64,000 bases of DNA from Achromobacter pulmonis. GTDB lineage: Bacteria; Pseudomonadota; Gammaproteobacteria; Burkholderiales; Burkholderiaceae_B. The stretch lies in the NCBI RefSeq assembly GCF_002885955.2, contig NZ_POQS01000003.1, positions 520,208 through 584,207 on the forward strand. The letters run 5' to 3'. This document shows positions 1 through 64,000 of the stretch, piece by piece; position 1 is the stretch's first letter, and each line of letters starts with the position of its first letter. The notes under the pieces were generated by a model. It was not told where the DNA came from, did no database searches, and was given only the letters and a program-made list of their open reading frames with translations. The translations under genes were made by a program, and so were the position numbers.

Positions 1-513
1 GGGCGCGGCGGCGGGGGCGCGCTCGCGCGCCGCCTCCACGTCGCGGCGCACGATGCGCCCGCGCGGGCCGGTGCCGGCCACGCTTTGCAGATCGATCCGC
101 CATTGCGCGGCCAGGCGGCGCGCCAGCGGGCTGGCGAACAGGCGCGCGGCCGGGGCCGGCGTTTCGGCGGCAGGCGCGGGCGCCGGCGCCGCGGTGGGGG
201 CGGGCGCGGCGCTGGGGGTCGCCGCCGCACCGGCTTCGGCCAGGACGCGGTCTATGCCCGATGCGTCCTCGCCCTGCGCTAGCAGCACGCCGATCACGGT
301 ATTGACCGGCACCGAGGCCGCGCCGGCCTGCACCACGATGCGGCCGAGCACGCCGGCATGCTCGGCGTTGATCTCGACGATGGCCTTCTCGGTTTCGATT
401 TCCGCCAGCGCATCGCCCACGGCGACCGTGTCGCCTTCCTGCTTGAGCCACTGGTGCAGCGTGCCGCCCGAGGTGTCGGCCGCGACGGAGGGGAGTTTGA
501 TGAGGTGTGCCAC
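1..513 (-). CDS. Dihydrolipoamide acyltransferase (E2) of a 2-oxo-acid dehydrogenase-type complex, 3' part missing
   Basis: The visible N-terminal ~170 residues carry a lipoyl domain with the modified lysine in the motif ETEKA, then an Ala/Pro-rich linker, then a peripheral subunit-binding domain (FASPLARRLAAQ ... GTGPRGRIVRRDV). The catalytic acyltransferase domain lies beyond the window edge. E2 accepts the acyl group from E1 on its lipoyl arm and passes it to CoA. The start is a GTG at 513, 22 bp after the stop of the VOC gene, and no ATG is available nearby. It is the last visible gene of the operon that begins at 9088. E3 is not in the window. Family assignment is firm; the 2-oxo-acid substrate is unknown. 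Confidence 0.9.
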   Translation of the reverse strand, partial: MAHLIKLPSVAADTSGGTLHQWLKQEGDTVAVGDALAEIETEKAIVEINAEHAGVLGRIVVQAGAASVPVNTVIGVLLAQGEDASGIDRVLAEAGAAATPSAAPAPTAAPAPAPAAETPAPAARLFASPLARRLAAQWRIDLQSVAGTGPRGRIVRRDVEAARERAPAAAP

Positions 514-535
514 GTTGTTCGTCCCGTTGTTCGTT

Positions 536-1027
536 CTATCGTTCGGCGCCGGCCAGATCGGGCCGGTAGGCGGCCGGATCGTCGTACTCCACCAGCTCCA
601 GCACATTGCCTTCGGGATCGCGGAAGAACGCCAGCCAGGTGCCGGGGCGCACTTCCATCGGCGCCGGCGCGCTGTCGAAGGCCACGCCCCTGGCCTGCAG
701 GTCGCGCACCACGCCGGGCAGGTCGCGCACGATGAAGGTCAGGTAGGTCGCGCCCTGGCGGTCCAGGATGGCGCCGCCGCGCGCGGCGGCTTGCGGCGCG
801 GCGGCCGGCTGCAGCAGCTTGATGCGTTCGCCGTAGGAAGTCTGCAGGCGCGCCACCCCGTAGCCGTGCCGCGTCAGGCCGGTGGCCTGGGCCTTGTCGG
901 CCGGCACGCTCACGCGGTTGACGAGCGTCAGCCCCATGATGTCGGTGTAGAAGGCCTGCAGCGCGTCCAGGTCGGCGCAGCAGATGCCGACTTCCATCGG
1001 CACGGTCATGCGCAGGGCGGCGCTCAT
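536..1027 (-). CDS. VOC (glyoxalase/bleomycin-resistance/dioxygenase) family protein
   Basis: A 163-residue single-domain protein. The N-terminal half has the typical VOC pattern of a disease-free beta strand followed by the ADLDALQAFYTDIMGL helix, and the C-terminal half contains FFRDPEGNVLELVEY, the usual metal-ligand glutamate strand. VOC enzymes use a divalent metal for isomerase, epimerase, lyase or dioxygenase chemistry. Its ATG overlaps the stop of the E1 gene (ATGA), so it is translationally coupled to E1 and sits between E1 and E2. That position suggests it prepares or salvages the 2-oxo-acid or CoA substrate, for example as an epimerase. This is inference; the true reaction is unknown. 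Confidence 0.8.
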   Translation of the reverse strand: MSAALRMTVPMEVGICCADLDALQAFYTDIMGLTLVNRVSVPADKAQATGLTRHGYGVARLQTSYGERIKLLQPAAAPQAAARGGAILDRQGATYLTFIVRDLPGVVRDLQARGVAFDSAPAPMEVRPGTWLAFFRDPEGNVLELVEYDDPAAYRPDLAGAER

Positions 1028-3207
1028 GCTTTTTCTCCCAGGTCGGCCAGCACGTCCTGCAGGCCGGCCACGACTTCCTCGGTGTCGGCGAACGCCGCGC
1101 GTTCGAGCACCTTGGAGATGCTGGGCGAGGCCTCGCCGCCGGTCACGCGCTTGACCGGCTGGTCCAGCCAGTCGAAGTAGCGGCGCTGGATCTCGTCGGC
1201 CAGCATGGCGCCGTAGGAGGTGCCGCGGGCGCCCTGCTCCACGATCAGCACGTTGTTGGTTTTCCGGATGCTGGCGCCGATGGTGTCCCAGTCCAGGCTG
1301 GCGCGGTCCAGGGTGCGCAGGTCGATGACTTCGGCGTCCACGCCGGCGGCTTCGGCGGCCTTGAGCGCGCGGCCGACCATGGACAGATAGCTCAGGATGG
1401 TGACCTTGCCGCCGGCGCGGCGCACGCACGCCTTGCCGAACGGAATCGCGTAGTCCAGGTCGTCGGCCGGCACTTCGCCCGACGAGGCGTAGAGATCCAC
1501 GTGCTCGATCACCAGCACCGGATCCTTGGAGGCCAGCGCGGTGTTCATCAGGCCGATGTAGTCGAAGGGCGTGGACGGCGCGACGATGCGCCAGCCCGGC
1601 GCGGTGGCGAAGATGCCGGCCGGGTCCATCGAGTGCTGCGAGCCGTAGCCCGTGCCCATCGCGACCTTGGTGCGCAGCACGAAGGGCACGTCGATGTCGC
1701 CGCCGAACATATGGCGGGCCTTGCCGATCTGGTTGAAGATCTGGTCGGCCGCGACCCACATGAAGTCCGGGTACATGAATTCCACGACGGGCCGGTAGCG
1801 GCCGTCCATGGCCAGGCCGCCGCCCAGGCCGGCGAAGGCGTTTTCAGAAATGGGCGTGCCCAGCACGCGGTCGGGGTACTTGTCCTTCAGGCCGCGCGTG
1901 GCGCCGTTGGTGCCGCCCTTCAGGCGGTGCACGTCCTCGCCCAGCACCACCACGCCGCCGTCGGTCTCCATGCGGCGATCCAGCACGTCGGCCACGGCGT
2001 CGACGAATTTGCGCTCGACGCGCCGGCCGGCGTGGTCGGCGGCTTCCTGGTAGCGCAGGCCGGCCAGCTCGGAGCCATCGCCGCGCAGGCCCACGTCGCG
2101 GAAATCCGGGCTGGGCCAGAGGTCGGCGCGCACGCGGCGCTTGCCGCCCTCGGCGGCTTCGGTCAGGCGGCCGGCCACCGCTTTCATGGTGTCCTTGCAG
2201 CGCTGGCGCAGCGCGTCGACCTCGGCCTGCGAAATCAGGCCGCGGCCGATCATCTCGGCGGCGACGCGGTCCAGCGGATCGCGGCCGCGCCATTGCGCTT
2301 CCTCGTCCTTGCTGCGATAGCCGAAGGCGCTGCCGGGGAAGGGGCCGTTCTGGTGGAAGTAGCGGTACACGTCCACTTCGACGATGGTGGGGCCGTTGCC
2401 GGCGCGCATGTGGGCCACGGCTTCGGACATGGCCAGGTACACCGCCAGCGGGTCCATGCCGTCGACCTGCCACGACGGAATGTTGAAGGCCTGGCCGCGC
2501 GCCGACAGCCGCGGCTCGGCGGTGGATTCCTCCACCGTGGTGGAGACGGCGTAGCGGTTGTTCTCGATGAAGAAGCACAGCGGCGTCTTCCAGGCCGCGG
2601 TCAGGTTCATGGTTTCCAGCACAGAGCCGATGTTGACCGCGCCATCGCCGAAATACGTCACCGCCACCCGGTCGGTGCCCGCGTGCTTGTGGGCCCAGCC
2701 CGCGCCGGCGGCCAGGGGCACGCCGCCGCCGACGATGGCGTTGGTGCCCAGCGCGCCGGCTTCCAGCCAGCGCAGGTGCATGCTGCCGCCGCGTCCGCGG
2801 CAATAGCCCTGGGCCAGGCCCATGATCTCGGCCAGCGTCTTCTGCAGCACTTCGTCGATGGCGGGCGTGAGCGGATCGCGCGGGTCCAGGCCTTGCGGCG
2901 CGACGTGCTGCAGTGCCTTGGCCAGGAACTGGTGGTGGCCGCGGTGCGAGCCGTTGATCTGGTCGCCGGCGCCCAGCGCCAGCACCGAACCGACCGCGCC
3001 GCCTTCCTGGCCCACGGACGAGTGCGCGGGACCGTGCACCAGGCCTTCGGCGGCCAGTTCCAGCACGGCCTCTTCGAAGGCGCGGATCCAGTGCAGCTGG
3101 GTCAGCATGGTGCCCAGCAGGGCGGGGTCCGCCTGTTGCCAGTCCTTGGCTTCGACCGTCAGTTGCCGCCAGGGCGCTTGCGAGGCAAGCGGTTGGTAGG
3201 TGGCCAT
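1024..3207 (-). CDS. Fused E1 alpha-beta thiamine-diphosphate dehydrogenase
   Basis: This 727-residue protein joins both E1 subunits of a branched-chain/acetoin/pyruvate-type dehydrogenase. The alpha half (about 30-370) has the ThDP motif beginning GDG at residues 187-189 and ending ENN at 215-217. The beta half (about 395-725) contains GEDV, the PISE/AFAGLGGGLA segment and the C-terminal transketolase-like domain. E1 decarboxylates the 2-oxo substrate and acylates the lipoyl arm of E2. In most acetoin and branched-chain complexes alpha and beta are separate genes. It lies 36 bp after the SDR gene and overlaps the VOC gene by 4 bp. No full E3 or acetoin regulator is visible, so the substrate is left open. 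Confidence 0.9.
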   Translation of the reverse strand: MATYQPLASQAPWRQLTVEAKDWQQADPALLGTMLTQLHWIRAFEEAVLELAAEGLVHGPAHSSVGQEGGAVGSVLALGAGDQINGSHRGHHQFLAKALQHVAPQGLDPRDPLTPAIDEVLQKTLAEIMGLAQGYCRGRGGSMHLRWLEAGALGTNAIVGGGVPLAAGAGWAHKHAGTDRVAVTYFGDGAVNIGSVLETMNLTAAWKTPLCFFIENNRYAVSTTVEESTAEPRLSARGQAFNIPSWQVDGMDPLAVYLAMSEAVAHMRAGNGPTIVEVDVYRYFHQNGPFPGSAFGYRSKDEEAQWRGRDPLDRVAAEMIGRGLISQAEVDALRQRCKDTMKAVAGRLTEAAEGGKRRVRADLWPSPDFRDVGLRGDGSELAGLRYQEAADHAGRRVERKFVDAVADVLDRRMETDGGVVVLGEDVHRLKGGTNGATRGLKDKYPDRVLGTPISENAFAGLGGGLAMDGRYRPVVEFMYPDFMWVAADQIFNQIGKARHMFGGDIDVPFVLRTKVAMGTGYGSQHSMDPAGIFATAPGWRIVAPSTPFDYIGLMNTALASKDPVLVIEHVDLYASSGEVPADDLDYAIPFGKACVRRAGGKVTILSYLSMVGRALKAAEAAGVDAEVIDLRTLDRASLDWDTIGASIRKTNNVLIVEQGARGTSYGAMLADEIQRRYFDWLDQPVKRVTGGEASPSISKVLERAAFADTEEVVAGLQDVLADLGEKA

Positions 3208-3243
3208 GAATGAATCTCCAGAATAGGGGTAGGCGTCTTGCGG

Positions 3244-4083
3244 TTAGAGGTAGCAGTAGCGGCTCCAGCCGCCGTCGGCCACCAGGGTGTGTCCGGTGAT
3301 GTAGGCGGCCTGGCGCGAGGCCAGGAACACCGCCAGGTCGGCCATCTCGGCCGGCTGCGCCAGGCGCCGCAGCGGCGTGCGCTGCCTGAGGCGCTCGGGG
3401 TCCAGGCGGCCGCGCGCGGCCAGGTCGCGCACCAGGTCCGTCTCCACGTAGCCCGGCGCCAGCGCGTTCACGCGCACGCCGGACGGTCCCCATTCCACGG
3501 CCAGGGTCTCGGTCAGCAGCACCACCGCGCCCTTGGTGGCGCAATAGGCCGCGCGGTCGGGCGCGGCCACCACGCCGTACATGGAGGCCAGGTTGACGAT
3601 GGAACCCGAGCCGGCGGGCACCATGCGCCGCCCGGCGGCCTGGGCGCACAGGAACACGCCGGTCAGGTTGATGTCCACGGCGCGGCGCCATTCGTCCACG
3701 CTGACTTCCAGCGTGGGCTTGTTGGCCGACACGCCGGCGTTGTTGACCAGCACGTCGATGCGGCCGTAGGCCGCTTCGACCTGCGCGAAAGCGCGTTCGA
3801 CGGCGTCGGCGTCGGTGACCGAGGCCTGGCAGGCCAGCGCCTGGACGCCCTGCGCCGAAAGGCCGGCGACGGCCTCGTCCAGCGCGGCGGCGTCCATGTC
3901 CAGCAGCGCGAGGCGCGCGCCCTGGCGGGCGAAGGCCTGCGCCGTGGCCAGGCCGATGCCCCGGGCGCCGCCGGTGATCACCACGGCCTGGCCGCGCAGT
4001 TCGGGATGGAGGGTGTCGTTGGGATAGTCCACGATAGATGCCTGATAGAAAGAGGGGGCGCCGGCGCTCACACCGCCAGCCAT
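3244..4083 (-). CDS. Short-chain dehydrogenase/reductase (SDR)
   Basis: A classical SDR with the cofactor motif TGGARGIG, the NNAG strand motif, a serine in NLASMYG and the catalytic YCATK. It should oxidise a secondary alcohol, or reduce a ketone, with NAD(P). The ATG at 4083 overlaps the end of livF by 16 bp. A GTG at 4032 would give a 262-residue protein whose Rossmann motif begins at the usual distance from the N terminus, and is a credible alternative start. The position between the transporter and E1 suggests it makes the 2-oxo compound from an imported hydroxy compound (inference). Confidence 0.85.
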   Translation of the reverse strand: MAGGVSAGAPSFYQASIVDYPNDTLHPELRGQAVVITGGARGIGLATAQAFARQGARLALLDMDAAALDEAVAGLSAQGVQALACQASVTDADAVERAFAQVEAAYGRIDVLVNNAGVSANKPTLEVSVDEWRRAVDINLTGVFLCAQAAGRRMVPAGSGSIVNLASMYGVVAAPDRAAYCATKGAVVLLTETLAVEWGPSGVRVNALAPGYVETDLVRDLAARGRLDPERLRQRTPLRRLAQPAEMADLAVFLASRQAAYITGHTLVADGGWSRYCYL

Positions 4084-4787
4084 TCCTGGACCACGTCCTG
4101 GCGCTCATGCAGCTGCGCGGGCGGTCCTTCGAAAACGATGCGGCCGTGGCCCATCACGCTGACGCGGGTGGAGACCTTGAGGGCGATGGTCAGCTTCTGC
4201 TCCACCAGCAGCACGGACACGCCGCGCTTGTGGATGTCGCGGATCACGTCGGCGATCACCTCCACGATCTTCGGCGCCAGCCCTTCGGTGGGCTCGTCGA
4301 TCAGCATGACCTTGGGGTTGCCCAGCAGCGAGCGGCACATGGTCAGCATCTGCTGCTCGCCGCCCGACAGGTTGCCGGCGCGGGTGGCGCGGCGCTCCTT
4401 CAGGCGCGGGAAGTAATCGAACATCTGGTCCGCCGTCCAGAAGGGCGCGTCGGCGCGCCTGGGCTGTTCGCCCATGCGCAGGTTCTCGTCCACCGTCAGG
4501 TTGGCGAACACCTCGCGTTCTTCCGGCACGAAGCCCAGGCCGGCGCGGGCGATCTCGAAGGGCCGCTTGTTGGTGATGTCGCGGCCTTCGATGGCGATGC
4601 GCCCGCCGGTCACGTCCACCAGCCCCATGATGCTTTTCATGGTGGTGGAGCGCCCGGCGCCGTTGCGGCCCAGCAGACTCACCACTTCGCCGCGGCCGAT
4701 GCCCAGGTCGATGCCGTGCAGGATGTGGCTCTTGCCGTAATGCGCATGCACGCCCTGCAGGCTCAGCAAGGGGGATTGCGTCGTCAT
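4068..4787 (-). CDS. livF: Branched-chain-amino-acid-type ABC transporter ATPase, LivF subfamily, altered Walker A
   Basis: A 239-residue LivF-type nucleotide-binding subunit that pairs with LivG to power uptake through LivHM. The signature LSGGEQQ, the Walker B segment VMLIDEPTEGLAP and the switch region LLVEQK are intact. The Walker A loop reads GRNGAGRST: the invariant lysine is arginine at residue 46. This is seen clearly in the bases (ggg cgc tcc in coding sense). The start overlaps the livG stop (ATGA at 4784-4787). Subfamily and role are clear from sequence and gene order; whether the site still hydrolyses ATP is uncertain. Confidence 0.92.
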   Translation of the reverse strand: MTTQSPLLSLQGVHAHYGKSHILHGIDLGIGRGEVVSLLGRNGAGRSTTMKSIMGLVDVTGGRIAIEGRDITNKRPFEIARAGLGFVPEEREVFANLTVDENLRMGEQPRRADAPFWTADQMFDYFPRLKERRATRAGNLSGGEQQMLTMCRSLLGNPKVMLIDEPTEGLAPKIVEVIADVIRDIHKRGVSVLLVEQKLTIALKVSTRVSVMGHGRIVFEGPPAQLHERQDVVQEWLAV

Positions 4788-5536
4788 ACCGTCTCCTCTC
4801 CGAGATAGGCTTCGCGCACGCGGGCGTCGCCGCGGATCTCGGCCGGGGTGCCGGTGGCCAGGATCTCGCCGTACACCAGCACGCTGATGCGGTCGGCCAG
4901 CGAGAACACCACCTGCATGTCGTGTTCCACGATCAGCAGGGTGCAGTCGCGGGTGACTTCCTTGATCAGCTCGACCGTGTAGTCGACTTCATGCTGCGAC
5001 ATGCCCGCCATCGGTTCGTCCAGCAGGATGACCTCGGGACGCGAGGCCAGCGTCATGCCGATCTCCAGCGAGCGCTGCTCCGAATAATTGAGGTCGCCGG
5101 CGGCGGTGTCCTGCTTGGCCGCCAGCCGCACCTTCTCCAGCAGGCGGTCCACGTCTTCGTTGACCTTGCGGTTGCGCGCGATCGGACGCCAGAAGTTGTA
5201 GACCAGGCCGTGCATGCGCAGCACCGCGAGCCGCAGGTTTTCGCGCACCGACAGGCGCGGGAACACGTTGGTGATCTGGAACGACCGCGCCAGCCCCAGG
5301 CGGTTGATGCGCTCGGGAGGCAGGCCGCCGATGGGGCGCGCGCGCAGGCTGATGTCGCCCGAGGTCGGCGCGAACGAGCCCGACATCAGGTGAAACAGCG
5401 TGGACTTGCCCGCGCCGTTGGGGCCGATGACGGCGTGGCGCTCGCCGGTCCGCACTTTCAGGTTCACGCCGCGGATGATCTGCGCTTCGCCGAAAGACTT
5501 GCGCACGTCGGTCAGGGTCAGGATGTCGTGGCTCAT
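4784..5536 (-). CDS. livG: ABC transporter ATPase, LivG subfamily
   Basis: A 250-residue nucleotide-binding subunit with an intact Walker A (GPNGAGKST), LNYSEQRSLEIG in place of a canonical LSGGQ, Walker B VILLDEPMAGM and H-loop IVEHDM. These are standard LivG features. It works with LivF under the LivH/LivM channel. The ATG at 5536 overlaps the livM stop. Because its own Walker A is intact, it may carry the ATPase work for the heterodimer if the Arg-substituted LivF site is degenerate (inference). Confidence 0.93.
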   Translation of the reverse strand: MSHDILTLTDVRKSFGEAQIIRGVNLKVRTGERHAVIGPNGAGKSTLFHLMSGSFAPTSGDISLRARPIGGLPPERINRLGLARSFQITNVFPRLSVRENLRLAVLRMHGLVYNFWRPIARNRKVNEDVDRLLEKVRLAAKQDTAAGDLNYSEQRSLEIGMTLASRPEVILLDEPMAGMSQHEVDYTVELIKEVTRDCTLLIVEHDMQVVFSLADRISVLVYGEILATGTPAEIRGDARVREAYLGEETV

Positions 5537-6801
5537 TGGGCGGCCTCCAGCACGGGCGGGGCATCGGCGTCGTCGCGCCACAGGGCCAGCGCCCAGCGGC
5601 AGGCGGCCAGGCCCGCGGCAAACATCGCCAGCGGGATCAGCCAGGTGAGCGGCGCCAGCGGCGCCCATTCATGGCCGAACAGCGCGATGGGCGGCCAGCC
5701 GGCCTCGGGGTTCATCTCCAGCAGGGCGCGGTAGTCGCGCGCGAACATGCGCTGCAGCAGCTCCACCGTGAATACGGTGGCGCCGGTCAGCAGCAGGCCG
5801 GCGGCGGCCGACACCGCGGCCCGCGGCAGCCAGCTGGCCGGGCCGCGTTCGCGCAGCGAGCGGGCCGCGCGCTGCACCAGTCCCACCAGGCCGTCGGGCA
5901 CGAACAGCATCACCAGCACGAACAGAATGCCCTGGTACAGCAGCCAGGAACGCGTGATGTCGGCCAGCGTCTGCGACAGGAAGGTCAGGATGGCGGCGCC
6001 CAGCACCGGGCCCAGGAAGGCGTTGACGCCGCCGATGTAGGCGAACAGCACCGCGTCGGTGGACAGCTTGACCTCGAACAGCACGTAGTTGCCGGCCTCG
6101 ATGTTCAGGGCCTGCAGGCCGCCGGCGATGCCGGCGAACATGGCCGACAGCGCGAACACCAGGGTCTTGAGCGTGTGCGGGCGGTAGCCCAGGTAGCGCA
6201 GGCGGTGGGCGTTTTCGCGCAGGCCCAGCGTCAGCCGGCCCAGCGGCGTGCGGGTCAGGCCGTACAGCGCCGCCAGCGACGCCAGCACCCAGGCCAGCAC
6301 CAGGAAGTACACCTCGACGTCCGAGCCGAAGGTGAAGCCCCAGGCCGGCATGCGCATGGCGGACAGGCCCGCCTCGCCGCCGAACACGCCTTTCAGGTGC
6401 GGCGCCAGCGCGTGCAGCAGCTCGGCCAGCGCCAGCGTGATCATCGAGAAATACACGCCGGCCCGCATGGTGGCGAACCAGCCCGCGACCAGGCCGAACA
6501 GCAGGCCGGCCACGCCGCCGGCCAGCGGCATCAGGGGCGTGGGCAACAGCCCCGCGCCGCCCAGCGCGTTCATGGCATGGATGGTGGCGAAGGTGCCCAC
6601 GCCGAAGTAGGCGGCGTGGCCGAAGGACAGCATGCCGCCCTGGCCGGCCAGCAGATTGAAGGCGCAGGCGAACAGCGCGGCGATCAGCATCTGCACCGCC
6701 GCCACCAGCTGGCCGGCGGGCAGCAGCCAGGGCAGCGCGCACAGCGCGGCCACGCAGAGGATCAACAGCAGCAGCCCGGAAGCGCGGCGGGTTTGGCTCA
6801 T
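5533..6801 (-). CDS. livM: ABC transporter permease, LivM subfamily
   Basis: A 422-residue polytopic permease. It contains the typical LivM stretch FNLLAGQGGMLSFGHAAYFGVG near residue 50 and the cytoplasmic coupling region near GLRENAHRLRYLGY. The C-terminal ~90 residues, including an extra hydrophobic segment after the usual end of the family fold, make it longer than the ~320-residue LivM at 33924. The start at 6801 overlaps the livH stop (ATGA). It forms the membrane channel with LivH. Confidence 0.92.
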   Translation of the reverse strand: MSQTRRASGLLLLILCVAALCALPWLLPAGQLVAAVQMLIAALFACAFNLLAGQGGMLSFGHAAYFGVGTFATIHAMNALGGAGLLPTPLMPLAGGVAGLLFGLVAGWFATMRAGVYFSMITLALAELLHALAPHLKGVFGGEAGLSAMRMPAWGFTFGSDVEVYFLVLAWVLASLAALYGLTRTPLGRLTLGLRENAHRLRYLGYRPHTLKTLVFALSAMFAGIAGGLQALNIEAGNYVLFEVKLSTDAVLFAYIGGVNAFLGPVLGAAILTFLSQTLADITRSWLLYQGILFVLVMLFVPDGLVGLVQRAARSLRERGPASWLPRAAVSAAAGLLLTGATVFTVELLQRMFARDYRALLEMNPEAGWPPIALFGHEWAPLAPLTWLIPLAMFAAGLAACRWALALWRDDADAPPVLEAAQ

Positions 6802-7739
6802 GGCTGTTCTCCCTTGAGGCCCGAGGGCTTGACCAGCAGCACCACCAGCATCAGCAGGAAGGGCAGGGTGGCCGCCAGGCTGGAAATCTTCACGGTCATC
6901 AGGCCGCCCACGCGCTCGGCCCATTCGCCGGCGCCGAACAGGCCGAACAGGGTCGCCAGGCTGGCGTCGACGCCGACCGAAAACGAGCTGATCAGGCCGA
7001 TCAGCAGCGACGCGATCATCGCGCCTTCGAGCGAGCCCAGCCCGCCCACCACGACCACCACGAACACCAGCACGCCGAGTTCCAGCGCCATGTTCGGGTT
7101 GGTGGTGTAGAACGCGCCAGCGACCGCGCCGGCCAGGCCGGCCATGGCCGCGCCCACGCCGAACACGCTCATGAACACCAGCGGCACGTTGTGGCCCAGC
7201 GCTTCGGCCATGCGCGGACGGTAGATCGCCGAGCGCACCACGATGCCCACGCGGGTGCGCGACAGCAGCAGGTAGATGACGGCGAACATCGCCAGCGACA
7301 CGCCGCCCATCAGCAGGCGGTAGAACGGATAGTCGGCGTCGAACACGCGGAACGCGGCGAAGTTCAGGAACGGCGGCACGCGGTAGTCGACGGGAAAATC
7401 GCCGTAGAACAGCTTGATGAGCTCGGCCACGATGAAGGCCAGGCCGAAGGTCACCAGCAGCTCCTGCGCATGGCCGAACTTGTGGACGCGGCGCAGGAAA
7501 TAGCGCTCCACGCCCATGCCCAGCACGCCGGCGATGACGGTGGCCAGCACCAGGGCCGCCCAGAAGCCGGTGACCGGCGTCAGGGTATAGGCGGCGTACG
7601 CGCCTATCATGTAGAACGAGGCGTGCGCGAAGTTCAGCACGCCCATCATCCCGAAAATCAGTGTCAGGCCTGCCGACACCATGAACAGCAGCAGGCCGTA
7701 GATCACGCCGTTCAACAGCGAGACGGTAAAGTATTCCAT
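6798..7739 (-). CDS. livH: ABC transporter permease, LivH subfamily
   Basis: A 313-residue inner-membrane permease with the LivH hallmark FGMMGVLNFAHASFYMIGAY near the N terminus and VVVVVGGLGSLEGAMIASLLIG near residue 225. It partners LivM to move the ligand delivered by the periplasmic protein encoded at 7853-9088. It is the first membrane gene of the transporter, separated from the binding-protein gene by a 113-bp spacer holding a strong hairpin, and is coupled to livM by a 4-bp overlap. Confidence 0.93.
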   Translation of the reverse strand: MEYFTVSLLNGVIYGLLLFMVSAGLTLIFGMMGVLNFAHASFYMIGAYAAYTLTPVTGFWAALVLATVIAGVLGMGVERYFLRRVHKFGHAQELLVTFGLAFIVAELIKLFYGDFPVDYRVPPFLNFAAFRVFDADYPFYRLLMGGVSLAMFAVIYLLLSRTRVGIVVRSAIYRPRMAEALGHNVPLVFMSVFGVGAAMAGLAGAVAGAFYTTNPNMALELGVLVFVVVVVGGLGSLEGAMIASLLIGLISSFSVGVDASLATLFGLFGAGEWAERVGGLMTVKISSLAATLPFLLMLVVLLVKPSGLKGEQP

Positions 7740-7777
7740 GTCCGCTCCAGGTTTTCGAACCGGGTCGAGTTGCGCGG

Positions 7778-7835
7778 GACGGACGCGCGCCGGGAGCCCG
7801 GGCTTGGGACCGGGAACTCGCGCGCCGCGTCCGTC
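7778..7835 (-). terminator. Strong hairpin between the binding-protein gene and livH
   Basis: GACGGACGCG at the left pairs with CGCGTCCGTC at the right, and further CG-rich pairing with one bulge extends the stem around a ~25-nt loop. There is no U-tract in the direction of transcription. Such structures after the first gene usually stabilise the upstream binding-protein message and damp expression of the membrane genes. The structure is seen directly; its role is inferred. Confidence 0.6.
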
Positions 7836-7852
7836 TTACGTAAACGCCTGCC

Positions 7853-9088
7853 TCAGTCCGGCCGCTGCATCTTGCAGGTGGACTGCACCGGCGCGGACAC
7901 GTCTGCCGCGGCCAGCACCTTGACCGGCTCGAAGCCCATGTCGGTGCCGTCGGCCTTGTACTTGGCGTTCTTGCTCACCTTGGACACCACCATGGGCAGC
8001 TGCACCTGGTGGTCTTCGGCGCGCATGGTGTAGGCGCCCAGCGGCGAGGTGTAGGTGACCTTCTCCAATGCCTTGGCCAGCGCCGGCACCGACAGCTTGC
8101 CGTCCTGCGGCTGGACCTGCTTGAGCGCTTCGCCCAGGAACTTGATGCCGATGACGGTCTGCGGCTCGGTGTAGCTGGGGTAATGGCCGGTCTTGGCCTT
8201 GTAGTCCTCGGCGAACTTCGCGCCTTCCTCGCCCGCGGCCTCGATGTTGTACGGATGGGCGATGTAATGGCCCAGCGCCACGTCGCCGGCGTTGGCGAGG
8301 TTGCCGACCTGGTCCAGGAACACGGTGGCGAAGCGGACCTTCAGGCCGGCGGCCTGCGTGGCCTTCATCAACAGCAGCAGGTCGTTGGACCAGTTGCCGG
8401 TGATCACGGTGTCGGGATCGGCCGAGCGGATGCGCGCCACGTAGGGCGCGAAGTCCTGGATCTTGTTGACTTCGTGCAGGGTCTTGCCCACCACCTCATA
8501 GCCGTACTGCTTGGCGAAGCGCTCGGTGGCGCCTTCCATGTCCTGGCCCCAGGAGTAGTTCTGGTTGATGGCGTAGACGCGCTTGCCCAGCGTGCCGTCG
8601 GCCGACATGACCGAGGTCAGCGCCTTGACGCGCAGGTCGGCGTTGGTGGTGAAGCGGAAGTGATAGAAGTGGCATTTCTGCCCGGTCAGTTCCAGGGCTT
8701 CGCCGCCCACGTTCAGGAACACGACTTCCTTGCCCGGATTGCGCAGGTTGTGCTTGCGCACGTCCTCGGTCAGCTGGCCGGAGATGGCCGACGAGGAACC
8801 CTGCACCAGGATCTGCACGCCCGCGGCGGCGGCCGCGCGGAAGCGGTCGGAGGCGCCCACCGGGCCGCCCTGGTTGTCGAACTCGACCAGTTCCAGCGGC
8901 TGGCCGTTCCAGCCGCCGGCGGCGTTGATGCGGTCCAGCTCGTACTTGACCGCGGCGCGGAACATCAGGCCGGTCGAGGCCTGCGGGCCGGAAAGCGTTT
9001 CGATCAGGCCGATCTTGACGGGGGCGGCCTGCGCCGATGCGGCGATGCCGGCCAGGCAAAGCAGGCCGGAAGTGAAAACCAACTTCAT
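7853..9088 (-). CDS. Periplasmic substrate-binding protein of the liv-type transporter
   Basis: A 411-residue protein with a 21-22-residue signal peptide ending AQA, then a type I periplasmic-binding fold (VKIGLIETLSGPQASTG ... ELDRINAAGGWNGQPLELVEFDNQG). The ATG at 9088 is preceded by a GGAGGAG ribosome site. It captures the ligand for LivHMGF. Because it shares an operon with a 2-oxo-acid dehydrogenase complex, the ligand is probably an organic or hydroxy acid rather than leucine (inference). It is the first gene of the operon, facing the GntR-type operator sites at 9186-9217. Confidence 0.92.
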   Translation of the reverse strand: MKLVFTSGLLCLAGIAASAQAAPVKIGLIETLSGPQASTGLMFRAAVKYELDRINAAGGWNGQPLELVEFDNQGGPVGASDRFRAAAAAGVQILVQGSSSAISGQLTEDVRKHNLRNPGKEVVFLNVGGEALELTGQKCHFYHFRFTTNADLRVKALTSVMSADGTLGKRVYAINQNYSWGQDMEGATERFAKQYGYEVVGKTLHEVNKIQDFAPYVARIRSADPDTVITGNWSNDLLLLMKATQAAGLKVRFATVFLDQVGNLANAGDVALGHYIAHPYNIEAAGEEGAKFAEDYKAKTGHYPSYTEPQTVIGIKFLGEALKQVQPQDGKLSVPALAKALEKVTYTSPLGAYTMRAEDHQVQLPMVVSKVSKNAKYKADGTDMGFEPVKVLAAADVSAPVQSTCKMQRPD

Positions 9089-9185
9089 GTGTGTCTCCTC
9101 CGTGGAATGGGAGCGTGGGCGGCGAGGCCCTGTTCTGCTGACGCGCTTGCCTGAAAGCGGCGCTTGATTTACGCTTTCACGATAG

Positions 9186-9217
9186 TTGTCAGGCAACTTT
9201 AATAAGTTGTCAGATAA
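9186..9217. promoter_or_regulatory. Two FadR/GntR-type operator-like sites
   Basis: TTGTCAGGCAA (9186-9196) and TTGTCAGATAA (9207-9217) are near copies of the 11-bp palindrome TTGTC-N-GACAA, whose form matches sites bound by FadR-subfamily GntR repressors. Their centres are 21 bp apart, two helical turns. They lie in the divergent spacer between the transporter operon (minus) and the SDR-GntR pair (plus), so one repressor could control both directions. The sequence is seen directly; binding is inferred. Confidence 0.65.
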
Positions 9218-9330
9218 ATCATAGGGCAAGCAATTTTTCCGTGTCAAGCGGCCGCGCCGGCAGTCAAATCGAAGCGGCGGCCGCCGCCGGCAGGCCTGCT
9301 CGCCTCTCGAAAAGCGTTTCAGGAGACACC

Positions 9331-10068
9331 ATGATTTCGTTCGAAGGAAAGGTTGCCGTCATCACCGGGGCGGGCAACGGGATCGGCCTGGCCACGGCCC
9401 GGCTGATGGCCGCGCACGGCGCGCGGCTGGTGCTGACCGACATCGACGGGGCGCGGCTGGAGGAAGTCGCCGCGGAGCTGGACCCCAGCGGCCAGCGCGT
9501 CTACACGCGGGCGCTGGACGTGTCCGCCGCGGCCGAATGCGAGCGCGCGTTCGAGGCCGCCGCCAAGCATTTCGGCGGCCTGGACCACCTAGTGCATTGC
9601 GCCGGCATCTATCCGGAAGGCCTGGTCAAGGACACCAGCGACGAGGCCTGGCGCACCCTGATGCGCGTGAACCTGGACGGCACGTTCTACGTGTGCCGCG
9701 CGGCCCAGCGCCACCTGCGCCACGAAGGGTCTATCGTGCTGCTCACCTCGCTGGCGGCCCAGCGCGGCAGCTACGCGCACGCCGCCTACGCCGCGTCCAA
9801 GGGCGCGGTGCAGAGCTTCACCCGCAGCCTGGCGCTGGAGCTGGCGCCGCAGATCCGCGTCAATGCGGTGGCGCCCGGCATCATCGCCACCTCCATGACG
9901 CACGATCTGATCGGACAGAAAGGCGCACAATTGCTGGAAAGCACGCCGCTGCGCCGTTTCGGCACGGCCGAGGAGATCGCCGGTTCGATCGCGTTCCTGT
10001 GCTCGCCGCTGGCCGGCTTCGTCACCGGCGAGGTCATGCAGGTCAACGGCGGCATCCATATCGCGTAA
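9331..10068 (+). CDS. Short-chain dehydrogenase/reductase (SDR)
   Basis: A 245-residue classical SDR with cofactor motif TGAGNGIG (12-19), HCAG in place of NNAG, and the catalytic YAASK. The C-terminal segment VTGEVMQVNGGIH is typical of the 3-oxoacyl-reductase-like group. The ATG at 9331 follows an AGGAG site. It lies divergent from the transporter/E1-E2 operon and 34 bp upstream of the GntR gene, and probably oxidises an intermediate of the same substrate. The VDL-like aspartate (TDIDG) after the second strand suggests NAD(H) rather than NADP(H). Confidence 0.85.
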   Translation: MISFEGKVAVITGAGNGIGLATARLMAAHGARLVLTDIDGARLEEVAAELDPSGQRVYTRALDVSAAAECERAFEAAAKHFGGLDHLVHCAGIYPEGLVKDTSDEAWRTLMRVNLDGTFYVCRAAQRHLRHEGSIVLLTSLAAQRGSYAHAAYAASKGAVQSFTRSLALELAPQIRVNAVAPGIIATSMTHDLIGQKGAQLLESTPLRRFGTAEEIAGSIAFLCSPLAGFVTGEVMQVNGGIHIA

Positions 10069-10102
10069 AGTCGAAGCATCCCGACAGTCACCCACCATTC
10101 CA

Positions 10103-10849
10103 ATGCAGCCCACCCAAGAACAGGACCCGCCGCGCGCCGCGCCCAAGAGTTCGCTTTCCGCGGCGCTGAGCGACACGCTGGCCGAACAGATACGCCAGGG
10201 CGTGCTTGCGCCCGGCGACCGCCTGCCCACGGAAAAGCAGCTGACCGAAACCTATTCGGTCAGCCGCGCCGTGGTGCGCGAGGCGCTGGCGCGCCTGAAG
10301 TCCGAAGGCCTGGTCACCTCGCAGCAGGGCAGCGGGGTCTTCGTCGATCCGAATTTCCAGAAGAACGCGTTCCGCATCGCCGCGCCCACGCCCGGCGACA
10401 ACCAGGACCTGGAGCACATCCTGGAGCTGATGCTGTCCATCGAGGTTACGGCGGCCCGCTACGCGGCCCAGCGCCGCACCGACGCGGACCTGAAGAAGAT
10501 GCGCCAGGCGCTGGTGGGCATGGAGTACGCCCTGATCAACGACAAGCTGGGCGACGAAGAGGACTACCAGTTCCACCATGCCATCGTGCAGGCCACGCAC
10601 AATCCGCACCTGGTGGCGCTGAACGACTACCTGGAAGCCAACGTGCGGCGCGTGATCCGCAGCGCGCGCCACAACACGGCGCGCATGTACGCCGAACGCA
10701 TGGCCGCGGTGCAGAGCGAGCACCAGGCCATCTTCGCCGCCATCGACGGCGGCGATCCGGACGCCGCCGGACGGGCCGCCGAACAGCACCTGCGCAACGC
10801 CGCCGACCGCCTGCGGCTGTTCCAGGCCGAACGTCCGGCGCCCGTGTAG
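10103..10849 (+). CDS. GntR-family (FadR/FCD subfamily) transcriptional regulator
   Basis: A 248-residue regulator. The N-terminal winged helix spans about 20-80 (LAEQIRQGVLAPGDRLPTEKQ ... SVSRAVVREALARLKSEGLV, each part canonical). A C-terminal FCD ligand-binding domain follows, with the histidines FHHAIVQATHNPHL and EHQAI that usually bind a metal and a carboxylate ligand. The likely inducer is the organic acid handled by the neighbouring operon. It is probably a local repressor acting on the sites at 9186-9217. It ends 7 bp from the converging oxidoreductase gene. Confidence 0.9.
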   Translation: MQPTQEQDPPRAAPKSSLSAALSDTLAEQIRQGVLAPGDRLPTEKQLTETYSVSRAVVREALARLKSEGLVTSQQGSGVFVDPNFQKNAFRIAAPTPGDNQDLEHILELMLSIEVTAARYAAQRRTDADLKKMRQALVGMEYALINDKLGDEEDYQFHHAIVQATHNPHLVALNDYLEANVRRVIRSARHNTARMYAERMAAVQSEHQAIFAAIDGGDPDAAGRAAEQHLRNAADRLRLFQAERPAPV

Positions 10850-10855
10850 CCGCGT

Positions 10856-12193
10856 TCAGGCGAAGGTCTGCTCCATCTCGCGGCGGAACTGCACGGCCGG
10901 CGAGCGCTCGTCGTATTCCACGTCGCTCCAGCGCACCGGCTGCGACTGGCGCACGGGGTTCTTGAGCCTGACCTTGTGCGCCAGGCCCAGCGGCAGATAG
11001 CCGTCGGCCACCGAATCGCGCGCCGGCATCAGCCGGCCGTACACGGTGTAGCCGCCTTCGCCGTCCAGGACCTGGCCGGCCGGCAGGTCGCGCTTGGCGG
11101 TGGCCACGACGTCGCCGTGCCAGCCGGCCGGCGCGCCGGTGGGCTCGCGCCGCAGGCCCACGCTGGCCACGCTGATGCCCAGCTCCAGCCCGATCAGGTG
11201 ATAGGGCTTGTACATGGCCGTGAAATTGCCGCTGGGGTCGGTGACCAGGCCGTATTCCTGGAAGCAGCGGCGCACGTAGTCGCTGTCGGCCGCGATGGTG
11301 ACGTAGACGCCCCAGCGCAGGTCGCGGAACACCGGCCGGCCGTCGCGCTCCAGCGAGGAAATCACCTCCACCTGGCCGCGGTGGTGCAGCATGCCGCCGT
11401 TCTCGCGCGGGCGCAGCACGCGCGCCAGGTCGTCCACGCCGCAAGGCGGGAAGTGCAGGCCGGAAGGCGAGGGCAGCAAGCCGGTGGCGTTGGACACCGC
11501 GGCCATTTCGATGGCGCTCTTGGTGCCGTCCAGGAAGCTGTTGAACATCTGCGCGTTGAAGTCGCCGGCGGCGACCATCTCGGCGGTGAAGCCGTAGTAC
11601 GGCCACACGGTGTCGGGGGTGGAGGTATGGAATTCGGGCAGGTACTTGGTGCCCTTGCCCGCGGCCATGACTTCGAAGCCGCTGGCGCGCGCCCAGTCCA
11701 CCATCTCGCAGATCAGGGCCGGCTGGTCGCCGTAGGCCAGCGAATAGACGATGCCGGCCTCGCGCGCGCGGCGCGCCAGCAGCGGGCCGGCCAGCGCGTC
11801 GGCCTCGACGTTGACCATGATGATGTGCTTGCCGTGTTCGCAGCAGGCCAGCACGTGGCTGATGCCCGCGGCCGCCTGCCCGGTGGCGTCGATCACGATG
11901 TCGATGTCGGGGCTGGCGATGATGGCCTGGACGTCGTCGCTGAAATAGACCTTGCCGGTCTTGAGCGCGTCGGCGGTGCTGGCGGCGTTGAGCGAGCTGG
12001 CCGGCCAGCCCACCCGGGTAAGCGCCGCCCGGGCCCGGTCGGGCGCCAGGTCCGCCACCGCCACCAGCCGGATGCCCGGCGTGCGCGGGGCCTGGCTGAG
12101 GAACATGGCGCCAAACTTCCCGGCGCCGATCAATGCGACACGCAAAGGCTTGTTATCGGCTTCTCGCTGCTTGAGCAGGCGGTGCAGATTCAT
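10856..12193 (-). CDS. NAD(P)-dependent oxidoreductase with C-terminal SAF domain (homoserine-dehydrogenase-like)
   Basis: A 445-residue protein. The Rossmann domain starts VALIGAGKFGAMFLSQ (about 19-34), a central catalytic region follows, and the C-terminal SAF-like domain contains VVATAKRDLPAGQVLDGEGGYTV-type sequence. It belongs to the group long annotated as predicted homoserine dehydrogenases with an SAF domain, many of which sit in sugar-acid or polyol catabolic loci. The ATG at 12193 follows a strong GGAGGAG. It faces the GntR gene tail-to-tail and could join the same pathway as the operon at 1-9088, but has its own upstream spacer. Substrate unknown. Confidence 0.8.
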   Translation of the reverse strand: MNLHRLLKQREADNKPLRVALIGAGKFGAMFLSQAPRTPGIRLVAVADLAPDRARAALTRVGWPASSLNAASTADALKTGKVYFSDDVQAIIASPDIDIVIDATGQAAAGISHVLACCEHGKHIIMVNVEADALAGPLLARRAREAGIVYSLAYGDQPALICEMVDWARASGFEVMAAGKGTKYLPEFHTSTPDTVWPYYGFTAEMVAAGDFNAQMFNSFLDGTKSAIEMAAVSNATGLLPSPSGLHFPPCGVDDLARVLRPRENGGMLHHRGQVEVISSLERDGRPVFRDLRWGVYVTIAADSDYVRRCFQEYGLVTDPSGNFTAMYKPYHLIGLELGISVASVGLRREPTGAPAGWHGDVVATAKRDLPAGQVLDGEGGYTVYGRLMPARDSVADGYLPLGLAHKVRLKNPVRQSQPVRWSDVEYDERSPAVQFRREMEQTFA

Positions 12194-12275
12194 GACGCGA
12201 ACTCCTCCAGATTGATGTCAACAGGCGGAAACGGCAACACAGAATAGCCTTAAACCGCGCCTGCCGATACGGGAG

Positions 12276-12836
12276 TCATTCGTCTGCCGTGTACAGCTCT
12301 CCGGCCAGCACGTTGCGCCAGTTCCGCCAGGTGATCCGGGGCCGGTCGGCGACCTCCCGGTTGTAGGGCGCGTCGAACAGAATGTGCTTCCAGCGCGGCT
12401 TGACCGCGCCCTCGATGGCGGGCTTGTCGTCGATCAGCAGGCTGCCGTGCACCAGCGTCTTGTCCTTGGTCAGGATGAGGCGGTTGGTGGCCTCGCGTCC
12501 CAGGTGCTTTTCCACCCACAGGTACTTTTCCGCCACGCAGTTTTCGAACTGCGACAGCGGCGAGGTGCAGATGCGCACGTCCATGCCCAGGGCAAGCAGT
12601 TCCTTGACCGCCTCCAGCGCGCCGGGCACCGGCGGCAGGTTGCGGATGAAGCCCGGCGCGGTGTAGATGGCTTCGGCCATGCCGCGCAGCTCGGGCGCGT
12701 AGTCCTGGCGGATGTAGAACGATTTGCGGTCCTCGAGCGCCACCGGCGGAATCTGGGGATGGCGTTCGCGCCAGGCGTCGATGAAGGCGTGTTCGAAATC
12801 GGCGAGCACGCCGTCTTGGTCCAGCAGGATGATCAT
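12276..12836 (-). CDS. HAD-type 5'(3')-deoxyribonucleotidase family protein
   Basis: A 186-residue protein starting MIILLDQDGVLADFE, where the DxDG nucleophile/acid pair of HAD phosphatases is seen at once. Later motifs VRICTSPLSQ (threonine motif), LILTKDKTLVHGSLLIDDKP (lysine and acidic motif III) match the cytosolic NT5C-type nucleotidases, which dephosphorylate deoxyribonucleoside monophosphates. The ATG at 12836 is preferred; a TTG at 12857 would add seven residues with no better ribosome site. It is probably transcribed with the RNA-ligase-like gene upstream. Confidence 0.82.
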   Translation of the reverse strand: MIILLDQDGVLADFEHAFIDAWRERHPQIPPVALEDRKSFYIRQDYAPELRGMAEAIYTAPGFIRNLPPVPGALEAVKELLALGMDVRICTSPLSQFENCVAEKYLWVEKHLGREATNRLILTKDKTLVHGSLLIDDKPAIEGAVKPRWKHILFDAPYNREVADRPRITWRNWRNVLAGELYTADE

Positions 12837-12872
12837 GGCGATCCGCGGTGATTGCAACGTGCCGATTGTGCC

Positions 12873-13403
12873 TCAATCGGCCTGCGGACGGGATTGCGCC
12901 ACGATGCGGTAGCGGCTGCCGCCGGTCAGCGATTCGGAGGCGACCAGCACCATGCGGTCATAGCGCCAGCGCAGCGGCGCGGGCGCTTCGGCCGGCGGCT
13001 GCGGATGCTCGATATTGCGCAGCAGGGTGACGTGGGGGCGGAACGGGTGCTGCGGCGCGCCCAGGCCGAAGCCGGCCAGCCACTGCCACAGCCCGTCGTG
13101 CGCGGCCTGCAGCGCGGGCGGCGTGTCGCCGGGGCCGGCCCACAGGATGCGCTGGCGGGCGAATACACCGTAGCGGTCGAGTTCGATCGCGGCCGGCGCC
13201 AGCCGCCGTTCGGGCGTGGCCGCGATCAGCTCGTCGGCCAGCGCGGCGTCCACCGGCCCCAGGAAGGCCAGGGTCAGGTGCAGGGTTTCCGTGCGCATGA
13301 GGCGTCCGCCGCAGTGCGGCCGGGCATGCTCGGCCCAGGCGGCGAGCGATCCCGCCAGCGGGGGCGACGGCCATAGCGCGTAGAAGAGACGGACGGTCGA
13401 CAT
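12873..13403 (-). CDS. thpR: RNA 2',3'-cyclic phosphodiesterase (2'-5' RNA ligase family)
   Basis: A 176-residue 2H phosphoesterase. The two catalytic HxT motifs are visible as HLT at residues 42-44 and HVT at 124-126. The N terminus VRLFYALWPSPPL is typical of ThpR. The enzyme hydrolyses 2',3'-cyclic phosphate RNA ends and was first described as a 2'-5' ligase of tRNA halves. Length fits the family (about 175-190). It lies between cheD and the nucleotidase gene on the same strand with short spacers. Confidence 0.9.
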   Translation of the reverse strand: MSTVRLFYALWPSPPLAGSLAAWAEHARPHCGGRLMRTETLHLTLAFLGPVDAALADELIAATPERRLAPAAIELDRYGVFARQRILWAGPGDTPPALQAAHDGLWQWLAGFGLGAPQHPFRPHVTLLRNIEHPQPPAEAPAPLRWRYDRMVLVASESLTGGSRYRIVAQSRPQAD

Positions 13404-13433
13404 GCCGTGATTGTAGGGGCGCGACCGCCGGCT

Positions 13434-14147
13434 TCAACCGCCCGTGGTGCCGCTGCCGCGCCGCCGCGTCAGGCCGGTGTCGAAGCGCTCCACGCCCGGG
13501 CGGGCGGGGCGGTCGAAGCGTTCCACGCCAGGCCGCGTGAACCGCTCCACCCGGGGCGGGCTTGCGGTCTTGGCCTGCACGCTCTGGGCGGCGGCCTGTT
13601 CGCGCCGGGCGATGATTTCCTCGGCGCGCTGGTGGTGCGGCGCCATCTTGCGCACCATCACGCGGCCGTCGCGCGGGAAGTAATTGATGCGGCGCGCATG
13701 CACGTCGCCCAGGTCCTGCGCCTTGACCGGGATGCCTTCGGTCTGCAGGTAGGAAAGCACGAACTGGCCGTTGCGTTCGCCGATGTTCATCTGCTGCATG
13801 GCCGACAGCACCGCCCCGCCGCCGAACACCTTGGCCTCGAGCCGGTCGCGCGCGGCGCCGGCCTTGAGCAGTTCGTTGATCAGCACTTCCATCGCGAAGG
13901 CGCCGTAGCGCATGGTGGCCGAGGCGGGCGACTGCATGTCGCCTTCCGGCAACATGAAGTGGTTCATGCCGCCCACGCCGGTCACGGGATCGTGGATGCA
14001 CGCAGCCACGCACGACCCCAGCACGGTCGAGATCATCAGGTCTTCGTCGGTGACGTAGTACTCGTTGGGCAGTACTTTCACCGCCTGACACTGGAACGCG
14101 CTATCGAAATAGTGGCGCGTCGCACGGGCTTCAAGACGGGCGGCCAT
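13434..14147 (-). CDS. cheD: Chemoreceptor glutamine deamidase CheD
   Basis: A 237-residue CheD. The catalytic pair is visible as Cys46 in [10 protein letters not shown] and His63 in [11 protein letters not shown]. The later segment AKVFGGGAV is also conserved. CheD deamidates receptor glutamines and binds CheC/CheY in chemotaxis. Here it stands apart from any che or flagellar gene. The last ~40 residues are an extra tail with three copies of a VERF(D/T) unit separated by RPG/RPARPG, absent from short CheD proteins. An AT-rich upstream region with TTGACA on the minus strand near 14213-14218 may be its promoter. Confidence 0.93.
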
Positions 14148-14300
14148 GGGAGGGGATAGGGAGCAAGGGCAACGAGAGGGACACCAAGACGTTCGGCGGG
14201 GAAACGGCGGTTATGTCAAAAAATGTAAAAAAATGACGATTTATTCTTGCACATCCGGGCGTGCGATGGGAGAAATCTCATGTAACGGCGGCGCGCGGAC

Positions 14301-14340
14301 GCCGGCCGTGGGGGATGCCTGGCATCCTACACAGGCCGGC
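14301..14340. terminator. Nested hairpin after ftsX
   Basis: The outer arms GCCGGCC (14301-14307) and GGCCGGC (14334-14340) enclose an inner GGATGCC-T-GGCATCC hairpin (14313-14327). A smaller stem, CCCCG/CGGGG at 14351-14365, lies beside it. The group sits between the ftsX stop and the cheD promoter region and probably ends ftsEX transcription. No clear U-tract follows, so termination is inferred. Confidence 0.5.
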
Positions 14341-14399
14341 GCGGGCCGTTCCCCGGATCACGGGGAGGAAGGGGGGCTAGTCGGAGCCTTTGGGCGCCG

Positions 14400-15308
14400 T
14401 CAGAAGCGGGTGCTGCGGGTGACCGACCAGCGGGCGGACAGGGCGCCCAGGGCGGCCGCGGCGACCACCGCGCCGATCAGCACCGCGGGGCCGGGCAAAT
14501 GCAGGGCGAATTCCGCGCCGTAGCTGCGGGCCAGCCCGACCAGGGCGTCGTTCAGCGGGGCCAGGGCCACCGCCGCCACGCCGATGGACAGCAGCGCCGC
14601 CACCGCGCCCGACAGCGCGCCCAGGTACAGGAAGGGACGGCGCACGAAGGATTCGGTGGCGCCGACCAGCCGCGCCACGCCGATTTCCTCGCGCTGCGAC
14701 AGCGCCTGCATGCGCACGGTGTTGAACACGGTGGCCAGCACCACCACCGCCACGCAGGCGGCCAGGAACCCCAGGCCGATGCGGGCGAAGCGCAGGATGG
14801 CCTCTAGCCGCTGGACCCAGGCGCTGTCGAGCTGCACCAGGTCGACGTGGTTCCATTGCTTCCAGGACGCCGCCAGCTTGTCGGCCCGTCCCGCCAGGTC
14901 CTCGCCGTCGGCCAGCGTGACCACCACGGCGTCGGGCAGCGGGTTGCCCGGCAGCACGGCCAGCGCCTGCTGCCAGGCCGGGTTGGCGCGCAGGTCGGCC
15001 AGGGCGTCCTCGCGCCCGACCACGCGCACGGCGCGCACCTCATGGGCGTATTCGCCCTGGATGCGCCTGGCCACGTCGGCGGCCGCGCCGGCCGGCGCGT
15101 CCACCCGCATGAAAACGGTGACCTCGGGGGTGACGGAGATCTGGCGCGCCACCGGCTGCGCCGACACCAAAATGGCGCTGCCCAACAGCGGCAGGGCCAG
15201 GGCCAGCGCCATGACCAGCAGGTTGGCCAGCGACGAGAACGGCTGCTTGACCAGCCGGCGCAGGGTCACCATCAGGGCGTAGCGGTGTTGCCGCAGCCAG
15301 GCGTTCAT
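14400..15308 (-). CDS. ftsX: Cell-division ABC-like permease FtsX
   Basis: A 302-residue membrane protein with the FtsX plan: a cytoplasmic N terminus, TM1 near residues 28-50, a periplasmic domain (about 50-165), then three TM segments near 172-200, 222-250 and 268-290. The periplasmic loop normally activates cell-wall amidases through EnvC-like partners during septation. It overlaps ftsE by 4 bp (15305-15308), so FtsE and FtsX are translationally coupled as usual. Confidence 0.95.
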   Translation of the reverse strand: MNAWLRQHRYALMVTLRRLVKQPFSSLANLLVMALALALPLLGSAILVSAQPVARQISVTPEVTVFMRVDAPAGAAADVARRIQGEYAHEVRAVRVVGREDALADLRANPAWQQALAVLPGNPLPDAVVVTLADGEDLAGRADKLAASWKQWNHVDLVQLDSAWVQRLEAILRFARIGLGFLAACVAVVVLATVFNTVRMQALSQREEIGVARLVGATESFVRRPFLYLGALSGAVAALLSIGVAAVALAPLNDALVGLARSYGAEFALHLPGPAVLIGAVVAAAALGALSARWSVTRSTRF

Positions 15309-15991
15309 GCCGTCGCTCCCGGTTGGGCGCCGCCCTGGGAGTCGGCGAACTTGCCCGGCTCGATGCGCAGCGTGCGGGTGGCGTAGCGGGCCATGAGTTC
15401 CTGGTCGTGCGAGGCGATCAGCGTGGTGACGCCGACCCGGTTGAAATCGCGGAAAACGTTCATGATGCGTTGCGCGGTGTCATGGTCGAGGTTGGCCGTG
15501 GGCTCGTCCGCGATCAGGATGGCCGGCCGGTTGACGATGGCCCGCGCGATCGCCAGGCGCTGCTGTTCGCCGCCGGACAGCTCGATCGGATTGAGCTCTT
15601 CCTTGCCCGACAGGCCCACCTTGTCCAGCGCGGCGCGGGCGCGCGCGGCGGCCGAATTCCAGGCGTGGCCGGTGACGGCCAGCGGCAGCATCACGTTTTC
15701 GAACGCGCTGCGGTCGAACAGCAGGTGCGTGTCCTGCAGGATGACGCCCACCGCGCGCCGCAGGTAGGGCCGGGCGCGCGCGGGCAGCTTGTCCAGGCGC
15801 TGGCCGTTGACCTGAATGGAGCCCCGGCTGGCGGGCTCCAGCCCGCCGATCAGCTTGAGCAGCGTGGACTTGCCGGCGCCCGATGGCCCCGACACGAAAA
15901 CGAACTCTCCCGCGTCCACGCGGAAGTTGATGTCGGCCAGGATATTGCGGCCGCGACCATATGATTTGAATACGTGCTGGAATTCGATCAT
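15305..15991 (-). CDS. ftsE: Cell-division ATP-binding protein FtsE
   Basis: A 228-residue ABC ATPase with Walker A GPSGAGKST, signature LSGGEQQRLAIARA, Walker B ILIADEPTANLD and H-loop IASHDQEL. It powers FtsX and links divisome assembly with septal wall hydrolysis. The ATG at 15991 gives the normal family length; upstream open sequence up to 16126 is non-conserved and is rejected as coding. The divergent aapJ gene starts 265 bp away. Confidence 0.95.
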   Translation of the reverse strand: MIEFQHVFKSYGRGRNILADINFRVDAGEFVFVSGPSGAGKSTLLKLIGGLEPASRGSIQVNGQRLDKLPARARPYLRRAVGVILQDTHLLFDRSAFENVMLPLAVTGHAWNSAAARARAALDKVGLSGKEELNPIELSGGEQQRLAIARAIVNRPAILIADEPTANLDHDTAQRIMNVFRDFNRVGVTTLIASHDQELMARYATRTLRIEPGKFADSQGGAQPGATA

Positions 15992-16256
15992 GGCGGCTGT
16001 CAGATGAAGCCGCAATAGTAACTCGGGGACAGTAAGGTGGCCTAAGCCAGGCGGGGGAGCGGATGCGAAAAATTCCTCCGCCGCCCTATGTAGACGTCCC
16101 TTTTTACGGCCCGTACAGCGTTTCATTTCATCCCGTGTCCCTATATTTCAAGGGAATTCCCGGATGCGCCGCCCGCGGCGCGGACGCTACCATCCGCCCC
16201 ATGCGTAGGCCCAAACGGCTGCGCGCGAATTCGCCTTATCCCACACGGAGAACACG

Positions 16257-17273
16257 ATGAAAGTATTGAAACTCGCTGCTGTCGGCGCCGCCCTGTTTGC
16301 TGCTTCCGCCGCAGCCAACGCAGGCGCGACCTTCGACAACGTCAAGAAGAAAGGGTTTGTCCAGTGCGGGGTTTCGACCGGCATTCCGGGGTTCTCCATC
16401 GCCGACAGCAAGGGCGAATACAAGGGCATCGACGTCGACCTGTGCCGCGCCATCGCCACCACCATGTTCGGCGATTCCACCAAGGTCAAGTTCACGCCCC
16501 TGAACACGCAGCAGCGCTTCACCGCGCTGCAGTCGGGCGAAATCGACGTGCTGACCCGCAACACCACCGTCACGCTGACGCGCGACACCACCCTGGGCCT
16601 GATCGGCGTGGGCGTGAACTACTACGACTCGCAGGGCGTCATGGTGTCCAAGGAGCTGGGCGTCAAGAGCGCCAAGGAACTCAACGGCGCCACCATCTGC
16701 GTGCAGCCCGGCACCACCACCGAACTGAACCTGGCCGACTGGTTCCGCGGCCAGAAGATCGAATTCAAGCCGGTCGTGATCGACAAGTACGACGAAATCA
16801 TCCGCGCCTTCTCGGCCGGCCGCTGCGACGCCTTCACCACTGACAAGTCGCAGCTGGCCTCGACCCGCACCACGCTGGAAAAGCCCGACAACTTCATCAT
16901 CCTGCCGGAAGACTTCTCCAAGGAGCCGCTGGGCCCCATGGTGCGCCAGGGCGACGAGCAATGGTTCAACATCGTGCGCTGGTCGCTCAACGCCATGCTG
17001 GAAGCCGAGGAATACGGCATCACCAAGGCCAACGTCGATGAAATGACCAAGAGCACCAACCCCAACATCCAGCGCATCCTGGGCGTGACCCCGGGCATGG
17101 GCAAGAACCTGGGCGTTGATGACAAGTGGGCCTACAACATCATCAAGCAGGTGGGCAACTACGGCGAAAGCTTCGAAAGCACGCTGGGCAAGAGCAGCGC
17201 GATGAAGCTGGACCGCGGTCTGAACGCCTCCTACAAGCAAGGGGGCCTGATGTACGGCTGGCCGGTGCGCTGA
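16257..17273 (+). CDS. aapJ: General L-amino-acid-binding periplasmic protein AapJ
   Basis: A 338-residue protein with a signal peptide ending AAANA, then a type II (family 3) amino-acid-binding fold: VQCGVSTGIPGFS, GEYKGIDVDLCRAIATTMFG, and TRNTTVTLTRD, all typical of AapJ/BztA. It binds several L-amino acids, including glutamate and aspartate, for the AapQMP transporter. The ATG at 16257 follows a weak GGAGA site. A rho-independent terminator follows at 17290, so aapJ should be made in excess over the membrane genes. Confidence 0.95.
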   Translation: MKVLKLAAVGAALFAASAAANAGATFDNVKKKGFVQCGVSTGIPGFSIADSKGEYKGIDVDLCRAIATTMFGDSTKVKFTPLNTQQRFTALQSGEIDVLTRNTTVTLTRDTTLGLIGVGVNYYDSQGVMVSKELGVKSAKELNGATICVQPGTTTELNLADWFRGQKIEFKPVVIDKYDEIIRAFSAGRCDAFTTDKSQLASTRTTLEKPDNFIILPEDFSKEPLGPMVRQGDEQWFNIVRWSLNAMLEAEEYGITKANVDEMTKSTNPNIQRILGVTPGMGKNLGVDDKWAYNIIKQVGNYGESFESTLGKSSAMKLDRGLNASYKQGGLMYGWPVR

Positions 17274-17289
17274 CGCGCGGCTGCCTGTT

Positions 17290-17314
17290 AAAACGGAGCC
17301 TGGCGCTCCGTTTT
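17290..17314 (+). terminator. Rho-independent terminator/attenuator between aapJ and aapQ
   Basis: A perfect 10-bp stem: AAAACGGAGC (17290-17299), five-base loop, GCTCCGTTTT (17305-17314). The T-run makes it an intrinsic terminator on the plus strand, and the symmetric A-run allows function on the other strand. Its place after the binding-protein gene fits partial read-through into aapQMP. Confidence 0.85.
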
Positions 17315-17429
17315 GCCTGGGGCCCGTTGACACCGGATGGAGCGTCGCACGGGCCCTGGCCCGCCTAGGGCGGGTGGCAGGAGTGGGTGGCGGGGTCTGG
17401 CCCCGCCGCCAGTTGTTCGACTTCTGTAG

Positions 17430-18626
17430 ATGCATATGACGACTCCCGAAAAAAACGCCTCGCTGGCGGCTCCGCCGCGGCGCCTGAACTGGAACGACCC
17501 CGGCGTGCGCTCCGTGGTCTATCAGGTGGTGGCGCTGGCCGCGGTCGCCTGGGCCGTGTGGTTCCTGGTTTCAAACACGCTTCACAACCTGTCGGTGCGC
17601 AACATCGCCACGGGTTTCGGCTTCCTGGGCCGCGAAGCCGGCTTCGCCATCGGCGAAACCCCCATCAACTACAGCCCCGCCGACACCTATGGCCGCGCCA
17701 TCCTGGTCGGCCTGCTCAACACGCTGCGCGTGGCCGTCATCGGCATCGTGCTGGCGACCATACTCGGCACCCTGATCGGCATCGGCCGCCTGTCCAAGAA
17801 CTGGCTGGTCTCCAAGGTCACCTCGGTCTACGTCGAGGTGATGCGCAACATTCCGCTGCTGCTGCAGCTGTTCTTCTGGTACGCGCTCATCACGGAAAAC
17901 ATGCCGGGTCCGCGCCAGGCGCACAGCCCGCTGCCGGGCGTGTTCATCTCCAACCGCGGCCTGAAAGTGCCGGCGCTGGAAGGCAACTCGCTGGACTGGA
18001 TGCTGGGCGGACTGGGCCTGGCCATCATCGCCATCATCGTGCTGGGCCACTGGGGCAGAAAGCGCCAGGAGGCCACCGGCCACGTGTTTCCGCTGGGCCG
18101 CGCCGCCATCGGCCTGCTGATCGGCCTGCCCATCGTCGGCTGGCTGGTCAGCGGCGCGTCGCTGACGCTGGACATGCCGGAGCTCAAGGGCTTTAACTTC
18201 TCGGGCGGCCTGACGCTGTCGCCGGAATTCGCCGCGCTGCTGGCCGGCCTGGTGATCTACACCTCGGCCTTCATCGCCGAAGTGGTGCGCTCCGGCATCC
18301 AGGCGGTGAGCAACGGCCAGTGGGAAGCCGCGGGTTCGCTGGGGCTGCGCCGCAAGCAGGTGCTGCGCCTGGTGGTGCTGCCGCAGGCGCTGCGCGTCAT
18401 CATTCCGCCGATGACCAGCCAGTACCTGAACCTGACCAAGAACAGCTCGCTGGCGGTGGCCATCGGCTACCCGGACATCGTGTCGGTGGTCAACACCACG
18501 CTGAACCAGACCGGGCAGGCCATCGAGGGCATCCTGATCATCATGGCCGCGTACCTCACGGTCAGCCTGTCGATCTCGATATTCATGAACTGGTACAACA
18601 AGCGCATCGCGCTGGTGGAGCGTTGA
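17430..18626 (+). CDS. aapQ: General L-amino-acid ABC transporter permease AapQ
   Basis: A 398-residue polytopic permease of the His/Glu/Gln/Arg family. The coupling (EAA-like) loop is seen as GQWEAAGSLGLRRKQVLRLVVLPQALRVIIPP (split around residues 290-325). The long insert between early TMs is typical of AapQ rather than of short GlnP-like permeases. Start may be ATG 17430 or the in-frame ATG two codons later; neither has a strong ribosome site. It forms a heterodimer with AapM. Confidence 0.94.
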   Translation: MHMTTPEKNASLAAPPRRLNWNDPGVRSVVYQVVALAAVAWAVWFLVSNTLHNLSVRNIATGFGFLGREAGFAIGETPINYSPADTYGRAILVGLLNTLRVAVIGIVLATILGTLIGIGRLSKNWLVSKVTSVYVEVMRNIPLLLQLFFWYALITENMPGPRQAHSPLPGVFISNRGLKVPALEGNSLDWMLGGLGLAIIAIIVLGHWGRKRQEATGHVFPLGRAAIGLLIGLPIVGWLVSGASLTLDMPELKGFNFSGGLTLSPEFAALLAGLVIYTSAFIAEVVRSGIQAVSNGQWEAAGSLGLRRKQVLRLVVLPQALRVIIPPMTSQYLNLTKNSSLAVAIGYPDIVSVVNTTLNQTGQAIEGILIIMAAYLTVSLSISIFMNWYNKRIALVER

Positions 18627-18627
18627 T

Positions 18628-19728
18628 ATGAGCAGCACTACGCATACCCCCAGCGACGCCCTGTCGCCGCCCAGCTCGCACGTGGGCCCCTGGGCCTGGC
18701 TCAAGACGCGGCTGTTCTCGTCGCCGCTGAACATCCTCATCACGGTGCTGCTGGCGTGGTTCCTGCTGATGGCGGTGCCGGCGCTGGTCGAGTGGGCCTT
18801 CATCAAGGCCGACTTCAACGCCGCCACCGCCCAGGAATGCCGTGCCTCGGGCGGCGCATGCTGGGCCTTCATCGTCGAGAAGCACCGGCTGATCCTGTTC
18901 GGCACCTATCCGTTCGACGAACAGTGGCGTCCGCTGATCGCGACCATCATCCTGGTGGCGGTGATCGTCTGCAGCGGCATGCGCCGCTTCTGGAACTGGA
19001 CGCTCGCCGTCATCTGGGTGGTGGGCCTGACGGCCGTGGCCATTCTGATGTGGGGCGGGGTGCTGGGCCTGACCTACGTGGAGAACGCGCGCTGGGGCGG
19101 CCTGCCGCTCACGCTGATCCTGTCCACGTTCGGCATCGCCTTCGCGTTTCCCATCGGCGTGCTGCTGGCCCTGGGCCGGCGCTCGAAGATGCCGGCCATC
19201 AAGGCGCTGTGCGTCGTGTACATCGAGCTGATCCGCGGCGTGCCGCTGATCAGCCTGCTGTTCATGTCCTCGGTGATGCTGCCGCTGTTCCTGCCGGAAG
19301 GCTTTTCCATCGACAAGCTGCTGCGCGCCCAGATCGCCATCATCATGTTCGCCGCCGCCTACATCGCGGAGACCGTGCGCGGCGGCCTGCAGGCGATTCC
19401 GAAAGGGCAGTACGAAGGCGCCGACTCGCTGGGCCTGAGCTACTGGCAGCAGATGCGCAAGATCATCCTGCCGCAGGCGCTGAAGATCGTGATCCCCCCG
19501 CTGGTCAGTATCTTCATCGCGCTGTTCAAGGATACGTCGCTGGTGGTGATCATCGGCATCTTCGACCTGACGCTGGCGGCCAAGGCGGCCCTGTCGGACG
19601 CGGCATGGCGCGGTTTCGGGGTAGAGGCGTACCTGTTCATTTCGCTCATCTACTTCGTATTCTGCTTTTCCATGTCCAAATACAGCCAAGCGCTGGAGAA
19701 ACGCCTGGCCACCGGCCACGCACGCTAG
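18628..19728 (+). CDS. aapM: General L-amino-acid ABC transporter permease AapM
   Basis: A 366-residue permease with the coupling loop GQYEGADSLGLSYWQQM followed by ILPQALKIVIPP near residues 260-290. It begins one base after the aapQ stop with GGAG about 8 bp upstream, so the two are coupled. Together with AapQ it forms the channel for the AapJ ligand. Length and order agree with known aapJQMP/bztABCD operons. Confidence 0.94.
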   Translation: MSSTTHTPSDALSPPSSHVGPWAWLKTRLFSSPLNILITVLLAWFLLMAVPALVEWAFIKADFNAATAQECRASGGACWAFIVEKHRLILFGTYPFDEQWRPLIATIILVAVIVCSGMRRFWNWTLAVIWVVGLTAVAILMWGGVLGLTYVENARWGGLPLTLILSTFGIAFAFPIGVLLALGRRSKMPAIKALCVVYIELIRGVPLISLLFMSSVMLPLFLPEGFSIDKLLRAQIAIIMFAAAYIAETVRGGLQAIPKGQYEGADSLGLSYWQQMRKIILPQALKIVIPPLVSIFIALFKDTSLVVIIGIFDLTLAAKAALSDAAWRGFGVEAYLFISLIYFVFCFSMSKYSQALEKRLATGHAR

Positions 19729-19788
19729 CAACTTGCCGCGCGTCCGCCGCAGGCGGGCGCGCCCAGCGATATCTACGGGAGTACAGGC

Positions 19789-20529
<741 letters not shown>

Positions 20530-20551
20530 CTGTCTTTCCGGACGTCCACCG

Positions 20552-20573
20552 ACCCGCCGCCAGGCGGGTTTTT
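20552..20573 (+). terminator. Rho-independent terminator after aapP
   Basis: The 7-bp stem ACCCGCC / GGCGGGT (20552-20558 with 20563-20569) has a four-base loop and runs into five consecutive T. This is a canonical intrinsic terminator for the aap operon. Confidence 0.9.
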
Positions 20574-20604
20574 CTTTGCCTGACCCCTATTCCCCGGCCT
20601 GGAT

Positions 20605-20625
20605 CACATAAGCGATTCTTAAGTG
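20605..20625. promoter_or_regulatory. LysR-type operator candidate upstream of the carboxylase operon
   Basis: CACATAAG-CGATT-CTTAAGTG is an 8-5-8 inverted repeat with one mismatched pair, containing the T-N11-A core (TAAG-N5-CTTA) of LysR regulators. It lies 108 bp upstream of the carboxylase start. A degenerate copy with the same geometry occurs at 29181-29201, beside the LysR gene itself. Confidence 0.6.
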
Positions 20626-20733
20626 TCGGCGGACGAGTTCTTGATTGTGCGCGCCGCGCGTGTAGCCCATCATAGGTTCACGCTGCCGGTCCGCCCGCAG
20701 CCTCCCGGAACTCGACATAAGGTGTCTGCAACC

Positions 20734-22350
20734 ATGGCCGATCTGGAATCCCGACTCGACAGGCAGTCCCCCGCCTACCAGCGCAATCGCGAGCAGATGC
20801 TGGCGCTGCTGTCGGAACTGGCGCAACTGGAGCAGCGGGCGGTGGAGCGGTCGGCGCAGGCCGCGCCGGCGTTCCGCAAGCGCGGCAAGCTGCTGCCGCG
20901 GGAGCGCCTGGCGGCGTTGCTCGACGCCGGCCGCCCGTTCCTGGAACTGATGAAGCTGGCGGGCTATTGCGGGATCGAGAATCCGGACCCCGCCACCAGC
21001 GTGCCGGGCGCCGCCATCATCGCCGGCGTGGGCGAGGTCTGCGGCGTGCGGTGCATGATCGTGGTCAACGACTCCGGCATCAGCGCCGGCGCCATGCAGG
21101 CCATGACGGCCCAGAAGGTGATGCGCTGCCAGGAGATCGCGCTGGCCAACCGGCTGCCCTTCATCCAGCTGGTCGAGAGCGCCGGCGGCAACCTGAAGAA
21201 GTACCGGGCCGAGCGCTTCGTCCACGGCGGCGGCATGTTCTACAACCTGGCGAAGCTGTCGGCCGCCGGGATTCCGGTGATCTCGCTGGTGCACGGTTCT
21301 TCGACCGCGGGCGGCGCCTATCTGCCCGGCCTGTCCGACTACGTCGTCATGGTGCGCAACCAGGCCCATGCCTTCCTGGCCGGCCCGGCCTTGCTGCAGG
21401 CCGCGACCGGAGAGGTCGCCACGGAGGAAGAGCTGGGCGGGGCGGCGATGCATGCGTCGGTGTCGGGCCTGGCCGATTATGTGGCCGAGAACGACCGCGA
21501 GGCCATACTGCAGGTGCGGGACATCGTGCGCGCCTTCGGTTGGGCGGAAAAGGAGCAGGACCGCCCCGAGGTTCCGCCCCGGCACGACGTCCAGGACCTG
21601 CTGGGCATCATGCCGGCCGACTACCGGGTGCCGGTGGAGATGCGCGAAGTGATCGCGCGCCTGACAGACGGCTCGGACTTCCACGAGTTCAAGCGCGACT
21701 ACGGGCCGGCCACGGTGTGCGGCTATGGCGTGCTGCACGGCACGCCCATCGGGCTGCTGACCAACAACGGTCCGCTCGACACGGCGGGTTCGGCCAAGGC
21801 CGCGCAGTTCATACAACTGTGCTCGCAGCTGGGCAGGCCCATCGTGTTCCTGCAGAACATCACGGGGTTCGTGGTGGGGCGCGCGCACGAAGAGGCGGGC
21901 ATGATCAAGCACGGCGCCAAGCTCATCCAGGCGCTGTCCAACGCCGGCGTGCCCCGTCTGACCGTGCTCTGCGGCGCCTCGTTCGGCGCCGGCAACTATG
22001 GCATGTGCGGGCGCGCATTCAAGCCGGACTTCCTGTTTTCGTGGCCGAACGCGCGCACCGCCGTCATGGGCGGCGAGCAGGCGGCGATGACCATGCGGCG
22101 GGTGGCCGAGAACAGCGCCAGGCGCGCCGGCGCCGAGCCGGACCTTGCCGCGCTGGAAGCGGAAAGCCGGGAAATCGTGCAGACCTTCGATTTGCAGTCC
22201 AGCGCCGTGCACACCAGCAGCCTGCTGCTGGACGACGGCGTGATCGACCCGCGCGCCACCCGGGACGTACTGGGAGTGGCGCTGGCCGCATGCACGCGGT
22301 CGGCAAAACGCGACGTTCATTCGATCCAGTTCGGCGTCGCCAGATTCTAA
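20734..22350 (+). CDS. Acyl-CoA carboxylase carboxyltransferase (beta) subunit, MccB/AtuC type
   Basis: A 538-residue two-domain crotonase-fold carboxyltransferase. The N domain has GSSTAGGAYLPGLSDY and the C domain has CGASFGAGNYGMCGRAF, the two glycine-rich oxyanion-hole loops. It moves CO2 from biotin to an acyl-CoA, as in 3-methylcrotonyl-CoA or geranyl-CoA carboxylase. The ATG at 20734 has AAGGTG upstream and gives the usual family length; upstream frame is rejected. It opens a tight operon with an acyl-CoA dehydrogenase, the biotin subunit and an AtuA-like protein. Substrate could be methylcrotonyl-, geranyl- or another beta-methyl enoyl-CoA. Confidence 0.88.
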   Translation: MADLESRLDRQSPAYQRNREQMLALLSELAQLEQRAVERSAQAAPAFRKRGKLLPRERLAALLDAGRPFLELMKLAGYCGIENPDPATSVPGAAIIAGVGEVCGVRCMIVVNDSGISAGAMQAMTAQKVMRCQEIALANRLPFIQLVESAGGNLKKYRAERFVHGGGMFYNLAKLSAAGIPVISLVHGSSTAGGAYLPGLSDYVVMVRNQAHAFLAGPALLQAATGEVATEEELGGAAMHASVSGLADYVAENDREAILQVRDIVRAFGWAEKEQDRPEVPPRHDVQDLLGIMPADYRVPVEMREVIARLTDGSDFHEFKRDYGPATVCGYGVLHGTPIGLLTNNGPLDTAGSAKAAQFIQLCSQLGRPIVFLQNITGFVVGRAHEEAGMIKHGAKLIQALSNAGVPRLTVLCGASFGAGNYGMCGRAFKPDFLFSWPNARTAVMGGEQAAMTMRRVAENSARRAGAEPDLAALEAESREIVQTFDLQSSAVHTSSLLLDDGVIDPRATRDVLGVALAACTRSAKRDVHSIQFGVARF

Positions 22351-22362
22351 CGAGGAGATTCC

Positions 22363-23532
22363 ATGTTTACCCACGAGCACATCGCGTTGCAGGACGGCGT
22401 ACGCCAGTTGATCGACAAAGAGATCAATCCCTATCTGGACCAGTGGGAAGAAGCGGAGATTTTTCCTGCCCATGAAGTGTTCAAGAAGCTGGGCAAGGCG
22501 GGATACCTGGGCGTGAACAAGCCCGTCGAATTCGGCGGGATGGGGCTGGACTACTCCTATGAGATCGCGTTCTGCGAGGCGATAGGCTCGGTGCGCGCCG
22601 GCGGCGTCGGCATGGCGATCGCCGTGCAGACCGACATGGCCACGCCCGCGCTTGCGCGCTTCGGCAACGACGCGGTGCGCGAGCAGTTCCTGCAGCCGTC
22701 CATCGCGGGAGATTACGTGGCCTGCCTGGGCGTGTCCGAAACCGGGGCGGGCTCGGACGTCGCGTCGCTGAAGACCACCGCGCGCAAGGACGGCGACGAC
22801 TACGTCATCAGCGGCTCCAAGATGTGGATAACCAACGCCACGCAGGCGGACTGGATGTGCCTGCTCGCCAATACCAGCGACGACAAGCCGCACCGGAACA
22901 AATCGCTGATCTGCCTGCCGCTCAAGCAGGACAACGGCAAGCCCGTGCCCGGCGTCACCATGAACAAGATCAAGAAGGTGGGCATGTGGTCCTCGGACAC
23001 CGCGCAGGTGTTCTTCGATGAAGTGCGCGTGCCGCAGCGCTACCGCATCGGCGAAGAGGGCATGGGCTTCACCTACCAGATGCGCCAGTTCCAGGAAGAG
23101 CGCCTGAGCGGCGCGACGCGGCGCGTGACCGCCCTGACCGACGTGATCAACGACACGATCGACTACACGCGCCAGCGCCAGGTCTTCGGCAAGCCGCTGC
23201 TGGACAACCAGGCCGTGCATTTCCGGCTGGCGGAGCTGAAGACCGAGGTCGAAATGCTGCGCGCCATGGTTTACCGCGCGGCGCGCGTGCACATGGAAGG
23301 CGGCGACATGACGGAGCTGGCGTCGATGGCCAAGCTCAAGGCGGGCCGCCTGTGCCGCGAGGTCACGGACTCCTGCCTGCAGTACTGGGGCGGCATGGGC
23401 TTCACCTGGGAGAACGCGGTCTCGCGCGCCTGGCGCGACCTGCGCCTGATCTCCATCGGCGGCGGCGCCGACGAGATCATGCTCACCATCATTTGCAAGC
23501 ACATGGGCATCCTGCCCGCGCGCGCGGCCTGA
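22363..23532 (+). CDS. Acyl-CoA dehydrogenase, isovaleryl/citronellyl type
   Basis: A 389-residue FAD enzyme that oxidises an acyl-CoA to the 2-enoyl-CoA. Signature CLGVSETGAGSDVASLKTTA (121-140) is clear, and the C-terminal arginine finger region RQVFGKPL is present. The usual catalytic glutamate of medium-chain enzymes (the E of YEGT) is Gly367 here. A glutamate at 246-247 in QFQEERLSGA is in the helix-G position used by isovaleryl- and long-chain dehydrogenases. That fits a branched substrate, as for AtuD or isovaleryl-CoA dehydrogenase. It starts 12 bp after the carboxylase beta gene. Confidence 0.9.
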   Translation: MFTHEHIALQDGVRQLIDKEINPYLDQWEEAEIFPAHEVFKKLGKAGYLGVNKPVEFGGMGLDYSYEIAFCEAIGSVRAGGVGMAIAVQTDMATPALARFGNDAVREQFLQPSIAGDYVACLGVSETGAGSDVASLKTTARKDGDDYVISGSKMWITNATQADWMCLLANTSDDKPHRNKSLICLPLKQDNGKPVPGVTMNKIKKVGMWSSDTAQVFFDEVRVPQRYRIGEEGMGFTYQMRQFQEERLSGATRRVTALTDVINDTIDYTRQRQVFGKPLLDNQAVHFRLAELKTEVEMLRAMVYRAARVHMEGGDMTELASMAKLKAGRLCREVTDSCLQYWGGMGFTWENAVSRAWRDLRLISIGGGADEIMLTIICKHMGILPARAA

Positions 23533-23550
23533 GGCCGCAGGGGTGGACAG

Positions 23551-25515
23551 ATGAGATTCGATACCTTGCTCGTCGCCAACCGGGGCGAAATCGCGCTGCG
23601 GGTGATCCGGGCGGCGCGCGCCCAGGGCCTGCGCACGGTCGCGGTGTACTCGGACGCGGACGCGGAATCGCGCCACGTGCGCGAGGCCGACATGGCGGTG
23701 CACATCGGCGCGGCGCCGGCCCACGCCAGCTATCGCAACGTGGAGGCCCTGCTGCGCGCCTGCGCGCTGAGCGGCGCGCAGGCGGTGCATCCCGGCTATG
23801 GTTTTCTGTCCGAGAACGCGGCGTTCGCCCGCGCCGTGACGCAAGCCGGCCTGACCTTCGTGGGGCCGTCCGCCGAGGTCATCGACCTGATGGGCAACAA
23901 GGCGCGCGCCAAGGAGGCGCTGAGGCATGCCGACGTGCCGACCGTGCCCGGCGCGCAAGGCCTGAGCGACGACAGGGAGCTGGCGGCGCGCGCCCGCGCC
24001 ATAGGCTATCCGGTGCTGCTGAAGGCGGCCGCCGGCGGCGGCGGACGCGGCATGCGGCTGGCCCGGGACGAAGCAGAACTGGCGCAGGCGCTGCCGCTGG
24101 CCCGCTCCGAAGCGCTGGGGGCGTTCGGCTCGGACGAGCTGATCCTGGAGAAGGCCATTCTCGGGGCGCGCCACGTCGAGATCCAGGTGCTGTGCGACGA
24201 ACACGGCAATGCCCTGCATCTGGGCGAACGGGATTGCTCGCTGCAGCGGCGCTACCAGAAGCTGGTGGAGGAAAGCCCGTCGCCGGCCGTGTCGCCGGCG
24301 CTGCGCGAGCGCATGGGCGCGGTGGCGGTGCGCGCATGCCAGGCGATCGGCTATGTGGGCGCGGGCACGCTGGAATTCCTGGTGGACGCGGCGGGCGACT
24401 TCCACTTCATGGAGATGAACACCCGGCTGCAGGTCGAGCATGGCGTGACCGAACTGGTCACCGGCATAGACCTGGTGCAATGGCAGCTCAGGGTGGCCCA
24501 GGGCGAGCCGCTGGGCCTGCGGCAGGAGGACGTGCGCAGCCGCGGCCACGCGATGGAGCTGCGCGTCTGCGCGGAAGACCCGGCCGCGGGCTTCGTGCCG
24601 CAGGTCGGCACGGTGCTCAGGTGGGTGGAACCTCCCGGCCTGCGCGTCGATACCGCGCTGGAGGACGGGCTGGAGATCACGCCGCACTATGACTCGATGC
24701 TGGCCAAGTACCTGGCATGGGGCGAAACGCGGGAGGAATGCATCCGCAAGCTGATGCGGGCCTGCGAGGCCGGCGGCCTGCTGGGGGTCCGGTCGAACCT
24801 GCATTTCCTGGCGCGCGCCATCGATCATCCGGAATTCCGCGACGGCGGCGTGACGACAGGTTTTCTGGCCGGCCAGGACATGACGTCCGGGCATTGGCGC
24901 GCGCAGCCTTCCGAGCATGCGCTGGCCGCCGCGGCGCTGGCGCTGGCCGGATGGCCGGCGGCGCACGCCCGTCCCTGTCTTGCGGCGCAGGGCGAGGTGG
25001 CGCTGGACGACGCCTCGGACGGGGCGTCGAGGCTGCTGCGCATTTCGCAGCAGGCCGATGGCGGCCTGTCGGTGGATGCGTGGGAGGGGCACGTCGCCGA
25101 AGGCGAATGCAGGCGGGTCCGGATCGAGGCCGCGCATCGGCGCGGCGACGATCTTGCCCTGGTCGTGGGCGGTCTGCGACGCAGCCTGCGCGTGGCCATG
25201 GAAGGGGCGAACGCCGCCTGGGTGCAGGACGGCGCAAGCGTCTGGCGCTTCCTGCGGGCCACGCGCTTCGCCGGCCGCGACGACGGGCAGGCCGGGCAGG
25301 CGCGGACGCTGCGCGCGCCGATGAGCGGAAGGGTGATCGGCGTCGAGGTCCGCGACGGCGACAGCGTGACGGCGCAGCAGACCGTGCTGGTGCTGGAGTC
25401 CATGAAGATGGAAATGTCGATCGCCGCGGGGGCGGCGGGCATCGTGGCAAGGGTGGCCGTCGCCGCGGGCGACCAGGTCAGCACCGGACAGGTATTGATG
25501 GAGGTGCAGCAATGA
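23551..25515 (+). CDS. Acyl-CoA carboxylase biotin-carrier/biotin carboxylase (alpha) subunit, MccA/AtuF type
   Basis: A 654-residue subunit. The biotin carboxylase part (1-450) starts LLVANRGEIALRVIRAAR and has the ATP-grasp glycine loop AAAGGGGRGMRL and EMNTRLQVEH. The C-terminal biotinyl domain carries the biotin lysine in ESMKME (about 622-627). It carboxylates biotin with ATP and bicarbonate and feeds the beta subunit. A linking BT-like domain (about 460-570) fits the MCC/GCC class. It overlaps the AtuA-like gene by 4 bp (ATGA). Confidence 0.9.
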   Translation: MRFDTLLVANRGEIALRVIRAARAQGLRTVAVYSDADAESRHVREADMAVHIGAAPAHASYRNVEALLRACALSGAQAVHPGYGFLSENAAFARAVTQAGLTFVGPSAEVIDLMGNKARAKEALRHADVPTVPGAQGLSDDRELAARARAIGYPVLLKAAAGGGGRGMRLARDEAELAQALPLARSEALGAFGSDELILEKAILGARHVEIQVLCDEHGNALHLGERDCSLQRRYQKLVEESPSPAVSPALRERMGAVAVRACQAIGYVGAGTLEFLVDAAGDFHFMEMNTRLQVEHGVTELVTGIDLVQWQLRVAQGEPLGLRQEDVRSRGHAMELRVCAEDPAAGFVPQVGTVLRWVEPPGLRVDTALEDGLEITPHYDSMLAKYLAWGETREECIRKLMRACEAGGLLGVRSNLHFLARAIDHPEFRDGGVTTGFLAGQDMTSGHWRAQPSEHALAAAALALAGWPAAHARPCLAAQGEVALDDASDGASRLLRISQQADGGLSVDAWEGHVAEGECRRVRIEAAHRRGDDLALVVGGLRRSLRVAMEGANAAWVQDGASVWRFLRATRFAGRDDGQAGQARTLRAPMSGRVIGVEVRDGDSVTAQQTVLVLESMKMEMSIAAGAAGIVARVAVAAGDQVSTGQVLMEVQQ

Positions 25516-27323
25516 GCGCGAACCACAACCCGGCCGGCCAGCGCCGGCCCAAGGGCCCCGTGCACGTCGGATGCGCATCGGGATTCTGGGGCGACTCCCA
25601 GATCGCGATTCCGCAACTGCTCACCGCTGAAAAGCTGGACTACATCGTCTTCGACTATCTGGCGGAAACGACCATGTCCCTGCTGCAGCGGGCGCGCATG
25701 CGCAGTCCCGAGCTGGGTTATGCGACCGACTTCGTCAGCGTGCTGCGCCCGCACCTGAAAACACTGCTGGAGCGCGGCGTGCGGCTGGTGTCGAACGCCG
25801 GCGGCCTGAACCCTGAGGCATGCCGCGACGCCATCCTGGCCTATGCCCGGGAACAAGGCCTGGCGCCGCGCATCGCCGTCGTCACCGGCGACGACGTGAC
25901 CGCGCTGCAGGCCGAATTCACCGATGCGCAGGGCCGCCACCTGCCCGACCTGGACGGCTTCGGGCCGCTGCTGTCGGCCAACGCCTATCTGGGCGCCTAT
26001 CCCATCGTCCAGGCGCTGGCCCTGGACGCGGACATCGTGATCACGGGCCGCGCCGTGGACAGCGCCTGCGCGCTGGCCGTGGCGATACACGAGTTCGACT
26101 GGACCGCTTCGGACTACGACAAGCTGGCGCAGGCCAGCCTGGCGGGCCACCTGATCGAATGCGGTCCGCAGGCGACCGGCGGACTCTTCACCGACTGGGA
26201 GACGGTGCCGGACTGGGCCAATATCGGCTATCCGATAGTGGTGCTGGACCGGGACGGCGGGTTCGACCTGACCAAGCCGCCGGCGACCGGCGGCCTCGTG
26301 AGCCGGGCCACGGTCGCCGAGCAGCTGCTGTACGAGATCGGCGATCCGTCCGCGTACGAGCTGCCCGACGTGATCTGCGACCTGCGGCAGGTTTGCATCC
26401 GCGAGACGGGGCCGGACCGCGTGCGCGTCGAGGGCGCGCGCGGGCGGGCGCCGTCCACCCGGTACAAGATCACCGCGACGGGCCACGCCGGCTACCAGAT
26501 CGGCATCATGATGGCGATCCGCGGGCAGCGGGCGCGCGCGAAAGCGCTGCGCACGGCCGACGAGCTGCTGCGGCGCACGCGCAGGCTGCTCGCGGCCAAC
26601 GGCATGCCCGACTACATCTCGACCGTGGTGGAGCTGCTGGGGGCGGAAGCCATGTACGGCGGCAATGCGCGCGAGAACGACAGCCGCGAGGTGATCTTGC
26701 GCATCGCCGCGTCGCACGCCGAGCGCAGAGGCCTGGAATTCCTGCAGAAGGAGTCCGCGTCGGCCGGCACCTCGATGGGGCCGGGCACGCGCAGCCACTT
26801 CGGCGGCCGCGCCGATATCCAGGCCATCATCAAGACGGGATCGTTCTACATCGCCAAGCAGTGCGTGCCGATCTGGCTGGACTGCGGCGACGTGCATGCC
26901 GAGGTCGCCGTGCCGGACAACGGCGAGGACCGTCCCGTCGCCGCGCCCGGTACGCAGCCGGCGGCCGCGCCGGCGCCGGCAGGCGCGAACAGCGTGCGGG
27001 TGCCGCTGGCCCGGCTCGCCTACGCCCGCAGCGGCGACAAGGGCGACGATTCGAACATCGGCGTGATCGCGCGCCGCGAGGCTTACTGGCCCGTGCTGCT
27101 GCGCGAGCTGACCGCCGAACGGGTGCGCGAGTACTTCAGCCATCTGGTCCAGGGCGAAGTGTCGCGCTTCGAGCTTCCGGGAACGGGGGCGGTGAACTTC
27201 GTGCTGCGGCGCGCGCTGGGAGGCGGCGGTTCGTCCAGCCTGCGCTCGGACCCCTTGGGCAAGTCGTACGCCCAGATGCTGCTGGACCTGGAGATTCCTT
27301 GTCCCGGCGAAATCCTGCAATAG
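25512..27323 (+). CDS. AtuA-like protein (DUF1446 plus C-terminal ferredoxin-fold domain)
   Basis: A 603-residue protein. The N-terminal ~450 residues match the acyclic-terpene-utilisation AtuA/DUF1446 family (GCASGFWGD, DYIVFDYLAE, VSNAGGLNPEAC, VITGRAVDSACALA). After a Pro/Ala-rich linker the C-terminal part contains ARSGDKGDDSNIGVIAR, the mark of the AtuA-like ferredoxin-fold domain. In Pseudomonas aeruginosa atuA opens the citronellol/geraniol gene cluster, but its reaction is not settled. Its tight coupling to a biotin carboxylase here supports a shared pathway with carboxylase chemistry. Confidence 0.9.
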   Translation: MSANHNPAGQRRPKGPVHVGCASGFWGDSQIAIPQLLTAEKLDYIVFDYLAETTMSLLQRARMRSPELGYATDFVSVLRPHLKTLLERGVRLVSNAGGLNPEACRDAILAYAREQGLAPRIAVVTGDDVTALQAEFTDAQGRHLPDLDGFGPLLSANAYLGAYPIVQALALDADIVITGRAVDSACALAVAIHEFDWTASDYDKLAQASLAGHLIECGPQATGGLFTDWETVPDWANIGYPIVVLDRDGGFDLTKPPATGGLVSRATVAEQLLYEIGDPSAYELPDVICDLRQVCIRETGPDRVRVEGARGRAPSTRYKITATGHAGYQIGIMMAIRGQRARAKALRTADELLRRTRRLLAANGMPDYISTVVELLGAEAMYGGNARENDSREVILRIAASHAERRGLEFLQKESASAGTSMGPGTRSHFGGRADIQAIIKTGSFYIAKQCVPIWLDCGDVHAEVAVPDNGEDRPVAAPGTQPAAAPAPAGANSVRVPLARLAYARSGDKGDDSNIGVIARREAYWPVLLRELTAERVREYFSHLVQGEVSRFELPGTGAVNFVLRRALGGGGSSSLRSDPLGKSYAQMLLDLEIPCPGEILQ

Positions 27324-27353
27324 CGGGAGCCAGAGAGTGGGAGGAGACTACAA

Positions 27354-28328
27354 ATGGAACAGACCCGCAGGGCATTCATCCAACTGGCCGGAGCCGGCGC
27401 GCTGCTGGCGGTTTGCGGCGGCGCGCGTGCGCAGGCGCTGGACCGGACCGTTCACGTGACCGTGGCCTACGGCGCGGGCGGCGCCACCGACACCATCATC
27501 CGCTACGTCGCGGACAGGATACGGGACCAGGTGGGCAGCCCCATCATCATCGAGAACCGGCCCGGGGCCGACGGCAATATCGCGGCCGAGTATGTATTGC
27601 GGCAGGGCGGCGACGGCTACAACCTGCTGGTGTCCGGGCCGTCCACGCACGCGGCCAACGCCAGCATCTACAAGTCCCTGGCCTACGACCCCGAGCGCGA
27701 CTTCACGCCGCTGACGACGCTGGCCACCACGCCGTACTTCCTGGTGGTGAACCCGCAGCGCGTCAAGGCGCAGACCCTGCAGGCCTTCATCGCGGACGCG
27801 CGGGCTTCCAAGGGCAGCCTGAGCTTCGCCAGCGCCAACGTCGGCGGCCGCATCGCCGGCGAGCGCTTTCGCGCGATGGCCGGCCTCAATGCGGTGAACA
27901 TTCCGTATCGCGCCAGCACGCAGGCCATGACCGACCTGCTGGGCGGCCAGTACGACTTCTATTTTTGCGACGCCGTGACCGCCAGCCCGCAGTTGCGCGC
28001 CGGCAAGATCCGCGCCCTGGCGGTGTCTACCGCCGAGCGCGTGCCCGCCTTTCCGGACGTGCCGACCGTGGCGGAGCTCGGCTACCCGGGCTTCGACGTG
28101 TCGTCGTGGATCGCGATCTGGGCCGCCGCCTCCACGCCGCCGGCGGTCGCGCAGCGCCTGGCGGCCTGGATCAACGGCGCGCTCGACAACCCGGAAGGCC
28201 GCCGCTTCCTGACCGACCGCGCGCTGGTCCCGCAGCCGGGATCGCCCGAGGATCTGCGCGCGATCCAGCGGCGGGACACGGTGGAGTGGGGCAAGGTGAT
28301 CGTGGCCGCCGGCATGCAGCAGCGCTAG
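27354..28328 (+). CDS. Bug-family (tripartite tricarboxylate) substrate-binding protein, Tat-like leader
   Basis: A 324-residue Bug protein. The leader has a twin-arginine-type motif (TRRAFIQLAG, residues 4-13) followed by a hydrophobic stretch and AQA cleavage. The mature part shows the Bug pattern VAYGAGGATDTIIRYVADRI ... IIIENRPGADGNIAAEYV and PTVAELGYPGFDV. Bug proteins bind carboxylates in the periplasm. No tctA/tctB membrane genes are nearby. It follows the AtuA-like gene by 30 bp with GGAGGAG upstream, suggesting it captures the acid handled by this cluster. Confidence 0.9.
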   Translation: MEQTRRAFIQLAGAGALLAVCGGARAQALDRTVHVTVAYGAGGATDTIIRYVADRIRDQVGSPIIIENRPGADGNIAAEYVLRQGGDGYNLLVSGPSTHAANASIYKSLAYDPERDFTPLTTLATTPYFLVVNPQRVKAQTLQAFIADARASKGSLSFASANVGGRIAGERFRAMAGLNAVNIPYRASTQAMTDLLGGQYDFYFCDAVTASPQLRAGKIRALAVSTAERVPAFPDVPTVAELGYPGFDVSSWIAIWAAASTPPAVAQRLAAWINGALDNPEGRRFLTDRALVPQPGSPEDLRAIQRRDTVEWGKVIVAAGMQQR

Positions 28329-28336
28329 GCAACCGG

Positions 28337-29185
28337 TCAGGACGGGACGAAGAGTTCGCTGAGCTTGCGGGCGCCGTCGGAGGTGTCCCCCGCGCGCATG
28401 TAGAGGTGGTAGCTGGCCGAAGGCAGGGTGGGCAGGCCGAGCTCTTCACCCACCACTTTGAGGCCGGGCGTGAGCATCTCGATAGTGCGCGGCGTGATGC
28501 CCAGGCCGGCCCGCAAGGCGGCGCGCACGCCGGCCAGCGTGGGCGTCTGGAAGGCATTGCGCCAGGGGCGGTTCTCCTGTTCCAGGCGGTTGAGCGCCAT
28601 GCGACGGAAGACGCAGGGCGCGTCCACCAGCACCAGAGGCAAGGGGAGGTTTTGTTGATGATGGAAATGCGTGCCCGAAATCCAGACGACGGGCGAGGTC
28701 CGAAACGTAATGCGAGGGAACTCGTCGAACTGTTCGAGTTCCAGCAGCAGGTCGATGTCGCCGCGGCGCAGCGCCGAGGCCAGCCAGCGACTGCGATTGA
28801 CCTGAATCTCGATGCGCATGCCGGGGTAGGTGCGCGCGCACAGCGCCAGATAGTCGGGCAGGATCGTGTCCACGGCGTCGGCGCAGACGCCGATGCGCGT
28901 GGGCGCGGCGAAGACGCTCTGGTTCATCGCGCGGCAGGTCTCGTCGTTCAGCGCCAGCATGCGCCGCGCGTACTCGCGCAGGCGCACGCCCTGTTCGGTG
29001 AGGCGCTTGTGCCGTCCCACGCGCACCAGCAGCTTGCAGTCCAGCAGCCGTTCGAGCCGCTGCATCTGTTGCGAGACGGCGGCCTGGGTGCGGAATACCT
29101 GGTCGGCCGCGCCCGCGAAATTCTCGCGGTCGGCCACCGCCAGGAAGGTCCTGAGCAAGCCTATGTCCAGATCGCGCACCGCCAT
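28337..29185 (-). CDS. LysR-family transcriptional regulator
   Basis: A 282-residue regulator. The N-terminal helix-turn-helix is in LLRTFLAVADRENFAGAADQ and TQAAVSQQMQRLERLL (8-50), followed by the effector-binding domain. It converges on the Bug gene and diverges from the CoA-transferase gene. An operator-like site covers its own start codon (29181-29201) and a better copy lies before the carboxylase operon. It is the likely co-inducer-dependent regulator of the whole atu/mcc-like cluster. Confidence 0.9.
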   Translation of the reverse strand: MAVRDLDIGLLRTFLAVADRENFAGAADQVFRTQAAVSQQMQRLERLLDCKLLVRVGRHKRLTEQGVRLREYARRMLALNDETCRAMNQSVFAAPTRIGVCADAVDTILPDYLALCARTYPGMRIEIQVNRSRWLASALRRGDIDLLLELEQFDEFPRITFRTSPVVWISGTHFHHQQNLPLPLVLVDAPCVFRRMALNRLEQENRPWRNAFQTPTLAGVRAALRAGLGITPRTIEMLTPGLKVVGEELGLPTLPSASYHLYMRAGDTSDGARKLSELFVPS

Positions 29186-29201
29186 GAGATTTCCTTATGT
29201 G
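29181..29201. promoter_or_regulatory. Second LysR-type operator candidate, over the LysR start codon
   Basis: GCCATGAG-ATTTC-CTTATGTG keeps a full right half-site (CTTATGTG, fitting CTTAWGTG) and 5 of 8 left-half bases of the 20605 site, with the same 5-bp spacer and T-N11-A core (29185 to 29197). Its position would allow autorepression of lysR and activation of the CoA-transferase gene. Confidence 0.5.
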
Positions 29202-29280
29202 CCAGTGTACGCAGACGATTATCCGGGGCGCCGGGCGTCGGGCACAAGCCCAGCCTTTCCCCCAATCCAGGGAGACTGCC

Positions 29281-30501
29281 GTGAATGCCTTCATCGATCC
29301 GAATCCTTTGCACGAGGTCTATGAGGGCCTGCACGTGCTCGACCTGTCGCAGGGCATCGCAGGCCCTTATTGCGCGCAGATCCTGGGCCAGATGGGCGCG
29401 CAGGTGACGAAAGTGGAGCCCTTGCACGGAGACTGGGGACGCAGCATGGGCGTGCCGCGCGGCGGCTTCAGCGCCATTGCGCTGGCTTTCAACCGGGGCA
29501 AGCGCAGCCTGGCGCTGGACGCGCAAACCGATGCCGGGCGCGAGGTGCTGCACAGGCTGGCGGCGCGCGCCGACGTCGTGGTGCAGAGCTTCCGTCCCGG
29601 CGTGGCGGACCGGCTGGGCCTGGGCTATGCGACGCTGCGCGACCTCAATCCGCGCCTGGTCTATGCCTCGATCTCGGGATTCGGCCTGTCGGGACCGTAT
29701 GCCGACCGCCCGGGCACCGATTCCGTCGTGCAGGCGCTGACCGGCCTGACCACGGCGAACTGCGACGGCACGGGGCTGCCGCAGCGAGTCAAGCCGTTCA
29801 TCGGCGACCTGTCCTGCGGCGTCTACACCGCCAATGCGATCGGGGGCGCCTTGTTCGCGCGCGAGCGCGGACAATCCGGCCGGCACATCGACGTCAGCCT
29901 GCTGGCCACCATGGCGGCGCTGCAGAACAGCTCGCTCATCGACCACGCATTGCGCCGCGGCGAGCCGGCCACCAGCGTCACCTATCCCCAGGGGATCTTC
30001 AGCACGCAGGACGGCTATGTGCTGGTGTTCGCCATGAACAACGCCATGTTCGCGGCCATCTGCCGGGTGATCGGGCGCGACGACTGGCTGACGGACCCGC
30101 GCATGGACACGCCGCAGCGCCGCATACAGGTCGGCGACGAGATCAATGCGGGGGTGGCGCAGATCCTGCGCACGCGTTCCACCGCCTACTGGACCCAGTG
30201 CTTCCGCGACAACGACATCCTGTATGGCGAGGTCAAGGACTACGACCAGTTCCAGGAGGACGAGCAGGTGCGGCACCTGGGCCTGGTGCAGACCCTGAGC
30301 CAGCCCGGCCTGGGCGACGTGCCCTTCGTCGGCCTGCCGGGCGTGCATCCCGCGAGCGGTTCGGCCGGCGGGCGCGTGCCGGCGGTGGGCGAGGACACGC
30401 AGGCCGTGCTGCGGGAACTGGATTACTCGCCGGCCGACATCCGCGCGCTGGCGCAGCAGGGGATCATTCAACCGGCGGCGCAGGCCGCCGCAGCGCACTG
30501 A
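29281..30501 (+). CDS. Class III (CaiB/BaiF) CoA-transferase
   Basis: A 406-residue formyl-CoA-transferase-type enzyme. The family opening LHVLDLSQGIAGPYCAQILGQ, then KVEPLHGDWGR, RGKRSLALD and DVVVQSFRPG with the downstream DSVVQALTG block are visible. It transfers CoA from a donor such as succinyl-CoA to a free acid through an aspartyl-CoA intermediate. The GTG start at 29281 has AGGGAG upstream; the longer frame to 29197 overlaps the operator and is rejected. It probably activates the imported acid for the carboxylase pathway. Confidence 0.88.
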   Translation: MNAFIDPNPLHEVYEGLHVLDLSQGIAGPYCAQILGQMGAQVTKVEPLHGDWGRSMGVPRGGFSAIALAFNRGKRSLALDAQTDAGREVLHRLAARADVVVQSFRPGVADRLGLGYATLRDLNPRLVYASISGFGLSGPYADRPGTDSVVQALTGLTTANCDGTGLPQRVKPFIGDLSCGVYTANAIGGALFARERGQSGRHIDVSLLATMAALQNSSLIDHALRRGEPATSVTYPQGIFSTQDGYVLVFAMNNAMFAAICRVIGRDDWLTDPRMDTPQRRIQVGDEINAGVAQILRTRSTAYWTQCFRDNDILYGEVKDYDQFQEDEQVRHLGLVQTLSQPGLGDVPFVGLPGVHPASGSAGGRVPAVGEDTQAVLRELDYSPADIRALAQQGIIQPAAQAAAAH

Positions 30502-30514
30502 AGGAGCCGTACAC

Positions 30515-31369
30515 ATGAACCTGGCGCAATCTAACGGGGCGGCCGACGCGCCGCTGCTTACCCGGCGCGACGGCGCGGTTTTCCACCTGACCCTGAACCG
30601 GCCCGAGACGCGCAATCCGCTGGGCGGCGAAATGGTCGAGCGGCTGGAGGACGCGCTCGGCCAGGCCGAAGCCGACCCGGCCGTGAGGGTCGTGGCGATC
30701 GGCGCGGCGGGGCCGGCGTTCAGCGCCGGCGGCAACCTGGGCAACGTCGCGGACCGGATCGCCGCGCGTCCCGACGCCGACGGACAGGACCCGGTGGCGC
30801 TGGGCAACCGGCGCTATGGACGCTTCCTGGAACGCTTCGCCGGCTGCTCCAAGATCACCGTGGTGCTGGCGCAGGGGGCGGCCATGGGCGGCGGCGCGGG
30901 CCTGGTCTGCGCCGCCGATATCGCCGCCGGCTTGCGCGGGGCGCGCTTCGGCTTTCCCGAAGTCTCGATCGGCCTGGTGCCGGCGCAGATCCTGCCGTTC
31001 GTCGCGGCCCGCATCGGCGTGCAGGCGGCCCGCCGGATGATGCTGACCGGCGAGCGCATCGACGCCGATGCGGCGCGCGCCATCGGCCTGCTCGACTACG
31101 TTTTCGATGCCGGGCAGGACTGGGAGGAGGGCGTGGCCGGCATGCTGCGGCGCTGCGTGGACGCCGCGCCCCGCGCCGCCGGGCAGACCAAGCGGATGCT
31201 GCGGGGACTGTTCGGCCAGCAGCGCTGGCACGAGGAAGAACTGGGCGCCTATCTGGATTCGGCGTCGCGGTGTTTCGCCAGCCAGCTGCGCAGCGAGGCG
31301 ATCGAGGGAATCGCGGCGGCCAAGGCCAGGCGGCGGCCGGATTGGGACGCGGCGCCGTCGGTTTCCTGA
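30515..31369 (+). CDS. Enoyl-CoA hydratase/isomerase family protein (AtuE/LiuC-like role)
   Basis: A 284-residue crotonase-fold protein with the oxyanion-hole segments FSAGGNLGNV and AAMGGGAGLVCAADIAAG, and FGFPEVSIGLVP. It starts 13 bp after the CoA-transferase stop. In atu and liu pathways a hydratase of this type hydrates the carboxylated glutaconyl-type CoA made by the carboxylase. The role here is inferred by context. The extended loop after FSAGGNLG, with an acid-rich insertion, may fit a bulky CoA substrate. Confidence 0.85.
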   Translation: MNLAQSNGAADAPLLTRRDGAVFHLTLNRPETRNPLGGEMVERLEDALGQAEADPAVRVVAIGAAGPAFSAGGNLGNVADRIAARPDADGQDPVALGNRRYGRFLERFAGCSKITVVLAQGAAMGGGAGLVCAADIAAGLRGARFGFPEVSIGLVPAQILPFVAARIGVQAARRMMLTGERIDADAARAIGLLDYVFDAGQDWEEGVAGMLRRCVDAAPRAAGQTKRMLRGLFGQQRWHEEELGAYLDSASRCFASQLRSEAIEGIAAAKARRRPDWDAAPSVS

Positions 31370-31456
31370 CGCTTTCGACGGTATTGCTTTGTTACCATCT
31401 CCGCGGCCTGGAGTATGCTACTGACCGCAATCATTCCAGAGCGAGGAGAACAATCA

Positions 31457-32470
31457 ATGAAGCCCACCCCCCGCAGCGCGATGCGCCGCGCCCTGCTGCA
31501 AGGCGCCGTGGCGCTGGCCGCGACCCTGCCTTTCTGCGCGCCCGCCGGCGCCGCCGCCGACTTCCCGACCAAGCCGCTGCGCTTCGTCGTGCCCTATCCG
31601 CCCGGAGGTCCGCTGGACACCATGGCCCGCATGCTGGCCGAGAAGGTGCGCGGCTCGCTGGGCCAGCCCGTCATCGTCGAGAACCGCTCGGGCGCGGGCG
31701 GCAATATCGGCGCCGACCTGGTGGCCAAGGCGCCGGCCGACGGCTACACGCTGGTAATGGGCGCGGTCGCGACCCACGCGATCAACCCCTGGCTGTTCGC
31801 CAACCTGCCGTACGACCCGGTGAAGGACTTCGCGCCTGTCACCATCGTGGCCTCGGTGCCCAACGTGCTGGTGATGAACCTGGAGTTCGCCCAGAAGAAC
31901 AAGATCGAAAAACTGTCCGACCTGATCGCCTACGCCAAGCAGAATCCCGGCAAGCTGAACTACGGCTCGGGCGGCAACGGCAGCGCCGGCCACCTGTCGG
32001 GCGAGCTGCTGAAGGCGCGCGCCGGCATCAAGGTCGAGCACATTCCCTACCAGGGCGCGGCCCCGGCCCAGCTGGCGCTGCTGTCGGGCCAGTCGGACTT
32101 CATGTTCGACAACCTGGCGGCCTCGGCGCCGCTGATCAAGGACGGCAAGGTCAAGGCGCTGGCCGTCACCACGGCCCAGCGTTCCTCGCTGCTGGCCGAC
32201 GTGCCGACGGTGGAGGAATCGGGCGTCAAGGGCTTCGACCTGGGCACCTGGTTCGGCGTGTTCACCACGGGCGGCACGCCCGCCCCGGTGGTCGCCAAGC
32301 TGAACCAGGCCTACGCCGAAGCGATGCAGCAGCCCGACGTCAAGCAGCGCCTGCTGACGATGGGCTCTGAAGCCGGCCCGATGACGCCCGAGGCGTTCGC
32401 CGCCTTCGTCAAGAGCGAGAAGGCGAAGTACCAGGAGATCGTGAAGATCTCGGGCGCCAGCCTGAACTGA
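31457..32470 (+). CDS. Bug-family substrate-binding protein
   Basis: A 337-residue Bug protein with an N-terminal signal region (AMRRALLQGAVALAATL ... AGAAA) and the mature family pattern FVVPYPPGGPLDTMARMLAEKV, VIVENRSGAGGNIGADLV and PTVEESGVKGFDLG. The ATG at 31457 follows GAGGAG. It lies 87 bp after the hydratase gene and may have its own promoter. With the Bug gene at 27354 it gives the cluster two periplasmic receptors and no membrane partner. Confidence 0.9.
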   Translation: MKPTPRSAMRRALLQGAVALAATLPFCAPAGAAADFPTKPLRFVVPYPPGGPLDTMARMLAEKVRGSLGQPVIVENRSGAGGNIGADLVAKAPADGYTLVMGAVATHAINPWLFANLPYDPVKDFAPVTIVASVPNVLVMNLEFAQKNKIEKLSDLIAYAKQNPGKLNYGSGGNGSAGHLSGELLKARAGIKVEHIPYQGAAPAQLALLSGQSDFMFDNLAASAPLIKDGKVKALAVTTAQRSSLLADVPTVEESGVKGFDLGTWFGVFTTGGTPAPVVAKLNQAYAEAMQQPDVKQRLLTMGSEAGPMTPEAFAAFVKSEKAKYQEIVKISGASLN

Positions 32471-32486
32471 GCGCGCCGCACCGCCA

Positions 32487-33182
32487 CTACACCCCCAGAT
32501 ACCGCTGCGCCAGCTCCGGCTGCGCGGCGAGTTCCGCGGGGCTGCCCTGCCAGACCACGCGGCCTTTTTCCAGCACGTGGTGGCGGTCGACCAGCGTGGC
32601 CATTTCCTTCAGGTTCTTGTCGATCACCAGGATGGTCTGGCCTTCCTCTTTCAGGCGGCGCAGGCAGTTCCAGATTTCCTGGCGGATCAGCGGCGCCAGC
32701 CCCTCGGTGGCTTCGTCCAGCACCAGCAGGCGCGGGTTGATGAGCAGCGCGCGGCCCACGGCCAGCATCTGCTGTTCGCCGCCGGACAGCGTGCGAGCCG
32801 ACTGCGCGCGGCGCTCCTTCAGGCGCGGGAACAGCTCGAATACGCGCTCCACGTGCCAGCCCGCGCGGGTATTGCGGGCGGTGGCGAGCAGGTTTTCCTC
32901 CACCGACAACGAACCGAAAACGCGGCGGCCTTCGGGCACCAGGCCGATGCCCAGCTGCGCGATGCGGTGCGGGGGCAGGCCGGCGATGGGCTTGCCGTCG
33001 AGCAGGATGGCGCCGTCCTGGGCCGGCAGCATGCCCATGAGGGTCTTGACCGTGGTGGTCTTGCCCATGCCGTTGCGGCCGATCAGGGACACGACCTGGC
33101 GCGGCGCGATCTCGAGGTCCACGCCGAACAGCACTTTGCTTGCGCCGTAGCCGGCCTGCAATGCCTGGATTTGCAGCATCAT
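32487..33182 (-). CDS. livF: ABC transporter ATPase, LivF subfamily (second liv system)
   Basis: A 231-residue ATPase with an intact Walker A (GRNGMGKTT), signature LSGGEQQMLAVGRAL, Walker B LLVLDEATEGLAP and switch ILVIDKNL. It is the last gene of the 13-kb gentisate-type operon. The start has two adjacent ATGs (33182 or 33179) overlapping the livG stop, with AGGAGG immediately before. Compared with the LivF at 4068, the catalytic lysine is present here. Confidence 0.92.
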   Translation of the reverse strand: MMLQIQALQAGYGASKVLFGVDLEIAPRQVVSLIGRNGMGKTTTVKTLMGMLPAQDGAILLDGKPIAGLPPHRIAQLGIGLVPEGRRVFGSLSVEENLLATARNTRAGWHVERVFELFPRLKERRAQSARTLSGGEQQMLAVGRALLINPRLLVLDEATEGLAPLIRQEIWNCLRRLKEEGQTILVIDKNLKEMATLVDRHHVLEKGRVVWQGSPAELAAQPELAQRYLGV

Positions 33183-33931
33183 TCCTCCTCGCCCAGATAG
33201 GCGGCGCGCACGTCGGGGTGGCGGCGCACCTCGTCCGGCGTGCCGGTGAAGATCGTCTTGCCGTAGACCAGCACGGTGATGCGGTCGGCCAGCGCGAAGA
33301 CCGCGTCCATGTCGTGCTCCACCAGCAGGATGGCGTAGCGGCCCTTGAGTTCCCGCAGCAGCGCGGTCATGCGCTGCGATTCCTCCGCGCCCATGCCGGC
33401 CATGGGCTCGTCCAGGAGCAGCACCGACGCGTTCAGTGACAGCGCCATCGCCAGCTCCAGCTGGCGTTTCTCGCCGTGGGCCAGCGCCGAGACGCGCACG
33501 TCGCCGCGTCCGCCCAGGCCGACGCGTTCCAGCGCCTGGCGCGCGGGCTCGCGCAGCGGCGGCAGGCGGCGCGCGTTCTTCCAAAGATTGAAGCCGCCCG
33601 GGCTGTGCGCCTGCACCGCCATGGCGACGTTGTCCTCGGCGCTGAAGTCGGGATAGAGCTGGCTGATCTGGAAGGAACGGGCCAGCCCGGCGGCCGGCCG
33701 CTTGTGCGCCGGCATGCGGGTGATGTCGTGGCCGTCGAGCAGGATGCTGCCGGCGTCGGGCAGGATCTCGCCGCTGATCTGCGACAGCAGCGTGGTCTTG
33801 CCCGCGCCGTTGGGGCCGATCAGCGCATGCAGTTCGCCCGGCCGCACGGCCAGGTTGACGCCCTGCGTGGCGTGCACGGCGCCGAAGCGCTTCTGCAGGT
33901 CGCGGATCTCGAGTTTGGGTTGCTCAGCCAT
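33179..33931 (-). CDS. livG: ABC transporter ATPase, LivG subfamily (second liv system)
   Basis: A 250-residue ATPase with Walker A GPNGAGKTT, VSALAHGEKRQLELAMAL as the degenerate signature region, Walker B VLLLDEPMAGMG and H-loop LVEHDMD. It pairs with the LivF of the same operon. It overlaps both neighbours (livM by 8 bp, livF by 4 bp), so the subunits are translationally coupled. Confidence 0.93.
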   Translation of the reverse strand: MAEQPKLEIRDLQKRFGAVHATQGVNLAVRPGELHALIGPNGAGKTTLLSQISGEILPDAGSILLDGHDITRMPAHKRPAAGLARSFQISQLYPDFSAEDNVAMAVQAHSPGGFNLWKNARRLPPLREPARQALERVGLGGRGDVRVSALAHGEKRQLELAMALSLNASVLLLDEPMAGMGAEESQRMTALLRELKGRYAILLVEHDMDAVFALADRITVLVYGKTIFTGTPDEVRRHPDVRAAYLGEEE

Positions 33932-34892
33932 GATGCTTGCCTCCCGCCAGCCAGCCGTACACGCCGCGCTTGCCGAACAGCACCACCAGCACCAGCACCG
34001 GGCCCAGGATCAGCATCCAGTGCTCGGTCCAGGCCGTGGCGACCTGCTCCAGCCCCAGGTATACGGCCACGCCCAGCACCGGCCCGAAGATCGAGCCCAT
34101 GCCGCCCAGGATGACCATGGCCATCAGTTCGCCGGATTTCTGCCAGGCGGCCATGTCCGGGCTGACGAAGAGCGCGTAGTTGGCCCACAGCGCGCCGGCC
34201 AGGCCGGTGCCGGCGGCCGACAGCACGAAGGCGGTGAGGCGGTAGCGCAGCGGCGCCAGGCCCAGGCCGACGCTGCGCCGCGGGTTCTGCCTGATGCTCT
34301 GCAGCGCCATGCCGAAAGGCGAATCGACGATGCGCCGGCAGGCCAGCACCCAGGCCGTCAGGAGCGCCAGGCAGACGTAGTAGAAGGTGGCGGGATGGTT
34401 CATGTCCAGCCCGGGCAGGGTGTTGCGCGCGTCGATCGACAGGCCGTCGTCGCCGCCGTAGACCATCAGGCCCACGAGGATGAAATACAGCATCTGCCCG
34501 AACGCCAGCGTGATCATGATGAACTGCACGCCCGAGGTGCGCAGCGACAGGAATCCCACCACCAGCCCGGCCAGCGCCGCGGCCGCGACGGCCAGCGGCC
34601 ACATCACCAGCGCGGCTTCGCTGCCGCTCCAGCCGAAGAGCGTATCGCCCTGGCTCATGTGAAAGCCGACGATGCCGATCACGTAGCCGCCCAGGCCGAA
34701 GAAGGCGGCGTGGCCGAAGCTGACCATGGCGCCGTAGCCCAGGATCAGGTCCAGGCTGACCGCGGCGATGGCGTAGATGAGAAAGCGGGTCATCAGGTTG
34801 ACCAGGAAGGTCTCGCCCGTGGCCGACGCGATGGCCGGCACCAGGGCGAACAGCAGGAACCCGATCGTGTTGACGATCATTTTTCGAGTCAT
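33924..34892 (-). CDS. livM: ABC transporter permease, LivM subfamily (second liv system)
   Basis: A 322-residue permease. The LivM mark DLILGYGAMVSFGHAAFFGLGGY near residues 50-70 and the coupling segment ALQSIRQNPRRSVGLGL are present. The ATG at 34892 is chosen because it gives the normal LivM length and matches the end of livH 12 bp upstream. Together with LivH it would transport the ligand of the binding protein at 35874, probably an aromatic or related acid given the operon (inference). Confidence 0.92.
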   Translation of the reverse strand: MTRKMIVNTIGFLLFALVPAIASATGETFLVNLMTRFLIYAIAAVSLDLILGYGAMVSFGHAAFFGLGGYVIGIVGFHMSQGDTLFGWSGSEAALVMWPLAVAAAALAGLVVGFLSLRTSGVQFIMITLAFGQMLYFILVGLMVYGGDDGLSIDARNTLPGLDMNHPATFYYVCLALLTAWVLACRRIVDSPFGMALQSIRQNPRRSVGLGLAPLRYRLTAFVLSAAGTGLAGALWANYALFVSPDMAAWQKSGELMAMVILGGMGSIFGPVLGVAVYLGLEQVATAWTEHWMLILGPVLVLVVLFGKRGVYGWLAGGKHHG

Positions 34893-34903
34893 GGGTATCG
34901 TTC

Positions 34904-35818
34904 CTAACGCTGGGCGGGCACCAGCCCGCGCGGCTTGAACAGCAGCACGATGGCCATCAGGATGTAGATGCTGGCCGACACCAGGCTGGAGCTGGCGGAA
35001 TCGGACAGCTCGGGCGGCAGCAGCCGCGACATCCAGAACGGGATGTAGGCGCGTCCCAGCGCGTCGGTCATGCCGATCATGAGCGAGCCCGCCAGCGCGC
35101 CGCGCACCGAGCCCACGCCGCCCACCACGATGACCACGAAGGTCGTGATCAGGATGCGTTCGCCCATGCCGATCTCCACCGCCAGCAGGGGCGCGGCCAT
35201 GACGCCGGCGAAGCCGCACAGCAGGGCGCCCAGCGTGAAGATCAGCGTGAACAGGCGCTGGATGTTCACGCCCAGCGCGTCGACCATCTCGCCGTCGTCG
35301 GCGCCGGCGCGCACCAGCATGCCGACGCGGGTGCGCGAGATCAGCAGCCACAGCCCGATCGCCACCAGCACGCCGGCGCCGATGAAGGCCAGCCGCATCA
35401 CCGGATAGTTCAGGCCCGGCAGCAGCGCCACCGACCCCGACAGGAACGGCGGGATGTCCATGAAGGGCGGGCTGCGGCCGAACAGCACCGTGACCAGCTC
35501 GTTGGTGAACAGCGTCAGGCCCAGCGTGGCCAGCACCTGGTCCAGGTGGTCGCGGCGGTACAGGTGGCGGATCACCAGCAGCTCGACCACCAGGCCGTAC
35601 AGGGCCGCGCCGGCGAGCGCGGCCAGCAGCGCCGCGGCGAACGAGCCGGTGGCGGCCGCGGCGCTGGCCGCGCAGAACGCGCCCACCATGTAGAACGAGC
35701 CGTGCGTGAGGTTGATGACGTTCATGATGCCGAACACCAGCGTCAAGCCCGCCGACAACAGGAACAGCAAGGCGCTGTATTGCAGGCCGTTCAAGACCTG
35801 CTCCAGGAACATCAGCAT
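34904..35818 (-). CDS. livH: ABC transporter permease, LivH subfamily (second liv system)
   Basis: A 304-residue permease with the LivH segment FGIMNVINLTHGSFYMVGAF near residues 30-50 and TTFVVIVVGGVGSVRGALAGSLMIGM near 230. It is separated from its binding-protein gene by a 55-bp spacer containing a perfect 24-bp palindrome at 35842-35865. Confidence 0.93.
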   Translation of the reverse strand: MLMFLEQVLNGLQYSALLFLLSAGLTLVFGIMNVINLTHGSFYMVGAFCAASAAAATGSFAAALLAALAGAALYGLVVELLVIRHLYRRDHLDQVLATLGLTLFTNELVTVLFGRSPPFMDIPPFLSGSVALLPGLNYPVMRLAFIGAGVLVAIGLWLLISRTRVGMLVRAGADDGEMVDALGVNIQRLFTLIFTLGALLCGFAGVMAAPLLAVEIGMGERILITTFVVIVVGGVGSVRGALAGSLMIGMTDALGRAYIPFWMSRLLPPELSDSASSSLVSASIYILMAIVLLFKPRGLVPAQR

Positions 35819-35841
35819 GGAAACTCCTTGTGGAGCGGGGC

Positions 35842-35865
35842 GGGGGCCGGCCGCGGCCGGCCCCC
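35842..35865. terminator. Perfect 24-bp GC palindrome between binding-protein gene and livH
   Basis: The left arm reads GGGGGCCGGCCG (35842-35853) and the right arm is its exact complement to 35865. There is no T-tract. It sits at the same operon position as the hairpin at 7778-7835 in the other liv system, fitting a processing or stabilising hairpin for the binding-protein message. Confidence 0.6.
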
Positions 35866-35873
35866 GTCCTGGC

Positions 35874-37049
35874 CTACATCTTGCATTGCGCCGCGTGCAC
35901 GTCGGTGTGGTCGCGGGCGATGACCTTGAGGTTCTTGTAGGTCAGCTTGCCGTCCGGCCCGGCTTCGATGTGCAGCAGATACCAGTCCTGGACCGGATGC
36001 TGGTTGGGCCCGAACTTGAACTTGCCGCGCACGCTGGGGAAGTCGGCGCGGCGCAGCGCGGCGCGGAAGTCGTCGGCGCGGCCGGCGACGTCGCCGTCCA
36101 CGGCCTTCAGCGCCGAGCCGATCAGGTTGGCGGTGTCGTAGGCCTGCGCGGCGTAGGCCGTGGGTGCGCGGTTGTAGGCCTTGGTGAAGGCTTCGACGAA
36201 GTGCTTGTTCTGCGGATTGTCCAGGTCGGCGCTCCACAGCGAGCTGAGGTAGAAGCCCGCGCCGGCGTTGCCGGTGGCGGCCAGCATGCGGTCGTCCATG
36301 GAGTAGATCGGCGTGATCATTTTGATCTGGCCGGCCAGTCCGGAATTGGCGAACTGCTTGGTCAGGTTGATGCCCGCGCCGCCCGGATGGAACTGGAAGA
36401 TGGCGTCGGGCTTGAGCGAGCGGATGCGCGCCAGCTCCACCGAGAAGTCGGCCTGTTCCAGCTTGGTGTAGATCTCGTCGGCGATCTCGCCCTTGTAGGT
36501 GCGCTTGAAGCCGGCTACCGCGTCGCGTCCGGCCTGGTAGTTGGGCGCCATGATGACCACCCGCTTGGCGCCCAGCTCATTGGCCGCGATGCCCGCGGTG
36601 TCGGCGTAGGAGTCGTTCTGGAAGGCCACCGAGAAGTAGTTCGGGTTGCAGGCCTTGCCGGCGTAGTTCGACGGGCCGGCGTTGAGGCTGACGTAGAAGG
36701 CGCCGGCGTTCAGCACGGTGGGGCCGACCGCCGCCATCACGTTCGAGAAATTGATGCCGGTGAACAGGCGCACGCCGCTTTGCACCATCTTGTCGGCGAT
36801 CTGCTTGGCGTTGGCGGGCTTGAGCGCATCGTCCTCCACGCGCAGGTTGACCGGCACGCCGCCCAGCTTGCCGCCGCCTTCCTTGATGGCCAGCATGAAG
36901 GCGTCGCGCTCGTCCTCGCCGATGTAGCCGGCCGGCGTGGACAGCGTGCCAATGAAGCCGATCTCCACCGGCTTGGTCTGCGCGGAGGCGGCGAACGAGG
37001 ACAGCGCCAGCGCGAGGACGGCGGCCGCGCCGCCTAAGGTCTTTTTCAT
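35874..37049 (-). CDS. Periplasmic binding protein of the second liv system
   Basis: A 391-residue protein with signal peptide (MKKTLGGAAAVLALALSSF ... ASAQ), then a type I binding fold: IGFIGTLSTPAGYIGEDERDAFMLAIKEGGG, VNLRVEDDALKPANAKQIADKM (parts of a canonical LivJ-like order). The group includes aromatic-acid receptors such as those for benzoate-type ligands as well as amino-acid receptors. Being inside a gentisate-pathway operon suggests an aromatic ligand (inference). It is 27 bp downstream of the 3-hydroxybenzoate hydroxylase-like gene. Confidence 0.9.
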   Translation of the reverse strand: MKKTLGGAAAVLALALSSFAASAQTKPVEIGFIGTLSTPAGYIGEDERDAFMLAIKEGGGKLGGVPVNLRVEDDALKPANAKQIADKMVQSGVRLFTGINFSNVMAAVGPTVLNAGAFYVSLNAGPSNYAGKACNPNYFSVAFQNDSYADTAGIAANELGAKRVVIMAPNYQAGRDAVAGFKRTYKGEIADEIYTKLEQADFSVELARIRSLKPDAIFQFHPGGAGINLTKQFANSGLAGQIKMITPIYSMDDRMLAATGNAGAGFYLSSLWSADLDNPQNKHFVEAFTKAYNRAPTAYAAQAYDTANLIGSALKAVDGDVAGRADDFRAALRRADFPSVRGKFKFGPNQHPVQDWYLLHIEAGPDGKLTYKNLKVIARDHTDVHAAQCKM

Positions 37050-37076
37050 GGTTGTCTCCTGAGTCTGTTTTTGTGT

Positions 37077-38300
37077 TTACTGCGCCGTATTCCCCGCGAG
37101 GCAGTTTTCCACTTTCCAGCCGTACAGCCACTGCAACGCGTCGTAGAACTGGGACTGGCTGCGGCCGGTCCACAGCATGTTGCGCACGGTGCGTTCGACG
37201 CCCCGCGCGTGATAGAGCCTGCCCATCTCGCGGGTGGACCACACCACGCGCGCGCTGCGCGGGATGCGGACCGACTCGTAGAGGCGGAAGGCGGCTTGCA
37301 GGTCGTGGCCACATCGGCGCACGGCCTCGCCCAGCGTCACCGCGTCCTCCAGCGCCATGCAGGCGCCCTGGGCCATGTACTGGGTCATGGGGTGGGCGGC
37401 GTCGCCCAGCAGCGTGGCGCGTCCCTGGCCCCAGCGTTCCACGGGCTCGCGGTCGGCGGTGGCCCAGCGTTTCCAGGAGGTGGGGCGGTCCAGCATCTGG
37501 CGCGGGCGCGGATGGATGCCCTCGAAGTAGGACAGCACCTCTTCCTTGCTGCCCTCGCGCACGCCCCATTGCTCCTGTTCGCGGCTGTGGAAGGTGACCA
37601 CCAGGTTGTATTGCAGCCCGCCGCGCAAGGGGTAGTGCACCAGGTGGCAGTGCGGGCCGGCCCACAGCACCGGCGCGTTGATGCGCAGCTCTTCGGGCAT
37701 GTTCTCGCGCTCGACCACGGCGCGGTAGACGACGTGGCCGGTCACGCGGGCCGGGTCGCCCACCATGTGTTCGCGGATCACGGACTTCACGCCGTCGGCG
37801 CCCACCAGCGCGTCGGCGCGGTAGCGGTTGCCTTCGGTGTCCGTCACTTCCACGCCCTTGCCGTCCTGCGACATCGCGGCGATCTGGGTGGAGGTGCGAA
37901 AGCGGATGAGCGGATTCTGCTGCACCGCCTCCAGTATCGACAGATGGATGTCGGCGCGGTGGATGACGGCGTAGGGGCCGCCGAAGCGCTCGCGGAACGC
38001 CTCGCCGGTGTCGATGCGCACCACTTCGTGGGCATCGACCGCGTCCATCATGATGATGTGGTCGGTGAACACGGCGCGTCCGCGCGCCGCCGCGCCCACG
38101 CCCAGCGCGTCCAGCGCCGCGAAGGCATTGGGGCCGAGCTGGATGCCGGCGCCGATCTCGCCGATATGGGCGGCCTGCTCCAGCAGCTGCACCGCGACGC
38201 CCTGGCGGGTCAGCGCCAGCGCGGCGGCCAGGCCGCCGATGCCGCCGCCGACGACGATGACGGATTGTCCGGTGGCTTGAGGGTTATTGCTTGCGTTCAT
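37077..38300 (-). CDS. FAD-dependent 3-hydroxybenzoate 6-monooxygenase-like enzyme
   Basis: A 407-residue class A flavoprotein monooxygenase. The N-terminal VVGGGIGGLAAALAL binds FAD, VGADGVKSVIREHM is the DG motif, and LLGDAAHPMTQYMAQGACMALEDAV is the second FAD/NADH motif. The QGACMALEDA and C-terminal GWKVEN segments resemble 3-hydroxybenzoate 6-hydroxylases and salicylate hydroxylases. The product would be gentisate, which the dioxygenase at 44843 would open. Salicylate 1- or 5-hydroxylation is an alternative. Confidence 0.82.
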   Translation of the reverse strand: MNASNNPQATGQSVIVVGGGIGGLAAALALTRQGVAVQLLEQAAHIGEIGAGIQLGPNAFAALDALGVGAAARGRAVFTDHIIMMDAVDAHEVVRIDTGEAFRERFGGPYAVIHRADIHLSILEAVQQNPLIRFRTSTQIAAMSQDGKGVEVTDTEGNRYRADALVGADGVKSVIREHMVGDPARVTGHVVYRAVVERENMPEELRINAPVLWAGPHCHLVHYPLRGGLQYNLVVTFHSREQEQWGVREGSKEEVLSYFEGIHPRPRQMLDRPTSWKRWATADREPVERWGQGRATLLGDAAHPMTQYMAQGACMALEDAVTLGEAVRRCGHDLQAAFRLYESVRIPRSARVVWSTREMGRLYHARGVERTVRNMLWTGRSQSQFYDALQWLYGWKVENCLAGNTAQ

Positions 38301-38318
38301 GTTCGGCTTGCGCTCCGT

Positions 38319-39671
38319 TCAGTCCTGGCCGCCCAGGAAGGCGCCTTGCTGCCGCAGCTGGGCCTGCAGGGCGGAAATGGATATATCGGCCGGCGCGACG
38401 CCGGCGCGCAGCGCCATCGCCGCGGCGGTGCCCGCCGCTTCGCCCATCACGAAACAGCTGCCGCTCACGCGCGCGGCGGATTGGCCTTCGTGCGTCATGG
38501 ACGCGCAGCGCCCGGCCACCAGCACGTTGTCCGCCACGTCCGGGCCGGGGCGCGGCACCAGCATGCGAAACGGCAGCTGGTTGTAGCCGCGCGATTGCGG
38601 AATGGGCGGCCACAGCCACTGCACGTCGCCGGCGGTATGCATTTCCAGCGGCCAGCCGTTGACGCCGATGCTGTCCTCGAAGTCGGCGCAGCCCAGCACG
38701 TCGTCCTTGCTCAGCACCGCGGCGCCCACGAGCCGGCGCGTTTCGCGGATGCCGAGCTGGGGCGCGATGTCCAGCACATAGGCCTGCTCGAAGCCGGGCA
38801 CTTTGGCGCGCAGGAACGCGAGGTACTGCACGATCTGGCGACGGCCTTCCAGCTCGCCGGCCGACAGCGAGTCGGCGTCGGTGCCGTCGGCCGCGCTGCC
38901 GTCGGCGTTGGCCAGCTGGGTGACGTTGACGCGCCATTCGTAGTCGTGCTTTTGCGGCCGCACGATGGCGCCGCGGCGCGGAAACGTGAACTCGCCGCTG
39001 GCGGCGGCCTGGTCCATCAGCTGCGGAATGGTTTTCCACGCCTCCTGGGCGCGCGCGCCGTCCACGTTGCCGACCTTGAACATCAGCGTGGGATAAAGCA
39101 TGCGGCCGCGCTCATCGCCCTTTTCGAGAGGCAGGCCGGCCCAGCGCGCGATCTCGGCGTCGCCGGAGCAATCGATGAAGATGCGGGCCCGTACCGCGCA
39201 GCGCCCCGACTTGGTTTCCAGGAACAGCGCATTGGCCCGCCCGTCCTCGCCGCGCGACAGCCCCGTGGCCAGGGCATGGAACAGCACCTGCGCGCCGCTG
39301 GCCTGGACCATGTCGTCGGCGGCGCATTTGAAGGCCGAGATGTCGTAGGCCTGGGCGTGGATCTTGCCGAGGATGAGATGCGGGTGGTTCAGGCCGTCCA
39401 TGGCGCGCATGCGGTCGAGCAGCTCGTCGGTCATGCCGTGCACGACCTGGCGGATGTCGCCGCGGACATTGGCGTGCAGCCCGCAGAAATTCGACACGCC
39501 GGCGGCCGTACCCATGCCGCCGAGAAATCCGTAGCGCTCCGCCAGCAGCACGCGGGCGCCGTTGCGCGCCGCGCTGGCGGCGGCCAGCAGGCCGGCCGGT
39601 CCGCCGCCCAGCACGACGACGTCGAATTCGCCGTACAGCGGGGTCTGGCGGGCGGGTTCGGTGATGACCAT
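38319..39671 (-). CDS. FAD-dependent oxidoreductase, PF12831-type
   Basis: A 450-residue flavoprotein. The N-terminal FDVVVLGGGPAGLLAAASAARNGARV is an FAD-binding Rossmann site. The body includes GGMGTAAGVSNFCG, IFIDCSGDAEIARWAG and near the C terminus NVLVAGRCASMTHEGQSAARVSGSC, the arrangement of the FAD-dependent oxidoreductase group that includes many poorly characterised catabolic enzymes. It starts with GGAGAACC upstream. Its step in the aromatic pathway is not evident; side-chain dehydrogenation of an aromatic precursor is possible but unproven. Confidence 0.82.
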   Translation of the reverse strand: MVITEPARQTPLYGEFDVVVLGGGPAGLLAAASAARNGARVLLAERYGFLGGMGTAAGVSNFCGLHANVRGDIRQVVHGMTDELLDRMRAMDGLNHPHLILGKIHAQAYDISAFKCAADDMVQASGAQVLFHALATGLSRGEDGRANALFLETKSGRCAVRARIFIDCSGDAEIARWAGLPLEKGDERGRMLYPTLMFKVGNVDGARAQEAWKTIPQLMDQAAASGEFTFPRRGAIVRPQKHDYEWRVNVTQLANADGSAADGTDADSLSAGELEGRRQIVQYLAFLRAKVPGFEQAYVLDIAPQLGIRETRRLVGAAVLSKDDVLGCADFEDSIGVNGWPLEMHTAGDVQWLWPPIPQSRGYNQLPFRMLVPRPGPDVADNVLVAGRCASMTHEGQSAARVSGSCFVMGEAAGTAAAMALRAGVAPADISISALQAQLRQQGAFLGGQD

Positions 39672-39710
39672 CTGGTTCTCCTTGCGGGGGCCGGCGGCGC
39701 GTCCGTCGCC

Positions 39711-40724
39711 TTACTGCGCCTTGATGCCGAGCTTGCGGATCAGCGGCGCCCAGCGATTGAGCTCATCGTCCATATAGGCGCGGAATTCGGCCGGCGTGTC
39801 GCCCACCGGGTCCATGAACTGGGCCTGCAGCCGCTTGGCGACTTCGGGGTCGCGCACTGCCTGGATCAGGGCGTCGGACAGCTTCTTGCGCACGTCGGCG
39901 GGCGCCCTGGACGAGATCACGAAACCGATCCACGCCGAGCCTTCGATGTCCGGCACGCCGGCCTCGGCCAGCGTCGGGATGTCGGGCAGCAGGGCCGAGC
40001 GTTTGGAGGAGGTGACGGCCAGCGCCTTCAGGCGGCCGTCCTTCACCATGGGCATGACGGCGATGGGCGGCAGCGCGGCGAATTGCGTATCGCCCGACAG
40101 CAGCGAACTGAGCGCGGCCGGCGAGGACGGATAGGGAACGTGGGTGGCGCGCGCGCCGATTTGCTGCAGCATCAGCTCCACGGCCAGGTGCGAAACCGTG
40201 CCCGCGCCCGGCGACGGAAAGTTGTACTTGTCGGGGTTCTGCTTGAGCGCCTGCAGCAGCTGGCCCACGCTGCCGATGCCGGCCGCGGCGGGCACCACCA
40301 GCACGTTGGGCTGGTGCACCGCCAGCGTGAGCGGCGACAGGTCGGTGGCCGGCGCGTAGGGCAGCTTGTCGAAAAGCAGCGTGTTGTTGACCAGCGGCCC
40401 CGTGATGGACACGCCGAAGGTGTAGCCGTCGGGCTTGGCGTTGGCGATGGCGTAGGTGCCGATGTTGCCGCTGGCGCCCGGCTTGTTCTCGATGACGATG
40501 GCCTGGCCCAGAATGGCGCCGGCCTTCTCGCCGACGATGCGGGCCACCTGGTCGGGGCTGGAGCCCGGGCCGAACGGCACGATGGCCTTGAGCGGCTGGG
40601 CCGGCCAGGTTTGCGCATGCGCCGCGGCCAGCGGCGCCAGGGCGGCAAGCGCCAGCGCCAGCGCGCGGCGGGCGATGCGGCGCACGGGCAGGGCGGGGGC
40701 GGCCGGCGTCGAGAACTCAGGCAT
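39711..40724 (-). CDS. Bug-family substrate-binding protein
   Basis: A 337-residue Bug protein. A charged N-terminal segment (PVRRIARRALALALAALAPL) precedes a signal cleavage near AAHAQ. The mature part has AIVPFGPGSSPDQVARIVGEKAG and VIENKPGASGNIGTY, typical of the family. Its first codons overlap the chorismate-mutase-like gene by 8 bp. It probably captures an acid processed by this operon. Confidence 0.9.
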   Translation of the reverse strand: MPEFSTPAAPALPVRRIARRALALALAALAPLAAAHAQTWPAQPLKAIVPFGPGSSPDQVARIVGEKAGAILGQAIVIENKPGASGNIGTYAIANAKPDGYTFGVSITGPLVNNTLLFDKLPYAPATDLSPLTLAVHQPNVLVVPAAAGIGSVGQLLQALKQNPDKYNFPSPGAGTVSHLAVELMLQQIGARATHVPYPSSPAALSSLLSGDTQFAALPPIAVMPMVKDGRLKALAVTSSKRSALLPDIPTLAEAGVPDIEGSAWIGFVISSRAPADVRKKLSDALIQAVRDPEVAKRLQAQFMDPVGDTPAEFRAYMDDELNRWAPLIRKLGIKAQ

Positions 40725-41103
40725 GGGTGTCTCCTCCCAGGTCTTGCATGGTGTCGAAGTACGTCTGCTCGTTGGCGATGAAGGCGGCGACCATCGCGCG
40801 GTAGGTGGCGTCGACCACCTGTTCCAGATTGGCGAAGCCCCGGTTGTGCGTCACGGCCAGCCGCCGCGCCTTGTCGTAGACCTGGGCCTGGCGGGCTGGC
40901 GCGCTGACCTGGAAGGCGTCGCGCTTGAAGCGCGCGGCGTCCTTGACGTACATGGCGCGTTCGGCGATCAGCTTCACGATCTCCTCGTCCAGCCGGTCGA
41001 TGTTGGCGCGCACCTCGGCCAGCGTGGCGCACAGCGGCCGGTAGGCGGGATCGGTGTAGGCGCGCAGCGGCACGCCCTGGGCGTCGGGTTCCCGGTTCGT
41101 CAC
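40717..41103 (-). CDS. Chorismate mutase / PchB-like isochorismate-pyruvate lyase family protein
   Basis: A 128-residue all-helical AroQ-type protein. Aligned by eye with PchB, the catalytic Arg14, Arg31 and Lys42 correspond to Arg32, Arg49 and Lys60 (LAEVRANIDRLDEEIV; AERAMYVKDAARFK), and an acidic/amide pair at Glu112-Gln113 falls near PchB Gln90. PchB removes pyruvate from isochorismate to give salicylate and also has weak mutase activity. The start is GTG at 41103, overlapping the isomerase stop by 4 bp (GTGA). An aromatic-amino-acid role is unlikely in a degradative operon; the real substrate is unknown. Confidence 0.82.
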   Translation of the reverse strand: MTNREPDAQGVPLRAYTDPAYRPLCATLAEVRANIDRLDEEIVKLIAERAMYVKDAARFKRDAFQVSAPARQAQVYDKARRLAVTHNRGFANLEQVVDATYRAMVAAFIANEQTYFDTMQDLGGDTHA

Positions 41104-41738
41104 TGGATGTAGTCCGGTTGGCGCGCCGGCGCGGCCTGCTGGAAGGCCGGGTGCGCGTTGCAGTGTTCGTGGACGCGCAGCACGCGCGGGTAGGGCGACA
41201 GGTCGCAGCCCATGCGCTGGGCGTTCGCCACCTGCGGCACCAGGCAGCAGTCGGCCAGCGTCGGCGCGTCGCCGAAGCAGTACGCGCCGTGGCCGTGGCG
41301 GGCCAGAAGCGCCTCCACGGCGCCCAGGCCTTCGGCGATCCAGTGCCGGTACCAGTCGTTCCTCTGCTCCTCGGTTGCGCCCAGCACGTCCTTCAGATAG
41401 CGCAGGATGCGCATATTGTTGACTGGATGGATGTCGCAGGAGATGGCGTCGGACAGCTCCAGCACGCGCGCGCGCTGCACGGTGTCGGCCGGGATCAGGC
41501 GCGGCTCGGGATGCGTGGCGTCCAGGTAGTCGATGATGGCCAGCGACTGCGACAGCCGGAACTCGCCGTCGACCAGCAGCGGCACGCCGGCCGAAGGATT
41601 CAGGGCCACGTAGTCGGCGCCGCGCTGTTCCAGCTTGCGCAGGTTCACGGCCAGGTAGTCATAGGGCAGCCCCTTGAGCGCCAGCGCGATGCGCACGCGG
41701 TAGGAGGTGGAGCTGTTGAAGAAGCTGTGGAGTTGCAT
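41100..41738 (-). CDS. nagL: Maleylpyruvate isomerase (zeta-class GST fold)
   Basis: A 212-residue GST-fold enzyme with the zeta-class glutathione site SSTSYRVRIALALKG (9-23), GVPLLVDGE and SQSLAIIDYLD. In zeta-class proteins this site isomerises maleylpyruvate or maleylacetoacetate with glutathione. In this operon, next to gentisate dioxygenase and a FAH-type hydrolase, maleylpyruvate isomerase (NagL-type) is the best reading; maleylacetoacetate isomerase (MaiA) is the close alternative. It leads directly into the chorismate-mutase-like gene. Confidence 0.88.
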   Translation of the reverse strand: MQLHSFFNSSTSYRVRIALALKGLPYDYLAVNLRKLEQRGADYVALNPSAGVPLLVDGEFRLSQSLAIIDYLDATHPEPRLIPADTVQRARVLELSDAISCDIHPVNNMRILRYLKDVLGATEEQRNDWYRHWIAEGLGAVEALLARHGHGAYCFGDAPTLADCCLVPQVANAQRMGCDLSPYPRVLRVHEHCNAHPAFQQAAPARQPDYIQ

Positions 41739-41790
41739 GGGATGGGTAGGGTCGAGTGGGTGGTCCGTGGAGGGATAGGGGCCGGCGCCG

Positions 41791-42759
41791 CTATTGCGCG
41801 GTGATTCCGGTTCGGGCGACGACGTCGTCCCAGCGTTTGGCGTCGCGGGCGATCAGGGCGCCGAACTCGGCCGGGGTCGAGGTGGCGGGGACCATGCCCT
41901 GCGCATCGAATGCGGCGGCGGTGGCCGGTGTCTTGAGGATGCCGTTGATCTCGCGGTTCATGCGGTCGAGGATGGCCGCCGGCGTGCCCCGGGGCGCCAG
42001 CACGCCGTACCACATGTCCACGTCCGCGCCTTGCAGGCCGGCCTCGGTCAGGGTGGGCGTGTCGGGCAGCTGCGGCAGGCGCCTGGGGCTGCCGGTGGCG
42101 ATCACTTTGAGCTTCCCGGCCTGTACCTGCGGCAGCGCCACGTGCACCGGCAGGAACATATAGTCCAGCCGGCCGCCGAGCATGTCGGTGACCGCGCCCG
42201 AGGTGCCTTTGTAGGGGACGTGCAGCATGGCGGCGCCGGTGCGGTCCAGGAACAGCGCCATCGACAGGTGATGGGGCGTGCCCACGCCCGGCGTTCCGTA
42301 GCTGAGCTTGCCGGGCGCGGCCTTGGCTGCCTGGACCACGTCGGCAACCGTGTTGGCGGGATTGGAAGGATGCGTCACCAGCAGCAGGGAGCCCCAGGAT
42401 GTCAGGCCCACGGGCGCGAAATCCTTCAGCGGGTCGAACCGCAGCTTGCCCTTGTAGAGGCTGCTGTTCATGACGAACGTGTTCACCGTCACCAGGAAGG
42501 TGTAGCCGTCGGGGGCGGCGCGCGCCGCTTTTTCGGTGCCGATGTTGCCGCTGGCGCCCGCCAGGTTTTCGACCACGACCGGCTGGCCCAGCGTCCGCGG
42601 CAGGCTGGCGGCCAGCTGGCGGGCGATCAGGTCGATGCCGGTGCCCGGCGTGAAGGGCACGATCAGCGTGACCGGGCGCTCAGGCCAGGATGCGGCGTGG
42701 CCGGCGGCGCAGCCGAAAGCGAATGCCGCCGTGGCCAGGATGCGTATGAGCTTGCGCAT
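41791..42759 (-). CDS. Bug-family substrate-binding protein
   Basis: A 322-residue Bug protein with a clean signal peptide (MRKLIRILATAAFAFGCAAG, cleavage near HAA) and the family motifs LIVPFTPGTGIDLIARQLA and VVVENLAGASGNIGTEKAA. It is the second Bug gene of the operon, between the PhzS-like monooxygenase and the isomerase gene. No tctAB genes are nearby. Confidence 0.9.
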   Translation of the reverse strand: MRKLIRILATAAFAFGCAAGHAASWPERPVTLIVPFTPGTGIDLIARQLAASLPRTLGQPVVVENLAGASGNIGTEKAARAAPDGYTFLVTVNTFVMNSSLYKGKLRFDPLKDFAPVGLTSWGSLLLVTHPSNPANTVADVVQAAKAAPGKLSYGTPGVGTPHHLSMALFLDRTGAAMLHVPYKGTSGAVTDMLGGRLDYMFLPVHVALPQVQAGKLKVIATGSPRRLPQLPDTPTLTEAGLQGADVDMWYGVLAPRGTPAAILDRMNREINGILKTPATAAAFDAQGMVPATSTPAEFGALIARDAKRWDDVVARTGITAQ

Positions 42760-42808
42760 GGTTCGTCTCCATTCTTTCGGCCGGTCGGGCGCCGGCTTGG
42801 GGCGCGTA

Positions 42809-44068
42809 CTACACGTAGGGAGGCCGCGCTTTCAGCGCGGCCGGGTCGAAGCCCGCCACCTCCTTGTAGCGGCGCGATATTCCTTCCAGTTCTTCGCGGC
42901 CGATGACGTCTTCGATCCTGGCGTAGGGCCGGTCCGCCGAACGCAGGTGGACTTCGCGCAGGATCGCGTCGGGCGGGTTGCTGCGGTTGGTCAGCACGAC
43001 CCGGGTGGTGGCCTCGACGCGGACGCGGTCGTAGTGCTGCAAGGCTTCGGGCTCCAGGCCGACGCGCTTGAGCTGGCCGGTCAGGTAGCGGGCGTCGACC
43101 ACGGCCTGGCCGGCGCCGTTGGAGCCGCGCGGCACCATGGGGTGGGCGGCGTCGCCGAGCAGGGTCATGCGGCCGCGCGTCCAGGTGGGCAGCGGGTCCT
43201 GGTCCACCATCGGATATTCCAGGATCGAGTCGGCGTCCTGGATCAGGCGCGCGACGTCCAGCCAGTCGAAATGCCAGTCGGCGAAAGCCGGGAAAAAATC
43301 TTCCAGCCGGCCGCTGCGGTTCCAGTCGCGCACGGCGGGTTCGGCAGCCTCGATCTCGGCCACCCAGTTCACCAGCTGGTTGCCCGCCGCGTCGATGTTG
43401 TCGCGGATCGGATAGATCACCATCTTGCCGGTGGACAGCCAGCCGGCGCGCACCATGCTGGCGCCGGACAGAAAGGGCTTGCAGCGGGTGGTGCCGCGCC
43501 ACATGTTCACGCCGGAATAGCGCGGGGCGCCTTCCTGCGGATAAAGCTGCTTGCGCAGGGCCGAGTGGATGCCGTCGCAACCCACTGCGATGCGGCCGCG
43601 CACCGGGGGCAGGGCATTGCCGTCGTTGTCCTGGAAGCGCGCCGTGACGGAATCGGCGTCCTGTTCCACGCCGGTGCAGCGCGCATCGACGACCACGCTA
43701 TCGTGGCCCAGGCGCTCGCGCACGGCGCCCAGCAGCGCCATTTGCAGATCGCCGCGGTGGATGGAATATTGCGGCCAGTCGTAGCCGGCGTCGATGCCGG
43801 CGGGCTCGCTGTAGATGAATTGCCCGTGCCGCGTGTAGAACACCGATTCGCGCGTGCGCACGGCGATGCGGTCCAGCACGGGCAGCAGGCCCAGTTCGTC
43901 CAGCTCGCGCGTGGCGTGGGGCAGCAGATTGATGCCCACGCCCAAGGGCCTGATTTCGCGCACCGCCTCATAGACGCGGCAGGCGATGCCGGCCTGGTGC
44001 AGGCTCAGCGCCAGGACCAGGCCGCCGACCCCGGCACCGATGATGACCACATCGGTATCTGTTTTCAT
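42809..44068 (-). CDS. FAD-dependent monooxygenase (PhzS/salicylate-hydroxylase-like)
   Basis: A 419-residue class A flavoprotein. FAD site VVIIGAGVGGLVLALSLHQAG, DG motif VGCDGIHSALRKQLYP and GD motif LLGDAAHPMVPRGSNGAGQAVVDARYL are present. The PRGSNGAGQAVVDA loop is closer to PhzS-type hydroxylases than to the 3-hydroxybenzoate hydroxylase in the same operon. It could hydroxylate a heterocyclic or aryl acid that feeds into the gentisate route. It is placed between the fumarylpyruvate hydrolase gene (2 bp gap) and a Bug gene. Confidence 0.8.
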   Translation of the reverse strand: MKTDTDVVIIGAGVGGLVLALSLHQAGIACRVYEAVREIRPLGVGINLLPHATRELDELGLLPVLDRIAVRTRESVFYTRHGQFIYSEPAGIDAGYDWPQYSIHRGDLQMALLGAVRERLGHDSVVVDARCTGVEQDADSVTARFQDNDGNALPPVRGRIAVGCDGIHSALRKQLYPQEGAPRYSGVNMWRGTTRCKPFLSGASMVRAGWLSTGKMVIYPIRDNIDAAGNQLVNWVAEIEAAEPAVRDWNRSGRLEDFFPAFADWHFDWLDVARLIQDADSILEYPMVDQDPLPTWTRGRMTLLGDAAHPMVPRGSNGAGQAVVDARYLTGQLKRVGLEPEALQHYDRVRVEATTRVVLTNRSNPPDAILREVHLRSADRPYARIEDVIGREELEGISRRYKEVAGFDPAALKARPPYV

Positions 44069-44070
44069 GG

Positions 44071-44769
44071 CTACGCCACCTGCACGCTGAGCGTGCCCAG
44101 GCCGTCGACGCCGCCGACCATGCGGTCGCCGCGCACCACCGGGCCCACGCCCTCGGGCGTGCCCGTGTAGATCAGGTCGCCGGGCTCCAGGCGGAAGTAG
44201 CGGGAAAGATAGGAGACCGTCTCGGCGACCGACCAGATCAGCTTGCCGATGTCGCTGCGCTGCTTGTCGGCGCCGTTGACCTGCAGCCAGATGGCGGCGC
44301 GGCCGATGTCGGGCACCGAGGCGGCGGGGTGCAGCGGGCCGATGGGGCCGCTCTGGTCGAAGGCCTTGCCCAGTTCCCAGGGGCGGCCGGCTTCGCGCAT
44401 TTTCATCTGCAGGTCGCGGCGCGTCATGTCCAGGCCCACGGCATAGCCCCAGACGTGTTCGAGCGCCTGTTCGACCGGGATGTCCGCGCCGCCGCGGCCG
44501 ATGGCCGCCACCAGTTCGATCTCATAGTGGAAGTTGGCGGTCTCGGGCGGGTAGGGCAGCGTGAGCGTGCTGCCTTCGGCCACCGGCACCACGGCGTCGG
44601 CCGGCTTGCAGAAGAAGAACGGCGGTTCGCGGTCGGGATCGAAGCCCATTTCGCGGGCGTGGGCGGCGTAGTTGCGGCCCACGCAATAGACGCGGCGCAC
44701 CGGGAAGCGCTGGTCGCTGCCGGCCACGGGCACGGCGACGGGAGCGGCGGGATCGAAGACGTAAGACAT
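44071..44769 (-). CDS. nagK: Fumarylpyruvate hydrolase (FAH family)
   Basis: A 232-residue FAH-family hydrolase. [19 protein letters not shown] opens the domain; [13 protein letters not shown] has the metal-binding Ex[15 protein letters not shown] and [16 protein letters not shown] are the later family motifs. It would cleave fumarylpyruvate to fumarate and pyruvate, the last step of the gentisate path. Length (about 230) fits NagK-type enzymes rather than the longer fumarylacetoacetases. Confidence 0.9.
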
Positions 44770-44842
44770 GGATCACCCAAGGAATGGATACGGATACGGG
44801 AAGGCCGCCGCCGGCGCGCCGGGCGCGGCGGCGAGGAAAATC

Positions 44843-45895
44843 TCAGCCGTTGCGGGCTTCGCGCCAGACGCCCAGCGCGTCCTGCACCGGACGGTCGGAG
44901 TAGCTGAAGAGCGTGGCGTCTTCCAGCGCGGCCAGCTCCACCGGCGCCCACGACGGCGCGACGAACACGTCGCGCGGACCGAAGTGGAACTCCTGCTCGC
45001 CGATGCGGGCGGTGCCGCGGCCCTCGACCACGCTATAGACGGTGGAATCGGTGCTGCGGTAGGGCTTGCCCTGGAAGCCGGCCGGCAGCAGCTGCATGAA
45101 GGTCGCCATCGTCGGCATCGGATAGCCGCCGGTGGCCGGGTTCAGGTAGCGCAGCTTCACGCCGTCCCAGGGGTCGAGCTCGCCGTGGCGGTAGAGCTGG
45201 TCCAGCGCCTCGCGGCTGCGCTCGTAGGGATAGTTGAAGATGGGCGAGGTGCCGCCGGCGGCCTGGTGGCGCACCGGCATCATGTTGTGGCCGTAGCGCG
45301 CCATGCTGTCGCCTTCGGGGCGGGTCACGGGCTGGGTGGCGGCGGGATAGTTCTCGGCGAAGCCCGCGTCCAGGAAGCGCAGCAGCGGGATGTCCAGGCC
45401 GTCGAGCCACACCACCGGCTCGCCGCCCTCGGCGGTCTCGGTGTTGCCGTGGTCGTGCCAGGTCCAGGACGGCGTGATGATGAAGTCGCCCGGGTGCATG
45501 GTGGTGCGTTCGCCATTGACGGCCGTGTAGGCCCCGCGGCCTTCGACGATGAAGCGCAGCGCCGATTGCGTGTGGCGGTGGCTGGGCGCGATTTCGCCGG
45601 GCAGGATCAGCTGCAGGCCGGCATACAGGCTTTGCGTGATGCTGGCCTGGCCGGGCAGGCCGGGGTTTTCCAGGATCAGCACGCGCCGCACCGCTTCCTC
45701 GGCGCTGATGAGCGAGCCCGAGGCCATGACGTCGTCGCGCACTTCATCGTATTTCCAGATCGCCGGCACGCAGCGCGGCGCAGGTTCGCGCGGCACCAGG
45801 TTGTGCAGCGACTCCCACAGGGGAGCCATGTTCTTCTTGGCGATGCGCGCGTAATACGCGGCGCGATCGGCGGCGGGAAGGCGGCCGTCTTGCAT
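44843..45895 (-). CDS. Gentisate 1,2-dioxygenase
   Basis: A 350-residue double-cupin enzyme. In the first cupin the iron-binding histidines are visible in [12 protein letters not shown] and TWHDHGN (around residues 105-150). The second cupin (about 240-330) ends in [14 protein letters not shown]. It opens gentisate to maleylpyruvate with O2 and Fe(II). It is the first gene of the long minus-strand operon, 161 bp from the divergent LysR gene. The identity is well supported by the isomerase and hydrolase downstream; 1-hydroxy-2-naphthoate dioxygenases are the nearest alternative. Confidence 0.9.
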
Positions 45896-45964
45896 GTCTC
45901 GTCTCCGGAATATCCGGCTGGCGCCGGGCCGCTCGTGTGGCGGCTGTGTCCTTATATGGAAACG

Positions 45965-45994
45965 ATTATGCGCAAGGCAGCTATGTGTTTTGAA
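45965..45994 (-). promoter_or_regulatory. Candidate promoter of the gentisate operon
   Basis: On the minus strand TTCAAA (45994-45989) and CATAAT (45970-45965) are separated by 18 bp, a reasonable sigma-70 pair. The surrounding 45955-46050 stretch is strikingly AT-rich against the high-GC background and also holds the start region of the divergent LysR gene, so LysR operator sites are expected within it. Assignment is by eye and tentative. Confidence 0.35.
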
Positions 45995-46056
45995 ATGAAT
46001 TTATCTTATTATCCATACAAAGAAGAATATACATACCGAGACAAACGAGGGCCTGT

Positions 46057-46992
46057 ATGGACTGGACCCATCGATTGCGCCTGCGCAATCTGAAAATGCT
46101 GCTCAGCCTGGCCCAGACCCGCAACATCAGCCACTCGGCCGCGATGCTCAACACCACGCAGCCGGGCCTGTCCAAGTGGCTGAAGGATCTGGAAGACGAC
46201 ATCGGGTTGCCGCTGTTCGAACGCCACGCCCGCGGCCTGCGGCCGACGCCGCACGGCGACGTGCTGATCGCGCACGCGCAGCGGGTCGAGGCCCAGCTCG
46301 ACCGCGCCAGCGCGGACATGGCGGCGCTGCGCGAAGGCGGCGGCGGCCGCGTGGTGATCGGCGCGTCCGGCGCATCGGCCTCGGACACCGTGCCGCTGGC
46401 GGTCCTGAAACTGCTGGAGCGCATGCCGCAGGCGCGCGTCAAACTGGTCGAGGGCACCACCGACCTGCTGCTGGGCCAGCTGGCGCAGGGCGACCTGGAC
46501 ATCGTGGTGGGCCGCTCCGCGCCCGAACACCACGACCCCGCCATCCGCTTCGAGGCCCTGTACCTGGAGCCCATCCACCTGGTGGCGCGGCCGCGCCATC
46601 CGCTGTTCTCGATCGAGCAGCCGTCCTGGCAGGACCTGCTTTCGTATCGCTGGATACTCTGGCCCAAGGGCACGCCGATCCGCAACGCCGTGGACGCGGC
46701 GCTGGCGGCGGCGGGGCAGGCGCCGCCGCCCGATCACGTGGAATCCAATTCGGTGACCGTCAACCTCACCCTCATCAACAACAGCGACATGATAGGCGTG
46801 GCCTCGCATCGCGCCGCGCTGCGGTTCACGCAGATGCGGGCCATGCGCGTCATTCCGGTGCGGCTGTCCGGCTTCGGCTCGGTGGCGATGTACTGGCGCG
46901 AGGACCAGTTCCGCCCGCTCGCGGTGCAGCAGGCCATGGCCGCGCTGCGCAATACCGTCGCGGAACACGCTTCGGGCGCGGCGAGGGTGTGA
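46057..46992 (+). CDS. LysR-family transcriptional regulator of the gentisate operon
   Basis: A 311-residue regulator with N-terminal helix-turn-helix LKMLLSLAQTRNISHSAAML and TTQPGLSKWLKDLE, and a C-terminal effector domain. It is divergent from gentisate dioxygenase, the usual place for a LysR activator of aromatic-acid catabolism. Its last base pair overlaps the start of the membrane-protein gene (TGATG), so the two may be co-translated. The inducer is likely gentisate or the aromatic precursor (inference). Confidence 0.9.
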   Translation: MDWTHRLRLRNLKMLLSLAQTRNISHSAAMLNTTQPGLSKWLKDLEDDIGLPLFERHARGLRPTPHGDVLIAHAQRVEAQLDRASADMAALREGGGGRVVIGASGASASDTVPLAVLKLLERMPQARVKLVEGTTDLLLGQLAQGDLDIVVGRSAPEHHDPAIRFEALYLEPIHLVARPRHPLFSIEQPSWQDLLSYRWILWPKGTPIRNAVDAALAAAGQAPPPDHVESNSVTVNLTLINNSDMIGVASHRAALRFTQMRAMRVIPVRLSGFGSVAMYWREDQFRPLAVQQAMAALRNTVAEHASGAARV

Positions 46993-47537
46993 TGGACCGC
47001 CCGGCCGCGGGCCTGAACGCGCTGATCGCGCAATGCCGCAGGCTGGAGGCTGCCTTGTCCGGACGCGAAGACCCGGCCGCCTCGGCCGCGATGCACCGCT
47101 TCGTCGAGGCCATGGACGCCTACCGCGCGCCGCCGGGCATGTGGTCGCCGCTGGCGCTGGCGGTGCTGGTGATGACCGGCGGGCTGGGCGTGGGGATCGG
47201 GCTGCTGGACCTGCTGCTGCATGGCGCAGGATCGGCGCTGGCGGCCTTCGCGCTGGTGCTGGTCTGTGCCTGTATGGCGCTGGCCCTGGCGATCGGCGTG
47301 GTCTCGTTCATGGGCGGCTACGCATACGGCCTGGTGCTGCTCAGGCGGCTGGCCCTGGGCCTGATCGTCGTCGGTCTGCTGGGCGTGATCGCCTGGATGC
47401 AGGGCGACATGCACGCGGTCGGCCCGGTGGTGGCGCTGCTGGGCGGACTGGGCGCGTGGCTGGTGCTGAACTGCAACGGCTTTTATGTGTTCGTCGGGTA
47501 CCAGATGGCGCGGCGTTATCTGGAGCGGCGGCGGTAA
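46992..47537 (+). CDS. Uncharacterised four-helix membrane protein
   Basis: I do not recognise this 181-residue protein. An N-terminal soluble stretch of ~50 residues (LNALIAQCRRLEAALSGRED ...) is followed by four hydrophobic segments, roughly 54-77, 80-105, 112-132 and 140-160, and a basic C terminus (MARRYLERRR). The ATG overlaps the LysR stop (TGATG). It could be a small integral membrane accessory, but no function can be named. Confidence 0.7.
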   Translation: MDRPAAGLNALIAQCRRLEAALSGREDPAASAAMHRFVEAMDAYRAPPGMWSPLALAVLVMTGGLGVGIGLLDLLLHGAGSALAAFALVLVCACMALALAIGVVSFMGGYAYGLVLLRRLALGLIVVGLLGVIAWMQGDMHAVGPVVALLGGLGAWLVLNCNGFYVFVGYQMARRYLERRR

Positions 47538-47613
47538 GGGTAGTGCGGGAACGTGTCGGGCGGTCAGGCGAGCCATCGCTACATCATGGTCAGGCTCGAC
47601 CCGGTCAGCTTTC

Positions 47614-47936
47614 TCAGCCGCGCTTTTTGGCCGCTTTGCCGGCGGTCTCGGCTCGGCGGTGCTGAAGGCGAGCTATGGCCTTTGCTGCGGTAAACCCGTC
47701 TCGTCGCCGTCCGCGTAACCCTGACTGCGCTTCAAATGACATGGACTGCGGGCGCACGGCCATGTCGATTCCCAGCGCCTTCATGACGGCAAGCCTTGGG
47801 CGCGCGCGACCACACCGATGGCCTTGTCGATATAGCCGGCGTCGCCTGTTTCCAGGGCGTCCGTTAGGAATTCCACGATGGCCTCCGGACTGGCGAGGTA
47901 GTCGGCGGGATCGAATTCAGTGAATGTCTCAGTCAT
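47614..47936 (-). pseudogene. Remnant of a HigA/HI1420-type antitoxin with internal deletion
   Basis: From ATG 47936 (GGAG about 8 bp upstream) a 51-codon frame reads like the N terminus of an addiction-module antidote: FDPADYLASPEAI, then IDKAIGVVARAQGL, with a stop at 47781. In the +2 frame immediately after, VMKALGIDMAVRPQ matches the family C terminus and runs on to a stop at 47614. The missing middle, about 30 residues, is where the helix-turn-helix normally lies. No toxin gene is seen upstream. Length and frame show the gene is broken; the family call rests on both ends by memory of the family. Confidence 0.65.
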
Positions 47937-48120
47937 GCTGCGCTCTCCATGTCTGCAAAATCCGATGTTGCCTCAACCGGGCAGTGTTTGGCGGTCATAT
48001 TTAGCCGGGTCACAGCCAGGCGATGACGAATCGGTCGGATAAAGGTGCTTGCTAAAAAAGACCTGGATCGTCTTGCCAAAAAGGGACTGCTGGTTTTCGA
48101 CCCGGACCGACCGCTCGCGC
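47937..48120. other. Spacer with no assignable gene
   Basis: The bases between the antitoxin remnant and the efflux operon hold only short frames. On the plus strand, a GTG-started frame from about 48042 reads KVLAKKDLDRLAKKGL but ends soon inside the efflux gene antisense. On the minus strand, a 21-codon frame overlaps the antitoxin start. Neither can be supported as a gene. Confidence 0.4.
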
Positions 48121-49599
48121 CTACTTCGCCGCCACCTGGTCCGGCGGCACGGGGTTGTCCCAGCCGCCGCCGATGGCGCGGATCAGGCCTACCGCCGAGC
48201 GCGCCTGTTCGCCGCTGAGCTGCACCGCCACGCGCTGTTGCAGCAGCACGCTGCGGTCGGCTTCGATCACGTCGAGGTAGCTGATGGAGCCTTCGCGGTA
48301 CTGGGTGTGCGAGAGCCGGGCGGCGCGCGCGGCGGATTCGACGGCGGCGTCCTGGGCGCGGGTCTGGTCGGCCAGGATGCGCAGGTTGGCCAGGTTGTCT
48401 TCCACTTCGCGGAAGGCGTTGAGCACGGTCTGGCGATAGCTGGCGACGTCTTCCTCGTAGACGGCGCGGGCGCGGTCCAGGCCGGCCTGGCGGCGTCCGC
48501 CGTCGAAGATCGGCATGGACAGCGCGGCGCCGACCAGCGGGCCGAGCAGGAAGGTGCGGCTGGACCACTGGAAGAGGTTGCCCAGTTCCGAGGACTCATA
48601 GCCGAAGGCGCCGGTGATGTCCAGGCGCGGGAAGAACGCCGACTTGGCCGCGCCGACGCGGGCGTTGGCGGCCGCCATCGCGCGTTCGGCGGCGGCGATG
48701 TCGGGGCGCCGCTCAAGCAGGGCCGACGGCAGGCCGGCCGGGATGGAAAGCGCCACTTTCTGGATCGGCTGCGGCGGCATGGTGAATTCCGACGGCGCGC
48801 GGCCCAGCAGCACCGCCAGCGCATGCTCGGACGCGGCGCGGCGGCGTTCGATGCCGAGCGCTTCCGATTGCGCGCTGGCCAGTTCGGTCTTGGCGCGGGC
48901 CAGGTCCAGTTCGCTGATGTCGCCGGCGTCGTAGCGGCGCTGGATCAGTTGCAGCGTGTCCATGCGCAGCTTGACGGTCTGGCGGTAGAGCTGCGATTCG
49001 GCGTCCTGTTCGCGCACCAGGAAGTAGGTGGTGGCGACGTCGGCCTGCAGCGCCAGCAGCACCGAGCGGTACAGCGCTTCGCTTTGCTGGGCGTCGGCGC
49101 TGGCGGCGTCGTAGGTCGAGGCCACGCGGCCGAACAGGTCGGCCTCGTAAGAGACCATGCCCTGGGCGCGCCAGGTGGTCACCGGACTGGTGTCGGCGCC
49201 GTCGGGCAGGCCTTGCGAGACGGCCGAGGGGCGCTGGCGGTTGGGGCCGAAGGCGGCGTCCAGCGTGGGGAAAAAGCCCGAGCGGGCTTCGCGCTGCAGC
49301 GCGCGCGCCTGGGTCAGGCGCGCGGCGGCGGCCTGCAGGTTCTGGTTGGCGCGCTGGGCTTCTTCTTCCAGCTGGTTCAGGCCTTCGTCGTTGAATACCT
49401 TCCACCAGGCGCCGCGCAGCGCCTCTTCCGAGGGCTCGGCGGGTTTCCAGGTGCCGGCCTCGGAGGCGGGCAGGGCGGCTTCCTTGTAGGCCGCGGGCAC
49501 GGCGGCCGAGGGCCGCTCGTAGGTCGGGCCCACCGCGCAGCCGGCCAGCGCGAGCAGGAGGGCAAGCAGGGCGGAACCGCGGGTCAGTCTTTGGATCAT
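48121..49599 (-). CDS. Outer-membrane efflux lipoprotein, OprM/NodT family
   Basis: A 492-residue outer-membrane channel. Signal peptide with lipobox LAG-C puts the lipidated cysteine at residue 21. Two long alpha-helical repeats (about 60-270 and 275-480) with RRPDIAAAERAM are typical of OprM. It forms the exit tunnel for the RND pump encoded just upstream (21 bp). It is the last gene of the adaptor-pump-channel operon. Confidence 0.93.
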   Translation of the reverse strand: MIQRLTRGSALLALLLALAGCAVGPTYERPSAAVPAAYKEAALPASEAGTWKPAEPSEEALRGAWWKVFNDEGLNQLEEEAQRANQNLQAAAARLTQARALQREARSGFFPTLDAAFGPNRQRPSAVSQGLPDGADTSPVTTWRAQGMVSYEADLFGRVASTYDAASADAQQSEALYRSVLLALQADVATTYFLVREQDAESQLYRQTVKLRMDTLQLIQRRYDAGDISELDLARAKTELASAQSEALGIERRRAASEHALAVLLGRAPSEFTMPPQPIQKVALSIPAGLPSALLERRPDIAAAERAMAAANARVGAAKSAFFPRLDITGAFGYESSELGNLFQWSSRTFLLGPLVGAALSMPIFDGGRRQAGLDRARAVYEEDVASYRQTVLNAFREVEDNLANLRILADQTRAQDAAVESAARAARLSHTQYREGSISYLDVIEADRSVLLQQRVAVQLSGEQARSAVGLIRAIGGGWDNPVPPDQVAAK

Positions 49600-49620
49600 G
49601 ATGGCTAATCTCTTGAGAAC

Positions 49621-52600
49621 TCAGGCGTGGGGCTGCGGAGCGGGCGGCGCTTGCGGGTCCAGGTGCGGCACGCAGACGGGGGCCTCGTGCGGCGCGGCCG
49701 AGTGCAGCGGCTTGCCGCCCAGCGTGCGCAGCAGCACGTAGAACACCGGCGTCAGGAACAGGCCGAACAGCGTCACGCCCAGCATGCCGAAGAACACCGC
49801 GACGCCCATGGCGTGGCGCATCTCCGAGCCGGCGCCGGAGGACAGCACCAGCGGCACCACGCCCATGATGAACGCGATGGAGGTCATCAGGATGGGGCGC
49901 AGGCGCAGCCGGCTGGCCTCGATGGCGGCTTCCAGCGGACCGCGGCCGTTCATCTCCAGTTCGCGCGCGAATTCCACGATCAGGATCGCGTTCTTGGCCG
50001 ACAGCCCCACCAGCACCATCAGGCCGATCTGCGTGAAGATGTTGTTGTCGTTGCCGGTCAGGTAGACGCCGGTCAGCGCGGCCAGGATGCTCATGGGCAC
50101 GATCAGGATCACGGCCAGCGGCAGCGTCAGGCTTTCGTACAGCGCGGCCAGCACCAGGAACACCAGCAGCACGCTGATCGGGAACACCCACAGGCCGGCG
50201 TTGCCCGCCAGGATCTGCTGGTAGGTCAGGTCGGTCCATTCCATCTTCATGCCGCGCGGCAGGGTCTCGGCGGCCACGCGCTCGGCCGCGGCCTGCGCCT
50301 GGTCGGACGAGTAGCCGGGCGCCGGGCCGCCGTTGATGTCGGCGGCGGTGTAGCCGTTGTAGCGCACCACCATTTCGGGGCCGAAGGTCTGCTTGACCGT
50401 GACCAGCGACGAGAGCGGCACCATGTCGCCGGCGTTGTTGCGGGTCTTGAGCTGCAGGATGTCGTCGGCGTGCGCGCGGAACGGCGCGTCGGCCTGCGCG
50501 CGCACCTGGAACACGCGCCCGAAGCGGTTGAAGTCGTTGACGTACATCGAGCCCAGGTAGATCTGCATGGTGTCGAACACTTCGGTCACGGGCACGCCCA
50601 GTTGCTTGGCCTTGACGCGGTCCAGGTCCACGTCGAGCTGCGGCACGTTGATCTCGTAGCTGGAGAAGGCCGGGCCGAGCTCGGGCGTCTGGCGCGCCTT
50701 GGCCAGGAAGGCGGCCTTGGCGCGGTCCAATTCGGCGTAGCCGGCGGCGCCGCGGTCCTCGATCTGGAACTTGAAGCCGCCCAGCGTGCCCAGGCCCATC
50801 ACCGGCGGCGGCGGGAACACCGCGATGAAGGAATCCTGGATGGCCGCGAACTTCTGGTTCAGCGAGGCCGCGATCGCGTCGCCCGACAGCGCGGCGCTCT
50901 TGCGCTCGTTGAAGGGCTTGAGCATCACGAACACGATGCCGGCGCTGGAGCTGTTGGTGAAGCCGTTGATCGACAGGCCGGGAAAGGCGATCGCGCTCTG
51001 TACGCCGGGCTCTTTCAGGGCGATGTCGCTCATGCGCCGGATCACCGCGTCGGTGCGGTCCAGCGAGGCGCCGTTGGGCAGCTGCGTGAAGCCGATCAGG
51101 TACTGCTTGTCCTGCGCTGGCACGAAGCCGCCCGGCACCAGGTACGAGACGCCGATGGTGGCGGCCACCAGCACGGCGTACACGCCCATCGCGCCGGCCT
51201 TGCGCCGGATCACGCCGGCCACGCCGGTGCCGTAGGATTCGGAGGCGCGGCCGAACATGCGGTTGAACCAGTCGAAGAAGCGGCCGAACACGCGGTTCAT
51301 GCCGCGGGTCAGCCAGTCGGGTTTCTCGTGGTGGCCCTTGAGCAGGATGGCCGACAGCGCCGGCGACAGGGTCAGCGAGTTGAAGGCCGAGATCACCGTC
51401 GAGATGGCGATGGTCATGGCGAACTGCTTGTAGAACTGCCCGGTCAGGCCGGTCATGAAGGCCAGCGGCACGAACACCGCGCACAGCGTCAGCGCGATGG
51501 CGATGATGGGCCCGCTGACTTCGCGCATGGCGCGGTAGGTCGCCTCGCGCGGCGTGAGCCCGGCCGCGATGTTGCGCTCCACGTTCTCAACCACCACGAT
51601 GGCGTCGTCGACCACGATGCCGATGGCCAGCACCATGCCGAACAGCGACAGCGCGTTGATCGAGTAGCCGAAGATCAGCAGCAGCGCGAAGGTGCCGACG
51701 ATGGAGACCGGCACGGCCAGCAGCGGGATGATGGAGGCGCGCCAGGTCTGCAGGAACAGGATCACAACCAGCACCACCAGCGCGATGGCTTCGAGCAGGG
51801 TGTGCACCACCGCCTCGATGCTGGCGCTGACGAACTGGGTGGGGTCGTATTCGATGCGGTATTCCACGCCCGGCGGGAAGTCCTGGGCCAGCTCGGCCAT
51901 GGCCGCGCGCACCTTGGTGGAGACGTCCAGCGCGTTGGCGCCGGGCGACTGCATGATGCCCATGCCGACGGCCTGCTTGTTGTCCAGCAGCGAGCGCAGG
52001 CCGTATTCCTGGGCGTCCAGCTCCACGCGGGCGACGTCGGACAGGTAGGTCACGGCGCCGTCCGGCGAGGTCTTCAGGATGATGTCGCGGAATTCGTCCT
52101 CGGTCTGCAGGCGGCCGCGCGCATTAACGTTGAGCTGCAGCGGCACGTCGCCCAGCGTGGGCGAGGCGCCGATCACGCCGGCGGCGACCTGCACGTTCTG
52201 TTCGCGGATGGCGGCCACCACCTCGCCGGCGGTCATGCCGCGCTGGGCAACCTTCTGCGGGTCCAGCCAGACGCGCATGGAGTAATTGCCCGAGCCCCAC
52301 ACCGTCACTTCGCCCACGCCCGAGATGCGGGCCAGGCGGTCCTTGACGTTCAGGATCGCGTAGTTGCGCAGATAGGTGATGTCATAGCGGTCGTTGGGCG
52401 AGATCAGGTGCACCACCAGCGTCAGCGTGGGCGAGCTCTTGGCCGTGGTGACGCCCAGGCGCTGCACGTCCGGCGGCAGGCGCGGCAGCGCCTGCGACAC
52501 GCGGTTCTGCACCAGTTGCTGGGCCTTGTCGGGATCGACGCCCAGCTTGAAGTTGACCGTCAGCGTCAGATTGCCGTCGCTGTTGGCCTGCGACTGCATG

Positions 52601-52836
52601 TACAGCATGTCCTCGACGCCGTTGATGGATTCCTCCAGCGGCGAGGCGACGGTCTCGGCGATGACCTTGGGGTTGGCGCCGGGGTACTGCGCGCGCACCA
52701 CGACCGACGGCGGCACCACTTCCGGATACTCGGAGATGGGCAGCTGGAACATGGCCAGCAGGCCCGCCAGCAGCACCAGGACGGACAGCACGCCGGCGAA
52801 GATCGGCCGGTCGATGAAGAATTTCGAGATATTCAT
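49621..52836 (-). CDS. RND multidrug efflux pump inner-membrane transporter (HAE1 family)
   Basis: A 1071-residue RND pump with the AcrB plan: TM1 near 10-28, two large periplasmic loops (about 40-335 and 570-870) and 12 TM in all. The proton-relay aspartates appear in TM4 as GIVVDDAIVVVENVERN (around 400-417). The N-terminal FFIDRPIFAGVLSVLVLLAGL and GANALDVS-region are typical. It takes up drugs from the periplasm and inner membrane and hands them to the channel. Closest groups are MexF/BpeF-like pumps, but the substrate is not deducible. Confidence 0.95.
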   Translation of the reverse strand: MNISKFFIDRPIFAGVLSVLVLLAGLLAMFQLPISEYPEVVPPSVVVRAQYPGANPKVIAETVASPLEESINGVEDMLYMQSQANSDGNLTLTVNFKLGVDPDKAQQLVQNRVSQALPRLPPDVQRLGVTTAKSSPTLTLVVHLISPNDRYDITYLRNYAILNVKDRLARISGVGEVTVWGSGNYSMRVWLDPQKVAQRGMTAGEVVAAIREQNVQVAAGVIGASPTLGDVPLQLNVNARGRLQTEDEFRDIILKTSPDGAVTYLSDVARVELDAQEYGLRSLLDNKQAVGMGIMQSPGANALDVSTKVRAAMAELAQDFPPGVEYRIEYDPTQFVSASIEAVVHTLLEAIALVVLVVILFLQTWRASIIPLLAVPVSIVGTFALLLIFGYSINALSLFGMVLAIGIVVDDAIVVVENVERNIAAGLTPREATYRAMREVSGPIIAIALTLCAVFVPLAFMTGLTGQFYKQFAMTIAISTVISAFNSLTLSPALSAILLKGHHEKPDWLTRGMNRVFGRFFDWFNRMFGRASESYGTGVAGVIRRKAGAMGVYAVLVAATIGVSYLVPGGFVPAQDKQYLIGFTQLPNGASLDRTDAVIRRMSDIALKEPGVQSAIAFPGLSINGFTNSSSAGIVFVMLKPFNERKSAALSGDAIAASLNQKFAAIQDSFIAVFPPPPVMGLGTLGGFKFQIEDRGAAGYAELDRAKAAFLAKARQTPELGPAFSSYEINVPQLDVDLDRVKAKQLGVPVTEVFDTMQIYLGSMYVNDFNRFGRVFQVRAQADAPFRAHADDILQLKTRNNAGDMVPLSSLVTVKQTFGPEMVVRYNGYTAADINGGPAPGYSSDQAQAAAERVAAETLPRGMKMEWTDLTYQQILAGNAGLWVFPISVLLVFLVLAALYESLTLPLAVILIVPMSILAALTGVYLTGNDNNIFTQIGLMVLVGLSAKNAILIVEFARELEMNGRGPLEAAIEASRLRLRPILMTSIAFIMGVVPLVLSSGAGSEMRHAMGVAVFFGMLGVTLFGLFLTPVFYVLLRTLGGKPLHSAAPHEAPVCVPHLDPQAPPAPQPHA

Positions 52837-52870
52837 GGACGTTCTCGTTGCGCCTGATGGTTCGGGCCGC

Positions 52871-54070
52871 TTACTGGCGGGCGGCCGAGGCGGTGGCGAC
52901 CGGCTTGCGCTGGGCCACGTTCATGGGGACGACGGTGGGGGTGACGGCGTCGCCCGGGCGGATGCGCTGCAGGCCGTTGACGACGATGCGCTCGCCGGCG
53001 GCCAGGCCGGAATCGACCACGCGCAGGCCGTCCTGGTTGGCGCCCAGCCTGACCTGGCGGTAGACGGCGTGGTTCTTGTCGTCGAGCACCAGCACGTAGC
53101 GCTTGTCCTGGTCGGTGCCGATGGCGCGTTCGTCGATCAGCACGGCCTCGCGCGGTTCGCTGCCGCCCAGGCGCACGCGGGCGTACAGCCCCGGCAGCAG
53201 CGAGCCGTCGGCGTTGTCGAACTCGGCGCGCACGCGGATGGTGCCGGAGGTGGCGTCCAGGCGGTTGTCCACCGAATGCACCACGCCGCTGCGCGAATAG
53301 CCTTCCTCGTTGGCCAGGCCCAGCTCCACGGGCACGGCGCCGCCGCCGCCGCCGTTGCGCACCGGGTTCACGTAGCGCAGGAAGGTCTGCTCGTCCACGT
53401 CGAAGGAGGCGTACATCTTGGACACCGACACCAGCGTGGTCAGCGGCACCGAGGCGGCGCCGGCCGCCACCACGTTGCCCACCGTCACTTCGGCGCGCGA
53501 CACGCGCCCGTCGACCGGCGCCTCGATGCGGGTGTAGCCCAGGTTCAGCCTGGCGTAGTCCAAAGCCGCCTGCGCGCCCTGCAGATTGGCCGCGGCTTCG
53601 CGCGCGGCGTTCTGCTTTTCCTCGAAGTCGCGGCGGGCGATGGCGTTGTCGGCCAGCAGCCGCTGGCCGCGCGCCAGTTCGCTGGCCGTGTAGGAGACGC
53701 GGGCCTTGGCGGCGGTCAGGGCGGCGGCGGCGCGGTTGACTTCGGCCTCGTAGGGGCGCGGGTCGATCGTGAACAGCACGTCGCCCTTCTTGACGATGCT
53801 GCCGTCCTGGAAGTGCACGGCGGTCAGCGTGCCGGACACCAGCGGGCGGATGTCGACGCGGTCGATGGCTTCGAGCCGGCCGGAATAGCGCTGCCAGTCC
53901 ACGATGGTCTTGTTGACGACCTCGGCCACCTCCACCGGCGTGGCCGTGGGAGCGGCCTGGGCCTGGGCGGCGTTGGCCCCCGCGGGGGCGCGGAACAGGG
54001 CATAACCGCCGCCGGCCGCGATGACGGCTGCGAAAACGGCGAGCACAGCAATACGATGACGCGAAAGCAT
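52871..54070 (-). CDS. RND periplasmic adaptor (membrane fusion protein)
   Basis: A 399-residue adaptor with an N-terminal membrane anchor (HRIAVLAVFAAVIAAGGGYAL) but no lipobox cysteine. It has a lipoyl-type domain (RPLVSGTLTAVHFQDGSIVKKGDVLF), a short coiled-coil hairpin (about 105-170) and beta-barrel parts (LNLGYTRIEAPVDGRVS). It bridges the pump and channel. It is the first gene of the operon, with a leader of ~400 bp to the divergent LysR gene. Confidence 0.93.
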   Translation of the reverse strand: MLSRHRIAVLAVFAAVIAAGGGYALFRAPAGANAAQAQAAPTATPVEVAEVVNKTIVDWQRYSGRLEAIDRVDIRPLVSGTLTAVHFQDGSIVKKGDVLFTIDPRPYEAEVNRAAAALTAAKARVSYTASELARGQRLLADNAIARRDFEEKQNAAREAAANLQGAQAALDYARLNLGYTRIEAPVDGRVSRAEVTVGNVVAAGAASVPLTTLVSVSKMYASFDVDEQTFLRYVNPVRNGGGGGAVPVELGLANEEGYSRSGVVHSVDNRLDATSGTIRVRAEFDNADGSLLPGLYARVRLGGSEPREAVLIDERAIGTDQDKRYVLVLDDKNHAVYRQVRLGANQDGLRVVDSGLAAGERIVVNGLQRIRPGDAVTPTVVPMNVAQRKPVATASAARQ

Positions 54071-54466
54071 GGTGTTTCCTCAAGTGGTATCGGGGCGGAG
54101 TGCCTGCCGGGCGCCTGCGGAACGGGAGGCGGCTTGCGGCGTTCCCTGGGCAATGCCGCCCCTCGGGAGCCGGTAGCCATGCTGCGGTGCAGCACGAGAC
54201 GCTGTCGCGTCTTCCAGGCAGTGGCGCCCGGGGAAGGGCGGTCATTGCGATGGCCGGAAACTGAGGAGCGACATGCCCTTACGGGGTGCCGGGCGGGGGA
54301 GCCGGGCGGCAAGGGCACTTCAAGATGGTTTGCATTCTGAGTGTTTTGCGACAGCGGATAAACCCGTATGTTTCGGCAACACTAGTCGGCATAAACGACT
54401 AATCGGCGGCGAAATCGGGTTATGCTGCACGCACCCCCTTTTGTCTATCCCAAGGACACCGCCGCC
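54071..54466. promoter_or_regulatory. Divergent control region of the efflux operon
   Basis: A 396-bp non-coding spacer. Its right part holds TAGTCG-N7-CGACTA (54383-54401) near the LysR start; the left ~300 bp are GC-rich with no recognisable gene. Open frames crossing it run opposite to the operon and have no conserved content. It probably holds the promoters of both the efflux operon and the LysR gene. Confidence 0.5.
54383..54401. promoter_or_regulatory. LysR-type operator in the efflux control region
   Basis: TAGTCG and CGACTA are perfect inverted 6-bp arms with a 7-bp spacer. This fits the dyad form of LysR recruitment sites, and a T-N11-A core can be drawn inside. The site is 66 bp from the LysR start codon and on the side of the efflux leader. 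Confidence 0.6.
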
Positions 54467-55522
54467 ATGGATCGCTTTCAGGCTATGCAGGTGTTTGTGC
54501 GCGTCGTGGACGCCAACAGCTTCACCCGGGCGGCCGACAGCCTCTCGCTCCCGCGCACCACCGTCACCACCATCATCCAGAACCTCGAACGCCTGCTGGG
54601 CGTGCGCCTGCTCAACCGCACCACGCGCCGTATCGGCCTGACGCCGGACGGCGCCGGCTATTACCAGCATTGCGTGCGCATCCTGGCCGACGTGGAAGAA
54701 ACCGAGGCCTGTTTCCAGGAAGCGGCGCTGCGCCTGAAGGGCCGGCTGCGCATCGACGTGCCCACGGCCATCGGGCGGCTCATCCTGATTCCCGCATTGT
54801 GCGATTTCCACGACAAGTACCCCGACGTGGAGCTGGTGCTGGGCCTGAGCGACCGTCCGGTCGACATGGTGCAGGAGGCCGTGGACTGCGTGATCCGCGG
54901 CGGCGAGCTGGAAGACTCCAGCCTGGTGGCGCGCCGCATCGGTTCGCTGCAGACCGTCACCTGCGCCGCGCCCGCCTACGTGGCGCGCCACGGCCTGCCG
55001 CAGACCATCGAAGCCCTGCGCGATCACCAGGCGGTGCACTACTTCTCCAGCCGCACCGGACGCAACTGCGCCTGGGACTTCAACGTGGACGGCAAGCACC
55101 AGGAAGTCGACATGAAGGGCGTGGTGGCCGTGAACGAATCCGGCGCCTACCTGGATTGCGGGCTCAAGGGCTTCGGCCTGATCCAGGTGCCGCGCTTCAT
55201 GGCGCTGCCGCACCTGCAGGCGGGCGAACTGATCGAGGTGCTGCCCCAATGGAAACCCAGCGCCACGGCGATTTCGGTGCTGTATCCGCAAAGCCGCCAG
55301 CTCTCGCCCAAGGTGCGCGCGTTTTCCGACTGGGTGGCGGAACTGTTCGCCGGCTGCCCGCTGCTGAGCGGCCGCGACGAAAACGATCCCGCCGCCGCCC
55401 ACTGCGGCATCTATGCGCGCGGCCAGGCCTCGCAGGCCATCGCCGCCATGGGCGCGCCCCTGCCGGCCACGCCGGCGCGCCGGCGCAGCGCGCGCGAGGA
55501 AGCGGCGGAATACGCCCTGTAA
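54467..55522 (+). CDS. LysR-family transcriptional regulator of the efflux operon
   Basis: A 351-residue LysR protein. The helix-turn-helix is in MQVFVRVVDANSFTRAADSL and LPRTTVTTIIQNLERLLG. The ATG at 54467 has AAGGA upstream and starts the normal DNA-binding domain; an upstream frame from 54422 is rejected. The last ~50 residues after the effector domain are a low-complexity Ala/Arg-rich tail (PATPARRRSAREEAAEYAL). It resembles DmlR-type regulators in its effector domain and probably controls the divergent pump genes. Confidence 0.88.
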   Translation: MDRFQAMQVFVRVVDANSFTRAADSLSLPRTTVTTIIQNLERLLGVRLLNRTTRRIGLTPDGAGYYQHCVRILADVEETEACFQEAALRLKGRLRIDVPTAIGRLILIPALCDFHDKYPDVELVLGLSDRPVDMVQEAVDCVIRGGELEDSSLVARRIGSLQTVTCAAPAYVARHGLPQTIEALRDHQAVHYFSSRTGRNCAWDFNVDGKHQEVDMKGVVAVNESGAYLDCGLKGFGLIQVPRFMALPHLQAGELIEVLPQWKPSATAISVLYPQSRQLSPKVRAFSDWVAELFAGCPLLSGRDENDPAAAHCGIYARGQASQAIAAMGAPLPATPARRRSAREEAAEYAL

Positions 55523-55672
55523 ACGCGGGCGCGGGGCGGCGCCGCAGGCCGGTTCCGCCCCGGTATGCACGGGTAACCCCGTAGTAAATACAGGCCTTGT
55601 GTCCCTCGTATCGCACGAAACGTCTGTATAGTCCGACAGTCTGAGCCTTACAACTTACTGTCGATCCGCTCC

Positions 55673-56761
55673 ATGCAGCCCGTACTTCCCGCCTACCTGA
55701 TCGCCCGTTGGCTTTTGCTGCTCGTGTTGTTGGCGGGGGTGTATTTCCTTAGCGGCTTCCTGGTGCCGGCGCTGGCGGCGCTGATCATAGGCCTGGCCAG
55801 CTGGCCGCTGTACCAGCGGCTGGTGGCGCGCTGCGGCGGACGCACCACGCTGGCCGCCTCGCTGGCGCTGCTGATGGTGGTGGTGGTGCTGATCGTGCCG
55901 ATGTCGCTGGCGCTGTCCTACGCCATCAAGGAAGCCAGCGCCTTCTTCGCCTGGGCCATCGCGGCCAACCGGCATGGCGTGGCGGTGCCCGCCTGGATCA
56001 CTTCGATGCCGGTGGTGGGCGAACGCCTGGGCCAGTACTGGACGACCTATATCGGCGAGCCCCACGCGCTGGGCGCGCTGGTCGAGGCCGTCAGCGGCGA
56101 GCACCTGGGCAACATCTACCGCATGATCCTGGCGGCCACGGGCAACGTGTTCCAGCTGCTGCTGACCGTGCTGTTCATGCTGATCACGCTGTTCTTCGTC
56201 TACAAGGACGGCGCCCGCATGGTGGCGCAGCTCGACGTGCTGGGCGAGCGCATCCTGCCGGCGCGCTGGCTGCGCTTTTCGCGCGTGGTGCCGGCCACCA
56301 TCAACTCCACCGTCACCGGCATGGGCCTGATCGCGCTGGGCGAGGGCGTGGTGCTGGGCATCGCCTACTGGATCGCGGGCGTGCCCTCGCCGGTGCTGCT
56401 GGGCGTGGTCACCGGGTTCATGGCCCTGATTCCGGGCGGCGCGCCGCTGTCGTTCACGCTGGTGTCGCTGTACCTGGTCGGCTCGGGCCACGTGGTGGCG
56501 GGCATCGCGCTGATGGTGTGGGGCAGCGTGGAACTCTTCATCGTCGACAAGACCCTGCGTCCGCGCCTGGTGGGCGGGCCGGTCAAGCTGCCGTTCCTGC
56601 CGACCTTCTTCGGCCTGGTGGGGGGCGTGAAGACCATGGGCATCGTCGGCCTGTTCGTCGGCCCGGTGCTGATGGCCCTGCTGGTGGCCGTATGGCGCGA
56701 ATGGGTGCACCATGAGGTGCAGGAGCGCGACGCGGCCCGGGTGAATCCGCCGGCGGCCTAG
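55673..56761 (+). CDS. AI-2E family transporter (PerM-like)
   Basis: A 362-residue polytopic membrane protein. Hydrophobic segments occur near 8-28, 30-50, 62-85, 155-180, 215-245, 250-275, 285-305 and 320-345. The GxPSPVLLGVVTGFMALIPGGAPLS block and LVDKTLRPRLVGG-like segment are hallmarks of the family. Members export or import small metabolites, sodium/proton-coupled in some; true AI-2 transport has been shown for few. The bases before the start contain TATAGT near 55627, a possible -10 element. Confidence 0.85.
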   Translation: MQPVLPAYLIARWLLLLVLLAGVYFLSGFLVPALAALIIGLASWPLYQRLVARCGGRTTLAASLALLMVVVVLIVPMSLALSYAIKEASAFFAWAIAANRHGVAVPAWITSMPVVGERLGQYWTTYIGEPHALGALVEAVSGEHLGNIYRMILAATGNVFQLLLTVLFMLITLFFVYKDGARMVAQLDVLGERILPARWLRFSRVVPATINSTVTGMGLIALGEGVVLGIAYWIAGVPSPVLLGVVTGFMALIPGGAPLSFTLVSLYLVGSGHVVAGIALMVWGSVELFIVDKTLRPRLVGGPVKLPFLPTFFGLVGGVKTMGIVGLFVGPVLMALLVAVWREWVHHEVQERDAARVNPPAA

Positions 56762-56855
56762 GACGCGGTTTTGGTAATCTAGCCGTCCCCGCGCATGCCG
56801 GCGCCTGTCCGGTACGCAGACGCCTTGCGGCTCGTGATGCGGGTTGAGGATCGAC

Positions 56856-57632
56856 ATGTCTGGATTACTGATTGATGATCAGATCGCCGTCCTGCGCGAG
56901 CAGGGCTTCGTGGTGCTGCGCGGGTTCGCCAGTCCCGAACAGGTGGCGGCGCTGCGCGCCGTGGCCGAACGCCATTTGCGCGACCACGTCGCGCCCATCG
57001 AATACGAGGCCGACCTGCGCTATCCGGGCGCGCCCGAATCGCGCGCCGCCGAGGGCGGGCTGACCGTCAGGCGGCTGCTGGGCGCCTACGCGCGCGATCC
57101 GCTGTTCGCGCGCTGGGCCACCGATCCGCGCATCGGACGATGGCTGGGGCGCTATTTCGGCGAAACGCCGGTGCTGTCCACCGTGCACCACAATTGCGTG
57201 ATGACCAAGCATCCGGCCTATGGCAGCCTGACGGGCTGGCACCAGGACATCCGCTACTGGTCGTTCTCGGACACCGACCTGGTGTCCTGCTGGCTGGCGC
57301 TGGGGCCGGAAACCCGCGACAACGGCGGGCTTTCCTTCATTCCCGGATCGCACGCGGCTTCGTATGCGCCGGAGCAGTTCGACGCCCAGAAATTCTTCCG
57401 CGACGACGAGCCGCGCAACGCCGAGTGGATCGCGCGCGCGGTCTGTCCGGCGCTGCAGGCCGGCGACGTGGTGTTCTTCCATTGCCGCACGCTGCACGCC
57501 GCCCAGGGCAACCGCAGCGAGCAAGTGAAGCTGTCGGTGGTGCACACCTACCATCCGCAGTCCTGTCATCCGGTGGCCGGCACGCGTTCGGCGTCGCAGC
57601 CGGGCGTGCCCTTGGAGGACCCGGCCGGATAG
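56856..57632 (+). CDS. Phytanoyl-CoA dioxygenase (PhyH) family protein
   Basis: A 258-residue Fe(II)/2-oxoglutarate-type dioxygenase. The iron-binding HxD is seen as GWHQDIRYWSF, and the distal histidine is in CRTLHAAQGN. A 2-oxoglutarate arginine is likely at SFIPGSH-downstream SEQVKLS region. The ATG at 56856 has GAGGA at -6 and is preferred over a TTG four codons earlier. It should hydroxylate an aliphatic or amino-acid-like substrate; none is indicated. It stands alone between the permease and the IclR gene. Confidence 0.85.
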   Translation: MSGLLIDDQIAVLREQGFVVLRGFASPEQVAALRAVAERHLRDHVAPIEYEADLRYPGAPESRAAEGGLTVRRLLGAYARDPLFARWATDPRIGRWLGRYFGETPVLSTVHHNCVMTKHPAYGSLTGWHQDIRYWSFSDTDLVSCWLALGPETRDNGGLSFIPGSHAASYAPEQFDAQKFFRDDEPRNAEWIARAVCPALQAGDVVFFHCRTLHAAQGNRSEQVKLSVVHTYHPQSCHPVAGTRSASQPGVPLEDPAG

Positions 57633-57656
57633 GGAAACTGATTGGAATCAGCTATT

Positions 57657-57677
57657 AATAATTGAATTACAATTAAT
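57657..57677. promoter_or_regulatory. AT-rich palindrome upstream of the IclR gene
   Basis: The core is AATTG-AATTA-CAATT (57660-57674), with pairing extending to 57657 and 57677 with one mismatch. It sits in a very AT-rich patch in GC-rich DNA, 80 bp before the IclR GTG. It is a candidate autoregulatory operator. Confidence 0.5.
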
Positions 57678-57757
57678 ATTAGCGCACTGCGCATGGCCCG
57701 ATCGGCCGTGCGTGATTTCTCGCGCCGCATCCCTAGAACTCGAATAGGCTGTTTCCT

Positions 57758-58585
57758 GTGCGCAATCAACCCCCTGCCGATACGGAAAAAACGCGGGCGG
57801 CGACCGAGACCCGGTCGTCGCTCTTCGTGGGCTCCACCGAAAAGGCCTTCCAGGTCCTGCATGCGTTCGACGGTCCGAAGCGCCATATGACGCTGGCCGA
57901 CATCGCCCGCGCGTCGGGCCTGGACCGCAGCGCGACGCAGCGCCTGGTCTATACGCTGGAGACGCTGGGCTATCTGCGCCGGATTCCCGACACGCGCAAT
58001 TACGGGCTGACGCCGAAGGTGCTGCAGTTTTCGTACAACTATGTGCGCGCCAACGAGCTGATCGACAAGGCCTCGCCGTATCTGCTGGACATCAGCCGCA
58101 CGCTGGGCGAGACCACCAATCTGCAGGAGCTCGACGGGCACGAGATCGTGTTCGTGGCGCGGTTTCCGGGGCACCACCTGGTGAATGTGGATATCGCGGT
58201 GGGGAGCCGGCTGCCGGCCTATTTCACGGCGTCGGGGACGGCGATCCTGTCACGGCTGTCGGAAGAGCAGCGGCGGGAGATCCTGGCGCAGACCAGGCTG
58301 GAGCCGATTACGCCTTATACCGAGGTGGACCCGGAGAAGCTGCTGGAGCGGGTGCGGCGCGTGGCCGAGAAGGGGTACGCGATCATCGTGAACGAGACGG
58401 TGCTGGGGGATATTTCGGTGGCGGCGCCGGTGATCGATCATCGGGGGTTGGCGGTGGCTGCGATCAATATTGCCGTGCCTACGACCCGGTGGACGGTTGC
58501 ACGGGTGGAGGCCGAGTTGGCGCCTCATGTGCAGGTGGCGGCGACTTCCATTTCCAAGTCCAAGTTTTCGGCTTATTCGAGGTAG
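57758..58585 (+). CDS. IclR-family transcriptional regulator
   Basis: A 275-residue regulator. The N-terminal winged helix is around 25-80 (TEKAFQVLHAFDGPKRHMTLADIARASGLDRSATQRLVYTLETLGYL, in canonical order), and the C-terminal effector domain has LQELDGHEIVFVARFPG and VLGDISVAAPV. The start is GTG at 57758. From about residue 140 the codons turn GGG-rich, unlike the front half. It converges on the DapA-family gene and may control that operon or the PhyH gene. Confidence 0.88.
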   Translation: MRNQPPADTEKTRAATETRSSLFVGSTEKAFQVLHAFDGPKRHMTLADIARASGLDRSATQRLVYTLETLGYLRRIPDTRNYGLTPKVLQFSYNYVRANELIDKASPYLLDISRTLGETTNLQELDGHEIVFVARFPGHHLVNVDIAVGSRLPAYFTASGTAILSRLSEEQRREILAQTRLEPITPYTEVDPEKLLERVRRVAEKGYAIIVNETVLGDISVAAPVIDHRGLAVAAINIAVPTTRWTVARVEAELAPHVQVAATSISKSKFSAYSR

Positions 58586-58628
58586 GTCGTTGTTGTACGG
58601 CCTTGCTGTCGGGCTTCGTAGGTCGCCC

Positions 58629-58781
58629 GGCGGCGCGGACGGCGTGGCTGTTCGCGCCCGCGATTGCGGTCCGGAGCGTTCGCTCCGGACTGCCCCTTCG
58701 TCATCCTCGTCCGCCTTCGGCTCCCTACGGATTCCCTCGGGCGCAATCGAGGTTGCTCACAGCCACGCCGCCCACACCGCC
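58629..58781. repeat. REP-like extragenic element with two 40-bp inverted arms
   Basis: The left arm 58629-58668 and the reverse complement of the right arm 58742-58781 match at about 32 of 40 positions by eye, including the shared blocks CGGCGTGGCTGT and CGATTGCG. Inside lies a perfect hairpin GTCCGGAGC-GTTC-GCTCCGGAC (58669-58690). It occupies the convergent spacer after the IclR gene. This has the make-up of a mobile repeat of the kind scattered in Burkholderiales, but copy number cannot be seen here. Confidence 0.6.
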
Positions 58782-58844
58782 GGGCTGCCGGCGTCTTGGG
58801 TCCGGCGTTTGGACCTGTGGTCGGGGGAAGAGCTTGCGGGGCCG

Positions 58845-58876
58845 CCCATGGCAGCCGCGCGGGCGGCTGCCATGGG
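58845..58876. terminator. Perfect 14-bp hairpin in the convergent spacer
   Basis: CCCATGGCAGCCGC (58845-58858) pairs fully with GCGGCTGCCATGGG (58863-58876) around a four-base loop. There is no T-run. It probably acts as a bidirectional terminator or barrier between the IclR gene and the operon ending at 58929. Confidence 0.55.
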
Positions 58877-58906
58877 CATCCGTTGGGCGGGTGGTCGCGG
58901 CGCGGT

Positions 58907-58935
58907 GGGGTGGGGGTGACGATGGGCGTTAGGGG
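58907..58935 (+). other. G-quadruplex-forming motif at the end of the DapA-family gene
   Basis: Four G-runs (GGGG, GGGGG, GGG, GGGG) with loops of 1, 7 and 5 bases meet the usual G3+N1-7 rule on the plus strand. It overlaps the stop codon region (58929) of the minus-strand gene. More G-runs of five or six occur inside the gene near 59003-59035. Confidence 0.5.
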
Positions 58936-59837
58936 TTGATGCCCTCGAATTCCTGCAGCAGCGGAATCAGTTCCTTGCGCAGCGCGGCCTGCAGGCCGTC
59001 GGCGGGGGGGACCAGGGGGTCCAGGACTTCGGGGGCGTTTACGCCGATCAGGTCCATGACCGACTTCATGGGGCCGGGGTTGGTTTCGGCGAAGGCCAGG
59101 TTCATCAGGGGGATCAGGCGGCGGTGCAGTGCCATCGATTCGCGGGTGTGGCCCTGGGAGGCGAGTTCGTAGACCTTGCGCCAGGCGGTGGGCAGCAGGC
59201 TGGCGGTGACGACGATGCCGCCTTTTGCGCCGGCGGCCAGGTGGACGGGAAGCAGGGTGTCTTCGCCGCTGAAGACGGCGAAGGAGTCGTCCACGCCGGC
59301 CACGGTGCGCAGGAAGTGGTACATGTCGGTGTTGCAGGCCTTCATGCCGATGATGTTCTCGTGGCGTGAAAGTTCGTGCAGCACTTCGGGGGCGATGGCG
59401 ATGCGGGTGCGGTAGGGGATCTCGTAGATCATCACCGGCAGCGGCGAGGCGTCGGCGTAGCGCAGGAAGTACTCGCGGATGCCGGCCTGGGTGGGGGTGG
59501 TGTAGTAGGGAGTCAGCACCATCAGCGCGTCGGCGCCGGCGTCGGCGAATTCCTGGCCGGCCTGCAGCGCGTCGTGAAAGCCCGGGTCCAGCACCCCGGG
59601 GATCACCGGAATCCGGCCTTGTACGGCGTCCACGGTCAGCTTGCACATGCGGATGCGTTCGGCGCGGGCCAGCGCGCCGTATTCGCCGGTGCCGCCCAGC
59701 GGCACGATGCCGTCTATGCCCTGCTTGAGCAGGTAGGCGATCAGGGCCTGCGCGGCGGCGGCGTTGATGGTGTCGTCGGCGTTGACGGGGGTGGGGATGG
59801 CGGGGAAGACTCCGCGCAGTCGGGTTGCGTTCAGCAT
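58929..59837 (-). CDS. DapA-family aldolase/lyase (dihydrodipicolinate-synthase superfamily)
   Basis: A 302-residue class I lyase. The expected catalytic residues are visible: Thr50 in GGTGE, Tyr138 in YEIPYRT and the Schiff-base Lys166 in GMKACNTD. True DapA binds pyruvate; homologues in catabolic operons cleave or dehydrate 2-oxo-sugar acids or hydroxyprolines. Being last in an operon with an ABC transporter and a FAD-linked oxidase makes a degradative role likely. The coding strand uses long C-runs. Confidence 0.85.
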   Translation of the reverse strand: MLNATRLRGVFPAIPTPVNADDTINAAAAQALIAYLLKQGIDGIVPLGGTGEYGALARAERIRMCKLTVDAVQGRIPVIPGVLDPGFHDALQAGQEFADAGADALMVLTPYYTTPTQAGIREYFLRYADASPLPVMIYEIPYRTRIAIAPEVLHELSRHENIIGMKACNTDMYHFLRTVAGVDDSFAVFSGEDTLLPVHLAAGAKGGIVVTASLLPTAWRKVYELASQGHTRESMALHRRLIPLMNLAFAETNPGPMKSVMDLIGVNAPEVLDPLVPPADGLQAALRKELIPLLQEFEGINP

Positions 59838-59870
59838 GAAACCTATCCAGTTAGGTGAAACGGGCGCGGA

Positions 59871-61646
59871 TCAGTTGGCCAGGCTGCGGCGGCGCAGCCG
59901 GTCGGCCAGCCAGATCAGCACGGCAATGAAGATGAAAAGGCAGGTCGAGACCGCGGCGATCACGGGCGAGATCTGCAGGGTCACTTCGTCCCAGAACTGT
60001 TTGGGCAGCGTGGCGTTCAGGCCGCCGGACGCGAACAGGGCGATGGTCAGTTCGTCGAACGAGGTGGCGAAGGCGAACAGGAACGACGACATCAGGCCCG
60101 CGCCCAGGATCGGGAAGGTGACGAAGCGCAGCGTGGCCCAGGGGCTGGCGCCCAGGCTTTGCGCCGCCAGGTCCAGCCGCGTGTCGTAGTTGCGCAGCAC
60201 GGCCATCATGGTGATCACCACGTAGGGCACGGCGACGACGGTGTGCGCCAGGATCAGGCCGACGGCCGACCCCACCAGGCCGACGCGGGCGAAGAAATAG
60301 AACATGCCCACGGCGATGATCATGCGCGGCACCACGATGGGCGACAGCACGAAGGCCAGCATGGCCGACTTGCCGCGCATGTTGGCGCGCACCAGCAGGA
60401 ACGCGGCCGGGGTGCCGATCAGCATGGCCAGCAGGCCGGTGCCCACGCCGACGATGAGCGAACGGGTGATCGCCTGCATCCACACGGGCGAGGTGAACAT
60501 CTGTTCGTACCATTGCAGCGAGAAGCCCTTGGGCGGCCAGGTCAGGCCCGAGCCGGCATCGAACGACAGCGGGATCATCAGGAAGGCCGGCGCCGACAGG
60601 AAGGCCAGCACCAGCAGCACGATCCACCACAGCGTGCGCGACTGGCCGGTGCCCGACACCGAGCGCCGCAGGCGTCCGGGCAGGAGGCCGAACAGGCGGT
60701 CCGAGACGTCGGCCAGCAGCGTCAGCGCCGCGTCGCCGGCGCGCCGGCCCAGGCCCGCCCGGCCCGAGGCGCGCACGCGGGTCGAGGCGGCGCCGGTCAT
60801 GGTCGACAGGCCCAGCACCTTGTCGTAGATGGCGAACACCACCAGCACGACCACCAGCAGCAGCACCGACACCGCGCCGGCGAATTCCCAGTTCATGGTC
60901 TGCTGGACCTGGTCGATGATGATCTGGGTGATCATCGTTTCCTTGCGCCCGCCCAGCAGGGCCGGCGTAATGAAGAAGCCGATGGCGGTCACGAACACCA
61001 TGATGGCGGCGGCGGCCACGCCGGGCATGGACAAGGGGAAGTAGATCTTCCAGAACGCCGTGCCGGGACGCGCGCCCAGCGTGGAAGCGGCGCGCGGCAG
61101 GTTGCGGTCGATGTTTTCCATGACGGACAGCATCGTCAGCACCGCCAGCGGCATCAGCGCGTGCACCATGCCCACCAGCACGCTGCCGAAGTTGTAGAGC
61201 AGGTTGGCCGGCGCATCCAGGATGCCCAGCGCCTGCAGCAGCTGGTTGACCACGCCGTTACGGCCCAGCAGCACCACCCAGGCGAAGGTGCGCACCAGGA
61301 AGCTGGTCCAGAAGGACAGCAGCACCCAGAACAGCAGCGAGGTCTTGCGCCGCGCCGACAGGCTGGAGATCAGGTAGGCCACGGGGTAGCCCGCGACCAC
61401 CGAGAAGAACGTGGTCCACAGCGAGATCTTCAGCGTGATCAGCAGCACGTTCACGTACACGGATGAGTCGAAGAGCCGCTGGTACTGCGTCAGCGAAAAG
61501 CCCTGGTCGCCGTAGACGCTCAACAGCAGCAGCTGGCCCACCGGGTAGATGAGCAGCACCAGCAGCAGCACGACCAGCGGCGCCGCCATCAGGAAGTGGC
61601 GGCGGCCCTGGCCCATGCGCTTGCGGGGAGTGGCGAGGGTCGTCAT
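59871..61646 (-). CDS. Fused spermidine/putrescine-type ABC permease (PotB-PotC fusion)
   Basis: This 591-residue protein is two permeases in one chain. The N half (about 1-290) has six TM segments and the EAA loop LPRAASTLGARPGTAFWKI; the C half (about 335-590) repeats the fold with its EAA loop LDLAAQSLGASPWATLRFV. A ~45-residue linker rich in Arg/Gly/Ala joins them. PotB and PotC are normally separate genes. It lies 4 bp from the ATPase gene and would give the whole channel from one polypeptide. Confidence 0.92.
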   Translation of the reverse strand: MTTLATPRKRMGQGRRHFLMAAPLVVLLLVLLIYPVGQLLLLSVYGDQGFSLTQYQRLFDSSVYVNVLLITLKISLWTTFFSVVAGYPVAYLISSLSARRKTSLLFWVLLSFWTSFLVRTFAWVVLLGRNGVVNQLLQALGILDAPANLLYNFGSVLVGMVHALMPLAVLTMLSVMENIDRNLPRAASTLGARPGTAFWKIYFPLSMPGVAAAAIMVFVTAIGFFITPALLGGRKETMITQIIIDQVQQTMNWEFAGAVSVLLLVVVLVVFAIYDKVLGLSTMTGAASTRVRASGRAGLGRRAGDAALTLLADVSDRLFGLLPGRLRRSVSGTGQSRTLWWIVLLVLAFLSAPAFLMIPLSFDAGSGLTWPPKGFSLQWYEQMFTSPVWMQAITRSLIVGVGTGLLAMLIGTPAAFLLVRANMRGKSAMLAFVLSPIVVPRMIIAVGMFYFFARVGLVGSAVGLILAHTVVAVPYVVITMMAVLRNYDTRLDLAAQSLGASPWATLRFVTFPILGAGLMSSFLFAFATSFDELTIALFASGGLNATLPKQFWDEVTLQISPVIAAVSTCLFIFIAVLIWLADRLRRRSLAN

Positions 61647-61650
61647 GGGC

Positions 61651-62739
61651 TTACTCCGGGATGGCGACGGCGTCGGCGGCCTGCCAGCTGACCGACAACG
61701 GCTGGCCGATGGCGTACTGCTCGGCCTGCCGCTGCGTCGGATGGGCGGCGACGATGGGCGCCGCGTCGGCCACGCCCGTGTCCAGGTAGAGCTTGGTCAG
61801 GCTGCCGGTGACCATGACGTCCAGCAGCTTGCCGCCCAGGGCCGGGCCCTGGGCGCCGGCCCCGCTCACGCGCAGGTTCTGCGGGCGCAGCATCACGGTG
61901 ACCTTCTGGCCGGCGCGCAGCGGCGCGCCATTGGACAGCGCGGGGCCGGTCACGCCTTGGTGTTCCAGCCTGACCGAGACGGTGTCGCCATCCGCCGATT
62001 CGACCACGCCCCGCAGCAGATTGGATTCGCCCAGGAAGTCGGCCACGAACAGGGTGCGCGGGCGGAAGTACAGGTCGGCCGGCGTGCCCAGCTGTTCGAT
62101 CGCGCCGCCGTTCATCAGGCAGATGCGGTCGGACATGGTCATCGCCTCTTCCTGGTCGTGCGTCACGTAGACGATGGTCGTGCCCAGTTCGCGGTGGATG
62201 CGCTTGATCTCCAGCTGCATCTGGTCGCGCAGCTTCTTGTCCAGCGCGCCCAGCGGTTCGTCCATCAGGATGATGGCGGGGCGGTAGACCATGCAGCGCG
62301 CCAGCGCGATGCGCTGCTGCTGGCCGCCGGACAGTTCGCGCGGCAGGCGCGCCGCGACGTGCGGCAGGCGCACCATCTCCAGCGCCTCCATCGCGCGGCG
62401 GCGCGCTTCGGCCGCCGGCACCTTGCGCATCTTCAGCGGGAACGCGATGTTCTCTTCGATGCTCATGTGCGGGAACAGCGCGTAGTTCTGGAACACCATG
62501 CCGATGTCGCGTTCGTACGGCGCGCCGTAGGTCACGTCGACGCCGTCGATCAGCACCTGGCCCTCGTCGGGCTGGGCCAGGCCCGCGATCAGGCTCAGCA
62601 GGGTGGTCTTGCCGGAGCCGGACGGCCCCAGCAGCGTCAGGAATTCGCCGCGCGCGACGTCCAGGTGGGTGGGGGCCAGGGCGACGAAGTCGCCATAGCG
62701 TTTGCCCAGGCCCGAGATTTGCAGATTGGAGGAGGACAT
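61651..62739 (-). CDS. Spermidine/putrescine-type ABC transporter ATPase (PotA-like)
   Basis: A 362-residue ATPase. Walker A GPSGSGKTT, signature [14 protein letters not shown], Walker B IILMDEPLGALD and H-loop VTHDQEEAM are all intact. The C-terminal ~120 residues form the TOBE regulatory domain. The ATG at 62739 has AGGAGG... on the coding strand just before MSSSNLQ, and the usual start of the family follows. It powers the fused permease downstream. Confidence 0.92.
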   Translation of the reverse strand: MSSSNLQISGLGKRYGDFVALAPTHLDVARGEFLTLLGPSGSGKTTLLSLIAGLAQPDEGQVLIDGVDVTYGAPYERDIGMVFQNYALFPHMSIEENIAFPLKMRKVPAAEARRRAMEALEMVRLPHVAARLPRELSGGQQQRIALARCMVYRPAIILMDEPLGALDKKLRDQMQLEIKRIHRELGTTIVYVTHDQEEAMTMSDRICLMNGGAIEQLGTPADLYFRPRTLFVADFLGESNLLRGVVESADGDTVSVRLEHQGVTGPALSNGAPLRAGQKVTVMLRPQNLRVSGAGAQGPALGGKLLDVMVTGSLTKLYLDTGVADAAPIVAAHPTQRQAEQYAIGQPLSVSWQAADAVAIPE

Positions 62740-62759
62740 GATGTTCGACGAGGTAGGGA

Positions 62760-63842
62760 TTACTTCAGGACCCAGCCGTTGAAGCGCTCGATGACGTCGC
62801 GCTGCTTCTCCAGCCAGTAGGCGGCGTTGATGTGCAGGCCCGTCTTGATGTTGTCGGGGTGGGTCGGGCAATTGCGCGCCACCTCGGGCTTGATGTGGTC
62901 GAAGGCGGCGGGCTGCGTGACGCCGGCCGCGAAATACTCGACCAGCGCGGCCTGGCGCTTGGGGTCCGAGGCGAACTTGATGAATTCGCGGCAGGCGTCG
63001 GCGTTGGGCGTGCCCTTGAGGATCGACCAGTTGTCGCAACCCCAGATGTTCTGGTCCCACACGATCTCCACCGGCGCGCCGTTGGCGATGGCCGATTGCG
63101 CGCGCGACACCCAGGTGGCGATCATGTCGACCTCGCCGGAGCCCAGCATCTGCTCGACCTGGGCGCCGGTGTTCCACCACACCTCCACCGCGGGCTTGAT
63201 CTTGTCCAGGCTGGCCAGGGCGCGGTCGATGTCGCAGGGGTAGACCTTGTCGGTCGGCACGCCGTCGGCCATCAGCGCTTCCTCGATGGTGTCGAACGGA
63301 TGCTTGCGCAGGCCGCGGCGGCCCGGGATGTTCTTCACGTCCCAGAAGTCGGCCCACGACGCCGGCGCACGGCGGCCCTGGAACGCATCCTTGCGGTAGG
63401 CCAGCACGGTGGAATAGACGTTGTTGCCGACGCCATACGGCGACATGTACTGCTTGGGAATGCTGGCCACCACCGGGTCGGATTCCAGGCCGTGCTTTTC
63501 CAGGTAGACCTTGCCGCCTTCGGTCAGCATCAGGATGGCGGGCTGGCTGATCTTGGCCATGTCCCAGGTGTAGTTGCCGGTCTCCACCATGCTGCGGATC
63601 TGGGCGGTGGGCTCGGCGTTGGCCTGCACGCCCACCACCTGGATGCCGGTGGCCTCGGTGAACGGGCGGTAGAACACGGCGCCGTAGGCCTTGCTGTAGA
63701 TGCCGCCGTCGTCGCGCACGACGATGCGCTTGGAGGCCGCGCGCGACGGCGTCCAGATCATGGGCATGGCCAGGGCGGCGGCGCCGGCGGCCACGGTCTT
63801 GAGCGCGTTGCGGCGCGAGGCGTTATGGGAGATCGGTTTCAT
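62760..63842 (-). CDS. Spermidine/putrescine-type periplasmic binding protein with Tat-like leader
   Basis: A 360-residue PotD-type protein. The leader contains SRRNALK (9-15), a twin-arginine-like motif with Ala for Phe, then a hydrophobic run and cleavage near SRAAS. The mature part has IVVRDDGGIYSKAYGAVFYRPFTEATGIQV and VEQMLGSGEVDMIATWVSR. Such proteins bind polyamines or 4-carbon/5-carbon acids and amines. It is 20 bp upstream of the ATPase gene. Confidence 0.9.
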   Translation of the reverse strand: MKPISHNASRRNALKTVAAGAAALAMPMIWTPSRAASKRIVVRDDGGIYSKAYGAVFYRPFTEATGIQVVGVQANAEPTAQIRSMVETGNYTWDMAKISQPAILMLTEGGKVYLEKHGLESDPVVASIPKQYMSPYGVGNNVYSTVLAYRKDAFQGRRAPASWADFWDVKNIPGRRGLRKHPFDTIEEALMADGVPTDKVYPCDIDRALASLDKIKPAVEVWWNTGAQVEQMLGSGEVDMIATWVSRAQSAIANGAPVEIVWDQNIWGCDNWSILKGTPNADACREFIKFASDPKRQAALVEYFAAGVTQPAAFDHIKPEVARNCPTHPDNIKTGLHINAAYWLEKQRDVIERFNGWVLK

Positions 63843-63869
63843 GGAAGGCTCCTACGGATTGAGAACGGC

Positions 63870-64000
63870 TCAAGGCAGCAAGCGGCCGGGGTTGAAAAGC
63901 TGGGCGGGATCGAAAGCCTGTTTCACCGCGCGCATCATCGCCAGCTCCACCGGCGACTTGTAGTGCGCCATTTCGGCGAGCGAGCTGCGGCCCACGCCGT
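63870..64000 (-). CDS. FAD-linked oxidase, C-terminal end only
   Basis: The last 43 codons of a gene entering from the right. GVGRSSLAEMAHYKSP and FDPAQLFNPGRLLP are the C-terminal marks of the GlcD/D-lactate-dehydrogenase-type FAD-linked oxidases (the family EHGVG loop is just at the edge). These enzymes oxidise 2-hydroxy acids. It is the first visible gene of the transporter-lyase operon, 28 bp upstream of the binding-protein gene. Confidence 0.82.
   Translation of the reverse strand, partial: GVGRSSLAEMAHYKSPVELAMMRAVKQAFDPAQLFNPGRLLP

Follow-up and report, generated by a model that had tools for sequence, protein, structure and literature searches.

Organization of the locus

The window, as we call the whole 64,000-nucleotide stretch of Achromobacter pulmonis DNA that was analysed, carries the gene for a small PchB-like protein among the following genes (coordinates in the window, strand, product).

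35874–37049, (−): putative LivK-like ABC-transporter binding protein, judged by the appearance of its sequence; it trails the operon in part of the loci
37077–38300, (−): 3-hydroxybenzoate 6-monooxygenase (NF006021, 734 bits, cut-off 459)
38319–39671, (−): FAD_oxidored (PF12831) protein, from a family search
39711–40724, (−): TctC/Bug-type periplasmic receptor, directly downstream of the PchB-like gene
40717–41103, (−): PchB-like AroQ-fold protein, GTG start, 128 aa
41100–41738, (−): MaiA-type (maleylpyruvate/maleylacetoacetate) isomerase (TIGR01262, 286 bits, cut-off 171)
41791–42759, (−): second TctC/Bug-type receptor, optional in the operon
42809–44068, (−): FAD monooxygenase of the PRK07538 subfamily, optional in the operon
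44071–44769, (−): FAH-family hydrolase, from a family search; probably fumarylpyruvate hydrolase, from its position
44843–45895, (−): gentisate 1,2-dioxygenase (TIGR02272, 581 bits, cut-off 442)
46057–46992, (+): divergent LysR-type regulator, from a family search

By its predicted products, the operon around the PchB-like gene is a gentisate catabolic operon. The FAD_oxidored protein scored over the cut-off in none of the 25 NCBIfam models listed for it. An earlier note, made from the nucleotide sequence, had described the PchB-like gene as translationally coupled on both sides, and the overlaps bear this out: its GTG start overlaps the stop codon of the isomerase gene by 4 nt (41100–41103), and its own stop overlaps the start of the receptor gene by 8 nt (40717–40724).

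The PchB-like protein belongs to the CM_2 family (Pfam PF01817; AroQ, chorismate mutase type II superfamily), with 54.1 bits and an E value of 1.9e-14 against a cut-off of 27, and its best relative of solved structure by sequence is PchB of P. aeruginosa (E 2.4e-7). It scored below the cut-offs of both narrower models, with 59.9 bits against 126 for the PchB equivalog (NF005475) and 47.7 bits against the curated 73.35 for the chorismate mutase-like subfamily TIGR01803. For the adjoining receptor, sequence comparison with solved structures placed Bug27 and other TctC-type proteins nearest, a terephthalate binder among them; these matches do not fix its ligand.

The PchB-like gene and a receptor gene form a conserved pair

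A protein search of 250 genomes of the family found orthologues at E 3.6e-51 or better in 50 of them, the window's own included, and a scan of named genomes returned 113 stretches encoding a relative, indicating that the reading frame is not a product of chance. The order-level search yielded 31 of 349 genomes at E 1e-6. In seven of these the match reached E 1.4e-38 or lower; the remaining 24 hold looser relatives and were left out of the clade. The best 80 of the 113 stretches were kept as loci, and come from Achromobacter, Bordetella, Candidimonas, Verticiella, Pigmentiphaga, Ramlibacter, Caenimonas, Variovorax, Hydrogenophaga, Xylophilus, Ottowia and unclassified Burkholderiales.

In 79 of these best 80 loci a receptor gene lies directly downstream of the PchB-like gene, its product 45–93% identical to that of the window. 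The PchB-like gene and the TctC/Bug receptor gene form a conserved two-gene unit that accompanies salicylate-5-hydroxylase/gentisate catabolism in Burkholderiales. By context, the same 80 loci comprise 35 of gentisate type, as in the window, 27 in which the pair accompanies genes for salicylate 5-hydroxylase (NagGH), and 18 of neither kind; the 27 include one cut contig (L154) with the small-subunit gene 8 bp upstream, and would otherwise be 26, with 19 of neither kind.

The isomerase gene lies directly upstream of the PchB-like gene in 34 of the 35 gentisate-type loci. In Bordetella sp. BOR01 (L114) it lies 5.4 kb away, with other open frames between, and the receptor pair is intact. The FAD monooxygenase and second receptor genes (41791–44068) behave as a cassette: both occur in 15 of the 35 loci, always between the hydrolase and isomerase genes, the receptor gene alone in one, and neither in 19.

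Association with salicylate 5-hydroxylase

Most pairs in Variovorax, Hydrogenophaga, Xylophilus, Ottowia and Pigmentiphaga belong to a Rieske oxygenase operon, either in its interior or as its last genes, the exceptions being two loci of Variovorax (L162, L164) and one of Pigmentiphaga (L123). When the products of one such Variovorax operon were compared with salicylate 5-hydroxylase (7c8z), the large subunit matched at E 7e-235 and the small subunit at E 8e-62. We also searched for NagG in 19 genomes, namely those of the 18 loci of neither context and that of the gentisate-type locus L112, with L154 left out. A NagG-like gene was present elsewhere in the genome for 17 of the 18 (E 1e-120 or better; best matches 62–84% identical), these genes being called by similarity that reaches down to 62% identity and not by individual comparison with 7c8z. 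Among the 19 genomes, NagG was not found in those of L140 and L112.

The same association is apparent among the 250 family genomes, of which 50 have the PchB-like gene, 64 have NagG and 77 have gentisate dioxygenase. NagG occurs in 48 of the 50 carriers, all except G005 and G139, and gentisate dioxygenase in 49. Within the 77 genomes with gentisate dioxygenase, the PchB-like gene is present in 47 of the 62 with NagG versus 2 of the 15 without it (Fisher p 1.3e-5, or 0.011 outside the window's genus, values that ignore kinship and serve as a guide only). Conversely, 16 of the 64 genomes with NagG lack the PchB-like gene, indicating that salicylate breakdown as such can do without this gene, which is an accessory to it.

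The assignment of the pair to salicylate/gentisate catabolism is thus well supported. The earlier note had suggested that the gene might feed a hydroxybenzoate to ring cleavage; the ring-cleavage setting holds, in the form of the gentisate operon, but the 3-hydroxybenzoate context proved too narrow, the stronger partner being salicylate 5-hydroxylase and the conserved unit being the pair with the receptor. A role tied to gentisate only was set aside as the main link, because 27 of the 80 pairs lie in NagGH operons and NagG is tracked better than gentisate dioxygenase.

The window's own genome encodes NagG at 78% identity, near pabB and away from the pair. That locus (L208 6851–9988, C76) contains genes for the large and small subunits, a ferredoxin and a LysR-type protein; a reductase gene was not found in the 18-kb stretch around it. 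The same genome has a second gentisate-dioxygenase-like gene, 44% identical (G000:C25:442334–443356), and genes of similar identity are found in many relatives.

Active site, fold and phylogeny

Arg32, Arg49, Lys60, Ala68, Arg71, Gln72 and Glu112 are invariant in the 59 aligned clade members, that is, the window protein and those of 58 of the 80 loci. The numbering of Arg32, Arg49 and Lys60 in the earlier note was right, and both sequence and profile alignments pair these residues with the catalytic Arg, Arg and Lys of PchB; with Arg71, which matches the Arg of the second loop, the set is complete in 59/59. Gln113 was considered as the equivalent of the PchB Gln and dropped, because the profile alignment places the invariant Glu112 there. 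Judged by this invariant catalytic set, the protein is likely to be an enzyme.

The clade differs from its known relatives at Gln72, which in 59/59 members occupies the position of both PchB Val55 and Glu52 of the E. coli mutase (EcCM), the residue linked to the 4-OH. Val55 forms the bottom of the PchB pocket, and across AroQ proteins this position holds Glu in about 80% of cases, followed by Val in 8% (PMC12329711). Mutase activity is considered to depend critically on the contact of this Glu with the 4-OH of chorismate, and the V55E change in PchB lowers lyase efficiency 17-fold (PMC12329711). The available part of that paper makes no mention of Gln at this position. Looser relatives in our tree mostly have Val, Ile or Lys there, and a PchB sequence over the NCBI cut-off (L169) has Phe. 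The N-terminal segment is also distinctive, being about 18 residues longer than that of PchB, with invariant Glu5, Pro6, Arg14, Tyr21 and Pro23; it was predicted with good confidence (mean pLDDT of the whole predicted structure, 89.6).

Foldseek searches with the predicted structure returned PchB chains as the ten best matches, four of them from complexes with salicylate and pyruvate. With VIA-align, five PchB entries scored Z 10.5–10.9, whereas the E. coli mutase scored 9.4 and a sixth PchB entry, 2h9c, only 9.2; Z gaps of 1–1.5 in a small helical bundle are weak evidence. The structural preference for PchB over mutase is therefore modest. In a tree of the window protein, 18 clade loci and 40 relatives, the clade emerged as a single branch with support of 100/99, separate from the two PchB sequences over the cut-off; the alignment has few columns, and the joins deep in the tree, including that between clade and PchB, lack resolution.

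The AroQ fold and the conserved Arg/Arg/Lys/Arg set would suit a working chorismate mutase in the operon, for example one that keeps up the supply of prephenate when salicylate or hydroxybenzoates crowd the shikimate enzymes, and PchB itself is weakly mutase-active and complements a mutase-deficient strain (PMC12329711). Nevertheless, a tuned chorismate mutase appears unlikely, because the proteins form a clade of their own with Gln where most AroQ proteins have Glu and PchB has Val. Moreover, the window's genome already encodes two other CM_2 domains over the cut-off, both with Glu at this position and one belonging to a 367-aa PheA-type frame, and a mutase leaves the receptor unexplained. 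Overall, we regard a mutase function as unlikely.

We hold in similar doubt that the protein is not an enzyme and instead binds salicylate or a hydroxybenzoate in the cytoplasm, serving the import and hydroxylation system as a carrier, sensor or regulator; this role and the mutase are the chief competitors of the lyase reading given below. The adjoining receptor gene in nearly every locus agrees with such a role, as do crystals of PchB, K42 mutants included, that contain salicylate and pyruvate according to their entry titles; but binding alone would probably not require all of Lys60, Arg71 and Glu112 to be invariant.

Source of the substrate

The window's genome contains two Chorismate_bind genes. 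The first exceeds the cut-off of the model for anthranilate synthase component I and the second those of two aminodeoxychorismate synthase models, and the isochorismate and salicylate synthase models listed all scored below their cut-offs in it. With neither synthase found in its own genome, the PchB-like protein would need an outside source of substrate. An isochorismate synthase over the cut-off was likewise found in none of 23 and none of 32 carrier genomes, two overlapping sets that include the window's genome; the first is part of the carriers from the family and order searches, and the second was taken without L155. The same model gave matches below the cut-off in 23 and 31 of these carriers, and scored over the cut-off in 7 of 14 controls. 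Endogenous isochorismate was therefore rejected for the tested genomes, and it is unlikely that the protein performs PchB chemistry on isochorismate made by the cell itself.

The adjacent receptor suggests that the substrate is imported. Plants make isochorismate and, via PBS3, isochorismoyl-glutamate for salicylate synthesis, and the latter loses N-pyruvoyl-glutamate to yield salicylate (PMC11416591); the word "apoplast" does not occur in the available part of this paper.

A possible pyruvate lyase feeding the gentisate pathway

Our best single guess, to which we give a probability of about 36%, is that the protein is a PchB-like pyruvate lyase, supplying the gentisate pathway with salicylate made from an isochorismate-type compound that the cell imports. 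The receptor would help to import an isochorismate-type enolpyruvyl compound, either isochorismate itself or one of its conjugates, for example isochorismoyl-glutamate from plants, and a cytoplasmic dimer would release salicylate by pericyclic loss of pyruvate, as PchB does. Salicylate 5-hydroxylase, whose genes lie either in the operon of the pair or at another genomic site, would then produce gentisate, to be degraded by the ring-cleavage operon. Arg32, Arg49, Arg71 and Lys60 would keep both carboxylates and the ether oxygen in place, with Glu112 placed where PchB has its catalytic Gln, roles that we assume to carry over from work on PchB and mutases.

This lyase is favoured because the substrate of salicylate 5-hydroxylase is the product of a PchB-type lyase. 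Chorismate cleaved in the same fashion yields 4-hydroxybenzoate, for which we know of no use by the enzymes of the window operon. The earlier note had proposed the removal of pyruvate from (iso)chorismate or from an enolpyruvyl aryl ether. The general idea of a pyruvate lyase gains from a fold nearest to PchB, from Gln in place of Glu throughout the clade and from the tie to salicylate 5-hydroxylase, and loses from the lack of an isochorismate synthase over the cut-off in the tested carriers and from the score below the PchB model. Also counted against a lyase are the polar Gln72 in place of Val55, in view of the 17-fold cost of V55E; the doubt as to whether isochorismate occurs free outside plant cells; and the genomes in which NagG was not found (G005, G139 and that of L140). 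We do not classify the protein as a PchB: three traits of PchB were tested, namely a score over the model cut-off, Val at position 55 and a synthase in the same genome, and none agreed; it is PchB-like in action at best.

Salicylate is a plant defence hormone. Soil and root bacteria might tap the plant salicylate pathway at the step before salicylate, taking up isochorismate or isochorismoyl-glutamate by means of the receptor, converting it into salicylate within the cell with the lyase and degrading this through salicylate 5-hydroxylase and the gentisate pathway. We consider this quite improbable; if true, it would be a new way of draining a plant immune hormone at its precursor, with a PchB-type enzyme in catabolic use.

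With PchB of the pyochelin synthesis of P. aeruginosa, the protein shares the AroQ alpha fold, as its nearest solved structure, the Arg/Arg/Lys/Arg set, Ala where the E. coli mutase has Asp48, and the absence of Glu at the Val55 position. Unlike PchB, it occurs in a catabolic and not a siderophore context, is paired with a receptor, lacks an accompanying isochorismate synthase over the cut-off in the tested genomes, has Gln for Val55 and a longer N-terminal segment, and forms a separate clade below the NCBI cut-off. The PheA domain of E. coli, an AroQ mutase, has the same fold and basic catalytic residues, but differs in Glu52 and Asp48, here Gln and Ala, and in the catabolic operon. The nag pathway of Ralstonia sp. 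U2 and Massilia likewise combines NagGH with gentisate ring cleavage; the word "chorismate" does not occur in the available main text of the Massilia paper (PMC13215587). By title and the opening of the abstract, none of the papers among the matches listed in the open-access literature is concerned with this gene in operons for gentisate or salicylate.

A biosynthetic enzyme is not expected in operons for salicylate/gentisate breakdown, and a well-studied catabolic route gains a conserved two-gene unit with a testable substrate class. To our knowledge, PchB-type enzymes are known only from biosynthesis. A lyase would thus mean that pericyclic pyruvate elimination is used in catabolism, and would imply a source of salicylate besides the free compound for Variovorax, Achromobacter and their kin. 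If the protein is not a lyase, it illustrates the recruitment of an AroQ protein for a new purpose, with consequences for ideas on the origin of PchB-type activity from mutases.

Two further substrates would draw on the gentisate operon itself. The isomerase gene directly upstream and a basic, carboxylate-binding site could point to keto or enol acids of the lower pathway (maleylpyruvate, fumarylpyruvate), on which the protein would act, for example, as a tautomerase; this is very improbable, as the 27 NagGH-type loci place the gene in a salicylate 5-hydroxylase operon instead, and it is rare in gentisate dioxygenase genomes without NagG. Least probable of all is the cleavage of an aromatic enolpyruvyl ether, for example of 3-[(1-carboxyvinyl)oxy]benzoate to 3-hydroxybenzoate, which the 3-hydroxybenzoate 6-monooxygenase of the operon and a site without the 4-OH-linked Glu would fit, but which leaves unexplained the NagGH operons, starting from salicylate, and to which the PchB-type hydrogen shift would, on chemical grounds, be unavailable on an aromatic ring.

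Tandem copies and plasmid relatives

Tandem PchB-like genes occur in two genomes (G275:C10:6343–6953 and G705:C4:102571–103200), the matched stretches lying about 40 and 90 bp apart. Plasmids were considered as carriers and set aside, since they yielded only distant relatives, with less than 60% identity and none with 80% query coverage (best row, 46% identity over 68%). A small PchB-like "chorismate mutase" (L168 5992–6279) is common on Klebsiella plasmids, which make up 77 of the 87 plasmid records matched; in the one record examined, the plasmid gene lies near arsenic genes, an unrelated context.
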